A DNA stretch of 64,000 nt, taken from Actinomycetota bacterium. Its GTDB lineage: Bacteria > Actinomycetota > Aquicultoria > Subteraquimicrobiales > Subteraquimicrobiaceae. How positions within the stretch are numbered: the first letter of the stretch is position 1; every line of letters starts with the position of its first letter. The position numbers and the translations under genes are program-made. The stretch lies in the NCBI GenBank assembly GCA_030018275.1, contig JASEGB010000003.1, positions 73,600-137,599 on the forward strand, written 5' to 3'. The notes beneath the pieces were generated by a model that made no database searches, was not told the DNA's origin, and worked only from the letters and a program-made list of their open reading frames with translations. Shown one piece after another: positions 1-64,000 of this stretch.

Positions 1-1
1 T

Positions 2-259
2 AAAACTGGCGAGGTGCTGATGCTTGCCTATATGAATGAAGAATCCCTCAAGAAGACTTTGGAGAGTGGCGAGACCTGGTTTTGGAGCCGCTCCCGCCGG
101 GAGTTATGGCATAAAGGGGAAAGTTCGGGAAATATCCAGAGAGTAAAGGAAATCCGCTACGATTGTGATGAGGATACATTATTGGTTTTGGTGGAGCAAA
201 TCGGAGTCGCCTGCCACACCGGCAATAGAACCTGCTTTTACCGAACCCTCAAGAAATAA
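2..259 (+). CDS. hisI: Phosphoribosyl-AMP cyclohydrolase, 3' part
   Basis: Catalyses hydrolytic opening of the adenine ring of phosphoribosyl-AMP in cytosolic histidine biosynthesis. The reading frame is already open at the window edge, so the N-terminus lies outside. Visible family landmarks are the LAYMNEESL segment, the [13 protein letters not shown] block that binds the phosphoribosyl group, and the metal-binding region YDCDEDTLL followed by [12 protein letters not shown]. The cysteines in the last two segments fit the zinc site of HisI. The protein stops right after the catalytic domain, so there is no fused HisE domain. It is presumably the last gene of a his operon lying upstream. Confidence 0.93.
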
Positions 260-312
260 GCTGCAATCTCAGCTATATAAATTGAGATGGCCTTAAGGCT
301 GGAAGGAAGTGA

Positions 313-1008
313 GAACCGATTGCTCTCAACCTCTCTCGGGGTTGTGGCAACCCCACCGGCTTCGCGAACCTTCAGCCCGGTGACGTGGTTGTGGATTTCG
401 GCTGTGGAGGCGGAATCGACGTTATTCTGTCTGCTCACAAGATCGGCTCACAAGGTAGAGTGGTCGGAATAGATTTCGCGCGTCAAATGATCGAGCGGGC
501 AAAGCAGGCTGTGATTGAGGCGGGCTTGCAAGACAGGAACATTGAACTCCGCGTCTCGGCTATGGAGAATACACAGCTTCCAGACAGGTTCGCGGATGTA
601 GTGATCTCCAACTGCGTTATCAACCTGTGCCCCGACAAGGATGCTGTGTATGAGGAAGCCTTACGTATTCTGAGACCCGGTGGGCGGTTCGCCATCTCGG
701 ATATTGTTCTCACAGAGAACATCAATCCTGAGCTGCAAGAGCGCTTTCGGTCAACTTGGGCAGGATGTCTGGGAGGGGCTATTATAGAAGAGGACTACTT
801 GCAGATGGTGAGGCAAGCGGGTTTTGCTGAGATTAAGATTGTAGCGCGTCATACCCTTACCCCTGAAGAACTGGGGGCAATGGCTTGTTGTCCGGGCGAG
901 GAATTCACACCCGCCCCCGCGAAAGAGGATCTTGCTGTCGTGCAAGGGAAAGTGACGAGCATTAAGTTCACGGCAGTCAAGCCATCTCTCAGGCAGGAAA
1001 CGGAATAG
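313..1008 (+). pseudogene. arsM: Arsenite S-adenosylmethyltransferase, N-terminally truncated remnant
   Basis: The frame from an in-frame stop at 310-312 to 1008 reads as the central and C-terminal part of ArsM, which methylates trivalent arsenic with SAM. It opens with SRGCGNPTGFANLQPGD, the segment that precedes the SAM-binding loop in ArsM, then VVVDFGCGGGIDV (motif I). Two of the arsenic-binding cysteines are recognisable, in AGCLGGAI and in MACCPGEEF. The first 60-70 residues, with the N-terminal cysteine, are missing, and there is no ATG before a GTG inside motif I. I read it as a 5'-deleted pseudogene rather than a functional enzyme. It lies between hisI and the trp leader and belongs to neither pathway. 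Confidence 0.75.
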
Positions 1009-1447
1009 AGCCGCCTACCTCTCTGAGCGGTGAAATTGGTTGGGTGTGCGAGTATAGCCGTGAGGTTAGGCCTCATCCGCTGAGAGGGCGGCAGGCGAAC
1101 TTTGTTTAACCCGGAAACGATATGGGAAATTTCGGAACAAATGGTTAGATATTTTTAACCGGTTGTAAAATTAACCGTTAGAGGAAATGATGGAATGGAT
1201 TCACAGATGATAGAATATTACGAGTACATAGAACCAAAGCTCAGGCAAAAGAGAATTACGATAAAATCAGTTGGTTTTATGATTATTTTGCCGGAGTATT
1301 TGAGAAAAAATTCAGAAACATGGCGGTAGAGAGTTAAAGATGTTTTAAGATCTGGTGAAGGCTCGGAGTTCTCAGCATGTCGAAAGAAAATGGAAGGAAT
1401 TTTTCGATGCTTAGCGAATATATATTGCAAAGAATCACGTATTAATG
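1009..1447. other. Non-coding stretch with a methyltransferase fragment
   Basis: No intact gene is visible. About 110 bases from 1230 translate on the plus strand into a segment containing NYDKISWFYDYFAGVFEKKF, which resembles the N-terminus of UbiE-like SAM methyltransferases, and then run into a stop. This is probably a fragment of a lost methyltransferase gene, next to the truncated arsM. The rest is AT-rich with many stops in all frames. Confidence 0.5.
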
Positions 1448-1477
1448 TTAAACTTTATGAAAATTGAAATATATTAT
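1448..1477 (+). promoter_or_regulatory. Candidate housekeeping promoter for the trp operon
   Basis: TTAAAC at 1448-1453 and TATTAT at 1472-1477 are separated by 18 bases and would start transcription close to 1484, just at the beginning of the T-box leader. The fit to a sigma-70-type promoter is moderate and is supported mainly by its position. Confidence 0.45.
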
Positions 1478-1482
1478 AAAGT

Positions 1483-1748
1483 CGGTGATGGGGACTAGTA
1501 GTTTAGAGGGCTTAGCCACAGAGAGTCGGGATTTGCTGAAACCCGGTGCAAGTCTCTAAATGAATGGACCTCTGAGATGCAAACCGAAAATGGTCTTGGT
1601 TGGTGTGGACCAAGACTGTAAGTAGGTTATGACGGAAACTTTCACCGTTAAAAGAAAGAGGGTATTATCTGTACCCGTGGAGTGACCTATAGGTAATTAG
1701 GGTGGCACCGCGAGAAAAGCCTCTCGTCCCTCGATGAGAGGCTTTTTT
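1483..1748 (+). promoter_or_regulatory. T-box leader (tRNA-Trp sensing)
   Basis: A T-box riboswitch that couples trp transcription to uncharged tRNA. The conserved T-box AGGGTGGCACCGCG is at 1699-1712, with the antiterminator region just before it and an overlapping intrinsic terminator after it. The stem I features are in place: a distal loop region around GAGTCGGG and CCCGGTGCAAG near 1530-1555, and the descending strand with the specifier loop. The specifier codon reads TGG at 1565-1567, flanked by AA and ACC as in Trp T-boxes, and matches the operon that follows. Charged tRNA-Trp should favour termination; uncharged tRNA should pair with the UGGCACC bulge and allow read-through. Confidence 0.95.
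1719..1748 (+). terminator. Intrinsic terminator of the T-box
   Basis: GCCTCTC at 1719-1725 pairs with GAGAGGC at 1736-1742 and is followed by six T residues. It competes with the T-box antiterminator and lies about 95 bases before the trpE start. Confidence 0.93.
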
Positions 1749-1842
1749 GTTTAGAATTGTCGCAGTTCGTGGCTCGATGCTCGACCCTAAAGATTTATCC
1801 GAGCGGCGAGCGACGATACTCAGGCGACGAGGGGGAAGAAAT

Positions 1843-3357
1843 ATGTATCGTCCGTGTCGAAGTGAGTTTAAACGTTTGGCAAGGGAGTATAATTTGATAC
1901 CGGTGTATCGGGAGATCGTCGCCGATACGGATACACCCGTTTCGGCTTTTAAGAAGCTGGGTGAGAGCACCAACGCTTTTCTTTTGGAGAGCGTTGAGGG
2001 CGGAGAAAGGCTTGGGCGTTATTCCTTTTTGGGTAATAATCCTTACCTCATTATCACCTGCGACGATGGTAACTTGCAGATCATGCAGGGACAAAAGTTG
2101 ACAAAAATATCGAATATTCACGATCCCCTGAAGATCATTGAAGAGATATTCTCCCAATATCGCCCCGCCCAAATGGAGGAGCCCCCACCGTTTTATGGTG
2201 GAGCCGTGGGCTATCTGGGCTATGATGTCATCCGATACTTCGAAGATATTCCCAGGACCACTCAGGATGATTTACACCTCCCCGAAATGATCTTTGTCTT
2301 CACGGATACCATTCTCATCTTTGATCATCTAAAGCACAAAATTAAGGTGGTAGCCAACGCCCATATCGATGGCGAAGCCGATGAGGCTTACGATCAAGCC
2401 ATTTGTAAAGTCGAAGATCTAATCGAAAGGCTAAAACAACCCGTTGTTCATACTCCCCTTCGGGAATACTCCTATCTCTCAGCAGGTATCCCCCATCCTC
2501 ACCTGGGATCTAACATGTCAAAGGAGGATTTCATCGAAGCCGTGAGTGAGGCAAAGGGATATATTAGAGCTGGAGATATTCTTCAAGTCGTATTATCGCA
2601 GAGATTCTCCACCGAGATTAAGGCTGATCCCTTTGATATTTATCGGGCGTTAAGGATGATAAATCCATCACCCTACATGTATTACTTGAAATTTGGAGAT
2701 TTAAAGCTCATTGGCTCATCCCCTGAGCCCTTGGTGAAGGTCCAAGGCTCCTATGCAATTACCCGTCCCATCGCGGGCACTCGCCCCCGTGGGGAAACGG
2801 ATGAGGAGGATAGAAAACTCGAGACCGAACTGTTGAGCGACGAAAAGGAACGGGCTGAACACATCATGCTCGTGGATCTGGGTCGGAATGATTTGGGCAG
2901 GATATGCAAGCCGGGCAGTGTGAAGGTGGAAGAACTGATGTTCATCGAAAGATATTCCCATGTAATGCACATCGTCTCCACCGTCGGTGGAACTTTGAGG
3001 AAAGATAAAAATGCCTTCGACGTTTTAAGAGCGGCTTTCCCCGCGGGAACCGTCACGGGTGCTCCCAAAATAAGGGCTATGGAAATCATCGATGAGCTTG
3101 AACCGACTTTGAGGGGTCCGTATGCGGGAGCTGTAGGATACTTCAGTTATTCTGGAAATTTGGATTCGTGCATAACTATAAGGACGATCATTGTTGTGGG
3201 AAATAAAGCATATGTACAAGCTGGAGCGGGGATCGTTTACGATTCTGTCCCCGAGAGGGAATTTCAGGAATCCGTGAATAAAGCTCAGGCACTCCTTTCA
3301 GCGGTTCATATGGCGGAGAATAGTTTGGGAGCTACAAATGATACTAATGATAGATAA
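1843..3357 (+). CDS. trpE: Anthranilate synthase component I
   Basis: Converts chorismate to anthranilate, with TrpG supplying ammonia from glutamine; first committed step of tryptophan synthesis. The start at 1843 is chosen because it follows a GGGGGAAG ribosome-binding site; an upstream in-frame TTG lies inside the terminator hairpin. The protein has about 504 residues, the usual length. The N-terminal LLES motif of the tryptophan feedback site is present (FLLESVEGG), so feedback inhibition is expected. The C-terminal chorismate-binding domain shows PEPLVKV, RPIAGTRPRG, DLGRNDLGR and a GAPKIRAMEI block typical of the family. It overlaps trpG by 20 bases, which suggests translational coupling. 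Confidence 0.96.
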   Translation: MYRPCRSEFKRLAREYNLIPVYREIVADTDTPVSAFKKLGESTNAFLLESVEGGERLGRYSFLGNNPYLIITCDDGNLQIMQGQKLTKISNIHDPLKIIEEIFSQYRPAQMEEPPPFYGGAVGYLGYDVIRYFEDIPRTTQDDLHLPEMIFVFTDTILIFDHLKHKIKVVANAHIDGEADEAYDQAICKVEDLIERLKQPVVHTPLREYSYLSAGIPHPHLGSNMSKEDFIEAVSEAKGYIRAGDILQVVLSQRFSTEIKADPFDIYRALRMINPSPYMYYLKFGDLKLIGSSPEPLVKVQGSYAITRPIAGTRPRGETDEEDRKLETELLSDEKERAEHIMLVDLGRNDLGRICKPGSVKVEELMFIERYSHVMHIVSTVGGTLRKDKNAFDVLRAAFPAGTVTGAPKIRAMEIIDELEPTLRGPYAGAVGYFSYSGNLDSCITIRTIIVVGNKAYVQAGAGIVYDSVPEREFQESVNKAQALLSAVHMAENSLGATNDTNDR

Positions 3358-3904
3358 CTATGACTCATTTACATATAATCTGGTTCAATACTTGGGGGAG
3401 CTTGGGGCGGACCTCCGTGTTTTCCGCAATGATAAAATCTCCGTCTCTGAGATTGAAAAATTAAACCCCACACACATCGTGATCTCCCCAGGTCCATGTA
3501 CCCCAAATGAGGCAGGCATTTCCATGAATGTGGTGAAATATTTTGCTGGGAAAATTCCCATCTTGGGGGTTTGTTTGGGACATCAATCCATTGCTCAGGT
3601 ATTTGGGGGAAGGATTATCCGCGCTCCAGTTCCAGTTCACGGGAAAACTTCCCTAATTTATCACGATGGAAAGACCATATACCGAGAAATCGAAAATCCC
3701 TTCGTTGCTACCAGATATCATTCCCTGATAGTGGAAAGAGTTACCCTCCCCGATTGTTTTGAGATATCTGCGGAGACGAAGGATCGGATCATCATGGGAA
3801 TTAGACACAAGAAGTCTCCAATCGAGGGGGTACAGTTCCACCCAGAGTCCATTTTGACGGCGGAGGGTAAGAAAATTTTGAAGAATTTTTTGGACATTGG
3901 TTGA
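3338..3904 (+). CDS. trpG: Anthranilate synthase component II, glutamine amidotransferase
   Basis: Class I glutamine amidotransferase of 188 residues that releases ammonia from glutamine for TrpE. The nucleophile cysteine is in GVCLGHQ, and the catalytic His and Glu are in GVQFHPES. The oxyanion region SPGPCTPNEAG is also present. It lies in the trp operon and overlaps trpE. The same subunit may also serve aminodeoxychorismate synthase (as PabA), because no separate pabA is seen in the window. Confidence 0.95.
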   Translation: MILMIDNYDSFTYNLVQYLGELGADLRVFRNDKISVSEIEKLNPTHIVISPGPCTPNEAGISMNVVKYFAGKIPILGVCLGHQSIAQVFGGRIIRAPVPVHGKTSLIYHDGKTIYREIENPFVATRYHSLIVERVTLPDCFEISAETKDRIIMGIRHKKSPIEGVQFHPESILTAEGKKILKNFLDIG

Positions 3905-4022
3905 AAGGGTCCCGGTTAAAGTTCTGGGTTCTAGGTTCAAGGTTCTGGGTCAAGAGTCAGGGGTCGAGGGACGAGGGTCAATGAACGGTGAATGGTCAAC
4001 GGTGAACGAATTAAGGTTAAAG
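3905..4022. repeat. Short-period degenerate repeats between trpG and trpD
   Basis: The spacer is built of near-repeated words: GGTTCTGGGTTC, AGGTTCAAGGTTC, then GGGTCGAGGGACGAGGGTC and AACGGTGAATGGTCAACGG. The period is about 7-9 bases and the unit drifts along the spacer. There is no gene in it. Confidence 0.7.
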
Positions 4023-4040
4023 GGAGAGGAGGTGTAACTT

Positions 4041-5057
4041 GTGATCGTTGAGGCCATTAGAAAAGTAGTTGAGCAAAAGGATTTAACCTCGGAGGAGGCA
4101 GCATCGGTGATGGAGGAGATAATGAGCGGTAAGGCAACCGAAGCTCAAATTGCCTCCTTCCTCACCGCTCTTCGGATGAAGGGAGAGACCGTCGACGAGA
4201 TCTCAGAATTTGCCAAGGTGATGAGGGCTCATGCCATTCGGATCAGTCCAAAAGTGGCGGATTTGGCGGATACTTGCGGGACGGGGGGAGATGTTTCACA
4301 TACCTTTAACATCTCCACGGTCACTGCCTTTGTGGCTTCGGGAGCCGGTGTACACATCGCCAAGCATGGAAATCGTTCCGTTTCCAGTCGCTGTGGGAGC
4401 GCGGATGTTCTAGAGGCTCTCGGTGTAAAGATCGATTTGTCTCCCAAGGTGGTCGAAGCTTGTATCGATGAGGTTGGGATAGGTTTTTTGTTTGCCCCCC
4501 TGCTTCATCCGGCGATGAAATACGCCACTCCCGTCAGACGAAATATCGGTATTAGAACGGTCTTTAATATCCTGGGTCCCCTCACCAATCCCGCCTTTGC
4601 TTCGGCTCAGATTTTAGGGGTTTATGATCCCTCCCTCGCTCCTATGCTGGCTAAGGTACTCGGAAATTTGGGGGTAACGCATGCCCTCGTAGTTCACGGT
4701 GACGGGCTGGATGAGTTAACCAATACCGGCGAGAGTTGCATCTCAGAGCTCGTAGATGGAAAGGTAAAGAATTACAGGATAACCCCCGAGCAATTCGATT
4801 TGCCCAGGGTAAAAGTCGATGACCTCAGGGGCGGAACCGTTAAGCAAAATGCTCAAATTATGAGAAGCATCTTATCGGGTGAAAGAGGACCCCGAAGGGA
4901 CATCGTGCTTCTAAATGCTGCGGCGGCTTTGGTTGCAGCGGACAAGGCTAAAGATCTTGGGAAGGGTTTGAAACTCGCCGCTGAATCAATCGATAGCGGA
5001 GCGGCTCTCGAAAAACTCGAAAAACTCATGGAATTCACCAACAAAATGAAGGGATGA
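4041..5057 (+). CDS. trpD: Anthranilate phosphoribosyltransferase
   Basis: Transfers phosphoribosyl from PRPP to anthranilate. The GTG start at 4041 follows GAGAGGAGGTG. The 338-residue protein has the GTGGD loop (ADTCGTGGDVSHTFN) that binds pyrophosphate, KHGNRSVSSRCGSAD for the substrate tunnel, and the DExxTxTG-like segment DELTNTGES. Length and motif order are standard. The operon seems to continue across the 136-base repetitive spacer from trpG, as the strand and pathway are the same. Confidence 0.95.
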   Translation: MIVEAIRKVVEQKDLTSEEAASVMEEIMSGKATEAQIASFLTALRMKGETVDEISEFAKVMRAHAIRISPKVADLADTCGTGGDVSHTFNISTVTAFVASGAGVHIAKHGNRSVSSRCGSADVLEALGVKIDLSPKVVEACIDEVGIGFLFAPLLHPAMKYATPVRRNIGIRTVFNILGPLTNPAFASAQILGVYDPSLAPMLAKVLGNLGVTHALVVHGDGLDELTNTGESCISELVDGKVKNYRITPEQFDLPRVKVDDLRGGTVKQNAQIMRSILSGERGPRRDIVLLNAAAALVAADKAKDLGKGLKLAAESIDSGAALEKLEKLMEFTNKMKG

Positions 5058-5079
5058 GGGACTTATTTGGTGTGCTGTT

Positions 5080-5859
5080 ATGATTCTAAACGAGATAATT
5101 AGGGATAAGAGATGTGAGATAGAACAGAGAAAAAAGAATATAGGTCTTGAGACCTTACGGGAGCGGATATCTTCCTTGCCTCCTACGAGGGATTTTAAGG
5201 CCGCTCTTAAGAAACCGGGTCTAAGTTTCATCGCGGAGGTGAAAAGGGCATCTCCATCGGCTGGTGTAATTAGAGAAGATTTCAATCCGGCGGGAATTGC
5301 TCGGGTTTGCGAGGGAAATGGTGCCGCTGCCATCTCTGTGCTAACCGATCGACATTTCCAGGGAAGCTTGCAACATCTGAAAGATATAAGGGCTGAAACG
5401 TCGATTCCCATCCTACGTAAGGATTTCATCATAGATGAATTCCAGGTTTATGAGTCTAGAGCGAGCGGTGCCGACGCCATACTTTTGATCGCGAATATCC
5501 TTTCAATTGAGGAGATATCAAAGCTTCTCTCGCTCGCTCGAAAACTGGATTTGGATGTTATTGTGGAGGTCCACAATCGCCAGGAGTTAAAGAAGGTATT
5601 AAAGACAAACGTGGAAATTATTGGTATAAATAATAGAAACCTCAGCGATTTCAAGGTTGATATTTCGGTCACTCCAAAGCTCATTGGGTTTATCCCCAAG
5701 AACAAGATCGTTGTGAGTGAAAGCGGTATCCATACGGCACAAGACGTTGAGTTTTTGAAGGAGGTGGGGGTTAATGCAATTTTAGTTGGAGAAGCGCTCA
5801 TGAGAAGCGATGATATTGCGGTGAAGATTAGAGAATTATTGGGCAGCCAAGATCGATGA
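5080..5859 (+). CDS. trpC: Indole-3-glycerol phosphate synthase
   Basis: Closes the pyrrole ring of indole-3-glycerol phosphate. A (beta/alpha)8 barrel of 259 residues with the family blocks FIAEVKRASPSAGVI (catalytic Lys), LTDRHFQGS, ILRKDFIIDEFQVYE (catalytic Lys), IGINNRNL and VVSESGI. It is not fused to TrpF. The gap to trpD is 22 bases, so the two are almost certainly co-transcribed. Confidence 0.96.
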   Translation: MILNEIIRDKRCEIEQRKKNIGLETLRERISSLPPTRDFKAALKKPGLSFIAEVKRASPSAGVIREDFNPAGIARVCEGNGAAAISVLTDRHFQGSLQHLKDIRAETSIPILRKDFIIDEFQVYESRASGADAILLIANILSIEEISKLLSLARKLDLDVIVEVHNRQELKKVLKTNVEIIGINNRNLSDFKVDISVTPKLIGFIPKNKIVVSESGIHTAQDVEFLKEVGVNAILVGEALMRSDDIAVKIRELLGSQDR

Positions 5860-5956
5860 GCGATGTTCGAGTAGTGGTTAGCGTTGAAGAAAATAATAAT
5901 TAAACTGCTAATCCCTTATCGCTGATCGAAAATCATCAAAAGGGGGGAATAAGTAG

Positions 5957-7309
5957 ATGGAAGAAACGAAAATCATTTTGAGTGAAAGAGAGATGCCCAC
6001 AGCATGGTACAATATCTTACCGGATTTACCAAAGCCATTAGAGCCATATTTGAATCCGCAGACGAAGGAACCATCGGGTCTTGCTCTCCCACCACCCCTG
6101 TTTGCTGCGGAACTTAGTAAGCAGGAGTCGAGCACGGAGCGCTGGATAGATATACCTGGAAAAGTAATAGACATCTACAGATTGTATCGTCCAACACCTC
6201 TCTTTAGAGCGAAGAGACTAGAGGCGGCACTAGATACCCCAGCCAAGATCTATTACAAGTATGAGGGTTGGAGTCCACCGGGAAGTCACAAGCCTAACAC
6301 TGCTATTGCCCAAGCATACTATGCCAAGGAACAGGGTGTGAAGCGTTTGACCACTGAAACCGGAGCTGGACAATGGGGTAGTGCTTTAACCATGGCTTGC
6401 AGGTTGATGGATCTGGATTGCACGGTTTACATGGTCAAAGTGAGTTACCACCAGAAACCCTACCGCAGAGTTCTCATGGAGACCTGGGGAGCTCAAGTGA
6501 TTCCTAGTCCCAGTGAGAAAACTCAATGTGGGCAAGAGATACTGGCGAAGGACCCAGAGTGTCCCGGTAGTTTGGGAATAGCCATAAGCGAGGCGGTAGA
6601 AGACGCGGGCACTCACGATGATGCCTTGTATTCGCTGGGGAGCGTATTGAATCACGTTCTGCTTCACCAAACCATAATAGGGTTGGAATGCAAAAAACAA
6701 TTTGAAAAAATAGATGAATATCCGGATGTCATCTTCGGTTGCATCGGCGGTGGCAGTAGCCTGGGTGGAATTTGCCTACCCTTCGTAAAAGACAAGCTGG
6801 AGGGAAAGAAGGTAAGAGTAGTAGCTGTTGAACCCACCGCCTGTCCAACGCTCACGAAGGGTATTTACGCCTACGACTATGGCGATACGGCACACCTGGC
6901 CCCCATAGCGAAGATGTACACATTGGGTCACACCTTCGTTCCGCCTCCCATACATGCCGGTGGACTTCGCTACCATGGTGATTCGCCGCTTATGTGCGCA
7001 CTTTATGATCAAGGTATAATAGAAGCTCAAGCCCATCACCAGAATCCGGTATTTGAGGCAGCGGTTACCTTTGCCCAAGCCGAGGGGATAGTTCCCGCTC
7101 CCGAGACTGCTCATGCAGTCAAAGCAGCCATCGATGAAGCAATTAAGTGCAAGAAGAGTGGTGAGTCGGAGAATATCCTCATTAACTTCACGGGTCATGG
7201 GTATTTCGACCTCGCCGCTTATGATGATTATCTTGCAGGCAAGTTAGCGGACTACGAGTATCCAAGGGAAAAGATAGAGGAGGCTCTGGCGCATTTACCT
7301 AAAATCTAA
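5957..7309 (+). CDS. trpB2: TrpB2-type tryptophan synthase beta-like enzyme
   Basis: PLP enzyme of about 450 residues, about 50 longer than the classical TrpB encoded further on. It belongs to the TrpB2 group, typical of archaea and some bacteria, which generally does not depend on TrpA. The PLP lysine lies in [10 protein letters not shown], followed by [12 protein letters not shown]; the phosphate-binding glycine loop is [10 protein letters not shown]. The N-terminal extension includes [19 protein letters not shown], characteristic of TrpB2. It is preceded by AAAAGGGGGGAATAAG. Likely role: condensation of free indole or another indole-like acceptor with serine or phosphoserine. A second trpB in the same operon (8147-9349) makes indole salvage plausible. 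Confidence 0.9.
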
Positions 7310-7475
7310 AACAAAGTGAGGAAGTGAAGGAGTGAATAGTGAGTGAAGTTAAAGAGCAAAATCCGTCGAACGTCGAACGACGAATGAATAAATAAATTAA
7401 GCGTTCGACATACGACATTTATCGTTCAGCAAGGGGAATCACTTCTCACTTGAATCACTCGAATCACTTTTATCC
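7310..7475. repeat. Repetitive spacer between trpB2 and trpF
   Basis: Two word families are visible: AGTGAGGAAGTGAAGGAGTGAATAGTGAG and GTCGAACGTCGAACGACG. A third, CACTTGAATCACTCGAATCAC, precedes trpF. No gene is present. Confidence 0.65.
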
Positions 7476-8105
7476 ATGGTTAGAGTTAAAATATGTGGTA
7501 TAACCAATTTAGAAGATGCGCTCCTGGTGGTGAAACTGGGAGCGGATGCTTTAGGTTTCGTTTTTGCCGAAAGCCCGCGATGCATTGAGCCTCAAGTGGC
7601 TGCTGAAATCATAAAAGCCATTCCTCCCTTTGTGAGTAGGGTGGGAATTTTTGTCGACGAAGATGAAACCTGGGTTAAAACGGTTGCTACCATATGCGGC
7701 TTAGATATCCTACAATTTCATGGAAGTGAGTCGGCGAGTTATTGCATGCAGTTTGAACGGAAGATAATCAAAGCCTTTCGAATTAAGCAATTCTCTGATT
7801 TGGATATATTTCCGGGGTACAGAGCAGTGGATGCCTTCCTTTTGGATACCTTCGTTGAAGGGAGATGTGGGGGAACGGGTAAGACATTCGATTGGAGGAT
7901 TGCTAGGAAGGCAAAGGAATTTGGAAAGCCGATCATCCTTTCCGGAGGACTTAATCCCGATAACGTTGCTGAAGCGATTCGATTGGTTAAACCTTATGCC
8001 GTCGATGTCAGCAGTGGTGTAGAGAAGGAACCGGGCAAAAAGGACCCCGATAAATTAAGAGCATTCTTTGAAAATGTCCGTAGTTGGGAGTCTCTTAGTA
8101 AGTAG
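7476..8105 (+). CDS. trpF: Phosphoribosylanthranilate isomerase
   Basis: Amadori rearrangement of phosphoribosylanthranilate to CdRP. A TIM barrel of 209 residues: it starts [16 protein letters not shown] with the catalytic cysteine in KICGI, and has [17 protein letters not shown], the catalytic Asp region [29 protein letters not shown] and [15 protein letters not shown] shine-dalgarno sequence is not obvious before the ATG. The gene lies between the two trpB paralogues. Confidence 0.95.
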
Positions 8106-8146
8106 TCGGTAGTGTAATACCAACTTTAACAGGGAGATGGTTTGAA

Positions 8147-9349
8147 TTGTTGCCGGACAGAACTGGTCATTTCGGCGAGTTTGGGGGGAAATTTGTTCCA
8201 GAGACATTGATGACTGCCCTCGCTGAGCTGGAGGAAGCTTACAACAAATATAAAGAGGATGAAGATTTTCAGCGAGAGCTTGACTACTATTTAAAAGAGT
8301 ATGCAGGACGTCCCACACCCTTATATTTCGCCGAGAGACTGAGTCAACGCTTTGGAGGAGCCAAAATTTATTTAAAGCGGGAGGATCTATGCCACACCGG
8401 TGCACATAAAATTAACAACACTATCGGGCAGGTCCTCTTGGCTAGGAGGATGGGTAAGACCAGAATCATTGCCGAAACTGGAGCAGGTCAACACGGTGTT
8501 GCCACCGCGACCGCCGCTGCAATGTTTGGAATTCCCTGCCAGGTGTATATGGGCGAAGAGGATGTCAAGAGACAATCCCTCAATGTTTTCAGAATGAAAT
8601 TACTTGGTGCGGAGGTGATTCCGGTCTCAAGCGGTAGCAAGACCTTAAAGGATGCCATCAATGAAGCCATCAGGGATTGGGTAACCAATGTTGAGACCAC
8701 CCACTATGTTATAGGCTCCGTTGTCGGTCCCCATCCCTATCCAATGATGGTTCGCGATTTCCAAACCGTGATTGGCATGGAAACTAAGGAACAGATATTG
8801 GAGAAGGAAGGGCGCCTTCCGGATTATATAGTTGCCTGTGTTGGTGGAGGCAGTAACTCCATAGGCATCTTCTATCCCTTTCTTGAGACCAGGGTCAAAT
8901 TGATCGGAGTGGAAGCGGCTGGGCGGGGACTCAAAACCCGGAGGCACGGTGCATCTCTTTGCGAGGGGACGAAGGGTATACTCCACGGCTCCTTAAGCTA
9001 TGTACTTCAAGACCAATATGGACAAATCAGACCGGCTCATTCTATCTCCGCTGGGTTGGATTATCCGGGGGTGGGACCAGAACACAGCTATCTGAAGAAA
9101 AAAGGTCTTGCTACCTACACTGCTATTACGGATAAAGAGGCGTTAGAAGCATTTCAACTTCTCTCGGAAACCGAAGGTATTCTCCCCGCCTTAGAACCAG
9201 CCCATGCCATCGCCTATCTTAAACAACTCGCCCCAAATCTATCCAAGGATGAGATAATTGTGGTGAATCTCTCGGGTAGAGGCGACAAAGATGTCCAAGT
9301 GGTTGCTCAGGCATTGGGAGTCGAAGTACAAGTGAATTCTCATGAGTAG
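8147..9349 (+). CDS. trpB: Tryptophan synthase beta chain (TrpB1)
   Basis: PLP-dependent condensation of indole with serine. The TTG start at 8147 follows AGGGAGATGG. The classical 400-residue Trp[15 protein letters not shown], the PLP lysine in [15 protein letters not shown], the phosphate loop GGGSNSIG and the C-terminal LSGRGDKD. Its 3' end overlaps trpA by 8 bases, the usual arrangement for the TrpA-TrpB channelling complex, so this paralogue, not the TrpB2 upstream, should be the TrpA partner. Confidence 0.96.
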
Positions 9350-10136
9350 AATCGAGGAAAGGTTTAAAAAACTTAAAGGGAAAGGAAGAGCTGCTTTAAT
9401 TCCCTATACAATGGCTGGTTATCCAACCTTGAATGGATCCAAGAGGATTATAGAGGCGTTAGCTGAGTGGGGAGATATCATCGAAATCGGGATACCCTAT
9501 TCGGATCCGCTTGCCGATGGTGCAACCATTCAAAAGGCATCTGTGGTAGCGTTATCACAGGGAATAAAGACACCGCAAGTTCTGGAGATGATCGCAGATA
9601 TCCGGAGGGTAACTGATACACCATTTGTCATCATGACTTACTACAATGCGATTTATAAATATGGTCTTGACGTCTTTGCAAAAGCCGTTGCAGGGGTGGG
9701 AGTCGATGGAGTGATTATTCCGGATTTGCCCCCTGAGGAGGCTCATCCTTGGTGCTCGGTTGCCAAAGCAAATTCCATCGACACCATTTTTTTGCTCGCC
9801 CCCACTAGCACCGAGGACAGGATTAGGAAAGTGGCATCCGCATGTTGTGGATTCATTTACTGCGTTTCCCTAACTGGGGTTACTGGAGCAAGAGAAGCTC
9901 TATCCATTACCCTACCTCAGTTTATCTCACGGGTAAGAGTGCTGACCGACAAGCCATTGGCGATCGGTTTTGGGATCTCCTCTCCCGAACATGCCAGGGA
10001 AGTTGCGAAAATTGCCGATGGTGTCATAATAGGAAGCGCGCTCATCGATCTCATAGATAAGGCAAAGGATGAGCGGGAACAAATAGCCAGCGTAACTGGA
10101 TTTGTGAGAGATATACTGGCTGCATTAGGGAGGTAA
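9342..10136 (+). CDS. trpA: Tryptophan synthase alpha chain
   Basis: Cleaves indole-3-glycerol phosphate to indole and glyceraldehyde 3-phosphate. A TIM barrel of 264 residues. The catalytic Glu is in [19 protein letters not shown], and the loop-2 Asp region is [12 protein letters not shown]. The phosphate-binding end contains [10 protein letters not shown] and [10 protein letters not shown]. It is the last gene of the tryptophan set; accD follows after only 13 bases, so transcription may continue into fatty acid genes. Confidence 0.96.
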
Positions 10137-10149
10137 AAGTGAGGAAATA

Positions 10150-11007
10150 ATGCCCATTTCCGAATGGTTCCATAAGAAGGGTAAGAATGGTGGAATAAAT
10201 CCATCTTCTGAAAAGCGCGAGATCCCCGAGGGGATTTGGTCGAGGTGTGCTGCTTGCAACGAGATCATCTTCCAAGGAGAACTACTCAGGAATCACAGGG
10301 TCTGTCCAAAGTGCAATTACCATTTTTCATTAACTCCCTGGGAGCGAATAAATCTCCTCATTGACGGAAATACTTTTAAGGAGTTTAATCCTCATCTTTG
10401 TTCAAAAGATCCCCTTGAATTTGTTGCTGCCAAGTCTTACCTGGAAAGCTTGAGTCAAGCGAGGGAAAGGACCGGACTCGATGAAGCCGTAGTCACCGGT
10501 GAAGGTCAACTCAATGGGCATAAGGTCATTTTGGGTGTCATGGACTTTCGATTCGTCGGGGGAAGTATGGGTTCTGTGGTAGGAGAGAAGATCACAAGGA
10601 TTGTGGAAAAGGCGGAAAAAGAGAGGATTCCTCTGATTACAGTCTCGGCATCCGGGGGAGCTCGAATGCAAGAGGGCATGCTCTCACTAGCGCAAATGGC
10701 TAAGACCAGCGCAGCCCTCGCCCGCCTTCATGAGGCAAGGGTTCCCTATATTGCCATACTGACCCATCCCACCACTGGAGGGGTTGCCGCCAGCTTTGCC
10801 ATGCTCGGGGACGTAATAATTTCGGAACCAAGGGCTTTGATCGGATTCGCAGGCCCCAGGGTTATCGAAAAAACCATGAAACAAAAGCTCCCCCGAGGTT
10901 TCCAGACGGCGGAGTTCTTGCTTGAGCATGGCATGATCGATATGGTCGTTGTTCGAGGTGAACTAAAATCGACCATCTCCAAACTCCTAGATTTCTTCAC
11001 AGGATAA
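10150..11007 (+). CDS. accD: Acetyl-CoA carboxylase carboxyltransferase subunit beta
   Basis: Transfers CO2 from carboxybiotin to acetyl-CoA together with AccA. The 285-residue protein begins with a four-cysteine zinc ribbon (CAACNEI and CPKCNYH) and continues with the crotonase-fold carboxyltransferase domain. Typical segments are VMDFRFVGGSMGSVVGEK, SASGGARMQEG, HPTTGGVAASFAMLGD and ALIGFAGPRVIE. Its accA partner follows after a 258-base interruption that holds a decayed gene. Confidence 0.96.
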   Translation: MPISEWFHKKGKNGGINPSSEKREIPEGIWSRCAACNEIIFQGELLRNHRVCPKCNYHFSLTPWERINLLIDGNTFKEFNPHLCSKDPLEFVAAKSYLESLSQARERTGLDEAVVTGEGQLNGHKVILGVMDFRFVGGSMGSVVGEKITRIVEKAEKERIPLITVSASGGARMQEGMLSLAQMAKTSAALARLHEARVPYIAILTHPTTGGVAASFAMLGDVIISEPRALIGFAGPRVIEKTMKQKLPRGFQTAEFLLEHGMIDMVVVRGELKSTISKLLDFFTG

Positions 11008-11057
11008 TTTCCTAGACACAATATATTTAAAGAAATTTTCTGAATTCGCCATTTGTT

Positions 11058-11262
11058 TGTCAATTGTAGATTTTGTTTGTCTTGAGAAAAGGATTGTAGT
11101 AGAAGTCGATGGTGGACAACATCAAAAAGAAAAAGATAGAGATAAAGATATCGAAGACAATGAAGTTCTTAAAAATACAAAAAGATATGCTCCCATCAAA
11201 GGAGAGAAAAAGAGTATCCACTAAAAACGGAGAAGAGCCTAAATTTAAGACCGTAAGGTGCT
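11058..11262 (+). pseudogene. Decayed DUF559 endonuclease-like gene, second copy
   Basis: This stretch between accD and accA aligns base by base with the 3' half of the DUF559 gene at 38932-39363 and with sequence after its stop. Shared segments read VDFVCLEK, IVVEVDGGQHQ and NEVLKN. Two internal deletions are visible relative to the other copy: one removes the segment around WLQNQGFKVLRFWD, the other the region after NEVLKN. Similarity resumes around CCATCAAAGGAG and GTATCCACTAAAAACGGAG and continues to about 11250. The other copy also lies immediately upstream of a plus-strand gene. Confidence 0.8.
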
Positions 11263-11265
11263 GAG

Positions 11266-12231
11266 ATGCCAAGACGAAGATTCATGCTCGATTTCGAGAG
11301 ACCCATAGTGGAACTGGAGAATAAGTTAGAGGAGTTAAAGCAATCGCCCCTCTCTTCCCAGCCTGAAATAGCGGGGGAAATCGAATACCTAGAAGCTCAA
11401 GTCGAGAAGTTAAAGAAGAAAGTTTATTCTGAATTAAGTCCCTGGAAAAAGGTACAAATTGCCAGACATCCAGATCGCCCCCGAACATCGGATTACATCA
11501 ATTTAATCTTCACCGATTTCCTTGAACTCCATGGAGATAGACTTTTTCGGGATGACCCCGCAATTATAGGTGGACCCGCCTTTTTAGGTCACCAGAGGGT
11601 GATGATCATAGGTCATCAGAAGGGCAAGGATACCAAGGAAAATTTGTTACGAAATTTTGGTATGCCTCATCCGGAAGGTTATAGGAAGGCTTTGAGATTG
11701 ATGAAACTAGCGAAGAAATTTAACATCCCCATTTTGTGTTTCATCGACACACCTGGTGCCTACCCAGGTATTGGGGCGGAGGAGAGGGGGCAAGCCATTG
11801 CCATCGCCAATAATTTGATGGAAATGAGCTTGCTTTCTACACCCATAATTGTGGTGAACATCGGGGAAGGGGGAAGTGGTGGAGCTCTTGCCTTAGGTGT
11901 GGGTGACAAAATCTTTATGCTGGAGAATGCGTATTATTCGGTGATTTCTCCTGAGGGTTGCGCGAGTATACTGTGGCGAGACGAATCCAAAGCTCCTGAA
12001 GCTGCGCAAGCCCTAAAGCTGACGGCGGATGCCCTCTTAGAGCTGGGTATAATCGATGGAATAGTGAAGGAACCACTGGGAGGTGCCCATCGCGATCCAA
12101 GCTTTGTCGCTAAGGAGCTAAAGAGCATTTTGGTTGCCTCCCTCGGTGAGCTAAGGTCGTATTCTCCCAATAAGTTACTCGAACGGCGTTATAAAAGGCT
12201 AAGAGAGACTGGGATTTTTGAAGAGGGATAG
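11266..12231 (+). CDS. accA: Acetyl-CoA carboxylase carboxyltransferase subunit alpha
   Basis: Partner of AccD in malonyl-CoA formation. A 321-residue protein with the AccA N-terminal helix region (LDFERPIVELENKLEEL), a coiled-coil-like stretch, then RPRTSDYINLIFTDFLELHGDR, GHQKGKDTKEN, FGMPHPEGYRKA, DTPGAYPGIGAEERGQ and EGGSGGALALG. An ATG six codons downstream (MLDFERP) is an alternative start. The upstream sequence belongs to a decayed insertion, so the original ribosome-binding site may have been replaced. Confidence 0.95.
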   Translation: MPRRRFMLDFERPIVELENKLEELKQSPLSSQPEIAGEIEYLEAQVEKLKKKVYSELSPWKKVQIARHPDRPRTSDYINLIFTDFLELHGDRLFRDDPAIIGGPAFLGHQRVMIIGHQKGKDTKENLLRNFGMPHPEGYRKALRLMKLAKKFNIPILCFIDTPGAYPGIGAEERGQAIAIANNLMEMSLLSTPIIVVNIGEGGSGGALALGVGDKIFMLENAYYSVISPEGCASILWRDESKAPEAAQALKLTADALLELGIIDGIVKEPLGGAHRDPSFVAKELKSILVASLGELRSYSPNKLLERRYKRLRETGIFEEG

Positions 12232-12265
12232 AAATGATGCTCCTGGTGTGTGAAGGAGAATATTC

Positions 12266-13108
12266 ATGAGGGAAATCGAAGCAGGTAAAATAACCGATGT
12301 GATATCGTATCTTTGTAAAGAAGCCAATTTTAGCCTACCGGACGATGTTCTTTCAGCCATTAAGACTGCTAAACTGCGGGAAGAGTCTCCAATGGGCAAG
12401 GAAGTGCTCTCCTTGATCTTGGAGAATGCGCAAGTAGCAGAACGGGAGAAGATTCCCTTATGTCAAGATACCGGATGCGTGATTGTATTTTTGGAGTTAG
12501 GGCAGGAGGTCATAATCAAAGGTGATATTTATAGGGTCATAGATGAAGGAGTTCGCCGGGGTTATGAGGAGGGTTATCTTCGAAAGTCAATGGTCAAGGA
12601 CACCTGTTTTTCAAGGGAGAATACAGGCGACAATACTCCTGCCATTGTGCATATGGAAATCGTGCCCGGGGATGCATTGAAGATTATAGTCATGCCCAAG
12701 GGAAGCGGGAGCGAAAACATGAGCCGCCTTTCCATGCTAAAACCCGCAGAGGGCGTGGAGGGAATCATCGATTTCGTGGTGGAGACCGTTGAGATCGCGG
12801 GACCCAATTCTTGCCCTCCTTTGATCGTGGGTGTGGGAATAGGTGGATCCTTTGAGATGGCAGCATACCTCGCCAAAAAGGCTTTGTTGAGGAAGGTGCA
12901 GGGAAAAAATCCCTCTATTGAGGTGGCGAATCTGGAGAGAGAGCTGCTCGAAAGGATAAATCATTTGGGCATCGGTCCTCAGGGTTTTGGGGGAAGAATC
13001 ACTGCTTTGGCGGTTCACGTGGAGACTTTCCCCACGCACATGGCAAGTCTTCCAGTGGCTGTGAATCTTAATTGCTATGCAGCTCGCAGAAAAGGAGCCA
13101 TTCTTTGA
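12266..13108 (+). CDS. fumA: Fumarate hydratase class I, alpha (N-terminal) subunit
   Basis: Hydration of fumarate to malate with an oxygen-sensitive [4Fe-4S] cluster. The 280-residue protein corresponds to the N-terminal domain of class I fumarase. The three cluster cysteines are visible in PLCQDTGC, NSCPPLIVGVG and NLNCYAARR. Other landmarks are SRENTGDNTPA and KGSGSENMSRL. It pairs with the separate beta subunit just downstream. Related L-tartrate dehydratases share this architecture; with no other clue, fumarase is the more likely function. Confidence 0.9.
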   Translation: MREIEAGKITDVISYLCKEANFSLPDDVLSAIKTAKLREESPMGKEVLSLILENAQVAEREKIPLCQDTGCVIVFLELGQEVIIKGDIYRVIDEGVRRGYEEGYLRKSMVKDTCFSRENTGDNTPAIVHMEIVPGDALKIIVMPKGSGSENMSRLSMLKPAEGVEGIIDFVVETVEIAGPNSCPPLIVGVGIGGSFEMAAYLAKKALLRKVQGKNPSIEVANLERELLERINHLGIGPQGFGGRITALAVHVETFPTHMASLPVAVNLNCYAARRKGAIL

Positions 13109-13144
13109 GGGATAAGGGAGAAGTCTAGAGGGAGAAGGAGGAAA

Positions 13145-13717
13145 ATGTGTCAGCCTATAAGGCTTAGTCCACCGCTTTCAGACGAGGATATTGAAAATTT
13201 AAGAATCGGTGACAGGGCCCTAATCACGGGAGCGATATATACGGCAAGAGACGCTGCCCATGGGCGTTTAATCTCCTCATTGCGGGAGGGGAGGGAGCTT
13301 CCCATCGATCTTGAGGGACAAGTCATTTACTATGTTGGTCCTACTCCCGCAAGACCAGGTCAGATCATTGGTACTGCTGGACCCACTACCAGCTCTCGAA
13401 TGGACCCATACGCTCCAAAGTTACTTGCCCTTGGTTTGAAGGGGATGATCGGCAAGGGTAAGAGATCCCAGGAGGTAAAAGAGGCATTAAAGAAGTATAA
13501 AGCCATTTACTTTGCACCACTGGGAGGTGCTGCAGCCCCCGTTCTCATCAGTAAAACCATCAAAAAATGCAAAGTGGTGGCCTATGAGGATCTGGGAACG
13601 GAAGCCATTCATGAATTTGAAGTTGAAGATTTCCCCGTAATTGTGGTGAATGACATTTACGGCGGCGATCTCTACGAAGAAGGTAGAAGGAAATATCAGA
13701 TACTGAAATCATCTTAA
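13145..13717 (+). CDS. fumB: Fumarate hydratase class I, beta (C-terminal) subunit
   Basis: C-terminal domain of class I fumarase as a separate 190-residue protein. Typical segments are GDRALITGAIYTARDAAHGRL, GPTPARPGQIIGTAGPTTSSRMD, GMIGKGKRS and APLGGAAAPVLISKTIK. The RBS AGAAGGAGGAAA precedes the ATG. It follows the alpha subunit by 36 bases and would form the heteromeric enzyme with it. Its end overlaps the convergent amidohydrolase gene by 9 bases. Confidence 0.9.
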   Translation: MCQPIRLSPPLSDEDIENLRIGDRALITGAIYTARDAAHGRLISSLREGRELPIDLEGQVIYYVGPTPARPGQIIGTAGPTTSSRMDPYAPKLLALGLKGMIGKGKRSQEVKEALKKYKAIYFAPLGGAAAPVLISKTIKKCKVVAYEDLGTEAIHEFEVEDFPVIVVNDIYGGDLYEEGRRKYQILKSS

Positions 13718-15019
13718 TTTCGATTGCACTTTTTGGATTTGGGCTGAAATCGATTTCTCATCCAGGGTTTGGCACTTATCCCTTTCATACAACACCCTAC
13801 CGGCGACCATGGTGAAAATGACCTTTGCTTTTTCCGCGTCAACCAAGCTTAAGTAAATGTCATCATGATCGATGGGTAAATCAACTACGATTATGTCCGC
13901 TTGCTTGCCTTCCTCTAGGGAACCAATCTGATTTTCCATCCTAAGAACCTGAGCTCCTCCCAAGGTTGCCATTTTTACTAACTGCTGTGGAGGAATCTTA
14001 TGTTGGAGGAGAGCTGTTTTAAACTCGCTGAGTATGTTCAGATCGTCATTGCTCGCAAGGCTATCGGTGCCAAAGCCCACTCTGAGATCACTTTCAAAGA
14101 AGTCGGATAGAGGAGCGGTTCCCACCTTAAGACGTGCGTTGCTCCTGGGACAGCAAGTGATACCTACATCCTTTTCCTTTAAGACACTGATGTCCTCCTT
14201 GTCAACATGAACGCAGTGAACTGCTATGACATTATTATCCAAAACACCCAGTTGTTCTAAGTATCGAACTGGACTCACCCTGCCTGTCGGCCTGCCCTCC
14301 GGTAGGCAGGGCAGACACGGTCCCCTCGGTTGCCAGAAAAGTTTTAAACCAGCCATCTTCAAAAACCTATACTCTTCCCTGGATTCCGCCAAGTGTGTTG
14401 AAAGGAGTAATCCATTATGTTGCGCCCATTCGCTTAAAGATTGAAATACCCGAGGGGCAACGGTGTAAGTAGCGTGGGGAGATATCCCCATGTTGAGGAG
14501 ACCATTCCCACATTTTTCTTTCCAATATTGGATGATTTTTTCCGACTCTGAGATTTTCTGATCAGCCTTTGCATCGTCAATTTCTATAACTTCGTGAAAG
14601 GCAAGACCCCGAAGCTCCGATTGGAGTAGGACTTCGAATCCTGGTCCAAAGCTTATTATATTGGCCACGCAGGTAACTCCGGATTTAATGCACTCCAAAG
14701 TTCCAAATAGGGCTGAGACCTTCCAATCACTCAAGGAAAGCTTTCTGCTCTTCTTAACCAGTTCTACGATCCAGGGGAAGAAGGACAAATTCTTGAGGAT
14801 CCCCCTGAAGGCGCTGTATTCAAGATGAGTATGAGTGTTGACGAGGCCCGGCATGATGATGGCTCGTCCGAAATCAATCAGGGGTTCTTTTGGGTGAACT
14901 TTTTTCAGTTCTTCCTTGGAGCCTACAGCCTTAATCACATCTTTTGAGATCAAGACTGCTCCTTCATCGATGGGCTCTCTGGTGATCGGCAGAACCCATT
15001 TAGCGGTAAGCAGCATCAT
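13709..15019 (-). CDS. Amidohydrolase, probable aminodeoxyfutalosine (or MTA/SAH) deaminase
   Basis: Metal-dependent deaminase of the MtaD/SsnA branch of the amidohydrolase superfamily, 436 residues. The first metal site is NTHTHLEY, the second histidine is in SPHATYT, the next in LSTHLAESREEY, and the catalytic Asp in GFGTDSLASND. The gene sits in the menaquinone locus beside a nucleoside phosphorylase and upstream mqnC/A/E, which favours deamination of 6-amino-6-deoxyfutalosine to futalosine. MTA/SAH deaminase is the alternative, since the family does not separate cleanly by eye. Oddity: residues around RGPCLPCLPEGRPTGRV are encoded by an inserted palindrome (14278-14320) just before SPVRYLEQLG. 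Confidence 0.75.
   Translation of the reverse strand: MMLLTAKWVLPITREPIDEGAVLISKDVIKAVGSKEELKKVHPKEPLIDFGRAIIMPGLVNTHTHLEYSAFRGILKNLSFFPWIVELVKKSRKLSLSDWKVSALFGTLECIKSGVTCVANIISFGPGFEVLLQSELRGLAFHEVIEIDDAKADQKISESEKIIQYWKEKCGNGLLNMGISPHATYTVAPRVFQSLSEWAQHNGLLLSTHLAESREEYRFLKMAGLKLFWQPRGPCLPCLPEGRPTGRVSPVRYLEQLGVLDNNVIAVHCVHVDKEDISVLKEKDVGITCCPRSNARLKVGTAPLSDFFESDLRVGFGTDSLASNDDLNILSEFKTALLQHKIPPQQLVKMATLGGAQVLRMENQIGSLEEGKQADIIVVDLPIDHDDIYLSLVDAEKAKVIFTMVAGRVLYERDKCQTLDEKSISAQIQKVQSKLR
14278..14320. repeat. Palindromic element inserted in frame in the amidohydrolase gene
   Basis: GC-rich palindrome with outer words CCTGCCTGTCGG and CAGGGCAGACACGG and an inner CCTGCC...GGCAGG stem. It adds a peptide containing CLPCLPEGRPTGR on the coding strand. 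Related copies lie at 33173-33190, 38724-38739 and 50721-50755. Confidence 0.8.
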
Positions 15020-15044
15020 ATCCCATCTCGTTGAAAGCCGAAAG

Positions 15045-15881
15045 CTAATCTTTTAACAGGGTAGGTTTTCGAAATTCCATGCATCCGCATTTTTCTTGAG
15101 AGTCCGTTATATTTCTTAGGGCTTCCAGAACTATCTGACCAATTTTCTTTGATTCTTCGTGGAAGATATCTTTAAGCTTATCATGCTCCCAGTCTTTCAC
15201 GATCCCTTCAGCGTAGTTTACCACCATGTAAACTCCAGCATAGCAAGCTCCGATATCTCTTGCCAGATAGACTTCTGGAGAAAGGCTTTGACCGACGACA
15301 TCCGCACCGAACTGCCTCATCATGGAGACCTCCGCGCGGCTCTCGAATCTAGGACCTTCGGTGACTAGATAAATCCCCCTCTCGAAGACCCTTCCTGGGT
15401 GATATTTTTGGACGGAGGAGAGCAGTGCGGCGTGTACCTGAGGACATATGGGCTGGCGCATGATTAAGAGGTGCTCTCCCACTACGGTTAATCCCTTCCG
15501 ACCGGTAAAGTCGATGAAATCTGTGGGGATAATGATATCTCTGGGGTTAAGGAGGTGGTTTATGCTTCCCACTCCACCCTCGGCGATGATTTTCTTTACC
15601 CCCGCTTCTTTAAGTACCCAAAATACTCCACTGGAGGCCTTACCTCTATCCACCTTGGGTCTCCAACCATGCATTTTACAGGTCAGAACCCGTTTTTTCT
15701 CATTTTGATTATCTAAGATGGTGAAGAGCTTGAAGAGAGAGCTCTCCCCGAAGGGGGTTTCAAAGGTGAGGTTAGAGTCGATTATCTCTATTCCACTAAC
15801 ACCGACTTCTTCCGGGAAATCGATGGAAAATGTACTTGACCCCCCGATGATGGCAAAACTCGCCTTTGGTATCTTCTCCAT
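15045..15881 (-). CDS. MTA phosphorylase-family nucleoside phosphorylase
   Basis: Purine nucleoside phosphorylase family 2 protein of 278 residues. It aligns with S-methyl-5'-thioadenosine and methylthioinosine phosphorylases: the N-terminal phosphate loop IIGGSSTF, IAEGGVGSIN, IIPTDFIDFTG, YLVTEGPRFESRAE, and MVVNYAEGI. The usual loop Gly and the HMAHPxCP segment are altered (here LLIMRQPICPQ), so the substrate is probably not plain MTA. In this locus it could cleave futalosine or aminodeoxyfutalosine by phosphorolysis, replacing the hydrolase MqnB, which is not in the window. That is inference from context. Confidence 0.75.
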   Translation of the reverse strand: MEKIPKASFAIIGGSSTFSIDFPEEVGVSGIEIIDSNLTFETPFGESSLFKLFTILDNQNEKKRVLTCKMHGWRPKVDRGKASSGVFWVLKEAGVKKIIAEGGVGSINHLLNPRDIIIPTDFIDFTGRKGLTVVGEHLLIMRQPICPQVHAALLSSVQKYHPGRVFERGIYLVTEGPRFESRAEVSMMRQFGADVVGQSLSPEVYLARDIGACYAGVYMVVNYAEGIVKDWEHDKLKDIFHEESKKIGQIVLEALRNITDSQEKCGCMEFRKPTLLKD

Positions 15882-15903
15882 GACCTACTCCCAAATTAAA
15901 AGT

Positions 15904-16284
15904 TTAGTCAGTTCTAGAAAGGATTTCGAAATATTTTGCCACACGTGGCTCGAACATAGCAGCAGACAAAAGCTCCAGTGCTTTGCTTTTCCTCTTTGGT
16001 TTGACTGCGTTTTTAATTAGCATAAGAAGCGCAATATTCTGAGGATCAATGGATTCTGTGCGGATTGAGTAATATGCAAAAGTTCTCTTATTTCTACTTG
16101 TCACAAAGCCCATCCTTAGAAGAACAGATAGATTCCGAGAAATGGTTGCAAATTGCTTCCAATTTCTCACTAATTTCTCCAACAGTCATTTCACCTTCTG
16201 TGAGCAATAGCTTGAGTATCTGAAGACGCTTTTTACAGGAAAGTGCCTTAAATGCCACTGCAGTTGCTCTAATTGAGGTTTCAT
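15904..16284 (-). pseudogene. ArsR-type winged-helix regulator, frameshifted
   Basis: The minus strand starts with GGGGG, a short spacer and ATG at 16284 (MKPQLEQ), but the ArsR-like body VAFKALSCKKRLQILKLLL and GEMTVGEISEKLE continues in another frame. The recognition helix region ATISRNLSVLLRMGFV is back in the first frame. Two compensating shifts are therefore needed to make one normal regulator of about 125 residues. Either a pseudogene or indel errors in the assembly. If intact it would be a natural candidate regulator of the adjoining minus-strand genes. Confidence 0.6.
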
Positions 16285-16427
16285 TTTCTACCCCCTAGCA
16301 ATCAAAATTGTAAAATACCAATGTTATTATTTCCGTAATTGCGCAACTATGAAAATAAGATGAGGGATCTGTTTTCCTTTTTAGATTTTTAAGAATTTTG
16401 GCTCGAATGGAAACATGTTTCAGTCAT

Positions 16428-17495
16428 TTAAAATATCTTTAAAATGCCATAAAAGGTGTTGCGTTGGGCGGGAATCATGCGCGCATCTTTGATCACTCTG
16501 ATCATTTCCCCTTTGGGCATCCTGTGAGAAACTCCCGTCGCTCTGACCACGTTTTCCTCGATCATAGTACTTCCCAAATCATTGGCACCAAATGCCAAAG
16601 CCACCTGCCCGATTTTTGCTCCCTGGGTGACCCAGGAGGCTTGAATGTTGGGAATGTTGTCCAGGAATAGACGTGATATAGCCAGTGTTTTTAAATAGTC
16701 AAAGGCACCGGTAGTCTCGCCTCCCAGGGCTGTATGACCTGGTTGATATGTCCAGGGGATAAAGGCGGTGAAGCCACCCGTTTTATCTTGAAGATTTCTG
16801 ATTTGCTCCAGATGCTTCAATCTATGCTCGAAGGTTTCCACACTGCCGAACATCATCGTCGCCGTGGTGGGCATCTTCAAGTTATGAGCCACTTCCATGA
16901 CTTTCAGCCAGTCTTGCGTGCCAATCTTATTTGGGCTGATATGTTCACGGATATCATCGGCTAGTATCTCCGCTCCTCCCCCTGGGAGAGAATCTAACCC
17001 TGCATTCTTTAGCTCTTGGAGGGTCTCTTCAATGGTAAGCCCTGAAATCCTTGAGATGTGAACGATCTCGGGAGGGGAGAAGGAGTGAATGTGGATATCA
17101 AAATTTGCTTTTATGCTTCGGAGCAGATCCGTGTAATAATCGATGGTTAAATCGGGATGAAGTCCCCCCTGAAGCAGTATCTCTGTCCCATCCAACTCTA
17201 GGGTTTCTTCAATCTTTTTAAATATCTCATCTTTAGTCAATAAGTAAGCTTCTGGGTGACCCTTTTCGCGGTAGAAGGCACAGAACCTACATTTAGTTAT
17301 ACAAATATTCGTGTAATTGATATTCCGACCGATGATGAAAGTGACGATACTGTCGGGATGGTATTTCTTTCTCACCCTATCCGCTGCCAATCCCAGTGGG
17401 ATCAAATTTTCCTCTTCGAAAAGCGTGAGACACTCATCGACGGATAATCTACCTCCTCGAATTGTCTTTTCTAGCGCGTGATCCACATCCTTCAC
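16428..17495 (-). CDS. mqnC: Cyclic dehypoxanthinyl futalosine synthase (radical SAM)
   Basis: Radical SAM enzyme of the futalosine pathway that cyclises dehypoxanthinyl futalosine. 355 residues. The [4Fe-4S]/SAM cysteines are in NICITKCRFCAF, preceded by IIGRNINYTN and followed by YREKGHPEAY, which separates MqnC from MqnE. Later segments are ILLQGGLHPDL, HSFSPPEIVH, LPGGGAEIL and TTATMMFG. It overlaps the upstream mqnA by 4 bases, indicating co-translation in the mqnE-mqnA-mqnC order. Confidence 0.93.
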   Translation of the reverse strand: MKDVDHALEKTIRGGRLSVDECLTLFEEENLIPLGLAADRVRKKYHPDSIVTFIIGRNINYTNICITKCRFCAFYREKGHPEAYLLTKDEIFKKIEETLELDGTEILLQGGLHPDLTIDYYTDLLRSIKANFDIHIHSFSPPEIVHISRISGLTIEETLQELKNAGLDSLPGGGAEILADDIREHISPNKIGTQDWLKVMEVAHNLKMPTTATMMFGSVETFEHRLKHLEQIRNLQDKTGGFTAFIPWTYQPGHTALGGETTGAFDYLKTLAISRLFLDNIPNIQASWVTQGAKIGQVALAFGANDLGSTMIEENVVRATGVSHRMPKGEMIRVIKDARMIPAQRNTFYGILKIF

Positions 17496-18328
17496 AGCGC
17501 ATCACCTGTGAAATTTAGCGGAGCCACCTCATCTACCAAACCCAACTCCTGGGATTTTTGAAGGAAGAATAGAAGTCCTTCTTGATACGGAAGGGAGAAA
17601 TCGAAGTGGAGAGCAGCGAAGTAACTTTTCAGAAAACCCACTGGGAATATTTCCCAGCGAGCGGCATATTCGGCGATCTGATCAAGATTCTCTTTGGAAT
17701 ATTCCAGGGATTTGTAAAGTGCTTGATGCACTTCCTTCACCAATTCCGGCTTGGTTTTGACAAATTCTCTATGCACCGCCCAGACGGCGTAAACCATCTT
17801 CCTCCCACAGAAGTCAAGCCACTCCGAGCCGAGATCGTACTTCAGAAGCGGACTTGGTTGATACAGTGCGCGAAGGGCATCATCCCCTATGAGCAGGGCG
17901 GCATCGGCTTCTCGCATCATTTGAGGAAGATCTGGTGGATATTCGATGTAGATGGGAGTCACTTGATACTTATAGTGAAGGAGTATTTTGACTAGAGCCT
18001 GGGAGGTGACCGAAGTATTAGTTAAGGCAACTGTTTTACCATTTAATTCATCAAGAGGTACATTACTAACCAAGAGGATGCTCTTTACCTCTCCATCGGA
18101 GCTGACTGAAAGGTTCGGTAGAAGGAGAAGCGATTTGTGGTAACGGCAGTAGTCTATGGCGGGGATGGGAGCGATGTCTAGCTTGCCGGAGAGCAACCCT
18201 GTGGTCAGCTCTCTGGGTGATCCCTTAATTAGTTCCACGTCGAGTAAGACATCATTTTTAACCAATCCATAGTAAAGGGGAAGGCAGTTTAGGAATTGAA
18301 TGTGACCGAGCCGGGGTCGCATTGACAT
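17492..18328 (-). CDS. mqnA: Chorismate dehydratase
   Basis: First step of the futalosine menaquinone route: dehydration of chorismate to 3-enolpyruvylbenzoate. 278 residues with the periplasmic-binding-protein-like fold seen in MqnA/MqnD. It begins RLGHIQFLNCLPLYYGL, and has LDIAPIPAIDYCRY, ILLVSNVPLDEL and ALLIGDDALR. No signal peptide, so it is cytosolic. It lies between mqnE (3-base gap) and mqnC (4-base overlap). Confidence 0.92.
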   Translation of the reverse strand: MSMRPRLGHIQFLNCLPLYYGLVKNDVLLDVELIKGSPRELTTGLLSGKLDIAPIPAIDYCRYHKSLLLLPNLSVSSDGEVKSILLVSNVPLDELNGKTVALTNTSVTSQALVKILLHYKYQVTPIYIEYPPDLPQMMREADAALLIGDDALRALYQPSPLLKYDLGSEWLDFCGRKMVYAVWAVHREFVKTKPELVKEVHQALYKSLEYSKENLDQIAEYAARWEIFPVGFLKSYFAALHFDFSLPYQEGLLFFLQKSQELGLVDEVAPLNFTGDAL

Positions 18329-18331
18329 CTC

Positions 18332-19468
18332 CTAGTTGTATATCTTCAGGACGTTATAGACGGTGTCTCTTTCCACAGGAGTTCGACCGGCGTCTTTGAT
18401 CGACTTGATCAGTGCCGATTTGGATATAGCTTCTGGGGTTTCAGCTCCGGCGGCATGGGTGATTTTCTCCTCCACTATGGTCCCATCCATATCATCGACG
18501 CCAAAGGCAAGCGATATTTGAGCGAGTTTTATTCCTATCATTATCCAGAAGGCTTTAATGTGATCGAAGTTGTCCAACATTAACCTGGCTATAGCCAGCG
18601 TTTTTAGGTCATCGCGCCCGGTGGTGAAGCTGAGCCGAGATAACTCAGTGTTTTTGGGGTGAAAGGCTAGGGGGATAAAGGCTTGAAATCCTCGGGTTTC
18701 GTCCTGCAATCGTCTTAAAGACAGTAGGTGGTCTATCCTTTCCTCGATGGTTTCGATATGACCGTAAAGCATCGTTGCGTTTGACTTTATGCCGAGTTTA
18801 TGAGCCGTGCGCATTATCTCCAACCAGCGACTTCCGCTTATCTTTTTCTCCCATGCCTTTTTACGGGCCCGCTCGCTGAAAATCTCCGCTCCTCCTCCGG
18901 GGAGGGATCCCAATCCCACATCCTTGAGTTGTCTCAATACTCCTTCGGTGGAAAGCCCTGAGATTCTAGAGAAGTAATCTATCTCCACCGCTGTGAAGGC
19001 TTGGATATGCACGTGGGGAAGAGCCTCTTTAAGTCCTTTGACCATCTCCAGGTAAAAGGTAAAAGGAAGGTCGGGGTGAAGACCGCCCACGATATGGAGC
19101 TCGGTGATACCCCTTGGTGCGGATTCCAAAGCGGCTTCCATAATCTCATCTAGACTCATGGTGTAGGCATCGGGATCTTCTTTGTCTCGGCTAAAGGCGC
19201 AGAATTTGCACCTGTTAATACATATGTTGCTGGGATTGATGTGCCTATTGTTGATGAAATAAACGTAGTTGCCGGTTTTTCTCTGTTTTACCAGGTCGGC
19301 GAGGTAGCCAATTTGAAGTAGATCATCTGATTGGTAGACTCTGATCCCATCTTCCCTCGAAAGCCGTTCCCCCGCTAGGATTTTTTCGAAGATATCGGAT
19401 AAATTTCCGTCTTTAAGGAAATTTTGCACCGTCCTCTCTTGATATACACTCGAGGATTTCTCCGACAT
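18332..19468 (-). CDS. mqnE: Aminofutalosine synthase (radical SAM)
   Basis: Joins the adenosyl group of SAM to 3-enolpyruvylbenzoate to give aminofutalosine. The start at 19468 is preferred over an upstream in-frame ATG because AAGGAG lies just before it and the 38 extra residues look non-native. The cluster cysteines are in NICINRCKFCAFSRD; RHINPSN and ITELHIVGGLHPDL are MqnE-like. Further segments: LPGGGAEIFSERAR and KSNATMLYGH. First gene of the minus-strand menaquinone arm. The presence of MqnE means aminofutalosine is made, so a deaminase such as the one at 13709-15019, or a direct hydrolase, is required. Confidence 0.93.
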   Translation of the reverse strand: MSEKSSSVYQERTVQNFLKDGNLSDIFEKILAGERLSREDGIRVYQSDDLLQIGYLADLVKQRKTGNYVYFINNRHINPSNICINRCKFCAFSRDKEDPDAYTMSLDEIMEAALESAPRGITELHIVGGLHPDLPFTFYLEMVKGLKEALPHVHIQAFTAVEIDYFSRISGLSTEGVLRQLKDVGLGSLPGGGAEIFSERARKKAWEKKISGSRWLEIMRTAHKLGIKSNATMLYGHIETIEERIDHLLSLRRLQDETRGFQAFIPLAFHPKNTELSRLSFTTGRDDLKTLAIARLMLDNFDHIKAFWIMIGIKLAQISLAFGVDDMDGTIVEEKITHAAGAETPEAISKSALIKSIKDAGRTPVERDTVYNVLKIYN

Positions 19469-19505
19469 CGAGAACTCCTTAAAATGGAAGGGTTGAACTT
19501 GTAGT

Positions 19506-19534
19506 AGTATACCTTCTTTTTGAGATTCTTTGAA
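19506..19534 (-). promoter_or_regulatory. Candidate promoter of mqnE
   Basis: On the minus strand TTCAAA (19534-19529) and TATACT (19511-19506) are 17 bases apart, about 40 bases before the mqnE start. Confidence 0.4.
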
Positions 19535-19555
19535 GATGTTTCTCTGAAAAATTGT

Positions 19556-19583
19556 TTGAAAAATGGAGCTTTTGATATACAAT
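19556..19583 (+). promoter_or_regulatory. Candidate promoter of the menG arm
   Basis: TTGAAA at 19556-19561 and TACAAT at 19578-19583 are spaced by 16 bases, about 40 bases before menG. With the mqnE promoter it forms a divergent pair serving both arms of the menaquinone locus. Confidence 0.4.
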
Positions 19584-19625
19584 TAGTAAGCGCTGGAAGG
19601 GTATATAAGTTCAGGAACTGGGGAG

Positions 19626-20378
19626 ATGGAGGAAACTGACGTTAAAAGGGGAGATAGGGTAAACAATCTGGTTTCGGCTGAGGAAAAAGAGAGATACGTT
19701 AAATCAATATTTTCCACTATAGCTAAACGTTACGATGTTTTAAACACGCTTTTAAGCTTCGGCTTACACCATCATTGGAAAAAATTTGCGGTAAAATTAG
19801 CCAACCTATCTCCTGGAGACACCGCTCTGGATATATGCTCAGGTACCGGAGATTTGGCAATTCTTCTTTCCAAGAAGGTTGGATCGAGGGGTAAGGTCGT
19901 TGCCCTTGATTTTTGTCAAGAGATGTTGAAGCTAGCTCAGGAGAAAGTCAAGGCGGCGGGAATTATCAACTGTAACTTTGTCTATGGGAATGCCGAAGAG
20001 CTGAAATTTCCAGCGGAATCCTTCAACGCAGTGACCGTGGGCTTTGGCATGAGAAACGTCGTCCATATCGATAAGGTATTCAGGGAGATGCACCGGGTGT
20101 TAAAACCCAATGGAAGGGCAATTTGTCTGGAGTTCAGCCATCCCACATCCCCCATTTTTAGGACACTTTATGATTTTTATTCCTTTAAGATTCTCCCTAA
20201 AATTGGGGGGTTCATCTCCAGGAAGTCCGATGCCTATTTTTATCTACCCAATTCGATCAGAGAGTTTCCCAGCCAGGATGAGTTGAAAATCATCATGGAA
20301 AAGGTGGGCTTCGGCGAGGTTCGATATTACAATTTGACCGGAGGAATAGTAGCCATACATTTGGGAATAAAATCTTGA
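19626..20378 (+). CDS. menG: Demethylmenaquinone methyltransferase
   Basis: SAM-dependent C-methylation, the last step of menaquinone synthesis. A UbiE/MenG family protein of 250 residues: YVKSIFSTIAKRYDVLNTLLSFGLHHHWK at its N-terminal part, motif I ALDICSGTGDLA, and GFGMRNVVHIDKVFREMHRVLKPNG. The RBS GGGGAG precedes the ATG. It opens the plus-strand arm with the UbiD, UbiA and UbiX homologues behind it, so the assignment to menaquinone rather than ubiquinone is well supported. Confidence 0.93.
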   Translation: MEETDVKRGDRVNNLVSAEEKERYVKSIFSTIAKRYDVLNTLLSFGLHHHWKKFAVKLANLSPGDTALDICSGTGDLAILLSKKVGSRGKVVALDFCQEMLKLAQEKVKAAGIINCNFVYGNAEELKFPAESFNAVTVGFGMRNVVHIDKVFREMHRVLKPNGRAICLEFSHPTSPIFRTLYDFYSFKILPKIGGFISRKSDAYFYLPNSIREFPSQDELKIIMEKVGFGEVRYYNLTGGIVAIHLGIKS

Positions 20379-20393
20379 TCACGGAGGTAGAAA

Positions 20394-21839
20394 TTGGCGT
20401 TTAAAGACCTTCGAGAATTTATTGAATTTCTCGAGGTAAGGGGAGAATTGCACCGAGTGAGCACGCTCGTGGACCCGGTCTTGGAGATAACCGAGATCAT
20501 AGATCGGGTGAGCAAAAGCCGGGGTCCTGCCGTTCTCTTTGAAAACGTTAAGGGATCGCAAATGCCCCTCCTCATAAATACCTTTGGTTCATTTAAACGG
20601 ATGAGCTGGGCTTTGGATGCTGGGAACCTCGACCAAGTTGCGGAAAGACTACAATCCCTTTTCCCATCGGAGCTTCCCTCGACTTTTCGCCAGAAAATTA
20701 GCACCCTGTTGAAACTCAAGGAAGTCACTGGTCTTCAACCCAAGCTCATTAAAAGGGCTCCATGTCAAGAGGTTGTATTAAATCGAGATTTCAGCTTGGA
20801 AATTTTCCCCATTTTAAAATGCTGGCCCAAGGATGCCTCTAGATTCATCACCCTTCCTTTAGTGATCACCAAAGATCCTCCCACCGGTCGGCAGAATATA
20901 GGGATGTATCGTATGCAGGTTTTTGATGAGAGGACTTGTGGAATGCATTGGCACATACATCACGATGGGGCTCAGATTTACCGAGAAAGTGTTAAGCGAG
21001 GTGAACCCCTCGAGGTGGCGGTAGCTTTGGGAGGAGACCCGGCCACGATCTATTCTGCAACTGCGCCCCTTCCCCGTGGCTTCGATGAACTCCTATTCGC
21101 GGGGTTTTTAAGAGGGGAGCCCGTTGAGGTGGTTGCCTGCAAGATTGTTGATCTTAGGGTCCCAGCTCACGCGGAGATTATCTTGGAAGGCTACGTCGAT
21201 CCATTCGAGCGCCGTCTGGAGGGTCCCTTCGGCGATCACACTGGATATTATTCTCTACCCGACGAATATCCGGTGTTTCACATCAAGTGCATTACTCATC
21301 GAAAGGACCCAATTTATCCCGCAACCATTGTGGGAAGACCACCTATGGAGGATTGCTATATGGCCAAGGCCACGGAGAGGATATTCCTTCCTCTTATCAA
21401 AGCCCAACTACCCGAAATCGTGGACATTAATCTACCTATGGAAGGCGTTTTTCATAACTGTGCCTTAATCTCCATAAAGAAGAGCTATCCTTTGCATGCT
21501 TTCAAGGTGATCAATGCCCTCTGGGGGTTGGGACAGATGATGTTCACCAAGATGATAGTGGTCGTCGATGAAAATGTCGATGTTCAAAATCCTTCCGAGG
21601 TAGCCTGGAAGGTCTTCAACAACGTGGACCCGGAGAGGGATATCATATTTACCAAAGGACCTCTGGATGTGTTGGATCACGCCTCCAATACCCCAAATTG
21701 GGGTTCCAAGATGGGAATCGATGCCACCAAGAAATGGAGAGAGGAAGGCTATACCCGTGAGTGGCCCGATGATATAAGGATGGATGAGGAGATAAGGAGA
21801 CTGGTCGATGAGAAGTGGGACGAGTATGGGCTTGAATAA
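20394..21839 (+). CDS. UbiD-family prenyl-FMN decarboxylase (menaquinone)
   Basis: UbiD-fold decarboxylase of 481 residues that would use the prenylated FMN made by the UbiX homologue downstream. The TTG start at 20394 follows ACGGAGG. Landmarks: FKDLREFIEFLEVRGELHRV, GMYRMQVFDERTCGMHWHIH, GDHTGYYSLPDEYPVFHI and TIVGRPPMED. In a futalosine-pathway organism this protein corresponds to the decarboxylase of prenylated dihydroxy-6-naphthoate (MqnL-type). It overlaps the prenyltransferase gene. Confidence 0.9.
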   Translation: MAFKDLREFIEFLEVRGELHRVSTLVDPVLEITEIIDRVSKSRGPAVLFENVKGSQMPLLINTFGSFKRMSWALDAGNLDQVAERLQSLFPSELPSTFRQKISTLLKLKEVTGLQPKLIKRAPCQEVVLNRDFSLEIFPILKCWPKDASRFITLPLVITKDPPTGRQNIGMYRMQVFDERTCGMHWHIHHDGAQIYRESVKRGEPLEVAVALGGDPATIYSATAPLPRGFDELLFAGFLRGEPVEVVACKIVDLRVPAHAEIILEGYVDPFERRLEGPFGDHTGYYSLPDEYPVFHIKCITHRKDPIYPATIVGRPPMEDCYMAKATERIFLPLIKAQLPEIVDINLPMEGVFHNCALISIKKSYPLHAFKVINALWGLGQMMFTKMIVVVDENVDVQNPSEVAWKVFNNVDPERDIIFTKGPLDVLDHASNTPNWGSKMGIDATKKWREEGYTREWPDDIRMDEEIRRLVDEKWDEYGLE

Positions 21840-22680
21840 AATTAGCCTATTTTTCCAGACGATAAAGTTCGAGCACACGGTCTTTGCCCTTCCCTTCGCT
21901 TATATGAGTGCATTCTTAGCCGTGGAAGGTATCCCCGCTTTTAGGGATTTTTTCTGGATTACCATGGCCATGGTAGGCGCTCGCACCTTGGCCATGTCCT
22001 TGAATCGTTTGATAGATAAAGAGATAGATGCTCGAAACCCCAGAACTTCTCAGCGCGCTCTCCCACGGGGATTGCTTTCCACAAGAGAAATGGTACTTTT
22101 CTCCCTGATTTCCTTTTTCGTTTTCATGATGGCTGTTTACGAGTTAGCACCCCTTTGCCGATATCTCTGGCCCTTGGTGATCATCCCCTTCGTCGTTTAT
22201 CCTTACACCAAGAGATTCACCTGGACCAGCCATTTTTTATTGGGTCTTTGCTTGGGGCTGGCTCCCTTGGGTGCTTGGGTGGCCATAAGGAATGGTCTTA
22301 GCCTGGTGCCAATCTTGCTCGGATTAGCCGTGTGCTTCTGGGTGGCGGGATTTGACATCATCTATTCATGCCAGGATGTTAGGGTAGACAGAGAACAGGG
22401 GCTTTATTCCATTCCCGCCCGTTTTGGGATTAAAAAAGGACTTCAAGTGACAGCTCTCCTGCATGTATTGACCGTAATTTTCCTCATTGGTGTGGGTTTA
22501 TCGATGGGTGCAGGGATATTTTATTATCTGGGTGTCACAGTAGTCGCTTTCTTGCTCGCTTATGAGAACCGTCTCGTATCTCCGGATGATCTATCCAGGG
22601 TGAATGAGGCTTTCTTTACCACCAATGGTTTTATCAGTATCCTCATGTTCGTTTTCACGGTTTTAAGTCTCCGTTTCTAA
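21808..22680 (+). CDS. UbiA-family prenyltransferase (menaquinone)
   Basis: Integral membrane prenyltransferase with about eight hydrophobic segments over 290 residues. The first Asp-rich motif is NRLIDKEIDARNPRTSQR and the second DIIYSCQDVRVDREQG; both bind Mg-prenyl-diphosphate. Probable acceptor: 1,4-dihydroxy-6-naphthoate (MqnP-type). An ATG at 21826 (MGLNKIS) is an alternative start and would shorten the overlap with the ubiD-like gene. Confidence 0.9.
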   Translation: MRSGTSMGLNKISLFFQTIKFEHTVFALPFAYMSAFLAVEGIPAFRDFFWITMAMVGARTLAMSLNRLIDKEIDARNPRTSQRALPRGLLSTREMVLFSLISFFVFMMAVYELAPLCRYLWPLVIIPFVVYPYTKRFTWTSHFLLGLCLGLAPLGAWVAIRNGLSLVPILLGLAVCFWVAGFDIIYSCQDVRVDREQGLYSIPARFGIKKGLQVTALLHVLTVIFLIGVGLSMGAGIFYYLGVTVVAFLLAYENRLVSPDDLSRVNEAFFTTNGFISILMFVFTVLSLRF

Positions 22681-22692
22681 TGGGAGAGCAAG

Positions 22693-23298
22693 GTGTCCAG
22701 CTACATCCTGGCTGTCACGGGAGCGAGCGGAACGATATACGGAAAGCGTCTTCTTGAAGTGCTTCTCTCCCGAGGACATCAGATAAAATTTTTAATCTCC
22801 AAACCCGGCGAGGAAGTCCTCGCTCACGAGCTCGATTTTCAATTGGAGGGGGATGAGAGGGAGAGAGAAAGACGGCTTAAGGATTGGTTGGGATTAAAAC
22901 CCGATGACCGTGGTTTGGAATACATCGATTACCTCAACTTCAGTGCACCCATCTGTAGTGGATCTTGCAAGACGGATGGAATGATAATCATTCCCTGTAG
23001 TATGTCAACGGTGGCTGGGGTGGCTCAAGGGATTTCCTCAAATCTCATCCAGCGAGCGGCTGATGTGATGTTAAAGGAGAGAAGACCTCTCATTCTCGTT
23101 CCCCGGGAGACTCCCTTGAATGAGATACATTTGAGGAATATGCTCACCCTCGTCCAAGCAGGGGCTTTTATCGTCCCGGCCATGCCCGGCTTTTATCATC
23201 GACCACAGAACATAGATGATTTGGTGGACTTTATTGTAGGTAGGGTCATGGATATTTTAGGCATCGAGCATGATCTTTACCTACGCTGGGGAGAATAA
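22693..23298 (+). CDS. ubiX: UbiX-family flavin prenyltransferase
   Basis: Makes prenylated FMN, the cofactor of UbiD-type decarboxylases. 201 residues, GTG start at 22693 after GGGAGAGCAAG. Typical segments: AVTGASGTIYGKRLLEVL, the central PCSMSTVAGVAQGISSNL, and RPLILVPRETPLNEIHLRNM. It comes directly after the prenyltransferase and completes the late menaquinone set on this strand (MqnM-type role). Confidence 0.93.
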   Translation: MSSYILAVTGASGTIYGKRLLEVLLSRGHQIKFLISKPGEEVLAHELDFQLEGDERERERRLKDWLGLKPDDRGLEYIDYLNFSAPICSGSCKTDGMIIIPCSMSTVAGVAQGISSNLIQRAADVMLKERRPLILVPRETPLNEIHLRNMLTLVQAGAFIVPAMPGFYHRPQNIDDLVDFIVGRVMDILGIEHDLYLRWGE

Positions 23299-23457
23299 CC
23301 ACGGGTCAGACCTCCATACACCATTTTACCAGGCCAAATAAATCCTTATTTTCAATTTTAGACTTCGGTTGGTAACGGTTCTGAACAGTGTTTGGTGGTT
23401 TGGAAAAAGTTCTTTGGATGAAGGAAAAGCAAAGAGAGCGTAGAATAAGATTTATAA

Positions 23458-24186
23458 AAGCTTGGTGAGCTCATCTCAAGAAACACCAAGTTTCTTCTTT
23501 TCCTCACCGCTACTCCTCATAGGGGAGACCCGGAGAACTTCCGCTTATTCCTCGATCTTCTCGAACCAGGCTTTTTCGCCACTACGGAGATGCTTGAGCA
23601 GTCCATCCAAAGCAAGGACAACCCTCTCTACGTGCGAAGACTAAAAGAAGATTTAAAGGATTTTAATCAAAGACCCCTTTTCCCTCCCAGGGAAGTGAGA
23701 ACAATTAAGTATCGCTTGAGCGAGGATGAAAAGCGACTTTATAATGCGGTGACTCAGTATGTGGAGGAACACTATAACAAGGCTTTGGCAAAAGAGAAAA
23801 GAAACGTCGCTTTTGCTCTCATTATTCTTCAGAAGAGGATGGCATCGAGCCTTAGAGCGATAAGAAGATCTCTCGAAAGAAGGAGAAAGCGCCTCCAGGC
23901 ATACTTAGAGCTGGGGAGAATACTCCCGGAGGAAGGCAGAATCGATGAAGAAAGACTTGAGGACTTCACCGAAAAAGAAAGATGGCACGTAGAAGACGAC
24001 CTTCTTGAGAAACTCACCACCTCTGAAACACTTGAAGAGCTCAAGGAAGAGGTGGAAAAGCTCGATGGGCTCATTAAATTGGCCAGAGAGGCAGAGAGGA
24101 AGGAGATCGAAACCAAGCTCAGTGAACTTAGAAAGGTGATGGGGACCGAGGCTATAAAAGAAAAGAACTACCTAACGAATGGCTGA
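23458..24186 (+). pseudogene. SNF2-type helicase fragment
   Basis: A 5'-truncated remnant: the frame opens after a stop at 23455-23457 with GELISRNTKFLLF, then LTATPHRGDPENFRLFLDLL, the motif III region of large SNF2-like helicases found in defence operons. It continues through VRRLKEDLKDFN, the region before the second RecA domain, and a long charged coiled-coil-like segment (RRSLERRRKRL to ELRKVM). The N-terminal ATPase half and the helicase C-terminal core (GTDVLSEG-type motifs) are absent. Such helicases often accompany DUF1156/DUF499 or DISARM-like genes, and fragments compatible with such a cluster follow. Confidence 0.7.
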
Positions 24187-24330
24187 TGGCCGCTGAGATT
24201 GAGTTAGAAATAGAGCTTTCAGCGAAATCTGAGAAAGGAATAGATAAAAGCACCTTAGAACTCAAAACAAAAGAAACCCTCAACCAAATCCAAGCCAAAA
24301 TTTTGGAATGGAAAGAGGAAGAAGAGTAGT
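24186..24330 (+). pseudogene. C-terminal fragment of an unidentified protein
   Basis: A frame of about 47 residues opening at the end of the helicase remnant: IELEIELSAKSEKGIDKS, then LELKTKETLNQIQAKILEW and an acidic tail. The style resembles the C-terminus of large ATP-binding proteins of phage-defence clusters (DUF499-like), but I cannot confirm this by eye. It is too short and lacks an RBS, so I treat it as a remnant. Confidence 0.35.
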
Positions 24331-24341
24331 TGTTTCTTGTA

Positions 24342-24426
24342 AGTTGGCAACCAAATCACCTACTACTATGTGCAGGTAGACTCTATGATCTAACAGACGA
24401 GGAAATCCAAATTATAGAGGAGGGCA
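24342..24426 (+). repeat. Methylase-tail remnant, copy A
   Basis: Degenerate form of the tail word: GGCAACCAAATCACCTACTA, then a frame reading LYDLTDEEIQIIEEG. The LYGLTDEEIKIVE type of ending is common in type IIG/Eco57I-like adenine methylases. Confidence 0.55.
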
Positions 24427-24429
24427 TAA

Positions 24430-25298
24430 ATGCCACTTTATAAAATCGATGGCAAGAGGCTAAAACTGATTAAAGAAAAGTCTTTCAGCTTAGAGAAAGA
24501 TCTACAAAAACTAACTGAAGAAAATCTTGAAACTCTGTTTGGGCTTGAATTTGTTCAAACTGAATTCCAACTAAATGATAGGTTTATAGATACCCTTGCT
24601 TTCAATCCTGAAACAAAATCATTTGTGATAATCGAATACAAGAAAGACAAGAGCTTAGCGTTGTCGATCAAGGCTATGCCTATCTGTCATTGATGTTAAG
24701 CAACAAAGGAGAATGCATTCTCGAGTATAACGAGCAAAAGGACAAAACTCTTCACCGCAAAGATGTAGACTGGACTCAGTCCAAAGTAATATTTATTTCT
24801 CCTTACTTCACGCCTTATCAAATTGAAGCAATAAACTTCAAAGACTTACCAATTGAGCTTTGGGAAGTCAGGTTTTACGAAAATCAAACTATTTCTTATA
24901 CTCAACTAAAACCGATAGAAACAGCATCGATCAAAGAGATTTCCAAAGGTGGAGTCATTGAGCGTGTCAGCGAAGACGTAATTAAAGATGTTTTCACTTC
25001 AATGGATAATCAGATAACTGAAATTGACCCTAACATCCAGCAAGAGGTTGGAAAATCAACTATATACTATAAAATTAGTGGCATTACATTCGCCTATTTT
25101 TGGTTTCAAAAGACTCAGCTTTCAATAGATTTGAGACTTCCCAAAACCACAAAGGAACTTTATGGAATCGGCAAAATTAGAGAAGTCCAAGAAGGCGACC
25201 TCTTCGGCGTAAATGTGAAAATAAATTCTTCTAAAGATGTGAATAGAGCAGTGGAACTAATTCGACAAGCTTACGAAACCGTTGCCTCAACCACATAG
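24430..25298 (+). pseudogene. DUF91/DUF5655-like predicted nuclease, one frameshift
   Basis: Two consecutive frames make one protein of about 290 residues. The first (24430-24693) reads MPLYKIDGKRLKLIKEKSFS, LTEENLETLFGLEFVQTEF and FIDTLAFNPETKSFVIIEYK, which is a PD-(D/E)XK nuclease core (ID, then IEYK). The second resumes as VVDQGYAYLSLMLSNKGE near 24660 and runs to 25298 with WTQSKVIFISPYFTPYQ. A single missing base near 24655 explains the break. With such a lesion it may be a recent pseudogene or an assembly error. It has an RBS (GAGGAGGGC) just before the ATG. The biological role of the family is not established. Confidence 0.7.
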
Positions 25299-25402
25299 AA
25301 GCGAGTTTGAGTTGATGGAGAAAAGGGAAACTTCCTCCTAATAAGTTCCATGTTTTGAATGCGGAGCAAGTCAGGCACTGACTGCTAAAAATTTAAAAAA
25401 CC

Positions 25403-25434
25403 GACTGGCTCATCGGCCAAATCGTCTACAAACT
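25403..25434 (+). repeat. Methylase-tail remnant, copy B
   Basis: Best preserved copy of the word GACTGGCTCATCGRCC-AAATCGTCTACAAACT, which would encode DWLI-QIVYKL in the intact methylase. Followed by unrelated sequence. Confidence 0.6.
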
Positions 25435-25510
25435 TTCACGCAAAGAAACTAGCCCGCTTCGACGATAAAATCTTCCTCACAGAAGATATAGCTCCTGCTG
25501 AGCTTGCTGA

Positions 25511-25882
25511 AACAAAAGGTATCCCGAGTTAAAAGGGATAGTTCTAAAGACCTCTGGTTTAGGCTCTATCTTGCGCGATAATCTACATGGCGAGAAAGAT
25601 ATTCTAGTTGCCTTTATCTACGGTTCTTATGCTCAAAACCGGGAGACTATCTCAAGCGATATCGACCTTTTCGTGGTCGGTGAAATCCCGAGCAAGGATC
25701 TCCATAAGCTGATTAGAAAGGCTCAAGGAATTAGTGGTAGAGAGATTAACTATGCCTTATATACTCCAGAGGAGTTCACAAGGAAAGTTCAAACAAAGGA
25801 TCACTTTATATCTGAAGTTTTGGACTCGGCTAAAATCTTTATAAAAGGCAGCGAGAGTGACTTACAAAAGATTGCTCGATGA
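25511..25882 (+). pseudogene. HTH-nucleotidyltransferase, N-terminally truncated
   Basis: MNT-type nucleotidyltransferase preceded by the end of a missing HTH domain (YPELKGIVLKTSGLGSILRDN). The catalytic pattern GS-x10-DxD is intact in YGSYAQNRETISSDIDLFVV, followed by REINYALYTPEEF and a FLKG-like end. In full-length relatives an ArsR-like DNA-binding domain comes first; here it is gone. The partner HEPN gene follows and is clearly broken, so the pair is most likely a dead toxin-antitoxin or defence module. Confidence 0.65.
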
Positions 25883-26304
25883 GGGGAAAATCAGTCGACA
25901 TAAGACCTCCGCGAAGGAAATAAAAGACCTTTTCACCATCGTTGAGAGAGGATCTAAAGGATGCTTCCATAGAAAAGTTATCCACTGATAGAAGATTCGC
26001 CACTGCTTACAATGCCGTTTTGCAATCTGCGACAATAATAGTGCATTGTGAGGGCTACTGAGCCAGAGGCACCGGACATCATGCAACTACCTTGGAATTT
26101 GCAAGGATTGCTTTAGGTAAAGAATTTGAAGAATTGGTGGATTATTTCGGTTCTTGTCGTGTAAAAAGGAATATTGCCGACTATAATCGAGCGGGTAAGA
26201 TATCGGAGAAGGAAGCGAAAGATATCTTAAAAGAGGCAAGAAAATTTGCCCAAAAAGTCAAAAATTGGGTAAAAGAGAAACATCCTCGACTAGCACCTGA
26301 TTGA
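25863..26304 (+). pseudogene. HEPN-domain protein, frameshift and internal stop
   Basis: Partner of the nucleotidyltransferase just upstream. The reading RLLDEGKISRHKTSAKEIKD and FTIVER shifts frame near 25950, continues as DLKDASIEKLSTDRRFATAYNAVLQSAT, and meets TGA at 26059-26061 where relatives have an arginine (GY-ARG-TGHH). It then goes on as LEFARIALGKEFEELVDYF and RVKRNIADYNRAGKISEKEA. The organisation and motif RxxRNxxDY are those of HEPN proteins paired with HTH-MNT proteins. Two lesions make it a pseudogene. Confidence 0.7.
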
Positions 26305-26344
26305 GGTTGTGAGGTTGGGGTCGGGCTTGAATAATTTGACAAAT

Positions 26345-26376
26345 CAGCTGGTTCATCGACCAAATCTTCTATGAAC
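26345..26376 (+). repeat. Methylase-tail remnant, copy C
   Basis: CAGCTGGTTCATCGACC followed by AAATCTTCTATGAAC, a diverged copy of the same word, 40 bases after the HEPN remnant. Confidence 0.5.
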
Positions 26377-26527
26377 CTAATCGGTGTCGAGCGCCAATCC
26401 GAAAATCCGACCATTCCAGATATCATTCCACCTGGAGAATATAAATACCCTTGCTCTCCGAAGCAAAATGGGTACAATAGAGATGTCTCAATGGTTGTAT
26501 CAAAGGGGAGTAAAGGGAGAGGATAAA

Positions 26528-26719
26528 ATGGGAGCGATTGATCTGACCGATGTCTATAAGAAATATAAAGGAAAGTGGGTAGCTCTTGCCAAAGATGAGC
26601 AAACGGTGCTTAGCAGTGGCAAAACAGCCTCAGTTGCTTACAAGAAAGCGAAAGCCAAGGGTTTTGAGAAGCCCATTCTGATGAAAATTCCAAGGGAAAT
26701 AGTCCCTTACATTGGCTAA
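26528..26719 (+). CDS. DUF5678-type small protein
   Basis: A 63-residue protein with the pattern YKGKWVALAKDEQTVLSSGK and a KKAKAKGF-EKPILMKIP segment, typical of DUF5678. The start at 26528 is preferred because GGGAGAGGATAAA precedes it; the longer frame upstream runs through the degenerate repeat. These small proteins frequently occur next to retropepsin-like proteases, as here (gap of 11 bases to the next gene). The function is unknown. Confidence 0.75.
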   Translation: MGAIDLTDVYKKYKGKWVALAKDEQTVLSSGKTASVAYKKAKAKGFEKPILMKIPREIVPYIG

Positions 26720-26730
26720 GTAGGGAGCCA

Positions 26731-27123
26731 ATGAGATTTCCATACAAGAGAGTTACGCCAGGTATAATCCGCCCAATTATTCCCATCGAACTTTCTTACC
26801 AAGACATCTCTATTTCTTACGAAGTTCTAATTGATTCGGGAGCGGATTTCTGCATCTTTGATGCAGAAATCGCTGAGATTCTTAATCTTCCTATAACGAA
26901 GGGAGTGAAGAGAGAGTTTGCAGGCGTCACTGGAGACAGAGCGTTTATGTATATGCATTCTATTGAGATGAAACTCGGTGGTTGGTCTTACCAGATTGAA
27001 GCTGGCTTTTCATCTGATATGGGTCCCTATGCTTATGGGATTGTCGGGCAGGTCGGTTTCTTCGATAAGTTTATCGTCAAATTTGACTACCTTAAAGAAG
27101 AAGTAGAGATCAAACCCAGATAA
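26731..27123 (+). CDS. Retropepsin-like aspartyl protease
   Basis: Single-domain clan AA aspartic protease of 130 residues. The catalytic triplet is in VLIDSGADFCIFDAE; such proteins act as dimers, each giving one Asp. The C-terminal flap-like and hydrophobic segment YGIVGQVGFFDKFIVKFD is also typical. It probably forms a two-gene unit with the DUF5678 protein upstream. A 43-base fragment of a second, decayed copy is at 29727-29769. Substrate unknown. Confidence 0.8.
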   Translation: MRFPYKRVTPGIIRPIIPIELSYQDISISYEVLIDSGADFCIFDAEIAEILNLPITKGVKREFAGVTGDRAFMYMHSIEMKLGGWSYQIEAGFSSDMGPYAYGIVGQVGFFDKFIVKFDYLKEEVEIKPR

Positions 27124-27243
27124 GCTTAATAAAACTTATCTAAAACTAAAGCGGTGTCGCACACTGCGCAAGCCTGCGAACTTCAAAAGATGAGTCATGA
27201 CTGCAAATTTACTCAATCCTTCGCTTTGCTCAAGGACAAGCTC

Positions 27244-27268
27244 TGACTCGTCGACCAATTCGTCCACA
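27244..27268 (+). repeat. Methylase-tail remnant, copy D
   Basis: TGACTCGTCGACC followed by AATTCGTCCACA, a diverged and internally shortened version of the tail word seen in copies B and E. Confidence 0.4.
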
Positions 27269-27372
27269 ATGGGGGTGCAAAGAGGAAAGATAAAGCATTG
27301 AAAGAATATTAGACTAATGCCTTTGCACATTGTCTGTGGGGCATTACCAAGCGGAAGGATGCGGACAAATTA

Positions 27373-27440
27373 AACCGCGAAAGCGGTTTTTGTTTTTTGT
27401 TGCGCACGCCTGTAGGATTTTAAGAAGATTTAGAGAATCT
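27373..27440 (+). repeat. GNRA-hairpin repeat, copy 1
   Basis: AACCGC-GAAA-GCGGTT stem-loop (27373-27388) followed by a T-rich run and then AGGATTTTAAGAAGATTTAG. The same arrangement, with loop GGAA, is at 28734-28800. The hairpin plus T-run can also act as an intrinsic terminator. Confidence 0.65.
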
Positions 27441-27510
27441 AAAGAAAGCAAGATTGGTTCATAAAGTCCAAAATATCACAATCGTTGCATGAAGTTAGGA
27501 AGGTGATAGT

Positions 27511-28015
27511 ATGCCACCACCGATGATAAAGACGATTCGTGACCTTATCTACTTGGGAATATGCTCAGCTCATAGCTAAATCCGCTGGTTTTGAAAAGAA
27601 CTACGGTTTTATCGTCAGTCGCTTCAAGAAGCTTAAAAGTGGTGAGATAAAGATGAGTGACATCTTAAGGGACGACAAGAAAATGATCCTTGAGGAGGAG
27701 TGCTGTGTTTATTGCGGATGTAAAGAAAATCTTTCCTTTGACCATATCATCCCTCGGAATAGAGGCGGGCCAGACATAACAAGCAATCTAGTCTTGGCGT
27801 GCAAAAGCTGTAACTCTTCAAAAGGGGACAAGGATATTTTCTACTGGTATGGCATCGAAAGGATGGAGGAGATTCCCCAACTTGTCTTGAGCAAATACCT
27901 TAAACTCGTTTATGACTTCCATGAGCAGAAAGGAATACTCGATGATACCGATCTAAACAAAGATGGCAAATTGGATGTCATGGATTTAGCCATATTTAAA
28001 ATCGAAAAAGTTTAA
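27511..28015 (+). pseudogene. HNH endonuclease, one frameshift
   Basis: The ATG at 27511, after AGGAAGGTGATAG, begins MPPPMIKTIRDLIY and must shift frame near 27545 to continue as WEYAQLIAKSAGF. The body holds a standard HNH finger: CCVYCGCKENLSFDHIIPRNRGG and CKSCNSSKGDK, with two CxxC zinc pairs. Unusual is the C-terminus, DLNKDGKLDVMDLAIF, an EF-hand/dockerin-like calcium loop. A single indel separates it from an intact gene of about 168 residues. An assembly error is possible. Confidence 0.75.
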
Positions 28016-28056
28016 AATTTTGGAAAATTTTGGGACGATTCTCTTTTTTAACAAAG

Positions 28057-28090
28057 TGACTGGCTCATCAACCAAATCACCTGCAAACTC
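28057..28090 (+). repeat. Methylase-tail remnant, copy E
   Basis: TGACTGGCTCATCAACC followed by AAATCACCTGCAAACTC, a close copy of B, 40 bases after the HNH gene. Confidence 0.55.
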
Positions 28091-28218
28091 CCGATACTTC
28101 AGCTATTTCAAACAGTGGAGCAATTTAAACTTACCTTTCGTTTTTAAAGTGTAGGCGATGTCAAAGCAAATAGTAACTGAGCGTTTTTAAGATGTGAGAA
28201 TTATTAAGGGGAGCAAGA

Positions 28219-28624
28219 TGCAAGATCTAAATAATCCTCGTCAAAACCGCTTACCGATTATAGCTATAGTTATAGTAGTTTTATTAGGCGTCATAGCTGT
28301 CTCCGTCACAGGAGCTGCCTTTTGGTCTCATCACAAAAATACGAGTCTACAAATGAATTAAAAATAGGTGACATGGTTGTCGCCATTGGTACCCCTTTTG
28401 GTCTATCAAAGCCCACTGTGACTTCAGGCATTATAAGTGCTCTTTATCCCGCAGTCATTCAAACCGATGCTGCTATTAATCCAGGAAATAGCGGAGGCCC
28501 CCTTGTAAACAAGGATGGAGAAGTCATCGGGATTACGACTTTTGCCTTGCCTCGCCCTCCAGCGGAGGGTATGGGGTTTGCTGTTCGCATTGACTTTATT
28601 TATAAGAAGTTATACAAACGCTGA
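28219..28624 (+). pseudogene. HtrA/DegP-like serine protease with internal deletion
   Basis: An ATG at 28219 with GGGGAGC before it starts an intact membrane anchor ([19 protein letters not shown]), but the frame ends at 28363. The C-terminal half of a trypsin-like HtrA domain continues out of frame from about 28325: [33 protein letters not shown] with the catalytic serine. The part with the catalytic His and Asp, and any PDZ domain, is missing. The structure is best explained by a large internal deletion. Confidence 0.75.
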
Positions 28625-28733
28625 CAGTAAAGGAGTTTAAGTGTGTTAGAAATAGGAGACGAGTATAGATAAAAAGGGACGGCTCTTTTTTTGACATTTA
28701 TCTCCCTTTTTGATTGTTTTATTCTTTCATTCC

Positions 28734-28800
28734 GAACCGCGGAAGCGGTTTTTGTTTTGCCGTGGGCAGGGCAAGGATTTTAGGAAGATTTAGAGAATAT
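28734..28800 (+). repeat. GNRA-hairpin repeat, copy 2
   Basis: AACCGC-GGAA-GCGGTT stem-loop with a T-run, then AAGGATTTTAGGAAGATTTAG. Same layout as 27373-27440, with a different tetraloop that still fits GNRA. Confidence 0.65.
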
Positions 28801-28814
28801 AGAAGACGTAGGCT

Positions 28815-28947
28815 AAATCGTCTACAACTCACGGGCTGACCCATGAAGAACGCGGAAAGGGAAAGGGGCTAAAGAAGAAATGGCGTTAGATAAAAAAGGC
28901 GGCTTAACAGACGAGGAAATAAAGATCGTTGAAGGAGCTGCAATGTG
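28815..28947 (+). repeat. Methylase-tail remnant, copy F
   Basis: AAATCGTCTACAACTC at 28815-28830, then at 28900-28947 a frame reading LTDEEIKIVEG before a stop. This is the most complete ending of the methylase-like tail, split by about 70 bases of other sequence. Confidence 0.5.
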
Positions 28948-29087
28948 AAAATAAAATCATTAGATATAACGATTATCAGATTATTCTTCTTACGCACGAA
29001 AGCTCGTGGTTCAAAATACTTAAGAGAACTTTTGAACCTTTTGGTGGTTGACCAAGCAGATGGATTGGAGTTTTGAGAAATCCCCAT

Positions 29088-29342
29088 TTAATCCTTCAAA
29101 TGTCCTAATTTCGGGAATGAAGAGTTGATTTTTTATTTGCGTATGGCAAGATATAAGGGGGCGGTTGGAGCACCGGTCCAAGTATCAGGTCTGAGGTTGA
29201 AAAAAACCTGAGGTGTCAGGACAGTCCGCGCTGTGCGGCTTTTGATCCAGTTTGCTGGAGCATCTACCTCCTTGTGCCATACCGCCCCTGTTTTAACCTG
29301 CGTGAAATCAAAGTCGTGCAATGGCGTTAACTTAAACGAGAA
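29088..29342. other. Gene-free stretch with a weak inverted repeat
   Basis: No convincing gene. GCGTATGGCAAG near 29138 is partly inverted at GTGCCATACCGC near 29275, with AGGTCTGAGGTTG and AACCTGAGGTGTC as a looser repeat inside. A minus-strand open frame across it has no recognisable features. Confidence 0.4.
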
Positions 29343-29687
29343 ATGGCAGCAGATAAAAAGGGCAAAAGGCAAGAATCTGACTTTATTCAGCAGAAAATCC
29401 TTCAGGCTCTCAAACATAGGAATTATCCCAAACTGCCCCTCCGAGTAATTAAGGTCTCAAACGGTTACATCATCGGACATTTAAGGGAGCCTTACGGAGA
29501 TTGGTTCCCTTCTAAAGAACCTTTTTTGGAAGAATGTGCCAAGATTCAATTCATTAAAAGTCGAAATATCTGGAAGCTTTATTGGATGAGAAGCGACTTA
29601 AAGTGGCACGGCTATGGCGAGTACTCATCTTTTGAGGCAGCTATAAAGGAGATTGATCGAGACCCTTATGGCTGCTTCTTTGGCTAA
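29343..29687 (+). CDS. DUF3024-like protein of unknown function
   Basis: A 114-residue protein with the pattern RNIWKLYWMRSDLKWHGYGEY and an end DRDPYGCFFG, as in small DUF3024-type proteins. No membrane segment or signal peptide. There is no clear RBS before the ATG and no operon partner, as both sides are degenerate. The family has no known function that I can name. Confidence 0.6.
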   Translation: MAADKKGKRQESDFIQQKILQALKHRNYPKLPLRVIKVSNGYIIGHLREPYGDWFPSKEPFLEECAKIQFIKSRNIWKLYWMRSDLKWHGYGEYSSFEAAIKEIDRDPYGCFFG

Positions 29688-29726
29688 CAAGCAATAAACA
29701 GAAGTGTCAGGTCTTTAGTTTTCTAT

Positions 29727-29769
29727 TCCTTACCAGATTGAAGCCGGCTTTTCATTTGACATGGGTCCG
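29727..29769 (+). pseudogene. Fragment of a second aspartyl protease copy
   Basis: TTACCAGATTGAAGC and GGCTTTTCAT and ACATGGGTCC match 26985-27029 in the intact protease gene with few changes; nothing else of the gene remains on either side. Confidence 0.7.
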
Positions 29770-29843
29770 AGGAACACTTGACGTTAGGTATAAAAACATG
29801 TATTGTAACACTTAGTAAGACAAACAAATGTGGGGGCATCTCG

Positions 29844-30101
29844 ATGGGTAGAGTGACAAAGACACTTACAATTTCTCTTCCGCCTCAAGTATTTGAAGAG
29901 GTTGAGAGACTAGCTAAACAGGAGAGAAAGACTAAAAGCGAGCTCTTCCGCGACATGATCAGCGTCTATGAGGATTACCTTGACGAAAAACGCTGGCGGC
30001 GTTTAAGAAGACTGGGTAGAGAGACGGCAAAAAGGCTCAATATTACCTCAGAGGAGGACATTGAGAAACTGGTACACGAGGCTCGAGGAATTCGGAGCTA
30101 A
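29844..30101 (+). CDS. Ribbon-helix-helix (CopG-like) antitoxin
   Basis: An 85-residue DNA-binding protein that starts VTKTLTISLPPQVFEEVERL, the beta strand and first helix of the RHH fold, followed by KTKSELFRDMI. The start at 29844 is chosen because TGGGGGC precedes it and the preceding in-frame residues do not fit the fold. Two bases separate it from the PIN-domain gene, as in RHH/PIN toxin-antitoxin operons. It should neutralise the toxin and repress the operon. Confidence 0.8.
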   Translation: MGRVTKTLTISLPPQVFEEVERLAKQERKTKSELFRDMISVYEDYLDEKRWRRLRRLGRETAKRLNITSEEDIEKLVHEARGIRS

Positions 30102-30103
30102 AA

Positions 30104-30502
30104 GTGTACCGTGTGGTTTTCGATACCAATATCCTCCTTTCAGCCTTCATATTTGGTGGAAATCCTGAGAAGCTATTCCAGCTTACCCGATCCAAAAAGA
30201 TTCAACTTCTCACATCTTTAAGTATCCTTGCTGAATTTGCCACTTGTTTAAAGGACAAGTTTCTTTGGGCGGATGAAGATATCGCTGAAGCGATCAAGAC
30301 GATTGGCTATTCCTCGGAGCTTATCAAGCCAACCCAAAAACTAAGAGTGCTTCACGATGATCCTGATAATAGAGTTCTGGAATGCGCTGTTGAGGGGAAG
30401 GCTCACTTTATTGTATTAGGTGACAAACACCTTCTAGCCCTAAAGAAATTTCAAAATATACCCATCATTAAAGCAGCTGAACTTGTTTCTAGGTTGACGT
30501 AA
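30104..30502 (+). CDS. PIN-domain toxin (VapC/COG1569-like)
   Basis: A 132-residue PIN-domain ribonuclease with GTG start. The conserved acidic residues are recognisable: FDTNILLSAF (first Asp), a Glu in LAEFATCL, HDDPDNRVLECA and FIVLGDKHLL. This spacing matches the family of PIN proteins paired with RHH antitoxins. It appears intact, unlike most of its neighbours, which is typical for addiction modules in decayed islands. Confidence 0.83.
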   Translation: MYRVVFDTNILLSAFIFGGNPEKLFQLTRSKKIQLLTSLSILAEFATCLKDKFLWADEDIAEAIKTIGYSSELIKPTQKLRVLHDDPDNRVLECAVEGKAHFIVLGDKHLLALKKFQNIPIIKAAELVSRLT

Positions 30503-30930
30503 AAACATTTTGGAAATCGAACACATCTTTGAAGGCATTATAGCGGTCTTCGTAAATAAAAATGCTTCCATCACCATCTAAATGTCTACGTATAAAGTCC
30601 GCAAAGAATTCCTCTGGGATATCTAATTCACCAACCGTGTGAGTCTTGTTTGGTGTCAAGTCAATCTGTAGTAACCATCGATAAAAAGCAACATTACTAA
30701 ACACCACTCTAAAGCAGGTTTGACCATAAATCCACTTGCTTTGATGGGCTTCAATTCATTAGATAAATTAAGGCACCTCTTGAATGTCTCTAGTAATTCA
30801 TTGTCCACTGATGTCATCACAAGTGTCTTCCATCTGAAGAAAGATGTCCATCAGTTGCAATTAATCCAACCGCGTAAGCAAGCTCAGGTGTCCACTCAAA
30901 AATTTTATCTGGGAGTTTTGGCTTAGGCAT
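30489..30930 (-). pseudogene. LAGLIDADG homing endonuclease, frameshifted
   Basis: On the minus strand an ATG at 30930 begins MPKPKLPDKIFEW, then TPELAYAVGLIATDGHLSSDG, the first LAGLIDADG helix and strand. After a stop the protein goes on in other frames (SVDNELLETFKRCLNLSNEL), and ends with FYRWLLQIDLTPNKTHTVGE and FADFIRRHLDGDGSI, the second motif. At least two indels are needed for one continuous protein. It begins 18 bases from the tRNA-Leu gene. Homing endonucleases of this kind may be free-standing or intron-borne; no intron is seen in the tRNA. Confidence 0.75.
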
Positions 30931-30947
30931 AATTTCCATAAATAAAA

Positions 30948-31034
30948 TGGTGCCGAGGGAGGGATTCCAACCCTCACGCCCTTACGGGCAGTGGTTTTTG
31001 AGACCACCGCGTATGGCTATTCCGCCACCTCGGC
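30948..31034 (-). tRNA. tRNA-Leu (anticodon CAA)
   Basis: A class II tRNA of 87 bases with an encoded CCA end. The acceptor stem is GCCGAGG with CCTCGGC; the anticodon stem GTGGT/ACCAC encloses the loop CTCAAAA, giving anticodon CAA for UUG codons. The long variable arm (TGCCCGTAAGGGCG) and T arm (GAGGGTTGGAATCCCTC) are standard for tRNA-Leu. Confidence 0.95.
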
Positions 31035-31053
31035 ACGCCTGTATGGCAAGTTT

Positions 31054-31083
31054 ATTATAGGTTAGCTCGCAGTTTGAGGTCAA
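31054..31083 (-). promoter_or_regulatory. Promoter of tRNA-Leu
   Basis: TTGACC (31083-31078) and TATAAT (31059-31054) on the minus strand, 18 bases apart, placing the start about 13 bases before the tRNA. A near-consensus housekeeping promoter. Confidence 0.75.
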
Positions 31084-31094
31084 GCAAAGATCTT

Positions 31095-32429
31095 TTACAA
31101 AACCGAAAGATATTTCTCGGTTTCATAAGAGGAGATTGTCCTTCGGTACCTATCCCATTCGATCTTTTTGTTTTCGATGAAATGGGCAAAGACGTGTTCA
31201 CCGAGGGCTTTCCGAACCACCTCACTTTTTTCCGCCAATGTTATTGCCTCTATGAGACTCCCGGGAAGCATTCCTATATTCCTTTTCCTTCGCTCTTCTT
31301 CCGTCATTAAATAAACATTTTCCTCGACGGGATCGGGGGGTTTGTATCCATTTTGGATGCCCTCCAAACCGGCGACGAGCATTACGGAAAAGGCGAGATA
31401 AGGGTTGCAAGCCGGATCTGGACTTCGCAATTCAATCCGCATTGCCTCTTCCTTTCCCGGTTTGTACATGGGAACCCTTATCATGTCCGATCTATTAAGG
31501 TAAGCCCAGGTTATATACACTGGGGCTTCGTAGCCGGGAACCAATCGCTTGTAGGAATTTACCCATTGATTGGTAACCGCCGTATATTCCGGAGAATGCT
31601 TCATCAATCCAGCGATGAAACTCTTGGCGATGTCCGAGAGATGATATTTATCCTTTGGATCGAAGAAGGCATTGCGACCATTTTTGAATAGGGACATGTG
31701 AGTATGCATCCCGGAACCATTCTCTCCATAGATAGGTTTGGGCATGAAGGTGGCATAACACCCATTTCGGCAGGCTATTTCCTTGACCACGAATCGGTAG
31801 CTCATCACCTTGTCCGCCATCCTCAAGGCTTCATCGTATCGAAGGTCGATTTCATGTTGGGATGGAGCGACTTCGTGATGGGCGAATTCCACTCCAATGC
31901 CCATCGCTTCCAGTGCCAGGACTGTTTGCTGACGCAGTCCTATGGCTTCATCGCGGGGGATTAGGTCGAAGTAGCCTCCACTATCGAGTACTTCGGGCTG
32001 GTTTGGGGATTTAAAATAAAAATATTCGAGTTCTGGTCCCAAATAGAAGGTGAATCCCATCTCTTTTGCTTTTACCAGGTTCTTTTTCAAGACGTGGCGG
32101 GGATCACCCTCGAATGGGCGACCATCAGGGCGATAGATGTCACAAAACATGCGGGCAACTTTTTTATCTCCGGGTTGCCAGGGTAAAATGGCGAAGGTTG
32201 TGGGATCGGGTACGGCGAGGGTATCACTTTCCTCGATTCTGGCGAATCCTTCCACCGAGGAGCCATCAAAACCCATTCCTTCATCGAAGGCTTTCCCCAA
32301 TTCCTCCTTTGTGATGGTGAAACTCTTGAGAAATCCGAGGATGTCTGTGAACCATAGCTCCATGAACTTAATGTCCTTTTCTTCCACGATCTCTAAGACA
32401 TCCTTTTGATCTCTGACGGCTTTTTCCAT
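31095..32429 (-). CDS. glnA: Glutamine synthetase, type I
   Basis: ATP-dependent amidation of glutamate. 444 residues, the length of GSI-alpha enzymes, with DGSSVEGFARIEESD, FYLGPELEYF, GENGSGMHTHMSLFKNG, the ATP-site region VPGYEAPVYITWAYLNRS and ELRSPDPACNPYLAF. The C-terminus lacks the NLYDLPP-type tyrosine segment of adenylylated enzymes (here KIEWDRYRRTISSYE), so adenylylation is unlikely. GAGGAGGAAG precedes the ATG. A candidate NrpR-like site overlaps its promoter. Confidence 0.95.
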   Translation of the reverse strand: MEKAVRDQKDVLEIVEEKDIKFMELWFTDILGFLKSFTITKEELGKAFDEGMGFDGSSVEGFARIEESDTLAVPDPTTFAILPWQPGDKKVARMFCDIYRPDGRPFEGDPRHVLKKNLVKAKEMGFTFYLGPELEYFYFKSPNQPEVLDSGGYFDLIPRDEAIGLRQQTVLALEAMGIGVEFAHHEVAPSQHEIDLRYDEALRMADKVMSYRFVVKEIACRNGCYATFMPKPIYGENGSGMHTHMSLFKNGRNAFFDPKDKYHLSDIAKSFIAGLMKHSPEYTAVTNQWVNSYKRLVPGYEAPVYITWAYLNRSDMIRVPMYKPGKEEAMRIELRSPDPACNPYLAFSVMLVAGLEGIQNGYKPPDPVEENVYLMTEEERRKRNIGMLPGSLIEAITLAEKSEVVRKALGEHVFAHFIENKKIEWDRYRRTISSYETEKYLSVL

Positions 32430-32455
32430 ATCTTCCTCCTCATAAAAGTTATTGG

Positions 32456-32485
32456 ATTATAAAGCAAAAACGGAACTCGTTTTCG
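32456..32485 (-). promoter_or_regulatory. glnA promoter with candidate operator
   Basis: A TATAAT box (32461-32456, minus strand) lies 27 bases before glnA. The half-palindrome CGAA-N6-TTCC at 32485-32472 covers the expected -35 region. It resembles NrpR operators of archaea (GGNA-N6-TNCC) with one mismatch. The regulator gene lies 900 bases away. Confidence 0.35.
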
Positions 32486-32499
32486 GTATAAGTTTAAAT

Positions 32500-32910
32500 C
32501 ATCGACATTCACGAGACAATAACATTGCCTTCAATGAGCATAAATTCTTCCATAAGGCTCTAAAACATTCACTTCCGCTCCAAGTTGATGGCTCTATTTT
32601 CCCCCGGATATATACTACACCTCCATGCATACCCGTACCAGTAAGTTGCCAACAATAGATTGATTCTTACTGCTCAACCCCAAAAGTATGATCACTCCAC
32701 CGGCCATGTATTCCGCTAAAAAATTAGGGGCTACACCTTCTGCAATGAGCACAGGCACCTGATCCTTGTAAGCCTTCATGTGAATACCCAATCGATAACC
32801 GATGTCTCTTCTGTTCGTTCCGTAAGAGGAAATCTCCCCGTTGCGGACAATAGCCCAGTCAAGGATGGTAAAAGGATGAGCGCCTCCCCACCATCCGGGT
32901 CCCTCCTTAA
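32500..32910 (-). pseudogene. Glutamate synthase GATase/GXGXG remnant
   Basis: Minus-strand translation first gives [20 protein letters not shown] and GTNRR, the end of the class II glutamine amidotransferase domain of archaeal-type glutamate synthase. It then jumps without a break into the GXGXG domain ([20 protein letters not shown]). Further pieces, [16 protein letters not shown] and QLGAEVNVLEP, are in two other frames. So a large deletion joined the two domains, followed by at least two frameshifts. It must have been functional beside glnA at some time. Confidence 0.75.
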
Positions 32911-33369
32911 ATGCAAATTTTCATGTTGTAAAAGCTTGACATCGTAGCCTAATTTAACTTAAATAAGATAACGGCAACCCAATGCCGAGAAAATAAGGTA
33001 ATCGGTAACCTATTACGTATTTAAGACAAGCTTTGCTTGTTGTCAAACCTTAATTGGACTATCAACGAGTTAGGTTTGCATTTTATACATTAGGGGAGGG
33101 GTAAGTGCTTAAGAGTGTCGGAGCCTCGCTCATGAAAACTTCTTAAGCATTCACAGTTTTGTAGCGAGGCTTGCCTGTCGGCAGACAGGCGAGATCCGAG
33201 CGGCCCCGAAGGACTCGTTTCACTCGCCAACGGGGTAAACGGCCGTAACTGCGCCTGCCCCGTAGACGCGACAGCGTTCTTCGGAGTGTTTTCGGAGTAC
33301 TTCACCCCGACTATGGTGTTAACCCATCTTGTTAATAATACACCTCAATTTTTTGAAGGGTGAAAATCC
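32911..33369. promoter_or_regulatory. Long leader region upstream of the NrpR-like gene
   Basis: No gene seen. It contains the perfect inverted repeat CGGCA-N6-TGCCG at 32972-32987, GGTAATCGGTAACC and GTAAT-N9-ATTAC at 32998-33018, and the palindrome at 33173-33190. GGCA-N6-TGCC has the architecture of known archaeal NrpR operators (GGAA-N6-TTCC, GGTA-N6-TACC), so autoregulation is a reasonable guess. Confidence 0.4.
33173..33190. repeat. Palindromic element, intergenic copy
   Basis: GCCTGTCGGCAGACAGGC, the clearest form of the palindrome family also present at 14278-14320, 38724-38739 and inside uvrA at 50721-50755. Confidence 0.8.
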
Positions 33370-34353
33370 ATGGATCCAGAGGTTGAGAGGAAAATCGTCA
33401 CGATTCTTAGGATATTGAGCAAGGAAAAGGAACCCCTTGGAGCAAGTTTAATCTCACGTCGCCTCCGGGATTTTGGTATTAACCTAAGCGAAAGGGCGGT
33501 CAGGTACCACCTTAAGATCATGGATGAGAGGGGTTTAACCCAAGGGTTCGGAAAGCGGGGACGTGTAATCACAAAAAAGGGTTTAACTGAATTAAGGGAT
33601 GCACTGGTCTCCGATAAGGTTGGTTTGATAATTTCAAAAATAGACGCGCTTTCCTGCCGTACCACTTTAAATCCGGAGGAAAAAAGGGGGCGAATCATTT
33701 TAAACATTTCGTTTATACCGGAAAAAGATTTCCGTACTGCCCTAAGGGAAATGCGAGATATTTTCAAGATGAGGCTATGTATGAGTGATCTTGTGGTGGT
33801 GGCCTCCAAGGGAGAAGTTTTGGGGGATGTTGAAATCCCTCCAGGTAAAATTGGTTTCGGCACGGTGTGTAGCATCACTTTGAATGGGGTTTTAGTTAAT
33901 GCGGGAATTCCCGTTTATTCTAAATTTGGTGGGATTTTACAGATGGATGATTTCAAACCGGTAAGATTTACAGAACTCATAACATATGAGGGTACTTCCT
34001 TAGATCCCTTGGAAATCTTCATAAAAAGTAAGATGACGAGCGTGAGGGAGGTAGCAAAAACTGGAAGGGGAAAAATGTTGGCCAGTTTCCGGGAAATCCC
34101 TGCAGTTGCTCTTGAGGCTGTGAGGAAGATGATCGAGAAATTAGAGGAAATAAACCTTTATGGTGTGCTCGCCGTGGGTGAGCCAAGTCAACCCGTTTTG
34201 GAGATGTCCGTCGGTGTAGATCGAGTGGGAATGGTCGTAGTTGGGGGATTAAATCCACTGGCTGCACTGGAAGAAATGGGCATTGAAACCCAAAGTAAAG
34301 CCATGAGTACGATGATAGATTTTGAGGAACTCAGAAGCTTCTGGGAGCTTTAA
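33370..34353 (+). CDS. NrpR-type nitrogen regulator (winged helix plus DUF128)
   Basis: A 327-residue protein. Residues 1-75 form a winged-helix domain (ERKIVTILRILSKEKEPLGA, RAVRYHLKIMDERGLT); the rest is one NrpR/DUF128 domain with GFGTVCSITLNGVLVNAGIP and YSKFGGILQ. In methanogens NrpR represses nitrogen assimilation genes and is released by 2-oxoglutarate. Archaeal forms have one or two DUF128 domains; this has one. Its neighbours are glnA, a glutamate synthase remnant and an FMN glutamate-synthase-like gene, so nitrogen control is likely. The long leader holds candidate operators. Confidence 0.85.
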   Translation: MDPEVERKIVTILRILSKEKEPLGASLISRRLRDFGINLSERAVRYHLKIMDERGLTQGFGKRGRVITKKGLTELRDALVSDKVGLIISKIDALSCRTTLNPEEKRGRIILNISFIPEKDFRTALREMRDIFKMRLCMSDLVVVASKGEVLGDVEIPPGKIGFGTVCSITLNGVLVNAGIPVYSKFGGILQMDDFKPVRFTELITYEGTSLDPLEIFIKSKMTSVREVAKTGRGKMLASFREIPAVALEAVRKMIEKLEEINLYGVLAVGEPSQPVLEMSVGVDRVGMVVVGGLNPLAALEEMGIETQSKAMSTMIDFEELRSFWEL

Positions 34354-34365
34354 ATAACCCACCCT

Positions 34366-34612
34366 TGTAATGTTTTACGTACATTGGTAACACTTATATT
34401 GTTTGGGGCATCCTTCCGAGTGCTAGCTGCTGCGAGCCTACTCGCTGCTCTCTTAAGGGCAACACCCTCCATAAGTTCGGGTCGGGCTGTTGCCGCCGCT
34501 GTTCGAGCCTTGCTCGCTTAACGGTTCTCTTAAGATGCACTCTCCAGGATACCCGTCCGACAAAAATGTGAGGTTAATCTCAGATAATAATTTACTGTGA
34601 ACCGTGAACGGT
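34366..34612. repeat. Structured element of about 250 bp, copy 1
   Basis: Matches 59778-60019 over its whole length. It begins TGTAATGTTTTACGTACATT, contains GCATCCTTCCGAGTGCTAGC, hairpin GCGAG-CCTA-CTCGC, the word TTCTCTTAAG in two tandem settings, hairpin CGAGC-CTT-GCTCG, and ends near ACTGTGAACCGTGAAC. No open frame is kept. It fills most of the gap between the nrpR-like gene and the FMN oxidoreductase gene. Confidence 0.85.
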
Positions 34613-34730
34613 GAATGGTGAGCTAGGGAGAGCAACCAATGTCTGCTATTAATACACATAGTTTTAAGGGGGTGAGTAAAAAGTTTTTAACCGGAAGGGA
34701 AATCCCATGGAATATGAAAGGGGGTAAAAG

Positions 34731-36296
34731 ATGTCTTTAAGTAGACCGAATGCAAGTGCTGCGACTATAACCACGACTAGGGTTACGCCTTCACCCATTT
34801 CTGGACTGTGTGTAGCCTGTGTGGATGGTTGTCCGGGCTATTGCGAAGTAGGAAGATCCGCCGTTAGGGGGAGGGAAATTATCTATCCGCACCCATTTGG
34901 AAAGGTCATCGCTGGAGCGGAGAAAGATTATCCCGTCGATTTTTCTCACTTCAATATCCAGGGGAGCTGCGTCGGGGCTGCGGGTATCGAGGCGGATCCG
35001 GATAAAGCCATTTTCCCTGCTGTAGATGTCTCCACCGAAATTGGCGCCCGGGGAAGAAAGATGAAGATGAAAGTCCCCTTCTTCACCGGTGCTTTGGGTT
35101 CAACCGATGTAGCCAGGGTGAACTGGGAAGGCGCCGCCATCGCCGTTGCCATATGTGGAGCCGTACTCATCTGTGGAGAGAATGTTTGTGGCATGGATCC
35201 CGATGCTGAGTTCAAAAATGGGAAAGTGGTAAGATCTCCAGAACTCGAAAGAAGGGTGAAGATATACAAGGAATGGTATGAGGGCTATGGGACCATGCTC
35301 GTTCAAGCAAATGTAGAGGACACTCGCCTTGGTGTTCCCGAGTATGCGGTGGAGAAGCTCGGAGTCGAGGGAATCGAGATAAAGTGGGGGCAAGGAGCTA
35401 AATCCATCGGTGGAGAAGTTAAGCTGCCCACTCTGGAAAGAGCTCTTGAGCTTAAGCAAAGAGGATATATCGTTATTCCCGACCCCAATGATTCCGCGGT
35501 TCAAGAGGCTTATAAAGCGGGAGGAGTACGAGAATTCGAAAGGCACTCCCGCCTGGGAATGGTGGACGAAGAGTCCTTTTTGAAGGAAGTGGAAAGGCTA
35601 AAGAATATAGGCGCTAAGTACGTTACCCTCAAAACGGGCGCCTATAGACCCGCGGATTTAGCGCGGGCGGTGAAATTCGCCTCCGAAGCAAAAATAGACC
35701 TTCTAACCGTGGACGGCGCGGGTGGCGGAACCGGAATGAGTCCATGGGTGATGATGAACGAGTGGGGAATCCCCACGGTTTATCTGGAGAGCCTTCTTTA
35801 CAAATTCCTGAAGAGGATCGAGGAGAAGGGAGCATTTGTTCCCAGCTGTGCTATAGCTGGGGGAATTGTCCTTGAGGATCAGATTTTTAAAGCCATCGCC
35901 TTGGGAGCTCCTTATATAAAGGCGGTGTGCATGGGTCGGGGTACCCTCACCGCGGCGATGGTGGGGAAGACCCAAGGGCAGCTCCTCGAAGAAACTTACG
36001 GGAAAGGTAAGGAATATCAAGAAGCGCTTCTCCGCACATTCATCGGGGCGGTGCAACTTAAGGAAAAATATGGAGAAGATTTTAAGAGGATGCCACCGGC
36101 GGCAATAGCCGTCTATACCTACTATGACAGGATTGCCACTGGTCTTAAGCAGCTCATGGCCGGGGCTCGTAAATTCGCCCTCAACTTAATAGACCGAAAT
36201 GACCTCTTCGCTCTAACGCGAGAAGCGGCGGAGCTTTCCGGGATCACCTATATAATGGAATCGGATATGGAAGAGGCGGAAAGGATTTTGGGATAA
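34731..36296 (+). CDS. FMN-binding glutamate-synthase-like oxidoreductase
   Basis: A 521-residue protein of the FMN/synthase (GltS alpha-like) barrel family. The barrel segments are recognisable: IKWGQGAKSIGGEV, YVTLKTGAYRPADLARA, LTVDGAGGGTGMSPWVMMNEWGIP and CAIAGGIVLEDQIFKA. Two points set it apart from glutamate synthase. The segment after the barrel, VCMGRGTLTAAMVGK, lacks the three-cysteine [3Fe-4S] motif ending in CPVGI. An N-terminal C27-xx-C30-xxx-C34-xxx-C38 cluster (LCVACVDGCPGYCEVG) is present instead. No amidotransferase domain is attached. The substrate is unknown. A ferredoxin and NuoE/NuoF follow at short distance. Confidence 0.8.
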   Translation: MSLSRPNASAATITTTRVTPSPISGLCVACVDGCPGYCEVGRSAVRGREIIYPHPFGKVIAGAEKDYPVDFSHFNIQGSCVGAAGIEADPDKAIFPAVDVSTEIGARGRKMKMKVPFFTGALGSTDVARVNWEGAAIAVAICGAVLICGENVCGMDPDAEFKNGKVVRSPELERRVKIYKEWYEGYGTMLVQANVEDTRLGVPEYAVEKLGVEGIEIKWGQGAKSIGGEVKLPTLERALELKQRGYIVIPDPNDSAVQEAYKAGGVREFERHSRLGMVDEESFLKEVERLKNIGAKYVTLKTGAYRPADLARAVKFASEAKIDLLTVDGAGGGTGMSPWVMMNEWGIPTVYLESLLYKFLKRIEEKGAFVPSCAIAGGIVLEDQIFKAIALGAPYIKAVCMGRGTLTAAMVGKTQGQLLEETYGKGKEYQEALLRTFIGAVQLKEKYGEDFKRMPPAAIAVYTYYDRIATGLKQLMAGARKFALNLIDRNDLFALTREAAELSGITYIMESDMEEAERILG

Positions 36297-36306
36297 AGGA
36301 GGAGAT

Positions 36307-36531
36307 ATGCTTAATTTAATATGCCCTCAACATTGCCCTTCACCCTTTTGCGAGATTGCCTGTCCCACGGACGCCATCACCATTTCAGCTAAGGATAACA
36401 ACGTTTATGTGGATACGGATAAATGCAATAGATGTGGAATTTGCCGAATGGTGTGTATGACCTGGAGCCGAGATAAATCCCTCGAGGGCAAAAGGCCTTG
36501 GATTTCCGAGGATTGGGTTACACCGACATAG
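36307..36531 (+). CDS. Small 2[4Fe-4S]-type ferredoxin-like protein
   Basis: A 74-residue iron-sulfur protein. One cluster motif is classical (CNRCGICRMVC); the other is irregular (CPQHCPSPFCEIACP). It begins 10 bases after the FMN oxidoreductase and has its own RBS (AAAGGAGGAG). Likely an electron carrier or subunit between the FMN protein and the NuoE/F pair. The end, GKRPWISEDWVT, has no cysteine. Confidence 0.8.
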   Translation: MLNLICPQHCPSPFCEIACPTDAITISAKDNNVYVDTDKCNRCGICRMVCMTWSRDKSLEGKRPWISEDWVTPT

Positions 36532-36558
36532 GATTTTTGCAAAATTGGAGCTATATAA

Positions 36559-37032
36559 ATGAAAGAAGAACTTCTGAGAAGAATTCTGTCTTCCTATAAA
36601 GGAAGAAAAAGGGATCTCATTCCAATTTTACAGGCGGTTCAGGCAAATTTTGGTCGCTTGCCCGAAGAAGCGATGCTCCGAATTGCAAGGTTTATTGGTA
36701 TACCTGAAAGCGAGGTTTATTCTGTAGCCTCTTTTTATACTCAGTTCAGGCTCACACCTTTGGGAAGAAAGCATGTTACGGCCTGTCGAGGGACCGCCTG
36801 TCACATCCGCGGTGCACCTCACATCCTCCGGGAAATAGAGAAAGCGATTGGCATTAAGGAGGGGGAAGTAACGTCTGACCTAGAATATTCCCTGGAGACC
36901 GTGGCTTGCATTGGCTGTTGTGCTCTAGCCCCATGCATCAGGCTCAACAGGGATGTCTATGGTGAGATGACTCCGGAAAAGGTAAAAGAGCTTTTCCCCG
37001 CCTCGGATGAAGGAGAGCAGGATGTCCAATAG
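36559..37032 (+). CDS. nuoE: NuoE/HydC-like [2Fe-2S] subunit
   Basis: A thioredoxin-like [2Fe-2S] protein of 157 residues. The four ligands are C-x4-C in TACRGTACHIRG and C-x3-C in ACIGCCALAPC. The N-terminal helices (YKGRKRDLIPILQAVQANFG, IARFIGIPESEVYSVASFY) are those of the family. Partner of NuoF in diaphorase modules of complex I, bifurcating hydrogenases and NAD-dependent formate dehydrogenases. It overlaps the next gene by 11 bases. Confidence 0.92.
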   Translation: MKEELLRRILSSYKGRKRDLIPILQAVQANFGRLPEEAMLRIARFIGIPESEVYSVASFYTQFRLTPLGRKHVTACRGTACHIRGAPHILREIEKAIGIKEGEVTSDLEYSLETVACIGCCALAPCIRLNRDVYGEMTPEKVKELFPASDEGEQDVQ

Positions 37033-38659
37033 GAGATGCACAATTCTTGTTTGCCAAGGAACGGGCTGTATATCGGGAGGAGCCGAGCAAATCTTCTCTT
37101 CACTGGAAGAAGAAATGGCGAGACTGAATTTGGAGGAAAGCGTTCAAATCAAGCGCACCGGTTGTCATGGCTTCTGCCAACGAGGTCCCCTTGTCATCAT
37201 TGAGCCGGAGAGCATTTTCTACTCCAAAGTTAAGCTGGATGATGTGCCCGACATCGCTCAATCTTTTTTACCGGGAGGAAAGCCCTTAGAGCACCTCTTC
37301 TACCATGACCCAGTTACCGGTGAACCCATCCCCCATTATGGCGATATCCCCTTTTACAATAAGCAAGAGCGCATCGTGTTGCGAAATTGTGGACATATCG
37401 ACCCCGAGGATATTGGAGACTTTCTTGCCCTTGGCGGTTATGAAGCGCTGCGCAAGGCTCTTTTCGATAAGACCCCTGAACAAGTCATCGAGGAAGTGAA
37501 GCGCTCTGGGCTTCGGGGACTCGGTGGTGCCGGTTTTCCCACCGGGCGGAAGTGGGAAGCTTGCCGCATGGCACCCGGTGAAGAAAAATATGTCATCTGC
37601 AACGGCGACGAAGGTGATCCGGGTGCATTTCAGGATCGGTCGACTATGGAAGGAGACCCTCATTCAGTTTTAGAGGGAATGATTATTGCCGGCTACGCCA
37701 TTGGTGCTAAAAAGGGCTTCATCTACGTGCGAGCTGAATATCCACTGGCGGTGAAGCGTTTAAAAATTGCCATCGCCCAAGCAAGAGAAGAGGGATTCCT
37801 GGGTAAGGATATTCTGGGAAGCGGATTTGATTTCGATATAGAGATTTTTCAAGGCGCTGGGGCCTTTGTTTGTGGGGAGTCCACAGCCTTGGTTCTTTCC
37901 ATCCAAGGCAAGAGGGGTATGCCCAAACCCTTGCCCCGTCCCCGCACCGCGGAGATGGGATTATGGGATAAGCCAACCCTGCTCAACAACGTAAAAACCT
38001 TTGCCAACATTCCTCTCATCATCAACCGTGGCTGGGAATGGTTTGCCAGTAGGGGAACCGAAAAAAGCAAGGGCACTGCCATCTTTTCGCTCACGGGCAA
38101 GGTGGCTAATTGCGGTCTGATAGAGGTACCCATGGGGGTCACGCTTCGAGAAATTATCTATGATATCGGAGGGGGGATTCCCGGTGAGAAAGCTTTTAAG
38201 GCGGTTCAAACCGGCGGACCCTCAGGTGGTTGCCTCCCAGCGAGTTTCTTGGATATGCCGGTCGATTTCGACTCGCTCGTCACCGCGGGCTCAATGATGG
38301 GTTCCGGGGGTATGGTGGTCATGGACGAGGACACCTGTATGGTCGATGTGGCTCGCTACTTTCTCGACTTCACTCGGAGAGAATCCTGCGGTCAGTGCAT
38401 TCCTTGCAGGCTCGGAACGGAGCAGATGTTTGAAGTTTTAGACGATATTACCAAAGGACGAGGCAGACCCGAGGACATTGACCTGCTTTTAGAGCTGAGC
38501 GACGCAATAGCACATGGTTCCCTTTGTGCTCTGGGCAAGACTGCTCCAAATCCTGTGCTCACTACGATTCGTTACTTTCGGGATGAATATGAAGCGCATA
38601 TCGATGAAAAACGGTGTCCAGCCGGTGTGTGCAGGGAGCTTACCAAGGAGAAATCCTAA
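37022..38659 (+). CDS. nuoF: NuoF/HydB-like NADH-binding subunit, no C-terminal ferredoxin domain
   Basis: The FMN- and NAD(H)-binding diaphorase subunit, about 545 residues. The start at 37022 follows AAGGAGAGCAGG. Residues 1-90 form a thioredoxin-like [2Fe-2S] domain (CQGTGC, TGCHGFCQRG). The core has GLGGAGFPTGRKW, CNGDEGDPGAFQDRS, YVRAEYPLAVKRL and the [4Fe-4S] motif ESCGQCIPCRLGTEQM. It ends with EKRCPAGVCRELTKEKS, where HydB-type proteins go on with a two-cluster ferredoxin domain; that domain is missing. The neighbouring small ferredoxin might supply it. Confidence 0.92.
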   Translation: MSNRRCTILVCQGTGCISGGAEQIFSSLEEEMARLNLEESVQIKRTGCHGFCQRGPLVIIEPESIFYSKVKLDDVPDIAQSFLPGGKPLEHLFYHDPVTGEPIPHYGDIPFYNKQERIVLRNCGHIDPEDIGDFLALGGYEALRKALFDKTPEQVIEEVKRSGLRGLGGAGFPTGRKWEACRMAPGEEKYVICNGDEGDPGAFQDRSTMEGDPHSVLEGMIIAGYAIGAKKGFIYVRAEYPLAVKRLKIAIAQAREEGFLGKDILGSGFDFDIEIFQGAGAFVCGESTALVLSIQGKRGMPKPLPRPRTAEMGLWDKPTLLNNVKTFANIPLIINRGWEWFASRGTEKSKGTAIFSLTGKVANCGLIEVPMGVTLREIIYDIGGGIPGEKAFKAVQTGGPSGGCLPASFLDMPVDFDSLVTAGSMMGSGGMVVMDEDTCMVDVARYFLDFTRRESCGQCIPCRLGTEQMFEVLDDITKGRGRPEDIDLLLELSDAIAHGSLCALGKTAPNPVLTTIRYFRDEYEAHIDEKRCPAGVCRELTKEKS

Positions 38660-38890
38660 ATCCTAAGCACGAAATCCTAAACTTTGGGAATTTGGCTTTT
38701 GAATTTTGAATTTGTTTCGCCTGCCTGTCGGGAGACAGGGATTTAGAGCTTTGAATTTAGAATTTAGGTTCTTCTCCAAAAACAGTGGGTAGAAAATGAA
38801 AATTAAAGTATGTTGAAAAATAGAAATCATCTTAAGTCTGTCTTCTTTCTCCTTAATGGGGAAAGCTACAGTCTCCTCTTTGATGAGGAG
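38660..38890. repeat. Short-period repeats after nuoF
   Basis: Two word families: AAATCCTAAATCCTAAGCACG and TTTGAATTTTGAATTTG, the latter resumed as TTTGAATTTAGAATTTAGG after the palindrome at 38724-38739. No gene. Confidence 0.6.
38724..38739. repeat. Palindromic element, copy after nuoF
   Basis: CCTGTCGGGAGACAGG, with flanking CCTG; a third member of the family represented by 33173-33190. Confidence 0.75.
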
Positions 38891-38894
38891 AGGC

Positions 38895-38936
38895 ATTCCA
38901 ATTTCCTCCCCCTTGACGGGGGAGGATTAAGGTGGG
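38895..38936. repeat. GC-rich palindrome, left flank of the DUF559 gene
   Basis: CCTCCCCC-TTGA-CGGGGGAGG hairpin followed by ATTAAGGTGGGGGTG. The same arrangement lies in inverted orientation at 39284-39323, on the other side of the DUF559 gene. Confidence 0.75.
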
Positions 38937-39363
38937 GGTGTTAAACCTGAGTAAAAATCTTATAAAGGCGGCTAGAAGCCTTAGAAAAGAATCCACCGAT
39001 ATAGAAAGATTCTTGTGGAAGCACTTACGTAGAAGGCAATTGAATGGTTTAAAGTTCAGGCGACAACAGCCAATTGGCAAGTATAGCGTAGATTTTGTTT
39101 GTTTTGAGAAACAGATTGTGGTAGAAGTCAATGGTGGACAACATCAAGAAAAAAGGGATAAAGATATTGAAAGGGACAGGTGGCTTCAAAATCAAGGCTT
39201 TAAGGTTCTAAGATTTTGGGATAATGAGGTTCTTAAAAATATCAAAGGAGTGTTGGAGGTAATAAGGGAGAGTTCTTTTGTACCACCCTCCCCTTTATCC
39301 CCTCCCATCCAGGGAGGGGAAACAAAAAACGTTTTTCCATCAAGGGAGAAGAGTACCCACTAA
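38932..39363 (+). CDS. DUF559 endonuclease-like protein
   Basis: A 143-residue protein of the DUF559 group, related to Vsr-type nucleases. The core is intact: RKESTDIERFLWKHLRRRQL, FRRQQPIGKYSVDFVCFEKQ, VVEVNGGQHQ, then DRWLQNQGFKVLRFWDNEVL. The Asp in VDFVC, the Glu in VVEVNGGQH and the last Trp-Asp segment are the expected catalytic positions. The C-terminal 25 residues are encoded by the right-hand palindrome. A decayed second copy lies at 11058-11262. The gene sits between nuoF and the formate dehydrogenase gene and is likely a foreign insertion. Confidence 0.8.
   Translation: MGVLNLSKNLIKAARSLRKESTDIERFLWKHLRRRQLNGLKFRRQQPIGKYSVDFVCFEKQIVVEVNGGQHQEKRDKDIERDRWLQNQGFKVLRFWDNEVLKNIKGVLEVIRESSFVPPSPLSPPIQGGETKNVFPSREKSTH
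39284..39323. repeat. GC-rich palindrome, right flank of the DUF559 gene (inverted)
   Basis: ACCACCCTCCCCTTTATCCC followed by CTCCCATCCAGGGAGGGGAAA. Its reverse complement reads like the left flank: C-rich/G-rich stem, a short A/T link, then GGGGAGGGTGGT. Confidence 0.75.
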
Positions 39364-39402
39364 AATGGAGAAGGGCCAGAATTTATAAGATGAGGAGCGC
39401 TA

Positions 39403-42081
39403 ATGGATAAAATCACTATTACCATTGATGGCTCGGACATTATAGCTGAGAGCGGGGCAACCATTTTGGAAGCAGCGCTCAAAAATGGCATTTATATTCC
39501 CCATCTTTGCTATCATCCCGACTTAAAAACCTATGGAGCTTGTCGGTTGTGTATCGTTGAGATCGAGTGTGGGAAACTGGTGATCTCCTGCCGAACGCCG
39601 GTCAAACAGGGCATGTCGGTTAGGACAAGGAGTCTGGAGATTGATAAAGTACGTCGAGCCATTATTGAGCTGCTCATCGCCAATCACCACGCAGATTGCC
39701 GTGATTGCACTAAAAGTAGGCAGTGTGAGTTGTTGAAGATAGCCGCCTTTATTCGTTTTGATAGAAAACGGGCGAGGCGCTTAAGGTGGGCGAAGGAGGA
39801 ACTCCCCCGAGATACCTCAAATCCATTTTTCGATATTGATCCCAATAGATGCGTGCTCTGTGGAGTTTGTGTCCGAACCTGTGAGGAAATTCAAGGAGTG
39901 GGCGCCATTGACTTTGTTGGTCGGGGTTATACCAGTAAAATTGCCCCCTTTGGAGACAAACCTTTGGCTCAGTCCAGATGTGAATCGTGTGGGGAGTGTG
40001 TGGTCAGGTGTCCGGTTGGTGCCTTGGTGCCAAAAAATGTCCAGCGTCCAGAGCGAGAGGTCAAGACCATTTGTTCATATTGTGGCACGGGTTGTGGCAT
40101 TTATCTGGGCATTCGTGACAATGACGTCGTCAGCGTGCGAGGCGATACCGATAGTCCGGTAAATGGAGGCAATCTTTGCGTCAAAGGTCGGTTTGGCGCC
40201 AGTTTCGTCAACTCCCCGGATCGATTGAGCTCACCCCTCATTAGAACAGCTCTAAAAGAGCATTCTGAGTTCAGCACCCTCTCCCTCACCTTTCCCCCTC
40301 GAGGGGGAGGGCAGGGGTGGGGGGAGGTATCTTGGGATGAGGCATTGGAGCTAGTTGCCGATAAGCTAGTCAGGTACAGTGGGGACCAGTTTGCGCTCCT
40401 GACTTCAGCTAAATGCACCAATGAGGAAAGCTACGTTATTCAGAAGTTTGCCAGAGTGGTAATGAACACCAATAACATAGACAATTGCGCCCGCCTATGT
40501 CATGCCCCTACCATGGTAGGTCTGCATGAAACAATCGGCATCGGGGCGATGACCAACTCCATAAGTGAGATCGAGAAAACTTCCTGCATACTAGCTATAG
40601 GCACTAATGTTACACGAGCTCATCCGGTAATCGGAATCAAGGTAAAGAGGGCAGTGCGGAATGGAGCCAAGCTCATTGTGATTAATCCAAAGGAAATCGA
40701 CCTATGCCGCTTCGCCGATATCTGGCTTAGACCTTATCCGGGTACCGATGTAGCTCTGATTATGGGTATGAACCAGGTGATCGTCGATGAAGGATTGCTC
40801 GATAATGCCTTCATCGAAAAACAGTGCGAGAATTTCGAAAGCTTAAGAGAGTCTTTAGAGGATTTTAGCCCGGGCAGGGTGGAAAGGATCACCGGTGTTT
40901 CCAGGGAAATGATAGCCCAGGCGGCCAGGATTTATGCCACAAACAAACCGGCGGCTATCATATGGTCTACGGGCATCACTCAGCATTCTCATGGCACCGA
41001 TAATGTCTTTGCCCTTGTCAATTTGGCCATGCTTACGGGGAATATCGGAAAGCCTTCAGGGGGACTTTATCCACTTTTGGGGGAGAATAACGCTCAAGGT
41101 GCCTGCGATATGGGGTGCCTGCCCGATTTCTATCCCGGTTACCAAAGGGTAACCGATCCAGGGGTCCGAAAGAAATTTGAGACTGCTTGGAGTGTGGACT
41201 TGAATCCCGAGCCAGGATTAACCTTCACTGAAATATGGCAGGCTATCTTGGATGGAAAAATTAAGGCAGTTTACATCATTGGTGCCAATCCTGCATTGAG
41301 CATCGCTGGTTCCCAGAGAGTGCGTGAGGCCCTGAAGAAAGCAGAATTCGTTGTTGTCCAGGATATCTTCTTTAACGAGACGGCCAAATTTGCCCATGTT
41401 GTCCTCCCAGCGGCAAGCTTCGCTGAGAAGGAGGGAACTTTCACCAATACCGAGCGGCGCATTCAGAGGGTGCGCAAAGCAATGGAACCCGTTGGCGATT
41501 CACGTCCCGACTGGGAGATCACATGCGAGCTGGCCAGAAGGCTGGATGGTAAGGGTTTCGATTTCAGTCACCCCGCCGAGATCACATCAGAGATTGCCTC
41601 AATTGCTCCTCTGTATGGAGGCGTATCTTACGACCGCTTGGAAAATGAGAGCTTGGAACGGTTTCACACCCCCAGTAGCAAGGGTAAATTTAGACCGTTG
41701 GAATTTAGACCCCCGACAGAGGTTCCCGATGTTGAATATCCCTTGATTTTGACCACTGAAAGGACCCTCTACCGTCATGGTACTTTATCATGGAAAGTGG
41801 ATGGTCTCAACATTTTAAAAGGTAAGGAGCTTGTAGAGATAAATCCAAAGGATGCCGCCGATTTTGGCATCAGTCATGGCCAGATAGTGCGGATAATTTC
41901 TCGGCGGGGGGAGATAGAGGCTGAAGTAAAGGTGACTTATGCCACTCCACCGGGTGTGATCTCCATGGGCTTTCATTCCACCCAAAGCCCAACCAACGTG
42001 CTCACCAATCCTACTCTTGACCCCGTAGCTAAAACGCCGGAAGCAAAGGTATGTGCGGTGCGGATTGTTCCACAAACATAG
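39403..42081 (+). CDS. fdhA: Formate dehydrogenase alpha subunit, Cys-type, with NuoG-like N-terminus
   Basis: Molybdopterin oxidoreductase of 892 residues. Order of domains: [2Fe-2S] (CYHPDLKTYGACRLC, then SCRTPV), His-Cys cluster (HHADCRDCTKSRQC), two [4Fe-4S] motifs (CVLCGVCVRTC; CESCGECVVRCPVG), the molybdopterin cluster motif CSYCGTGCGIYLG, then the catalytic domain. The catalytic residue lies in NCARLCHAPT, where the codon is TGT, so cysteine instead of selenocysteine, with the conserved His after it. With NuoE/NuoF it would form an NAD-dependent formate dehydrogenase. Residues from about STLSLTFPPRGGGQGW are encoded by an inserted palindrome between LIRTALK and EVSWDEALE. Confidence 0.88.
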   Translation: MDKITITIDGSDIIAESGATILEAALKNGIYIPHLCYHPDLKTYGACRLCIVEIECGKLVISCRTPVKQGMSVRTRSLEIDKVRRAIIELLIANHHADCRDCTKSRQCELLKIAAFIRFDRKRARRLRWAKEELPRDTSNPFFDIDPNRCVLCGVCVRTCEEIQGVGAIDFVGRGYTSKIAPFGDKPLAQSRCESCGECVVRCPVGALVPKNVQRPEREVKTICSYCGTGCGIYLGIRDNDVVSVRGDTDSPVNGGNLCVKGRFGASFVNSPDRLSSPLIRTALKEHSEFSTLSLTFPPRGGGQGWGEVSWDEALELVADKLVRYSGDQFALLTSAKCTNEESYVIQKFARVVMNTNNIDNCARLCHAPTMVGLHETIGIGAMTNSISEIEKTSCILAIGTNVTRAHPVIGIKVKRAVRNGAKLIVINPKEIDLCRFADIWLRPYPGTDVALIMGMNQVIVDEGLLDNAFIEKQCENFESLRESLEDFSPGRVERITGVSREMIAQAARIYATNKPAAIIWSTGITQHSHGTDNVFALVNLAMLTGNIGKPSGGLYPLLGENNAQGACDMGCLPDFYPGYQRVTDPGVRKKFETAWSVDLNPEPGLTFTEIWQAILDGKIKAVYIIGANPALSIAGSQRVREALKKAEFVVVQDIFFNETAKFAHVVLPAASFAEKEGTFTNTERRIQRVRKAMEPVGDSRPDWEITCELARRLDGKGFDFSHPAEITSEIASIAPLYGGVSYDRLENESLERFHTPSSKGKFRPLEFRPPTEVPDVEYPLILTTERTLYRHGTLSWKVDGLNILKGKELVEINPKDAADFGISHGQIVRIISRRGEIEAEVKVTYATPPGVISMGFHSTQSPTNVLTNPTLDPVAKTPEAKVCAVRIVPQT
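40268..40328. repeat. GC-rich palindrome inserted in frame in fdhA
   Basis: CTCACCTTTCCCCC-TCGA-GGGGGAGGG followed by CAGGGGTGGGGGGAGG. It has the layout of the DUF559 left flank (hairpin, short link, GGTGGGGG). The length keeps the frame and adds about 20 residues at a surface-type position of fdhA. Confidence 0.75.
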
Positions 42082-42242
42082 TGCCACCTTAAACACCCCA
42101 ATGCCATTTGTCAACCATCCTTAAGAACTGTACAATGTGAATAGTCTATTAGTTGATAGTTTGTTAGTTGGGAGTGTAAGATAAATAATTTACTACCAAC
42201 TCCCAACTACCTACTATGAACTATTTGTGGGGTTGAAGATTT
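42082..42242. repeat. Short-period repeats between fdhA and polA
   Basis: AGTCTATTAGTTGATAGTTTG and TTAGTTGGGAGTG on one side, and ACCAACTCCCAACTACCTAC, roughly the inverse, on the other. The two halves can pair imperfectly. No gene. Confidence 0.6.
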
Positions 42243-44873
42243 TTGGAGAAGAAAAAGATTATATTAATCGATGGCAACAGTTTAGTCTACCGAGCCTTCT
42301 ATGCTTTACCCACAACTTTGGCTACCTCAGCAGGGCAAATAACAAATGCGGTATATGGATTTTCAAGCATGCTCATCAAGCTGTTGAGGGAGGAAAAGCC
42401 CAACGTTGTTTTGGTGGCCTTTGACAAGGGTATGCCCGCTCGAGTCGCTCAATATGAGGAATATAAAGCCCATCGTCCAGAGACTCCAGATGAATTGAGG
42501 AGTCAGATGCCCTTGGTGAAGGAAGTCCTTGAGGTTCTCAATATCCCCATTTTTGAGATGGAGGGATGTGAAGCCGATGATATTCTGGCTACCCTGGCGA
42601 GGAAGGCGGAGCGGGAAGGACATCAGGTACTAATAGTAACCGCGGACAGAGATGCCTTTCAGCTGGTATCTCCGCGGGTAAAGATCATGACCACCAAAAA
42701 GGGGATTTCCGATATAGTCCTCTACGACCACAAGGCTGTAATCAGCAGATATGGTGTTCCTCCCAAGAGAATTGTCGATTATTTGGCTCTGAAGGGAGAT
42801 TCCTCGGATAACATCCCCGGAGTTCCGGGCATAGGCGAGAAAACAGCTGCCAAGCTCATCCAGGAGTTTGGCGGCTTGGAGAATATCCTTGAGAACGTGG
42901 ATAGAATCCCGGCGAAAAACCGGGAGGCTCTCAAAAATTATGCGGAGCAAGCTAAGCTCAGTAAGCAATTGGCGATTTTAGATTGTGGTGTTCCTATAGA
43001 TGTGGATTTTGACCGCTATCGTTTGGGAGGGTGGGATGAAAGAAGAGTTCGAGAGGTATTTTCTTCATTGGAGTTCAACACCCTGTTGGAGAGGCTTTTA
43101 ACCCAGGAGGTTGCTGCTCCCGCGGAGACTCCTTTAAGGATAGAGGTTAAGATTGTCCTTAATGAAATGGATCTCAAGGATCTCTTGAAACACCTCGATT
43201 CAAGTCGAAGATTCGGATTGGAAATAGTTTCCTCTGGAACTCATCCCATCGACTTAAACCTCACAGGTTTGGCTGTATCCACCGAGGATCAGACCTATTA
43301 CATCCCCTTGGAGGAGAAATTGGGGCAACTTCCAAAAGCTTTGGTCTTTGGCGAACTTAAGCCCTATCTCGAATCCTTAAGAAAGTCAAAGGTTGTCCAC
43401 GATGGAAAAACACTGATACATTGTTTGAGAAACGAAGGCATCAATTTGAATGATCTCTCTTTTGATACCTTAATTGCTGCTTACCTCCTTGATCCGGGAA
43501 GAGAAGTTTATCCTCTTGAGCATCTATGTAGACAATATCTTAGATTGAAGATCGCTGAGGAGGAAACCGATTCCGGGGTTGGGCAAAAAGCTCTCACCAT
43601 TCTAAAGCTACAACCGATACTCGGGAGGGAACTCAAGGAGAGGGAACTCTGGGAACTTTTTGAAGGCATTGAGATGCCGCTCCTCTTCGTCCTTACCCGG
43701 ATGGAGCTCGAAGGAGTGGGAATCGAGATGCAAGTTTTGGAGTCCTTCTCCTCTGAAGTCGAGGATATCATAAAGACTCTAGAGCAAGAAATCTATGATT
43801 TGGCTGGTGAAGAGTTCAACATCAACTCCTCTCAACAATTGGGAACCATTCTCTTTGAGAAATTGAGATTGGAATCCCATCGAAGAACTAAAACGGGTTA
43901 TTCAACGGATTACTCCGTATTGATCAAGCTCGTGGACCAACATCCCATAATCGAAAAGCTCCTACAATATCGCGAGCTATCGAAGTTAAAGTCCACGTAT
44001 ATCGATGCTTTACCCAAACTGGTACATCCGAGAACGAAAAGACTGCATACCACCTTCAGTCAAACGATCACCACAACTGGCAGGCTCACGAGCAGCAATC
44101 CCAATCTTCAGAACATTCCAATCCGAACCGAACTGGGTTTAAGGATAAGAGAAGCCTTTATCCCCACCAGACCATCGGATCAGTTTCTCGTGGCGGATTA
44201 TTCTCAAATCGAGTTAAGAATCCTGGCTCATTTGTCCCAAGACCAGGGTTTACTTCGAGCTTTCAGAGAGAAAAGGGATATTCACCTGGCTACAGCTTGC
44301 GAGGTATTCGGAGTAAGACCCGAAGATGTGGATCCTTTGATGCGGAGGGCCGCCAAGGCAGTGAACTACGGCATTGTGTACGGCATAAGTCCTTATGGTC
44401 TTTCCGAGCAGCTGGGAATATCAAAAGATGAGGCAAAGGCATATATCGATAGATATTTTGAGAGATATCCATCGGTGCGTGAATTCATTGACAAGGTCAT
44501 CGCCGATGCTTATCGTGATGGTTACGTAAAGACTTTGATGAAGAGACGAAGATATCTACCCGAACTCAAGAGCAGCAACTATCGGATCAGGAACTTCGGC
44601 GAAAGGTTAGCGATAAATACCACCATCCAGGGGAGTGCCGCCGACATCATAAAGCTGGCCATGATCCAGTTGGATAGGGAATTTTGCAAGAGGGGACTCT
44701 GCACCCGAATGGTCCTGCAGGTGCACGATGAGTTGATATTCGAAGTGCCGGAGGATGAGAGGAAAGCTGCCCAAAATCTGGTGTGTGAGGTGATGGAAAA
44801 TGCCTATCCCCTGGATGCGAAGTTGAAGGTGGATATATCCATGGGTCCTAACTGGAAAGAGGCGAAGGAATAA
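42243..44873 (+). CDS. polA: DNA polymerase I
   Basis: 876 residues in three domains. Residues 1-290: 5'-3' exonuclease (LIDGNSLVYRAFYALP, EADDILATLAR, ADRDAFQL, KGDSSDNIPGVPGIGEKTA). Residues about 300-470: 3'-5' exonuclease-like domain in which the catalytic DxE is replaced (FGLEIVSSG), so proofreading is probably absent. Residues about 480-876: polymerase, with VADYSQIELRILAHLSQD, RRAAKAVNYGIVYGISPYGLS and VLQVHDELIFEVP. TTG start at 42243 with no strong RBS. It opens the backbone segment whose gene order resembles Actinobacteria. Confidence 0.95.
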   Translation: MEKKKIILIDGNSLVYRAFYALPTTLATSAGQITNAVYGFSSMLIKLLREEKPNVVLVAFDKGMPARVAQYEEYKAHRPETPDELRSQMPLVKEVLEVLNIPIFEMEGCEADDILATLARKAEREGHQVLIVTADRDAFQLVSPRVKIMTTKKGISDIVLYDHKAVISRYGVPPKRIVDYLALKGDSSDNIPGVPGIGEKTAAKLIQEFGGLENILENVDRIPAKNREALKNYAEQAKLSKQLAILDCGVPIDVDFDRYRLGGWDERRVREVFSSLEFNTLLERLLTQEVAAPAETPLRIEVKIVLNEMDLKDLLKHLDSSRRFGLEIVSSGTHPIDLNLTGLAVSTEDQTYYIPLEEKLGQLPKALVFGELKPYLESLRKSKVVHDGKTLIHCLRNEGINLNDLSFDTLIAAYLLDPGREVYPLEHLCRQYLRLKIAEEETDSGVGQKALTILKLQPILGRELKERELWELFEGIEMPLLFVLTRMELEGVGIEMQVLESFSSEVEDIIKTLEQEIYDLAGEEFNINSSQQLGTILFEKLRLESHRRTKTGYSTDYSVLIKLVDQHPIIEKLLQYRELSKLKSTYIDALPKLVHPRTKRLHTTFSQTITTTGRLTSSNPNLQNIPIRTELGLRIREAFIPTRPSDQFLVADYSQIELRILAHLSQDQGLLRAFREKRDIHLATACEVFGVRPEDVDPLMRRAAKAVNYGIVYGISPYGLSEQLGISKDEAKAYIDRYFERYPSVREFIDKVIADAYRDGYVKTLMKRRRYLPELKSSNYRIRNFGERLAINTTIQGSAADIIKLAMIQLDREFCKRGLCTRMVLQVHDELIFEVPEDERKAAQNLVCEVMENAYPLDAKLKVDISMGPNWKEAKE

Positions 44874-44955
44874 CAATTATATTATCATATAGGCAGGAGA
44901 TGCTGAATGTATTGTGGAAGTTTAAGAAAAGAAAATTTAGGGAGGCTTTATAATA

Positions 44956-46251
44956 ATGGAAGATAAAGAAGGTAAGAGAGATAATAGTGTGCGAGGAAGG
45001 AATGAAGAGACAATCCCCGATTATGATCAGACCATAAAGATTTTTGACGAGGGAGATATAGTTTCGGGCAAGGTTGTCAAGGTCGACAGGGATGAGATTT
45101 TAGTGGATATAGGATATAAATCCGAAGGCGTTATCCCCATTCGTGAACTCTCCATAAGACCCAATATTGGTCCTGAGGATATTCAGGTCGGTGAGGAGAT
45201 TGAAGCTTTGGTACTCCAAAAGGAGGATAGTGAAGGGAGACTGATTCTTTCGAAGAAGAGAGCCGACTCCGAGAAGGCCTGGGAGAAAATTGAAAGGATC
45301 TATGAGGAAAGTGGAAGTGTTAAGGGAGAGGTCATCGAGGTTGTTAAGGGTGGATTGATCTTGGATATCGGCTTAAGGGGTTTCCTTCCCGCCTCACTGG
45401 TCGAGCTAAAAAGGGTCAAGGATTTGAATCGGTACGTGGGGCGTGAGCTGGAGTGCAAAATCGTTGAGATGAACAGGACCAGGAATAACGTGGTCTTATC
45501 GAGGAAAGCGGTTCTTGAGGAGGAGCGAAAGTGGGAACGGCAAAAGATTTTATCCAAACTGGAAAAGGGTCAGATCCTTACGGGTAAAATTTCCAGTATC
45601 GTTGATTTTGGAGCCTTTGTTGATTTGGGAGGAGTCGACGGACTCATACATATCTCTGAACTTTCTTGGTCTCATATAGATCATCCCTCTGAGGTGGTTT
45701 CGGTAGGAGACGAGGTAAAAGTTCAGGTTTTGGACATCGACCTCGAGCGCGAGCGTATCTCATTGGGACTTAAACAGACCACCGAGGATCCGTGGAAAAT
45801 CAAGGTTGGCAAGTATTCCGTGGGTGACGTTGTTGAGGGAGTGATCAGCAGGATAGTCCCCTTTGGAGCGTTCTTACAGATGGATGAGGGAGTTGAGGGA
45901 TTAATCCACATATCCGAATTGGCGGAGGAGCGGATTGAGCTTCCCGACCAAGTTGTTAAGATAGGCGATAGAATAAAAGCCAAAATCATTGACATAGATT
46001 TGGAGAGAAGGCGAATCAGTTTAAGCCTCAAGCAACTTGAGGAAGGTAAGGAGAAGAAGGTGCCCGAAAAGACCAAGGAGGCACAGGAAACCGAAGCTGT
46101 TAAAGAAAGCGAAGAAGGCCATGCTCATCAGGTGGAGGAAAACGAGAAACGAAAAACGAAGGATTTTGATGAGGGAGAGACTCCCGAACCATCGCTAGAG
46201 GCAGTTATTGAGGAAATAAAGGAATCCCGTTCTTTAAGGAAGCAACTCTAA
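44956..46251 (+). CDS. rpsA: Ribosomal protein S1 (S1-domain RNA-binding protein)
   Basis: 431 residues with four S1 domains: roughly 30-100 (VVKVDRDEILVDIGYKSEG), 115-185 (VIEVVKGGLILDIGLRGFLP), 200-272 (SSIVDFGAFVDLGGVDGLIH) and 287-357 (SRIVPFGAFLQMDEGVEGLI). A long acidic and lysine-rich tail of about 65 residues follows. The last two domains are the closest to each other, as in Gram-positive S1 proteins. It should help mRNA binding to the 30S subunit. RBS AGGGAGG is 12 bases from the ATG. Confidence 0.92.
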   Translation: MEDKEGKRDNSVRGRNEETIPDYDQTIKIFDEGDIVSGKVVKVDRDEILVDIGYKSEGVIPIRELSIRPNIGPEDIQVGEEIEALVLQKEDSEGRLILSKKRADSEKAWEKIERIYEESGSVKGEVIEVVKGGLILDIGLRGFLPASLVELKRVKDLNRYVGRELECKIVEMNRTRNNVVLSRKAVLEEERKWERQKILSKLEKGQILTGKISSIVDFGAFVDLGGVDGLIHISELSWSHIDHPSEVVSVGDEVKVQVLDIDLERERISLGLKQTTEDPWKIKVGKYSVGDVVEGVISRIVPFGAFLQMDEGVEGLIHISELAEERIELPDQVVKIGDRIKAKIIDIDLERRRISLSLKQLEEGKEKKVPEKTKEAQETEAVKESEEGHAHQVEENEKRKTKDFDEGETPEPSLEAVIEEIKESRSLRKQL

Positions 46252-46450
46252 CTTCCAATATTCTTAAGAATTTTAGAATATTGATTATTGTGTAAGGTGT
46301 AGTTTTTAAATCTTCAGAGCATATGGAATTATGTGGCTACTGGTTCTGGTTGTTCCTTTAAAAGCCAGAACTTTTTTACAAGTAACCTCGATTCCCAATA
46401 TCCTTGAGAATTCTATAGAATGTAATTTTCGTTTGTTGGGATTGGAATTC

Positions 46451-47449
46451 ATGAAATCGAAATTCTTCTCAATCCTCACTTATCGGTCTCCGGTTCTTGG
46501 TTGGATGGGATTGATTTTCTATCTTTCATCTCGACCGATTAGTTTTCCCATACATCCCCTACTTTCTAATACCTTTCACTTTGTTGAGTATGCCATTTTG
46601 ACTTTCTTGTTGCTGATAGCGTTCAAAAATACGACGAATCTTCAATCGACGCTACTTTGCGCGTGGGCCATGAGCATCTCCATCGGTTATGGTATCCTCG
46701 ATGAGATACACCAGATTTTCGTGCCCACTCGTATCTTCAGCCTTTGGGATGTGGTAATGGATTCCCTGGCTGCTTTAGTAGTCGCCCTCCTGGCCAGAGG
46801 GATTTTACTCTCCACTTCATCGGCGATGACGGGAGGAAAAGGGATGAAAGTCATCGGTGTCACGGGAGGAATTGCTACTGGCAAAAGCACGGTAGCTAAA
46901 TTATTAGTTAGCAGAGGAGCGAAGGTCATCGATGCAGATCAAATTTCTCGTGAAGTGATGGCACCCAAATCCGAGGTTTGGGAAAAGATCGTCTCGTACT
47001 TCGGCGAGGAAATACTTTTGCAGGATGGGAGCATCGATAGAAAAAAGTTAGCAAAAATCGTTTTCTCCGATCCACAAGAACTCGAAGTCTTAAACCGCTT
47101 AACTCATCCCACCATCATCAAAGTTATCGAGGATAGACTGGAGGAACTCAAACGGACTCGATGGGATCAAGTCATAGTCTTCGACTGTCCTCTTCTCATA
47201 GAGGCTCAGCTCCTTCCTTTGGTAGATGAAGTGGTTGTGGTGACCACCAAGGAGGAAACGCAGATCAAACGCCTTGAGGAAAAAGGTCTCTCAGCTGAGG
47301 AGGCTCGTGCAAGGATGCGAGCTCAAATCCCCCAGGAGCAACGGATTAAGTTCGCGGATTACATCGTTGAGAATGACGGGACTCTTGATGAGCTTCGCGA
47401 GAAGGTTGATGAGCTTTGGGAAGCTATCAAAGCTGACCAAAAATCGTAG
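46451..47449 (+). CDS. coaE: VanZ-like domain fused to dephospho-CoA kinase
   Basis: One open frame joins two usually separate proteins. Residues 1-120 are VanZ-like with three to four membrane segments (SPVLGWMGLIFYLSSRP, NTFHFVEYAILTFLLLIAF, GILDEIHQIFVPTR). After a linker comes dephospho-CoA kinase, starting MKVIGVTGGIATGKSTVAKL (Walker A) with KVIDADQISREV, LTHPTIIKVIE and VIVFDCPLLIEA. An internal ATG at 46844 has the RBS GACGGGAGGAAAAG, so CoaE may also be made alone. No stop codon separates the two parts. An ATG at 46331 is a less likely start for the frame. CoaE catalyses the last step of CoA synthesis. Confidence 0.85.
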   Translation: MKSKFFSILTYRSPVLGWMGLIFYLSSRPISFPIHPLLSNTFHFVEYAILTFLLLIAFKNTTNLQSTLLCAWAMSISIGYGILDEIHQIFVPTRIFSLWDVVMDSLAALVVALLARGILLSTSSAMTGGKGMKVIGVTGGIATGKSTVAKLLVSRGAKVIDADQISREVMAPKSEVWEKIVSYFGEEILLQDGSIDRKKLAKIVFSDPQELEVLNRLTHPTIIKVIEDRLEELKRTRWDQVIVFDCPLLIEAQLLPLVDEVVVVTTKEETQIKRLEEKGLSAEEARARMRAQIPQEQRIKFADYIVENDGTLDELREKVDELWEAIKADQKS

Positions 47450-47450
47450 C

Positions 47451-47501
47451 GCGGGGGCTTGTCCCCCGCATGTCTACTTTGGGCGGGGATAAACCCCGCC
47501 C
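47451..47501. repeat. Double GC-rich hairpin (REP/BIME-like) after coaE
   Basis: GCGGGGG-CTTGT-CCCCCGC at 47451-47469 and GGGCGGGG-ATAAA-CCCCGCCC at 47481-47501. It begins just after the coaE stop, and could also terminate transcription, though no T-run follows. Beyond it, to 47600, lie short-period repeats such as CCCATGTCCCTTGTCCATG. Confidence 0.75.
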
Positions 47502-47636
47502 CTACAAATTAAATATCTTTTGTCCCATGTCCCTTGTCCATGTCCTTGATCCTTCACTCTTGACCCATAACCCATGTCTTCTCCCATATCCCAATAAATT
47601 TGCAGCAAATTCTCCCCGGTTGTTTTAAAATAATAG

Positions 47637-49706
47637 ATGTTGGAGCTCTTTGACCTAGACTCATTGAATGAGGTGCAAAGGATGACGGACTGTCCAGGGA
47701 GGTTCAAGTTACAAGCTCCTTATGAGCCCAAGGGGGATCAACCGAAGGCGATAAAGCAACTCATCGAGGGTTGCAAGAAAGGTTATCGCTATCAGACATT
47801 GCTTGGGGTGACCGGATCGGGCAAAACCTTCAGTATGGCAAAGGTAATTGAGGGGATACAGAAACCAACCTTGGTTATTTCTCCCAACAAGACTTTGGCC
47901 GCTCAGCTTTGCAGCGAGTTTAGAGAATTCTTCCCCGAAAATGCCGTGGAGTATTTCGTAAGTTATTATGATTACTACCAACCTGAAGCTTATCTTCCTC
48001 AAACCGATACATACATCGAGAAGGATGCTTCCATCAATGAGGAAATTGACAGACTGAGACACGCAGCTACCTCAGCCCTATTTTCTCGCAGAGACGTTGT
48101 CATCGTGGCTAGTGTATCCTGCATTTATAACCTCGGCTCCCCGGAGGATTATCTGGCAAAGGTGATCTTCCTGGAGAGTGGCAAAGAATACGACAGAGAT
48201 GAGATCCTTAGAAGATTGGTTGAGGTGAAGTATCAGCGAAACGACATCGATTTCTCGCGAGGTAGATTCAGGGTGAGGGGGGATGTCATTGAAATCTTCC
48301 CCGCTTATGAGGAGAAGGCATTAAGGATCGAGATGTTTGGTGACGAATTGGAAAGGATCATAGAGGTAGACCCCTTGACTGGAGAGATAACCAATGAATA
48401 TGAGAAGGTAGCCATTTATCCAGCCACTCACTTTGTGACCATCGATGATAAGTTGGAACGAGCTCTTGTGTCCATCGAGAAGGAACTCAAATGGAAATTG
48501 AGACAACTCGAAGCTCAGGGGAAGCTCCTGGAGGCCCAGCGCCTGAGGATGCGCACCAAATATGATCTGGAGATGCTCAGAGAGGTCGGTTATTGCACTG
48601 GAATCGAGAACTATTCAAGACATTTTTCGGGCAAAGCCCCCGGCGAACCACCCGATACCCTGCTCGATTACTTCCCGAATGATTTTTTGGTATTCATCGA
48701 CGAGTCTCATATCACCGTACCTCAAATTCACGGGATGTACGAGGGTGATCATTCCAGAAAAGAAGCTCTGGTCGAGTACGGTTTCAGGCTTCCGTCAGCC
48801 TTTGATAATCGTCCCTTGACCTTCGATGAATTCATCACCAGGGTTCCACAAGTCATATTCGTCAGTGCCACTCCAGGTGACTATGAGCTCTCGGTGAGCA
48901 GTCAGGTCGTGGAGCAGATCATCCGTCCCACGGGGCTCGTCGATCCCGAAGTGGTCGTCCGACCTGCCGAGGAACAAATCGATGATCTAATAAATGAGAT
49001 AAAGAAAAGGGTTACAAAGAACGAGAGGGTACTGGTGACCACCTTGACCAAGAAGATGGCCGAGGATTTGACGGACTATCTCATAGAGATGGGATCCCGC
49101 GTCAGATACCTCCATTCGGATATTGAAACTTTGGAGAGGGTGGGGATCTTAACCGATTTAAGATTGGGCAAGTTCGATGTCCTTGTGGGAATAAATCTCC
49201 TCAGGGAGGGTTTGGATTTACCGGAAGTATCCTTGGTGGCAATCTTGGATGCGGATAAGGAGGGCTTCCTGCGTTCGGAGAGGTCGCTCATTCAGATCAT
49301 CGGTCGAGCCGCTCGAAATGTCAGTGGACAGGTCATTCTGTACGCGAATGAAGTCACGGAATCCATGCAAAAGGCTTTAAACGAAACCAATCGCAGAAGA
49401 AGACTTCAGATGGAGTACAATCGAAAACACGGCATTGAACCGGAGACCATCAGGAAGGCGATCACCGATATCTTACAGGCGGCGAGGATTTCTGAGTCAC
49501 CGAAGCTATATAAATATAGGCGAAGGTATCAAGAGGAAATCTTATCGATGCCCAAGGATGAGATCGAGCGTTTGATTCACAGCCTGGAGGAGGAGATGAG
49601 AGCAGCTGCCGAGGAATTGAATTTTGAGCAGGCAATCGAGCTCAGAGATCAGATAATGGAGTTAAGGAAGGAACTCGAAATAATGAATGCGAGGAGAAAA
49701 GCCTAA
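47637..49706 (+). CDS. uvrB: Excinuclease ABC subunit B
   Basis: Damage-verifying helicase-like subunit of nucleotide excision repair, up to 689 residues. Walker [14 protein letters not shown], the beta-hairpin region [20 protein letters not shown], helicase motifs IDESH and [18 protein letters not shown] with [10 protein letters not shown], and a C-terminal UVR motif ([21 protein letters not shown]). Start is ambiguous: ATG at 47637 would be leaderless behind TAAAAT, whereas ATG at 47682 has GAGGTGCAAAGG and fits the family N-terminus ([10 protein letters not shown]) better. Confidence 0.95.
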
Positions 49707-49760
49707 TCACATTACCGCCATTTTTCTTTGGTTTATACATGCATTGATGGTGCGGCGGCA

Positions 49761-49952
49761 ATGCGGATAGTATGGGGAGGATTTCTCTGGACGGAGCCCA
49801 AATTTAAAACGACTGTATTTATCCTATTAATTACCCTCGCTGCTTATTTGTTTTCAATGGTTGTTGCGAAACCCAAGATTGTTTCGGTACTAAATGTGGG
49901 AATTGCACCTTTGGTGGTCATTTTTATAACATTTTTTCATTTGTTATCATAA
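49761..49952 (+). CDS. Small membrane protein of unknown function
   Basis: A short protein with two hydrophobic segments (TTVFILLITLAAYLFSMVV and LNVGIAPLVVIFITFFHLL) between uvrB and uvrA. An upstream ATG-free extension to 49728 is possible; the ATG at 49761 (MRIVWGG) is chosen. No family recognised, no clear RBS. Actinobacteria often have small membrane genes near uvrB, which is the only support from context. Confidence 0.45.
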   Translation: MRIVWGGFLWTEPKFKTTVFILLITLAAYLFSMVVAKPKIVSVLNVGIAPLVVIFITFFHLLS

Positions 49953-49983
49953 AAGGAGATAAATTTATAAAGAGTTGAGAAGA

Positions 49984-52893
49984 ATGGCTGACAAAATTAT
50001 CATTCGAGGCGCAAGGGAACATAATTTAAAGAACATAAATGTCGAACTCCCCAGGGATGAATTCATCGTGATGACCGGAATTTCCGGATCTGGGAAGTCG
50101 TCTCTAGCCATCGATACCATCTATGCGGAGGGGCAAAGGCGTTATGTGGAATCCTTATCCGCCTACGCCAGGCAATTTTTGGGTCAGATGGAGAAACCCG
50201 ATGTGGAATTAATCGAGGGGCTTTCCCCAGCCATCTGTATCGATCAAAAATCCGCTCCCAAAAATCCTCGTTCCACTGTGGGAACGATCACCGAAATCTA
50301 TGATTATCTGCGTCTTTTGTATGCCAGAATCGGGACGCCCCATTGCCCAAATTGTGGAAGGGAAATCGCTCAACAGAGTTCCCAGCAGATAATCGAGCAG
50401 ATAAGCACCCTTCCATCGGGAACCAAGTTTCAGATCTTGGCCCCTGTGGTGAGGGGGAGGAAGGGTGAATATAGAGAATTGCTTGAGAGGTTGAGAAAGG
50501 AAGGCTTTGCCCGGGTCCAAATAGATGGGAGGATTTATGGACTCGATGAGGACATAAGATTGGACAGGGATGTCCGCCACAATATCGATGTAGTCGTCGA
50601 CCGATTGATAATGAAGGAGGGAGTCGAAAGAAGGCTGGCGGACTCCATCGAGACCGCTTTAAACCTGGCCGATGGGATCGTAGCCATAGAGATCATCGAT
50701 GGTGAGAGACTTGCCTACCGGACGGGCAGGCCATGTCTGCCCACAGGCAGGCAGGACTTCAGCACCCATTTTGCTTGCATCGATTGTGGGATAAGCTTTG
50801 AGGAGCTTTCCCCCAGGATGTTCTCGTTCAATAGTCCCTATGGTGCCTGTAGCTATTGTGGTGGATTGGGCACGAAGATGGAAGTAGATCCCGATTTGGT
50901 GGTTCCCAATCCCGATTTATCCTTACGCGAAGGTGCTGTAGCTCCTTTCTATCACACCAGGGTGGATTTTTATCCCAAGATAATTAGAGCGGTGGCTGAA
51001 CAGTATGGAATCAATATGGATACCCCCTGGAGGGATTTGGAGGATTGGCAGAAGCAGATCCTCATGTATGGTACAGGCGACGAGCAGGTCTATGTGAGAT
51101 ACCGGAGTCTCACGGGCAGGATTAGAAGCTATTATACTTCCTTCTCTGGGGTCGTCCCCAATCTCAACCGACGCTATAGAGAAGCCGAATCGGATTACGC
51201 TCGGGAGAAGATTGAACAATATATGAGCGTAAGCTCCTGTCCTCAGTGCAAAGGAGCGAGACTCAAACTAGAGAGTCTGGCAGTGACCGTCGGTGGACTG
51301 AACATATATGAATTCTCGCAGATGTGCGCCAAGGAGGCTTTGAAGTTCACCGAGAAGCTCAAAGCGAGTTTGAGTCCAAGGCAGATGCTGATCGCACAAC
51401 GGATCATCAAGGAAATTCAGAATCGACTGAAATTCATGATAGATGTTGGATTGGATTATCTCACACTGGATAGATCTGCGGCAACTCTGGCCGGTGGTGA
51501 AGCTCAGCGCATCAGGCTGGCTACTCAGATCGGATCGGGACTCGCAGGTGTCCTTTATATTCTCGACGAACCGAGTATAGGGCTCCATCAGAGGGATAAC
51601 AGGCGTCTAATAGAATCCCTTAAGAGATTGAGGGATCTTGGAAATACCATAATCGTGGTCGAGCACGATGAAACCACCATAAGGAGTGCCGATTTCATCG
51701 TGGATATCGGACCGGGAGCTGGAGAGCACGGTGGGAGAATCGTGGTCACCGGTGGAGTCGAGGATTTAATCCGATGTCCTCAATCGATAACCGGAAAGTA
51801 TTTGAGCGGGGAAAGAAAGATTCCATTGCCCCCCGTTCGGAGAAAAGCAAAGGGTAAGTATCTGACCATTAAAGGTGCGAGTGAGCATAATCTTAAAGAT
51901 ATCGATGTCCCCATTCCCTTGGGACTCTTCGTGTGCAATACAGGCGTTTCCGGTTCCGGCAAGAGCACGCTGGTCTCAGATGTTTTGTACAGGAGCTTGG
52001 CAGCGAAACTATATAAGTCGAGGGAAAAACCCGGTAAGCACGAGGGCGTAGAGGGTCTTGAATACATCGATAAAGTGATAAATATAGACCAATCTCCCAT
52101 CGGAAGGACACCTCGCTCCAACCCGGCCACCTATGTGAAGGTTTTTGATGATATCCGACGTGTCTTCGCTGAGGTACCTGAGGCGAAAATAAGGGGATAC
52201 AAGCCCGGGAGATTCAGTTTTAACGTCAGGGGTGGGCGTTGTGACGCCTGCCAGGGTGATGGAACGATAAAAATAGAGATGCATTTCTTACCTGATATTT
52301 ACATCCCCTGCGAGGTGTGTAAAGGAAAGCGCTATAATAGAGAGACCTTAGAGGTAAAATTCAAGGGAAAGACCATCGCCGACGTTTTGAACATGTCCGT
52401 TGAGGAGGCCTTGAAGTTCCTTGAAAATATTCCCAATATCAGAAGGCGCCTTCAAACCCTCTACGATGTGGGTTTGGGTTACATCAAACTCGGTCAGCCC
52501 GCTCCCACCCTATCCGGTGGTGAAGCTCAGAGGGTGAAGCTCGCCGCCGAACTTTCAAAAAAGGCAACTGGAAGAACCTTGTACATTTTGGATGAACCGA
52601 CCACAGGTCTGCACTTCGCCGATATCGAAAAATTATTGGATGTTTTGAACCGCCTTGTCGATCAGGGAAATACCGTTCTGGTCATAGAGCATAATCTGGA
52701 TGTAATAAAGACCGCGGATTACATAATCGATTTGGGACCCGAGGGTGGCGAAGAGGGAGGCTATGTGATCGCTTCGGGTACACCCGAGGAGATAATGGAA
52801 AATCCTAGGTCTTACACCGGTCGGTTCTTGAAACTTGCTTTGGAGCCAGTGGCCGCCATGCCGTGCCTGAAAGGATATAAATTCGGAGGATGA
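49984..52893 (+). CDS. uvrA: Excinuclease ABC subunit A
   Basis: DNA-damage-recognising ATPase with two ABC modules, about 970 residues. First Walker [16 protein letters not shown], second [17 protein letters not shown]; signatures [15 protein letters not shown] and [16 protein letters not shown]. Zinc modules: [34 protein letters not shown] and CEVCKGKR. The start at 49984 gives the standard [18 protein letters not shown]. Oddity: between YRTG and [11 protein letters not shown] an inserted palindrome adds [10 protein letters not shown]. UvrA acts with UvrB and UvrC, whose genes flank it. Confidence 0.96.
50721..50755. repeat. Palindromic element inserted in frame in uvrA
   Basis: GGGCAGGCCATGTCTGCC followed by CACAGGCAGGCAGG, encoding RPCLPTGRQ. 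Normal UvrA passes directly from the adenine-binding part to the zinc module here. It is related to the palindromes at 14278, 33173 and 38724. Confidence 0.8.
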
Positions 52894-52896
52894 AAA

Positions 52897-53155
52897 ATGG
52901 ATACTATTCAAAAATTTCAAGATTTACTCAGAAAGTTGTTTCAGTTTGAGGCATCGGATTTAGATAGAATATAAGGATAACTGGACTGAGGAGGATTTAA
53001 AAAGGGATAAGGAGTTCATCATCAAAGAACTCGAACCTTGGACACCACATATTGTTTATGTCAATGGCCAGAGTGTCCTAACGCCTAAACTTGAAGACCA
53101 TACAGTAGAAATCCACTATATTGAACCAGAGTTTAAAAAACTGATGGAAGGTTAG
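52897..53155 (+). pseudogene. Type III modification methylase, internal deletion
   Basis: The ATG at 52897 opens MDTIQKFQDLLRKLFQFEAS, the typical N-terminus of Mod subunits of type III restriction systems, which stops after 25 residues. A second frame then reads WTEEDLKRDKEFIIKELEP and HTVEIHYIEPEF, ending at 53155, which looks like the C-terminus of the same kind of protein. The catalytic methylase core has been deleted. It begins right after uvrA. Confidence 0.7.
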
Positions 53156-53159
53156 GAAT

Positions 53160-53459
53160 ATGAAAACTTCTGATGAAATAAAGCAGATATTGACAGAACA
53201 CAAAGAGGAATTGAAAGAAAAATATGGAGTTAAGGAAATAGGTATATTTGGTTCTTATGTGAGAGGGGAATATAAGAAAAAAAGTGACCTCGATATACTT
53301 GTGGAATTTGAAGAGGATAGGGAAATTGGGCTGTTAAAGTTTGTGAACATGGAGAACTATTTGAGTGAACTTCTTGGTGTGAAGGTCGATTTGGTAGAGA
53401 AATCTGCATTAAAGCCAAGAATAGGTAAGCATATACTAAGAGAGGTGGACATCTTGTGA
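53160..53459 (+). CDS. MntA-like minimal nucleotidyltransferase antitoxin
   Basis: A 99-residue MNT-domain protein with the catalytic pattern GS-x10-DxD intact ([19 protein letters not shown]) and [12 protein letters not shown]. Proteins of this type AMPylate and so neutralise the HEPN toxin encoded next to them (HepT/MntA type). The HEPN gene overlaps it by 4 bases. It replaces the space between the remnants of mod and res and has no lesion. Confidence 0.88.
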
Positions 53460-53800
53460 AAAGAGAGGTAGGGGATTATATTGAGGATATTATCGGTGCT
53501 ATGGATAAGGCTGTCAGTTTTGTTGAGAACATATCTTATGAGGAATTTGCTAAAGACGATAAAACCGTCTTTGCAGTAGTAAGAGCACTTGAGATTATTG
53601 GTGAGGCGGTTAAGAATATTCCTGACGATTACAGAAAAAAGTATCCTGAAATACCTTGGAAGGATATGGCAGGTATGAGAAACAAAGTTACCCACGAATA
53701 TTTTGGACTGAAATTAAGTATCGTGTGGAAGGCTGTTAAAGAAGAATTACCTCCATTAAAGCCTATTTTTGAGAAAATATTGAGAGATCTGGAAAAATGA
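53456..53800 (+). CDS. HepT-like HEPN toxin (ribonuclease)
   Basis: A 114-residue helical HEPN protein with the active-site motif R-x4-H-x-Y in [11 protein letters not shown] and the preceding [19 protein letters not shown] helix. Such toxins cut RNA and are controlled by AMPylation of the Tyr. GTG start at 53456 inside the end of the antitoxin gene, so the two are translationally coupled. Its stop overlaps the start of the res remnant (ATGA). Confidence 0.88.
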
Positions 53801-55890
53801 ATATTGAGAAATACTTGTTTTAGATAAATACCTGCTTTCTCTTTTTGGAGTAAGTGATTTTAGAGATTTGCAGAAAAATTAAAGGATGCACTGCTTGGAA
53901 TTGATAGTGATGGGAGAAGTCATTTTGTAAATGTCCTCCGTTCATCTTTTGACGATTTACAAAAAGATAAAATTTCGGAAGATACACTCTTAAGACGCGA
54001 TGAAAATATCTAGTCTTATGTAAGAAAGATTAATTATAAGCGCTGAGCAAATCAACTTAAAGTATTTTCAGTATCTGGCAGTACTTTTCTCAGAGCTTGT
54101 TCTGGATAATCTAAAAAAATAGAGAGATTGAGTTTCTATATGATCTAAACGAATTTTTGGAAACTTATAAACAGGAACAGGACATCGGCATTATAGATAA
54201 ATTCAACGAAGATGACTTGAAAAAACTTGCTTTCTGGATGGCAACAGGCTCAGGAAAAACCTTGATTACGCATATAAACTATTACCAATTTTTTAACTAC
54301 AAGTTATTTTCTCCCGACAGTATCATCTTGATTACCCCTAATGAAGGACTTTCAAAACAGCACTTTGATGAATTACAAAAAAGCGGCATTCCTTGCAGAC
54401 TCTACGAAGGCGGATTGAGCAGTCATGGCACATTTAGAGATGAACGGGAAGTTCTGGTTATAGAAATGACAAAATTCGTAGAAGAGAAGAAAGGTGGTGG
54501 AGTAACTCTCCCAGTTAGTGTATTTGAAGGTAGAAATCTTGTTTTTGTAGATGAAGGGCATAAGTGCTACCTTTGGGCAGATTTTAAGTGAGAGAAATAC
54601 GGAGATCCTTGAGGAGTATGCTAAATCAATTATCTTTGATTACTCATATAAATACTTCTATCTGGATGGGTATGGTAAAGATTTCTCGGTATTGAATGTG
54701 AAGCAAACAAAAATTAGCGAACGCAACTTTCAGGAAACAATGTTTGTCACCAGCCTTTTATCTTTTTATGAGCAACTTTTGGTATATGAAGAAAATAAAC
54801 ATCTGGCAAAAGGTCATAACCTTGAAAAACCTCTCTGGATTTTTGTTGGGACAACGGTTACAGGAAAAGAGGAAGAATCGGACGTTATTCAGATTGTGGA
54901 ATTCATTAGAAGAGTAATGCAAGATGTCACGTGGATACATAAAAAGGCAGAAGATATTTTAAATGGCAATACCGGACTAAAAGACGAAAATAATGAAGAT
55001 GTCTTTAAGAATAAATTTGATGTACATCAAGAGAAGGAATATTGAATTTGATGATTTATACAAGAAAGTTTTCATGGGAAAAGGAAGTTTTAGCATATAT
55101 GATCTGAGGAGTGCAGAAGGAGAATTTGGGCTAAAGATTGGAGAGAATGACTATTTCGGGGTTATAAATATCGGCGATGTATCAGGGTTGAAAAACAATT
55201 AGAGAAAAAAGGAATATCTGTAGGACAGGATGCTGTATCTATTTCTCTTTTCGACGCTATTAAAAGGGAAGGCTCACCCGTGAATATCCTGATTGGTTCA
55301 AAAAAATTCATTGAAGGTTGGGACACCTGGCGGGTTTCTTCTATGGGGCTTTTAAATATTGGTAGAGGACAGGGGCCACAGATTATTCAATTATTCGGAA
55401 GAGGAGTAAGACTGAAAGGTAAAGGAATGTCCCTCGAGAGAAGTGATGAGAAAAGTGCAGTCCAATTTTTAGAGATGCTTAATATCTGTGGTATCAAGGC
55501 GGATTATTTAAGTAAGTTTTTAGAAACAATTAGTAAAGAAGAGGTGGAGTTTGAGACAATTGAAATACCGGTCACATCGCAGCATGAGAAAAAATGGAAA
55601 AGCCTTTATACACTTACTAAAGATGAGAAAAAGAGGTTTGAGGAAGAGGAAATTGTGAGATTAGAACTTGATGATAGAATTCATTTCACAATAGACCTTT
55701 TGCCAAAGGTATCAACTTATCTGGCTAAGGAAAGAAAAGAAGAAGGCATCAAGATGGGACAGATTAGAGCAGAAGTTCAGCCGATGAGGTTAACAGAAGA
55801 TATTATAGATTTACTTGATTGGGATAGGATATGGGAAGAGATTTGCGATTTCAGAATTGTAAAGGATATTGGAACCTGGTTTTTGATATA
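53797..55890 (+). pseudogene. Type III restriction subunit (Res), multiply broken
   Basis: Res-type helicase-nuclease in at least five pieces. The first, KYLLSLFGVSDFRDLQ and NVLRSSFDDLQKDKISEDTL, has stops at 53820 and near 54013. The next piece reads KLAFWMATGSGKTLITHINYY (Walker A) and ends with FVDEGHK (motif II). A shift near 54590 leads to RNTEILEEYAKSIIFDYSYK; further breaks occur near 55045 and 55200. The last frame contains SKKFIEGWDTWRVSSMGLLN and IIQLFGRGVRLKGKG (motif VI). The C-terminal endonuclease domain is largely lost. The system is dead. Confidence 0.8.
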
Positions 55891-55970
55891 AAGGAATTAA
55901 GAAATCTGTTTTTATCGGACAGATATAAAATTTTGGCATAGAATCTTTTATTCTTTCAAAAACTGCCCTT

Positions 55971-56213
55971 TTGGAGATTAGGAAGGATTTGATGATAGAT
56001 GAGAAGGTAAGGTATGAGGATTATCTAAAAAAGAGAGCAGATTTCGCTGTCAGGCGAGCAAAACTGGGTTTAAAGAGGGAAGCTTCCTCAAGAGTGAGGG
56101 ATGAGGAGGAGGGGAAGTTGCTTCTCGAGTTTGATAAGGCTCGGCTTGAGCGGTGGAAGAAGGAAGGCAAGCTGGTGAAGCTTGGACCCAGGAAATATAG
56201 ATTTAATGTTTGA
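55971..56213 (+). CDS. Charged hypothetical protein, doubtful
   Basis: An 80-residue highly charged frame (RYEDYLKKRADFAVRRAK, RLERWKKEGKLVKLGPRKYRF) between the res remnant and uvrC, without RBS or recognised family. The codon use is similar to that of the backbone genes rather than the AT-rich remnant. It may be the end of another lost gene. Confidence 0.3.
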   Translation: MEIRKDLMIDEKVRYEDYLKKRADFAVRRAKLGLKREASSRVRDEEEGKLLLEFDKARLERWKKEGKLVKLGPRKYRFNV

Positions 56214-56321
56214 GACATTATTCCTCTTTTTTCATAGGCTGGCAAGATTTAGTGGAAAACCCATCGAATAAGCCATTGACCTCACAACCTCGAATCTTCA
56301 ACATTTAACACCTCTCCTTGT

Positions 56322-56329
56322 GCTATAAT
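56322..56329 (+). promoter_or_regulatory. Candidate extended -10 promoter of uvrC
   Basis: TG-C-TATAAT with its last base at 56329, nine bases before the uvrC ATG. Transcription would start within a few bases of the ATG, making the uvrC mRNA leaderless. No ribosome-binding site is visible before the ATG, in agreement. Confidence 0.5.
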
Positions 56330-56338
56330 TTTTTCAGA

Positions 56339-58171
56339 ATGACCTCCCAAAAAGCTCTTTTGGAGCAACTGAAAATGGTGCCGGATAAGTCCGGGGTCTA
56401 TGTCTTCAAGGACGCCCAGGGAAAAGTGCTGTACATCGGCAAAGGACGTTCCCTACGTAAGAGGATGCGTTCATATTTTCAGAAGATCCACACCTATTCC
56501 CCAAAGATCCAGGCCATGGTGGATAGAATCGCCGATTTTGACATCTATGTCACCGACAGCGAGGTCGAAGCCCTCATCCTCGAGTGCAATTTAATAAAGA
56601 GGTATCGACCCAGTTTCAACATAAACCTCAGGGATGATAAGAGCTATCCATGCCTCGCAATTACCTTAAATGATGCATTCCCCAGGGTTATGGTGACCAG
56701 AAAATTGGGAATAGAGGGGGCCAAATATTTTGGTCCATACACGAAAGCCCACGCCATCAGGGACACATTGGATACATTACGGCGCATTTTCCCAGTCCGG
56801 GCGTGTAAGGGGAAAGAACCGGGTAAGTCAAGCGGTTCACCTTGCCTTAACTTTCATATCAAGAGATGTCTTGGTCCGTGCACTGGCAAGGTGAGTAGGG
56901 AAGAGTATCGAAAGATGATCGATCAAATTTGCCTGTTCTTGGAGGGTAAACAGGAACAAGTTATAGAGCAACTTCAGAGGGAGATGAAAGAAGCCGCAGA
57001 AAAGCTCGAATTCGAGAAGGCAACCAGGCTTAGAAATAGAATTCGAGCAGCTCAACACGTTTTAGAGAGGCAAAGGATCATTTCCTCTACTAAGGAGGAC
57101 AAGGATGTCATCGCACTCTTTGCACGGGAGGATGCCGCCTGTGTTGAGGTCTTTTTCATCAGGGGAGGCAAGCTCATCGGAAGCGAAAGTTTCATCTTGG
57201 ACAAAGATGAGCACGTGAGCGAAAAAGAACTTTTGACCTCATTTGTTAAGCAATTTTACCTGACGACCACTTTTGTCCCCCGATACATACTATTGCAGGA
57301 TGAAATAGAGGATGCGGAGTTGATCGAGGAATGGCTCACCAAGAAACGGGGTAAGAAGGTGGAGATCAAAGTTCCCAAGAGGGGTGAGAAAAGGAGTCTG
57401 GTGGCACTGGCCATTGATAATGCCCGCCATGCCTTTGAGCTCCTCAAGATCAAAAGAAGGCTGGAAAAGGAGAGAGCCTTAAAGGCTCTTGCCGAGCTCA
57501 AAGAGCAACTCGACCTATCGGAGTTTCCCCACAGGATCGAGTGCTTTGACATTTCAACCATACGGGGTCGCCAGTCCGTGGGGTCGATGGTGGTCTTTGA
57601 AAATGGAAGGCCAAAGAACAAGGATTACAGAAAGTTTAAGATAAAGTGGGTCACTGGTCAGGATGATTTTGCCATGATGGCAGAGGTTATAAAACGTAGA
57701 TTTGCAAGGTATTTGGAGGGGAAGGAAGGAAGATTTGGCATCAAACCGGATCTGGTCATCGTCGATGGTGGGAAGCCACAACTTTCGGCTGCTCTAAAAT
57801 CCTTGACCGAGCTGGGCATCGAGGATATCCCAGTGATTGCCCTTGCTAAGAGGGAGGAGGAAATTTATCTTCCGAATCGGCCGGAACCAATCTCCTTGCT
57901 TGCGTTTTCTCTAAGTCTCCGACTCATTCAAAGGATCAGGGACGAAGCCCATCGATTTGCTCTCAGTTACCACCGAAGCTTAAGAGAGAAAGCAATGGTC
58001 AAATCGATCTTCGATCGAATTCCAGGGATTGGGGAGAAACGGAAGAAGTTCCTTTTAGAACACTTCGGCTCGCCGGAGGCCATCTACAAGGCCAGTCTTG
58101 AGGAACTCAAAACAGTACCCAAGCTTCCCTCCAAAGTCGCTCATGTAGTATACAGGTTTTTACATCACTAG
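56339..58171 (+). CDS. uvrC: Excinuclease ABC subunit C
   Basis: Makes both incisions in nucleotide excision repair; about 610 residues. N-terminal GIY-YIG domain (DKSGVYVFKDAQGKVLYIGK, SLRKRMRSYF), cysteine-rich region (CLNFHIKRCLGPCTG), UVR motif (KEAAEKLEFEKATRLRNRI), RNase H-like endonuclease domain (RIECFDISTIRG, LVIVDGGKPQLSAA, IALAKREEEIY, DEAHRFALSYHR) and the C-terminal helix-hairpin-helix (IPGIGEKRKKFLLEHFGS). The ATG at 56339 is chosen for the leaderless promoter; an upstream TTG lies inside the -10 box. Confidence 0.95.
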   Translation: MTSQKALLEQLKMVPDKSGVYVFKDAQGKVLYIGKGRSLRKRMRSYFQKIHTYSPKIQAMVDRIADFDIYVTDSEVEALILECNLIKRYRPSFNINLRDDKSYPCLAITLNDAFPRVMVTRKLGIEGAKYFGPYTKAHAIRDTLDTLRRIFPVRACKGKEPGKSSGSPCLNFHIKRCLGPCTGKVSREEYRKMIDQICLFLEGKQEQVIEQLQREMKEAAEKLEFEKATRLRNRIRAAQHVLERQRIISSTKEDKDVIALFAREDAACVEVFFIRGGKLIGSESFILDKDEHVSEKELLTSFVKQFYLTTTFVPRYILLQDEIEDAELIEEWLTKKRGKKVEIKVPKRGEKRSLVALAIDNARHAFELLKIKRRLEKERALKALAELKEQLDLSEFPHRIECFDISTIRGRQSVGSMVVFENGRPKNKDYRKFKIKWVTGQDDFAMMAEVIKRRFARYLEGKEGRFGIKPDLVIVDGGKPQLSAALKSLTELGIEDIPVIALAKREEEIYLPNRPEPISLLAFSLSLRLIQRIRDEAHRFALSYHRSLREKAMVKSIFDRIPGIGEKRKKFLLEHFGSPEAIYKASLEELKTVPKLPSKVAHVVYRFLHH

Positions 58172-58181
58172 GGCGATTAAT

Positions 58182-58796
58182 TTGAAACCGTGCCGGGGAA
58201 AACGAAACATTTTAGTCGCTTGTTACCCGTCGCAGGTCACAAGAAAAAATAAAAAACCTGCGACCTGCAGCAAGAGACCCGCCACCCATTACAAATTCAC
58301 TTACTACCATGCTGGATATGGTGTTGGAGCGCTGATCTTCAGTGATTGTGGTCTGGCGGGTCTCATCCTTCCCACCAAATGTGAGGAGGAGATTCAAAAG
58401 GAGGTTTTAAGAAGATTTCCCGCGGCTACCTGCGATAATAATAAAAATACTTCCTTGGCAAAAATCCTTTCTTCTTATTTTCGGGGAGAAAAGGTAAAAT
58501 TCAACCAAACTCTGGATTTGGTGGATTTTTCTCCTTTTGAGAGAGAGGTTTTTCAAACTGTGTGCACAATCCCTTATGGGGAGACCAGAACTTACAAATG
58601 GGTAGCTGAGGTCCTTGCTAAACCCAGGGCTTATAGAGCTATAGGCAAAGCTTTGGGCAGAAATCCCATACCCATAGTCGTACCTTGTCACAGGGTCGTA
58701 AAGAGCGATGGTGAATTGGGTGGATTTAGCGCGGGAGTTTGGTGGAAGAAAGAGCTTTTAAAACTGGAAGGATATCTCGGAGATAAAGCTGATTAA
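58182..58796 (+). CDS. ogt: Methylated-DNA-protein cysteine methyltransferase
   Basis: Direct repair of O6-alkylguanine in DNA. The acceptor cysteine is in IPIVVPCHRVVKSDGELGG, preceded by the DNA-binding helix IPYGETRTYKWVAEVL and RAIGKALGRNP. 204 residues from a TTG at 58182. The first 45 residues look odd: they include a 9-bp inverted repeat, GTCGCAGGT at 58229-58237 with ACCTGCGAC at 58256-58264, and no family similarity. The true start may be further in, though no in-frame ATG exists before KFTYYHAGYG. Confidence 0.88.
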   Translation: MKPCRGKRNILVACYPSQVTRKNKKPATCSKRPATHYKFTYYHAGYGVGALIFSDCGLAGLILPTKCEEEIQKEVLRRFPAATCDNNKNTSLAKILSSYFRGEKVKFNQTLDLVDFSPFEREVFQTVCTIPYGETRTYKWVAEVLAKPRAYRAIGKALGRNPIPIVVPCHRVVKSDGELGGFSAGVWWKKELLKLEGYLGDKAD

Positions 58797-58877
58797 AATT
58801 CATTTTTTAGCAGGGAAGAGAGGCAGTTTATTGAAATAAATTGTGGTTTTTGCAAATACTGATTTAGAGGTTGGGAA

Positions 58878-59756
58878 GTGCAGAACTTAGAGTTTACCTT
58901 AATCACAGGTCTATCCGGAGCGGGAAAGTCGGAAGCTATCAGATGTTTCGAGGATATGGGTTACTTTTGCATTGATAATCTACCTCCCACCCTTATCCCC
59001 AAGCTAGCTGAACTGTGCTCTCTTCCCGGTAGCAAAGTGCGTAAAGTGGCTCTGGTGAGCGATGTGAGAGGTGGGGAATTTTTTGATGCTCTTTTCGAAG
59101 CGCTCAGGGAGCTGAAGGGGAGGAACATCAAATATCAAATCCTCTTCCTCGAGGCTTCCGATGAGGAATTGGTGAAGCGTTTTAAGGAAACCCGCCGCAG
59201 GCACCCTCTGGCTGGTGAGGGGCAGATAATAGAAGGTATACACCGAGAACGCCATCTTCTGGAAACCCTTCGAGGCACTGCGGATATGATCATAGATACC
59301 ACAGATTTGGAGACACACGAGCTCAGGGATAAAATTCGCTCATCTTTCCTAGGGGAGCAAAAGCGAAAGGGCATACTCATTACCGTGATATCCTTCGGTT
59401 ACAAATATGGAGTACCGCTTGATGCCGATCTGGTCATGGATGTGAGGTTTTTGCCAAATCCACATTATATCCAATCACTTCGTTCCAGAAATGGTGAGGA
59501 TAAGGAGGTAAGGGAGTTTGTTCTCAATCGCCCAGAGACTCAAACTTTCCTCAAAAAATTTCGGAGTCTCTTGGTTTTCCTTCTTCCGCATTATGTGACC
59601 GAGGGGAAAACTCATCTCACCATAGCCATCGGTTGCACGGGGGGAACCCACAGGTCGGTCACCTTAGCTGACGAGATAGGAGAGTTTCTGAGGGAACAAG
59701 ACTACAATGTAATCGTGAGACACAGGGATATCGGAAGGAATTTCAAATTTCCCTAA
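58878..59756 (+). CDS. rapZ: RNase adapter / nucleotide-binding protein RapZ
   Basis: A 292-residue P-loop protein of the RapZ/YvcJ family, which in model bacteria binds nucleotides and (in enterobacteria) small RNAs. Walker A GLSGAGKSEAIRCFEDMGYFC IDNLPP region at the N-terminus, then LEASDEELVKRFKETRRRHPL, SFGYKYGVPLDADLVMDVRFLPNP and AIGCTGGTHRSV. GTG start after AGAGGTTGGGAA. In most Gram-positives it is followed by yvcK and whiA; here yvcK is absent and a repeat lies between rapZ and whiA. Confidence 0.94.
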   Translation: MQNLEFTLITGLSGAGKSEAIRCFEDMGYFCIDNLPPTLIPKLAELCSLPGSKVRKVALVSDVRGGEFFDALFEALRELKGRNIKYQILFLEASDEELVKRFKETRRRHPLAGEGQIIEGIHRERHLLETLRGTADMIIDTTDLETHELRDKIRSSFLGEQKRKGILITVISFGYKYGVPLDADLVMDVRFLPNPHYIQSLRSRNGEDKEVREFVLNRPETQTFLKKFRSLLVFLLPHYVTEGKTHLTIAIGCTGGTHRSVTLADEIGEFLREQDYNVIVRHRDIGRNFKFP

Positions 59757-59777
59757 ATAATTGACCTTGAACTTTGA

Positions 59778-60019
59778 TGTAATGTTTACGCACACACTTA
59801 TATATTGTTCAGAGGCATCCTTCCGAGTGCTAGCTGCTGCGAGCCTACTCGCTGTTCTCTTAAGGGCGAACACCCTCCATAAGTTCGGGTCGGGCTGTTG
59901 CCGCCGCTGTTCCCGTACGGGCTTAACGGTTCTCTTAAGATGCACTCTCCAGGATACCCCGTCCCATAAGAATATGAGCTTAATCTCGATATAATTACTG
60001 TGAACCATGAACTGTGAAC
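59778..60019. repeat. Structured element of about 250 bp, copy 2
   Basis: Second copy of the element at 34366-34612. Shared landmarks in the same order: TGTAATGTTTACG, GCATCCTTCCGAGTGCTAGC, GCGAG-CCTA-CTCGC, CCATAAGTTCGGGTCGGGC, TTCTCTTAAGATGCACTCTC and ACTGTGAACCATGAAC. The variable hairpin reads CCCG-TA-CGGG here instead of CGAGC-CTT-GCTCG. It occupies the position where yvcK would be expected. Confidence 0.85.
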
Positions 60020-60023
60020 TAAA

Positions 60024-60956
60024 ATGTCTTTTTCAACTCAGGTTAAAAACGAATTAGCCAGGCTACAGCCGAATAAAAGGTGCTGCCAAAGGGCGGAGCT
60101 TTCAGCCATTTTGCGGATGGATGGCTCCTTTCATATCCGAAATGGTGCTTTCGCCTTTCACACGTTAACGGAGAATGCAGCTGTAGCCAGAAAAACCCTG
60201 AAACTCTTTTCAAGCTTATCCGATATTAAATTGCGACTCGAGGTCAAACGGTCCATATTTCAGAAAGCAAACGATTACATCCTTTTCATACCTCCTCAAC
60301 CTGAACTCTATAGGATTCTCATGGATTTAGAGATACTCAATGCTGATAGGCAAATAATCTACGGAATTGTCACTGAGCTGGTAAGACGAAGTTGTTGCGC
60401 CATAACTTACTTGAGGGGTGCTTTTTTGGGGGGAGGATTTATCAACGACCCAAGGAAGAAATATCACTTTGAACTTACGACGGATGATTCTCAGTTCGCT
60501 CTCGATTTGAAGGATTTGCTGGAGAGATTTGAGATTAATGCCAAAATTTTCCAGAAAAGAAAATATGTTATTTATCTTAAGGAGGCTGAGCAGATCCTTC
60601 GGTTTTTAGCACTGGTAGGGGCATTCAATGCCGTTCTCAAGTGGGAAGATATTCGGATTCTTAAAGAGATGAGGAATCAAGTCAATCGTTTGGTGAATTG
60701 CGATACCGCTAATTTGAATAAGGTTGTGGAGGCAACACTCACGCAGATAAGCGATATCACCTTGATAGAAGAGGAGGTGAGCTTGTACTCGTTGTCTAAA
60801 GGTCTTCGAGAGGTTGCACAGGCCCGGATCCAATTTCCTTACGTATCCTTAAGGGAGTTGGGAGAGCTGTGCAACCCACCACTGAGTAAGTCAGCGGTTT
60901 ATCATAGGATGAGACGCCTCAACCAGATAGCTAAGAACCTTAGGGAAGGTAAATAG
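60024..60956 (+). CDS. whiA: Sporulation/cell-division regulator WhiA
   Basis: DNA-binding protein of 310 residues with the N-terminal degenerate LAGLIDADG fold (QVKNELARLQPNKRCC, ELSAILRMDGSF, CAITYLRGAFLGGGFI, FELTTDDSQFALDL) and a C-terminal helix-turn-helix (YVSLRELGELCNPPLSKSAVYHRMRRL). Found in Actinobacteria, Firmicutes and a few relatives; an ATG at 60024 follows the 250-bp element. In Streptomyces it controls sporulation septation, elsewhere cell division; its role here is inferred from family only. Confidence 0.95.
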   Translation: MSFSTQVKNELARLQPNKRCCQRAELSAILRMDGSFHIRNGAFAFHTLTENAAVARKTLKLFSSLSDIKLRLEVKRSIFQKANDYILFIPPQPELYRILMDLEILNADRQIIYGIVTELVRRSCCAITYLRGAFLGGGFINDPRKKYHFELTTDDSQFALDLKDLLERFEINAKIFQKRKYVIYLKEAEQILRFLALVGAFNAVLKWEDIRILKEMRNQVNRLVNCDTANLNKVVEATLTQISDITLIEEEVSLYSLSKGLREVAQARIQFPYVSLRELGELCNPPLSKSAVYHRMRRLNQIAKNLREGK

Positions 60957-62065
<1,109 letters not shown>

Positions 62066-62119
62066 TTGTAAGTGGCTTGAGGTTAGCCTCTAAGCTTTTC
62101 GCGTGAGGAGGGAAGGGCT

Positions 62120-63298
62120 TTGAATAAAAGGACTGTCAGGGATATCGATGTAAAAGGTAAAAGGGTTTTGATGAGAGTCGATTTCAATGTCCCAATCAAT
62201 GAAGGAAGGGTAGTCGACGATACAAGAATTAAAGCGGTTCTGCCAACTATTCAATATCTTTTGAATCAAGGGGCCAAGGTTATCTTGGTTTCTCATTTGG
62301 GGAGACCGAAGGGTTTCGATGAGCGGTATAGGATGGGTCCGGTCGCTGAATCCCTCTCAAGACTCCTCGCTAAGGAAGTGCGGAAGGTGGATGAAACCGT
62401 CACTCAGAAAGCTGAAAAAGCCGTCAATGAACTTAAGGAAGGCAATGTGCTCCTCTTAGAAAATGTGCGCTTCAATCCCGGGGAGAAGCAAAATGATCCA
62501 CAATTTGCAAAGAAATTGGCAAGACTCGCCGATGTCTATGTCAACGATGCCTTTGGAGCTGTTCACCGAGCCCACGCATCGGTTGTAGGAGTACCCAAAT
62601 ATTTACCCGCAGTGGCGGGTTTTTTATTGGAAAGTGAGGTGAATGCCTTAAGCAAGTTATTGGAGAACCCCGAAAAGCCCTTCTTTGTACTCCTTGGAGG
62701 GAGCAAAGTTTCCGACAAAATTAAGGTGATCAATAAATTTTTACAGATAGTGGATGGAATTCTAAGTGGCGGAGCGATGTGTTTTACTTTTCTAAAAGCA
62801 AGGGGGGTAAACATCGGCAAATCCCTTTGTGAGGATGAGGAACTCGATCACGCACAAGAGATGCTCAAGAAAGCGGAGAGAAATGGAATTTTATTTTATT
62901 TACCTTGTGATGTTGTGGTCGCGGATAGCGTCGCTGAGGATGCAAATTATAAAGTCGTTCCCGTCGAGAAAATTCCGGATGACTGGATAGGAGTGGATAT
63001 AGGTCCCAAGACCATTCAGATATATAAGGATGTTCTCAAGAAAGCTAAAACCATATTCTGGAATGGACCCGTTGGCGTATTTGAAATTGAGGCTTTCTCC
63101 TCTGGAACACGTGCTATGGCGGAAGCCATCGCACAAGCCAATGCCACGACGATAGTTGGCGGAGGAGACTCTGATGCTGCCCTTAGGAAATACGGTCTTG
63201 AGGATAAGGTGTCCTTTGTATCAACGGGTGGAGGGGCATCCCTTAGATTGTTAGAGGGTACGCCGCTACCAGGAGTCGAAGCCTTGATGGACAAATAG
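62120..63298 (+). CDS. pgk: Phosphoglycerate kinase
   Basis: Substrate-level phosphorylation of ADP from 1,3-bisphosphoglycerate, 392 residues. Motifs: VLMRVDFNVPINEGRV, SHLGRPKG, LLENVRFNPGE, NDAFGAVHRAHASV, LGGSKVSDKI, FWNGPVGVFE and the ATP-site VGGGDSDAAL. TTG start after GGGAAGGGC. It follows gap by 54 bases and is presumably co-transcribed. Confidence 0.97.
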   Translation: MNKRTVRDIDVKGKRVLMRVDFNVPINEGRVVDDTRIKAVLPTIQYLLNQGAKVILVSHLGRPKGFDERYRMGPVAESLSRLLAKEVRKVDETVTQKAEKAVNELKEGNVLLLENVRFNPGEKQNDPQFAKKLARLADVYVNDAFGAVHRAHASVVGVPKYLPAVAGFLLESEVNALSKLLENPEKPFFVLLGGSKVSDKIKVINKFLQIVDGILSGGAMCFTFLKARGVNIGKSLCEDEELDHAQEMLKKAERNGILFYLPCDVVVADSVAEDANYKVVPVEKIPDDWIGVDIGPKTIQIYKDVLKKAKTIFWNGPVGVFEIEAFSSGTRAMAEAIAQANATTIVGGGDSDAALRKYGLEDKVSFVSTGGGASLRLLEGTPLPGVEALMDK

Positions 63299-63351
63299 TT
63301 TTGCTCACCGTGAACTGTGAACCAAGAACCAATCGAGTGAAAGGAAGTCTG

Positions 63352-64000
63352 ATGCGAAAACCCATCATTGCTGGGAATTGGAAAATGAATAAAACGGTGG
63401 AAGAAGCAGTCGAGTTGGTGCAGGATCTCATCCCTCTGGTCGCAGATGTGGAGGATGTGGAGATAGTGGTTTGCCCTCCCTTTACCGTTTTGAAGAGTAT
63501 ATCCACGGTGATTGAGTTCAGCAATCCAAACATCTCCCTCGGTGCTCAAGATATGCACTGGGAGGAAAAAGGGGCTTATACCGGCGAGATTTCCCCTGTC
63601 ATGCTTCTCGATATCGGGGTGAAATATGTGATCATTGGTCATTCCGAACGCCGTCGGTATTTCGGAGAGACGGATGAGATGGTTGATAAGAAGGTAAAAT
63701 CGGCGCTTTCTCATGGTCTCATTCCCATAATGTGTATCGGAGAAACCCTCGAGCAGAGGGAAGCGGGAGAGACACAGAGGGTGGTAACTACTCAGCTCCT
63801 CAAAGGCTTAGAGGGATTGAAGAAAGAGGATATAGAAAAGGTGGTCATCGCCTATGAACCGGTGTGGGCCATCGGGACCGGAAGGTCAGCTACCCCTGAG
63901 GATGCCAATGATGTGATCAGGAGCATCAGAGCTCTCATTGGCGCTCAATTCGGTGTCGAGACGGCAAAGAAGGTAAGAATTCAATATGGAGGAAGCGTTA
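63352..64000 (+). CDS. tpiA: Triosephosphate isomerase, 5' part
   Basis: Isomerises dihydroxyacetone phosphate and glyceraldehyde 3-phosphate. The gene runs out of the window after 216 codons, so the last 30-odd residues are missing. Present: KPIIAGNWKMNKT with the catalytic Lys, GAQDMHWEEKGAYTGEISP, VIIGHSERRRYFGET with the catalytic His, and AYEPVWAIGTGRSATPEDA with the catalytic Glu. RBS AAAGGAAG precedes the ATG. Third gene of the glycolytic operon. Confidence 0.97.
   Translation, partial: MRKPIIAGNWKMNKTVEEAVELVQDLIPLVADVEDVEIVVCPPFTVLKSISTVIEFSNPNISLGAQDMHWEEKGAYTGEISPVMLLDIGVKYVIIGHSERRRYFGETDEMVDKKVKSALSHGLIPIMCIGETLEQREAGETQRVVTTQLLKGLEGLKKEDIEKVVIAYEPVWAIGTGRSATPEDANDVIRSIRALIGAQFGVETAKKVRIQYGGSV

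Follow-up and report, generated by a model that had tools for sequence, protein, structure and literature searches.

Introduction

BOX elements of Streptococcus pneumoniae and S. suis are small, intergenic, non-autonomous modular repeats that would be highly structured if transcribed, and the proposed mover is an insertion sequence (IS) with matching ends (PMC3049150). In S. suis, the same inner BOX modules were found between two different end pairs (PMC3049150). The element described here is alike in these respects, including a common core between two end pairs, but the likeness drawn here is one of organization; BOX varies in the number of boxB modules, whereas here unrelated palindromes replace the hairpin tips. 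The REP/REPIN and RAYT systems (PMC3733652, PMC3116915) also combine small hairpin repeats with transposases, and Y1 transposases are present in this genus; however, no palindrome of the set described here lies beside the 12 Y1 genes examined. Rickettsia palindromic elements (RPEs, reviewed in PMC10969869) place palindromic DNA in frame inside conserved genes, as is also seen here, but RPEs are about 150 bp long and the units here about 10–45 bp, and here one site holds different palindromes in different species. Template-switch hairpin evolution (PMC8794818) likewise explains multi-base changes that preserve pairing without stepwise compensation, although it does not alone carry the same unrelated palindrome to many loci. 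The IS481 family (NF033577) is linked to the element through a relic that has the element's ends and encodes an IS481-like N-terminus; the elements themselves, unlike an IS, encode nothing, and the relic protein has 80 aa.

Location and structure of the two copies

The window, meaning the whole stretch of 64,000 nucleotides that was analyzed, contains two collinear copies of the element, at 34366 and 59778 as originally predicted. Copy 2 was 87% identical to copy 1 over a 250-bp alignment. The predicted start of copy 1 was retained, but its end was moved from 34612 to 34656 on the basis of the terminal inverted repeats. One core word of 18 bases has exactly two instances in the window, where 0.04 would be expected. 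The features are as follows; rapZ and whiA were identified with NCBIfam.

33370–34353: ORF upstream of copy 1, winged-helix-like as read by eye, no NCBIfam match
34366–34656, + strand: copy 1, complete type-1 element (TGTAATG...AATACA) with inverted ends, about 290 bp
34366–34394, + strand: left terminal inverted repeat of copy 1; similarity to the IS481-type relic extends to about 34420
34409–34423, + strand: left arm of base stem P2 (CATCCTTCCGAGTGC), pairing over 19 copies
34432–34445, + strand: hairpin tip H1 (GCGAG-CCTA-CTCGC); GCCCGTACGGGC or GCCCCGACNNGTCGGGGC in other copies
34457–34494, + strand: arm S3 (GGGCAAC...GTTGCC); its tip is CCCGTACGGG in several congener copies
34498–34503 and 34520–34525, + strand: GCTGTT/AACGGT base under H2, nearly invariant
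34504–34516, + strand: hairpin tip H2 (CGAGC-CTT-GCTCG), the segment predicted to be variable
34537–34551, + strand: right arm of base stem P2 (GCACTCTCCAGGATA)
34628–34656, + strand: right terminal inverted repeat of copy 1, reverse complement of the TGTATTAATCGCAGACATTGGTTACACT type
34731–36296: large ORF after copy 1, glutamate synthase-like as read by eye, no NCBIfam match
59778–60019, + strand: copy 2, right end lost, between rapZ (58878–59756) and whiA (60024–60956)
59839–59852, + strand: H1 of copy 2, the same hairpin as in copy 1
59912–59921, + strand: H2 of copy 2 (CCCG-TA-CGGG), palindrome CCCGTACGGG in place of the copy-1 hairpin

The variable H2 segment and the H1 stem common to both copies were thus found as predicted. 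The word TTCTCTTAAG, said to be repeated within each copy, occurs twice and exactly in copy 2, while the first instance in copy 1 is GCTCTCTTAAG. Elsewhere in the window there are a T-box leader at 1476–1734 (Rfam RF00230, 126 bits) and a tRNA gene on the minus strand at 30951–31034 (Rfam RF00005).

The core structure was examined in an alignment of 19 full cores (A2). The inner six pairs of P2 were paired in 100% of the copies and H1 in 98.9% of the cells, and three pairs in each of these stems were changed on both sides. RNAalifold added arm S3 and the base below H2, and the H2 pairs shift column register because the H2 hairpins vary in length. The covariation score was 0.211, compared with 0.097 for shuffled and at most 0.122 for slid alignments; with related copies, the shuffle control makes a score look more significant than it is. 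In RNA folding against dinucleotide shuffles, copy 1 reached z = −2.64 and copy 2 z = −0.42, the latter no better than the shuffles. The TTCTCTTAAG repeats would pair as a further helix (P3) in copy 1; this helix was rejected as a conserved one at 72% pairing, with three pairs unpaired in 10–11 of the 19 copies. An attC-like reading of the GTT/AAC motifs was dropped because the two core sites did not fit. Rfam gave no match for the element at the gathering score or at E ≤ 1.

Distribution of the repeat family

Three congeneric genomes (G000, G001 and G002) were compared, of which G001 and G002 are the two congeners of the window's genome. The latter comprises 1.49 Mb in 38 contigs, and the three drafts range from 38 to about 160 contigs. 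The element had been described as one in two copies; however, blastn gave 44 matches in its own genome, made up of full copies, short copies and end pieces, and 16 and 17 in the congeners. No shared reading frame was seen among the copies, in agreement with the original prediction, and the elements encode nothing.

Outside the genus, another family of the order had a few copies, in two genomes; comparable matches were lacking in the rest of the class Aquicultoria, where the repeat family is essentially absent. The core was present in records of Candidatus Subteraquimicrobium carltonvillense (class Aquicultoria, Actinomycetota), and by this kinship the window's genome is taken to be of the Candidatus Subteraquimicrobium type, a subsurface-type bacterium. 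Over 189 bases, copies L033 and L034, from the other family of the order, were 93% identical to the window copy. Some copies of the window's genus are less similar to it, a hint of horizontal movement. A phage or virus origin was set aside as the exact type-1 left end was not found in IMG/VR, where one 19-base core match was obtained. Similar cores were seen in L036 (G033) and in L051 and L054 (G019). Another repeat (AATTTGCCGCAGCT.TTCGA..CTCGCTTAACGGTCGGCTGC) has its H2 context in common with the element (L140, L142, L129, L203, L204, L207 and L213).

Mobility and inverted ends

Orthologous regions were located with 100-bp flank probes in fragmented drafts, in which repeats can be chimeric. 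Copy 1 was absent from the orthologous site in both congeners, where the flanks were 90–97% identical. Copy 2 was absent from G001, and a rudimentary piece was present at the site in G002. Six further copies (L004, L006, L008, L013, L015 and L017) had empty sites in congeners wherever the orthologue was found; most of the flank probes there were 87–100% identical, and L017 was the cleanest case.

In the relic L288 of G001, the two type-1 ends enclose the N-terminal part of an IS481-like transposase, after which stops follow. In a 65-column alignment, its left end had 54 identities to a window copy and 53 to L004, and at its right end 27 of the first 29 positions matched L004. The best model for its 80-aa protein was NF033577 (IS481, 4.4e-16), a partial match far below the family cut-off, and annotated IS481 homologues with 41–42% identity to the fragment occur in Actinomycetota plasmids. 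We take the TGT...ACA form of the type-1 ends to fit IS481 as well. L288 is itself internally deleted, and internal deletion is the usual first step towards a MITE. It was the only candidate, as no intact autonomous IS with type-1 ends was found in 36 genomes of the class or in IMG/VR. An 864-bp pair of type-1-like ends in G001 (L287) was rejected because it encloses what appears to be part of an ordinary gene and not a transposase.

The core also lies between a second, unrelated pair of ends (type 2). Most type-2 copies had nearly perfect duplications of about 10 bp (9–12 bp) at their two sides, such as AACAGGGATT and AATTATACCT. No clean target duplication was found for type-1 copies, the type of both window copies; a 6-mer test gave 3.76 versus 3.10 for shuffles, a value reached by 2 of 2000 shuffles, although several ends in the test had been called wrongly and the value may be inflated by heptad-like flanks. 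Many copies lie in short near-heptad repeats (AGGTTCTAGGTT, GGTAGTAGGTAG), as in the flanks of L005, L015, L039 and L121, and these repeats are missing from some empty sites. L231 and L227 in G001 occupy the same sites as L011 and L012 with similar type-2 ends and a wholly different AT-rich interior.

The element is thus short, non-coding and present in many copies, has inverted ends in common with an IS, and is present or absent at orthologous sites, as a MITE is. A non-autonomous mobile element was among the explanations first offered, and it gained support from the inverted ends, the empty sites, the IS481-type relative with the same ends, and the duplications of about 10 bp in the sister type.

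Replacement of hairpin tips

The tips come from a recurrent pool that includes CGAGCC..CTCG, CCCGTACGGG and CCCCGACNNGTCGGGG. The H1 slot is occupied by CGAGCCTACTCG, CCCGTACGGG or CCCCGACNNGTCGGGG and the H2 slot by CGAGCCTTGCTCG, CCCGTACGGG or CCCCGACNNGTCGGGG, with a few point variants, and the swapped hairpins are typical of the species. At the nusG/rplK site, the copies of G000 and G001 were identical outside the block at 66 of 66 positions on the left and 124 of 127 on the right (190 of 193), and to the left and right of it they have private variants in common, which no other DNA in the comparison contained. In one of the two species, H1, the S3 tip and H2 are all CCCGTACGGG. Common private variants combined with differing tips indicate replacement in place after a single insertion. 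In a second orthologous pair, L005 and L039, both H1 and H2 differ.

Hairpin tips are therefore replaced in place as blocks and not by base-by-base covariation. Compensatory change had been predicted for the variable stem; the outcome was as predicted, since H1, H2 and the base stem stay paired, but the process was not, as a whole hairpin is replaced by another recurrent palindrome. Short copies have one hairpin where long copies extend from H1 to H2, and these look like deletions between the two palindromes; one of them, L117, contains the chimeric hairpin CCCGTACGAGTCGGGG. Further palindrome insertions were found within MITE copies L119, L124 and L055.

Palindromes outside the element

A search of 36 genomes of the class gave 11, 21, 7 and 9 sites of CCCCGACNNGTCGGGG in G000, G001, G002 and G003, respectively; elsewhere it was found only in G015 and G017, and the reversed-pattern control gave 0 sites. 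Some palindrome sites outside the element fall in reading frames. An sbcC-like gene (partial TIGR00618 match; AAA_23/SMC_N in Pfam) contains, in frame at one position, CCCCGACTTGTCGGGG in G001, CTGAAGGTTCGTCCTTCAG in G000 and CCCCGACGAGGTCGGGG in G002 (L327, L208 and L328), and this swap sits in unique sequence. A second gene has altered yet paired hairpin tips. In G000 only, the gene for ribosomal protein L25 is extended by an in-frame insertion of 42 bp that contains a palindrome (L201 versus L322 and L323). In other bacteria, the sbcC product cuts hairpin DNA; the occurrence of a swap in the sbcC-like gene itself may be a coincidence due to chance. CCCCGACTTGTCGGGG also occurs near the 3' end of an apparent 16S rRNA gene (L199 and L217), probably at the tip of the penultimate long helix.

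No homology to the MITE flanked the sbcC-like and L25 sites in the alignments made. Gene conversion depends on homology in the flanks, so that the coding swaps, including that in the sbcC-like gene, would be left unexplained by conversion between MITE copies. Y1-type transposases gave 3 matches in G000 and no match in G002, which does carry the palindrome. Palindromes were found beside Y1 genes at 0 of 12 loci examined in three genomes, and a REP/RAYT link was rejected, as Y1 genes are present but not adjacent to palindromes.

Orientation relative to neighboring genes

The element was in sense orientation at 27 of 33 tandem intergenic sites (two-sided binomial, 3e-4). Orientation was taken from mechanical ORF calls around the sites, of which a few may be wrong, and L002 was reassigned by eye to nusG/rplK. 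In the window's own genome, most copies are no more than about 70 nt away from the following ORF. Counter-selection of antisense copies, a preference at insertion or a role within the transcript could each account for the bias, and an RNA-level or cis effect on co-transcribed genes is possible given the 27 sense sites. However, three of four scorable minimal type-2 sites that have no core were also sense, so the bias may reflect insertion and not function. No promoter or terminator pattern was found in copy 1, and a TATAAT-like promoter in the right module was rejected, as copy 1 gave no consensus hit.

Discussion

We consider it probable, at roughly 0.7, that the repeat is a non-autonomous MITE-type mobile DNA element whose tips are exchanged as blocks from a pool of palindromes. 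The type-1 ends (TGTAATGTTTACGCACATTGGTAACAC...) would be those of an IS481-family IS, the presumed mover. Between them lies a composite core, in which the base stem P2 would bear the arms H1, S3 and H2. The observed mosaics show the core in both end sets, between which it was presumably passed. Tips would be swapped with a small pool of palindromes that also occurs at other sites of the genus, as is seen at orthologous sites, and inside the element this would take place by copying from dispersed copies through homologous recombination (ectopic gene conversion). Short copies would then arise by deletion between the H1 and H2 palindromes. Pairing would survive because each donor is a hairpin itself, and selection may in addition act on the pairing, at the level of DNA or of RNA. 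The strong sense bias counts against this explanation, as it is unexpected for a purely selfish element that inserts at random, and everything compared here comes from three congeners and from draft assemblies.

The sense bias and the nearness to ORFs would be expected if the element had been retained in operon leaders as an RNA acting in cis, for processing, stability or attenuation, with selection on the folded transcript keeping the arms while any hairpin serves as tip. The nearly complete pairing of P2 and H1 and the covariation score also fit such a role. We nevertheless regard it as unlikely: orthologous leaders in the congeners have no element, helix P3 fails, short copies do without the arms, copy 2 folds no better than its shuffles, Rfam gives no match, copy 1 has no promoter or terminator pattern, and coreless type-2 sites are mostly sense too. 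A housekeeping non-coding RNA, covered by the original suggestion of an RNA, is likewise disfavored by the absence of the element from orthologous sites and from Rfam. The hairpin differences might also be chimeras of short-read repeat assembly, as the three genomes are fragmented drafts. This is highly improbable, given that the sbcC-like swap sits in unique sequence, that the swapped hairpins are species-typical and that private variants persist on both sides of the swapped block.

The palindromes in coding genes bear on two further explanations. Hairpin-specific mutation, by template switching or by tip cleavage and repair, may replace tips throughout the genome in the absence of flanking homology, with the element as one substrate. 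Three in-frame hairpins at one sbcC-like position in three species and the second gene with altered, paired tips speak for this, and template switching is reported as a way in which hairpins arise and are kept (PMC8794818). We hold it to be possible but doubtful, as there are few cases beyond the element, a donor would be required for local template switching to carry one unrelated palindrome to many loci, and independent gain and loss of small palindromes could yield the same pattern. The small palindromes may instead be mobile units themselves, resembling REP or the Rickettsia palindromes, that insert into or beside existing hairpins. The L25 insertion, the extra palindromes in three MITE copies and the Y1-type transposases of G000 are consistent with this possible but equally doubtful reading; against it, none of the examined Y1 loci is flanked by palindromes, G002 has the palindrome and no Y1 match, and at H1 and H2 the old hairpin is replaced and not interrupted.

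Under the preferred reading of a MITE-type element with exchanged tips, the kind of element is already known, and it is the hairpin turnover that is of interest. The element further offers a clear example of two unrelated transposon end sets that enclose the same structured core. Covariation is the standard proof of functional RNA structure. In this mobile element, blocks are replaced whole, so that both sides of a paired stem change and stepwise compensation is not seen. Such changes could mislead a test for covariation, whose score here was about twice that of the shuffled control. With orthologous pairs from close species, hairpin replacement can be tested directly. We suggest, as a speculation that we think rather less than probable, that in this lineage whole hairpins are replaced by other hairpins through a dedicated or unusually active process. 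It would affect mobile repeats as well as protein-coding genes, and would be quick enough to act between species with flanks mostly 92–99% identical. The paired structure would then be inherited, while its sequence would not.
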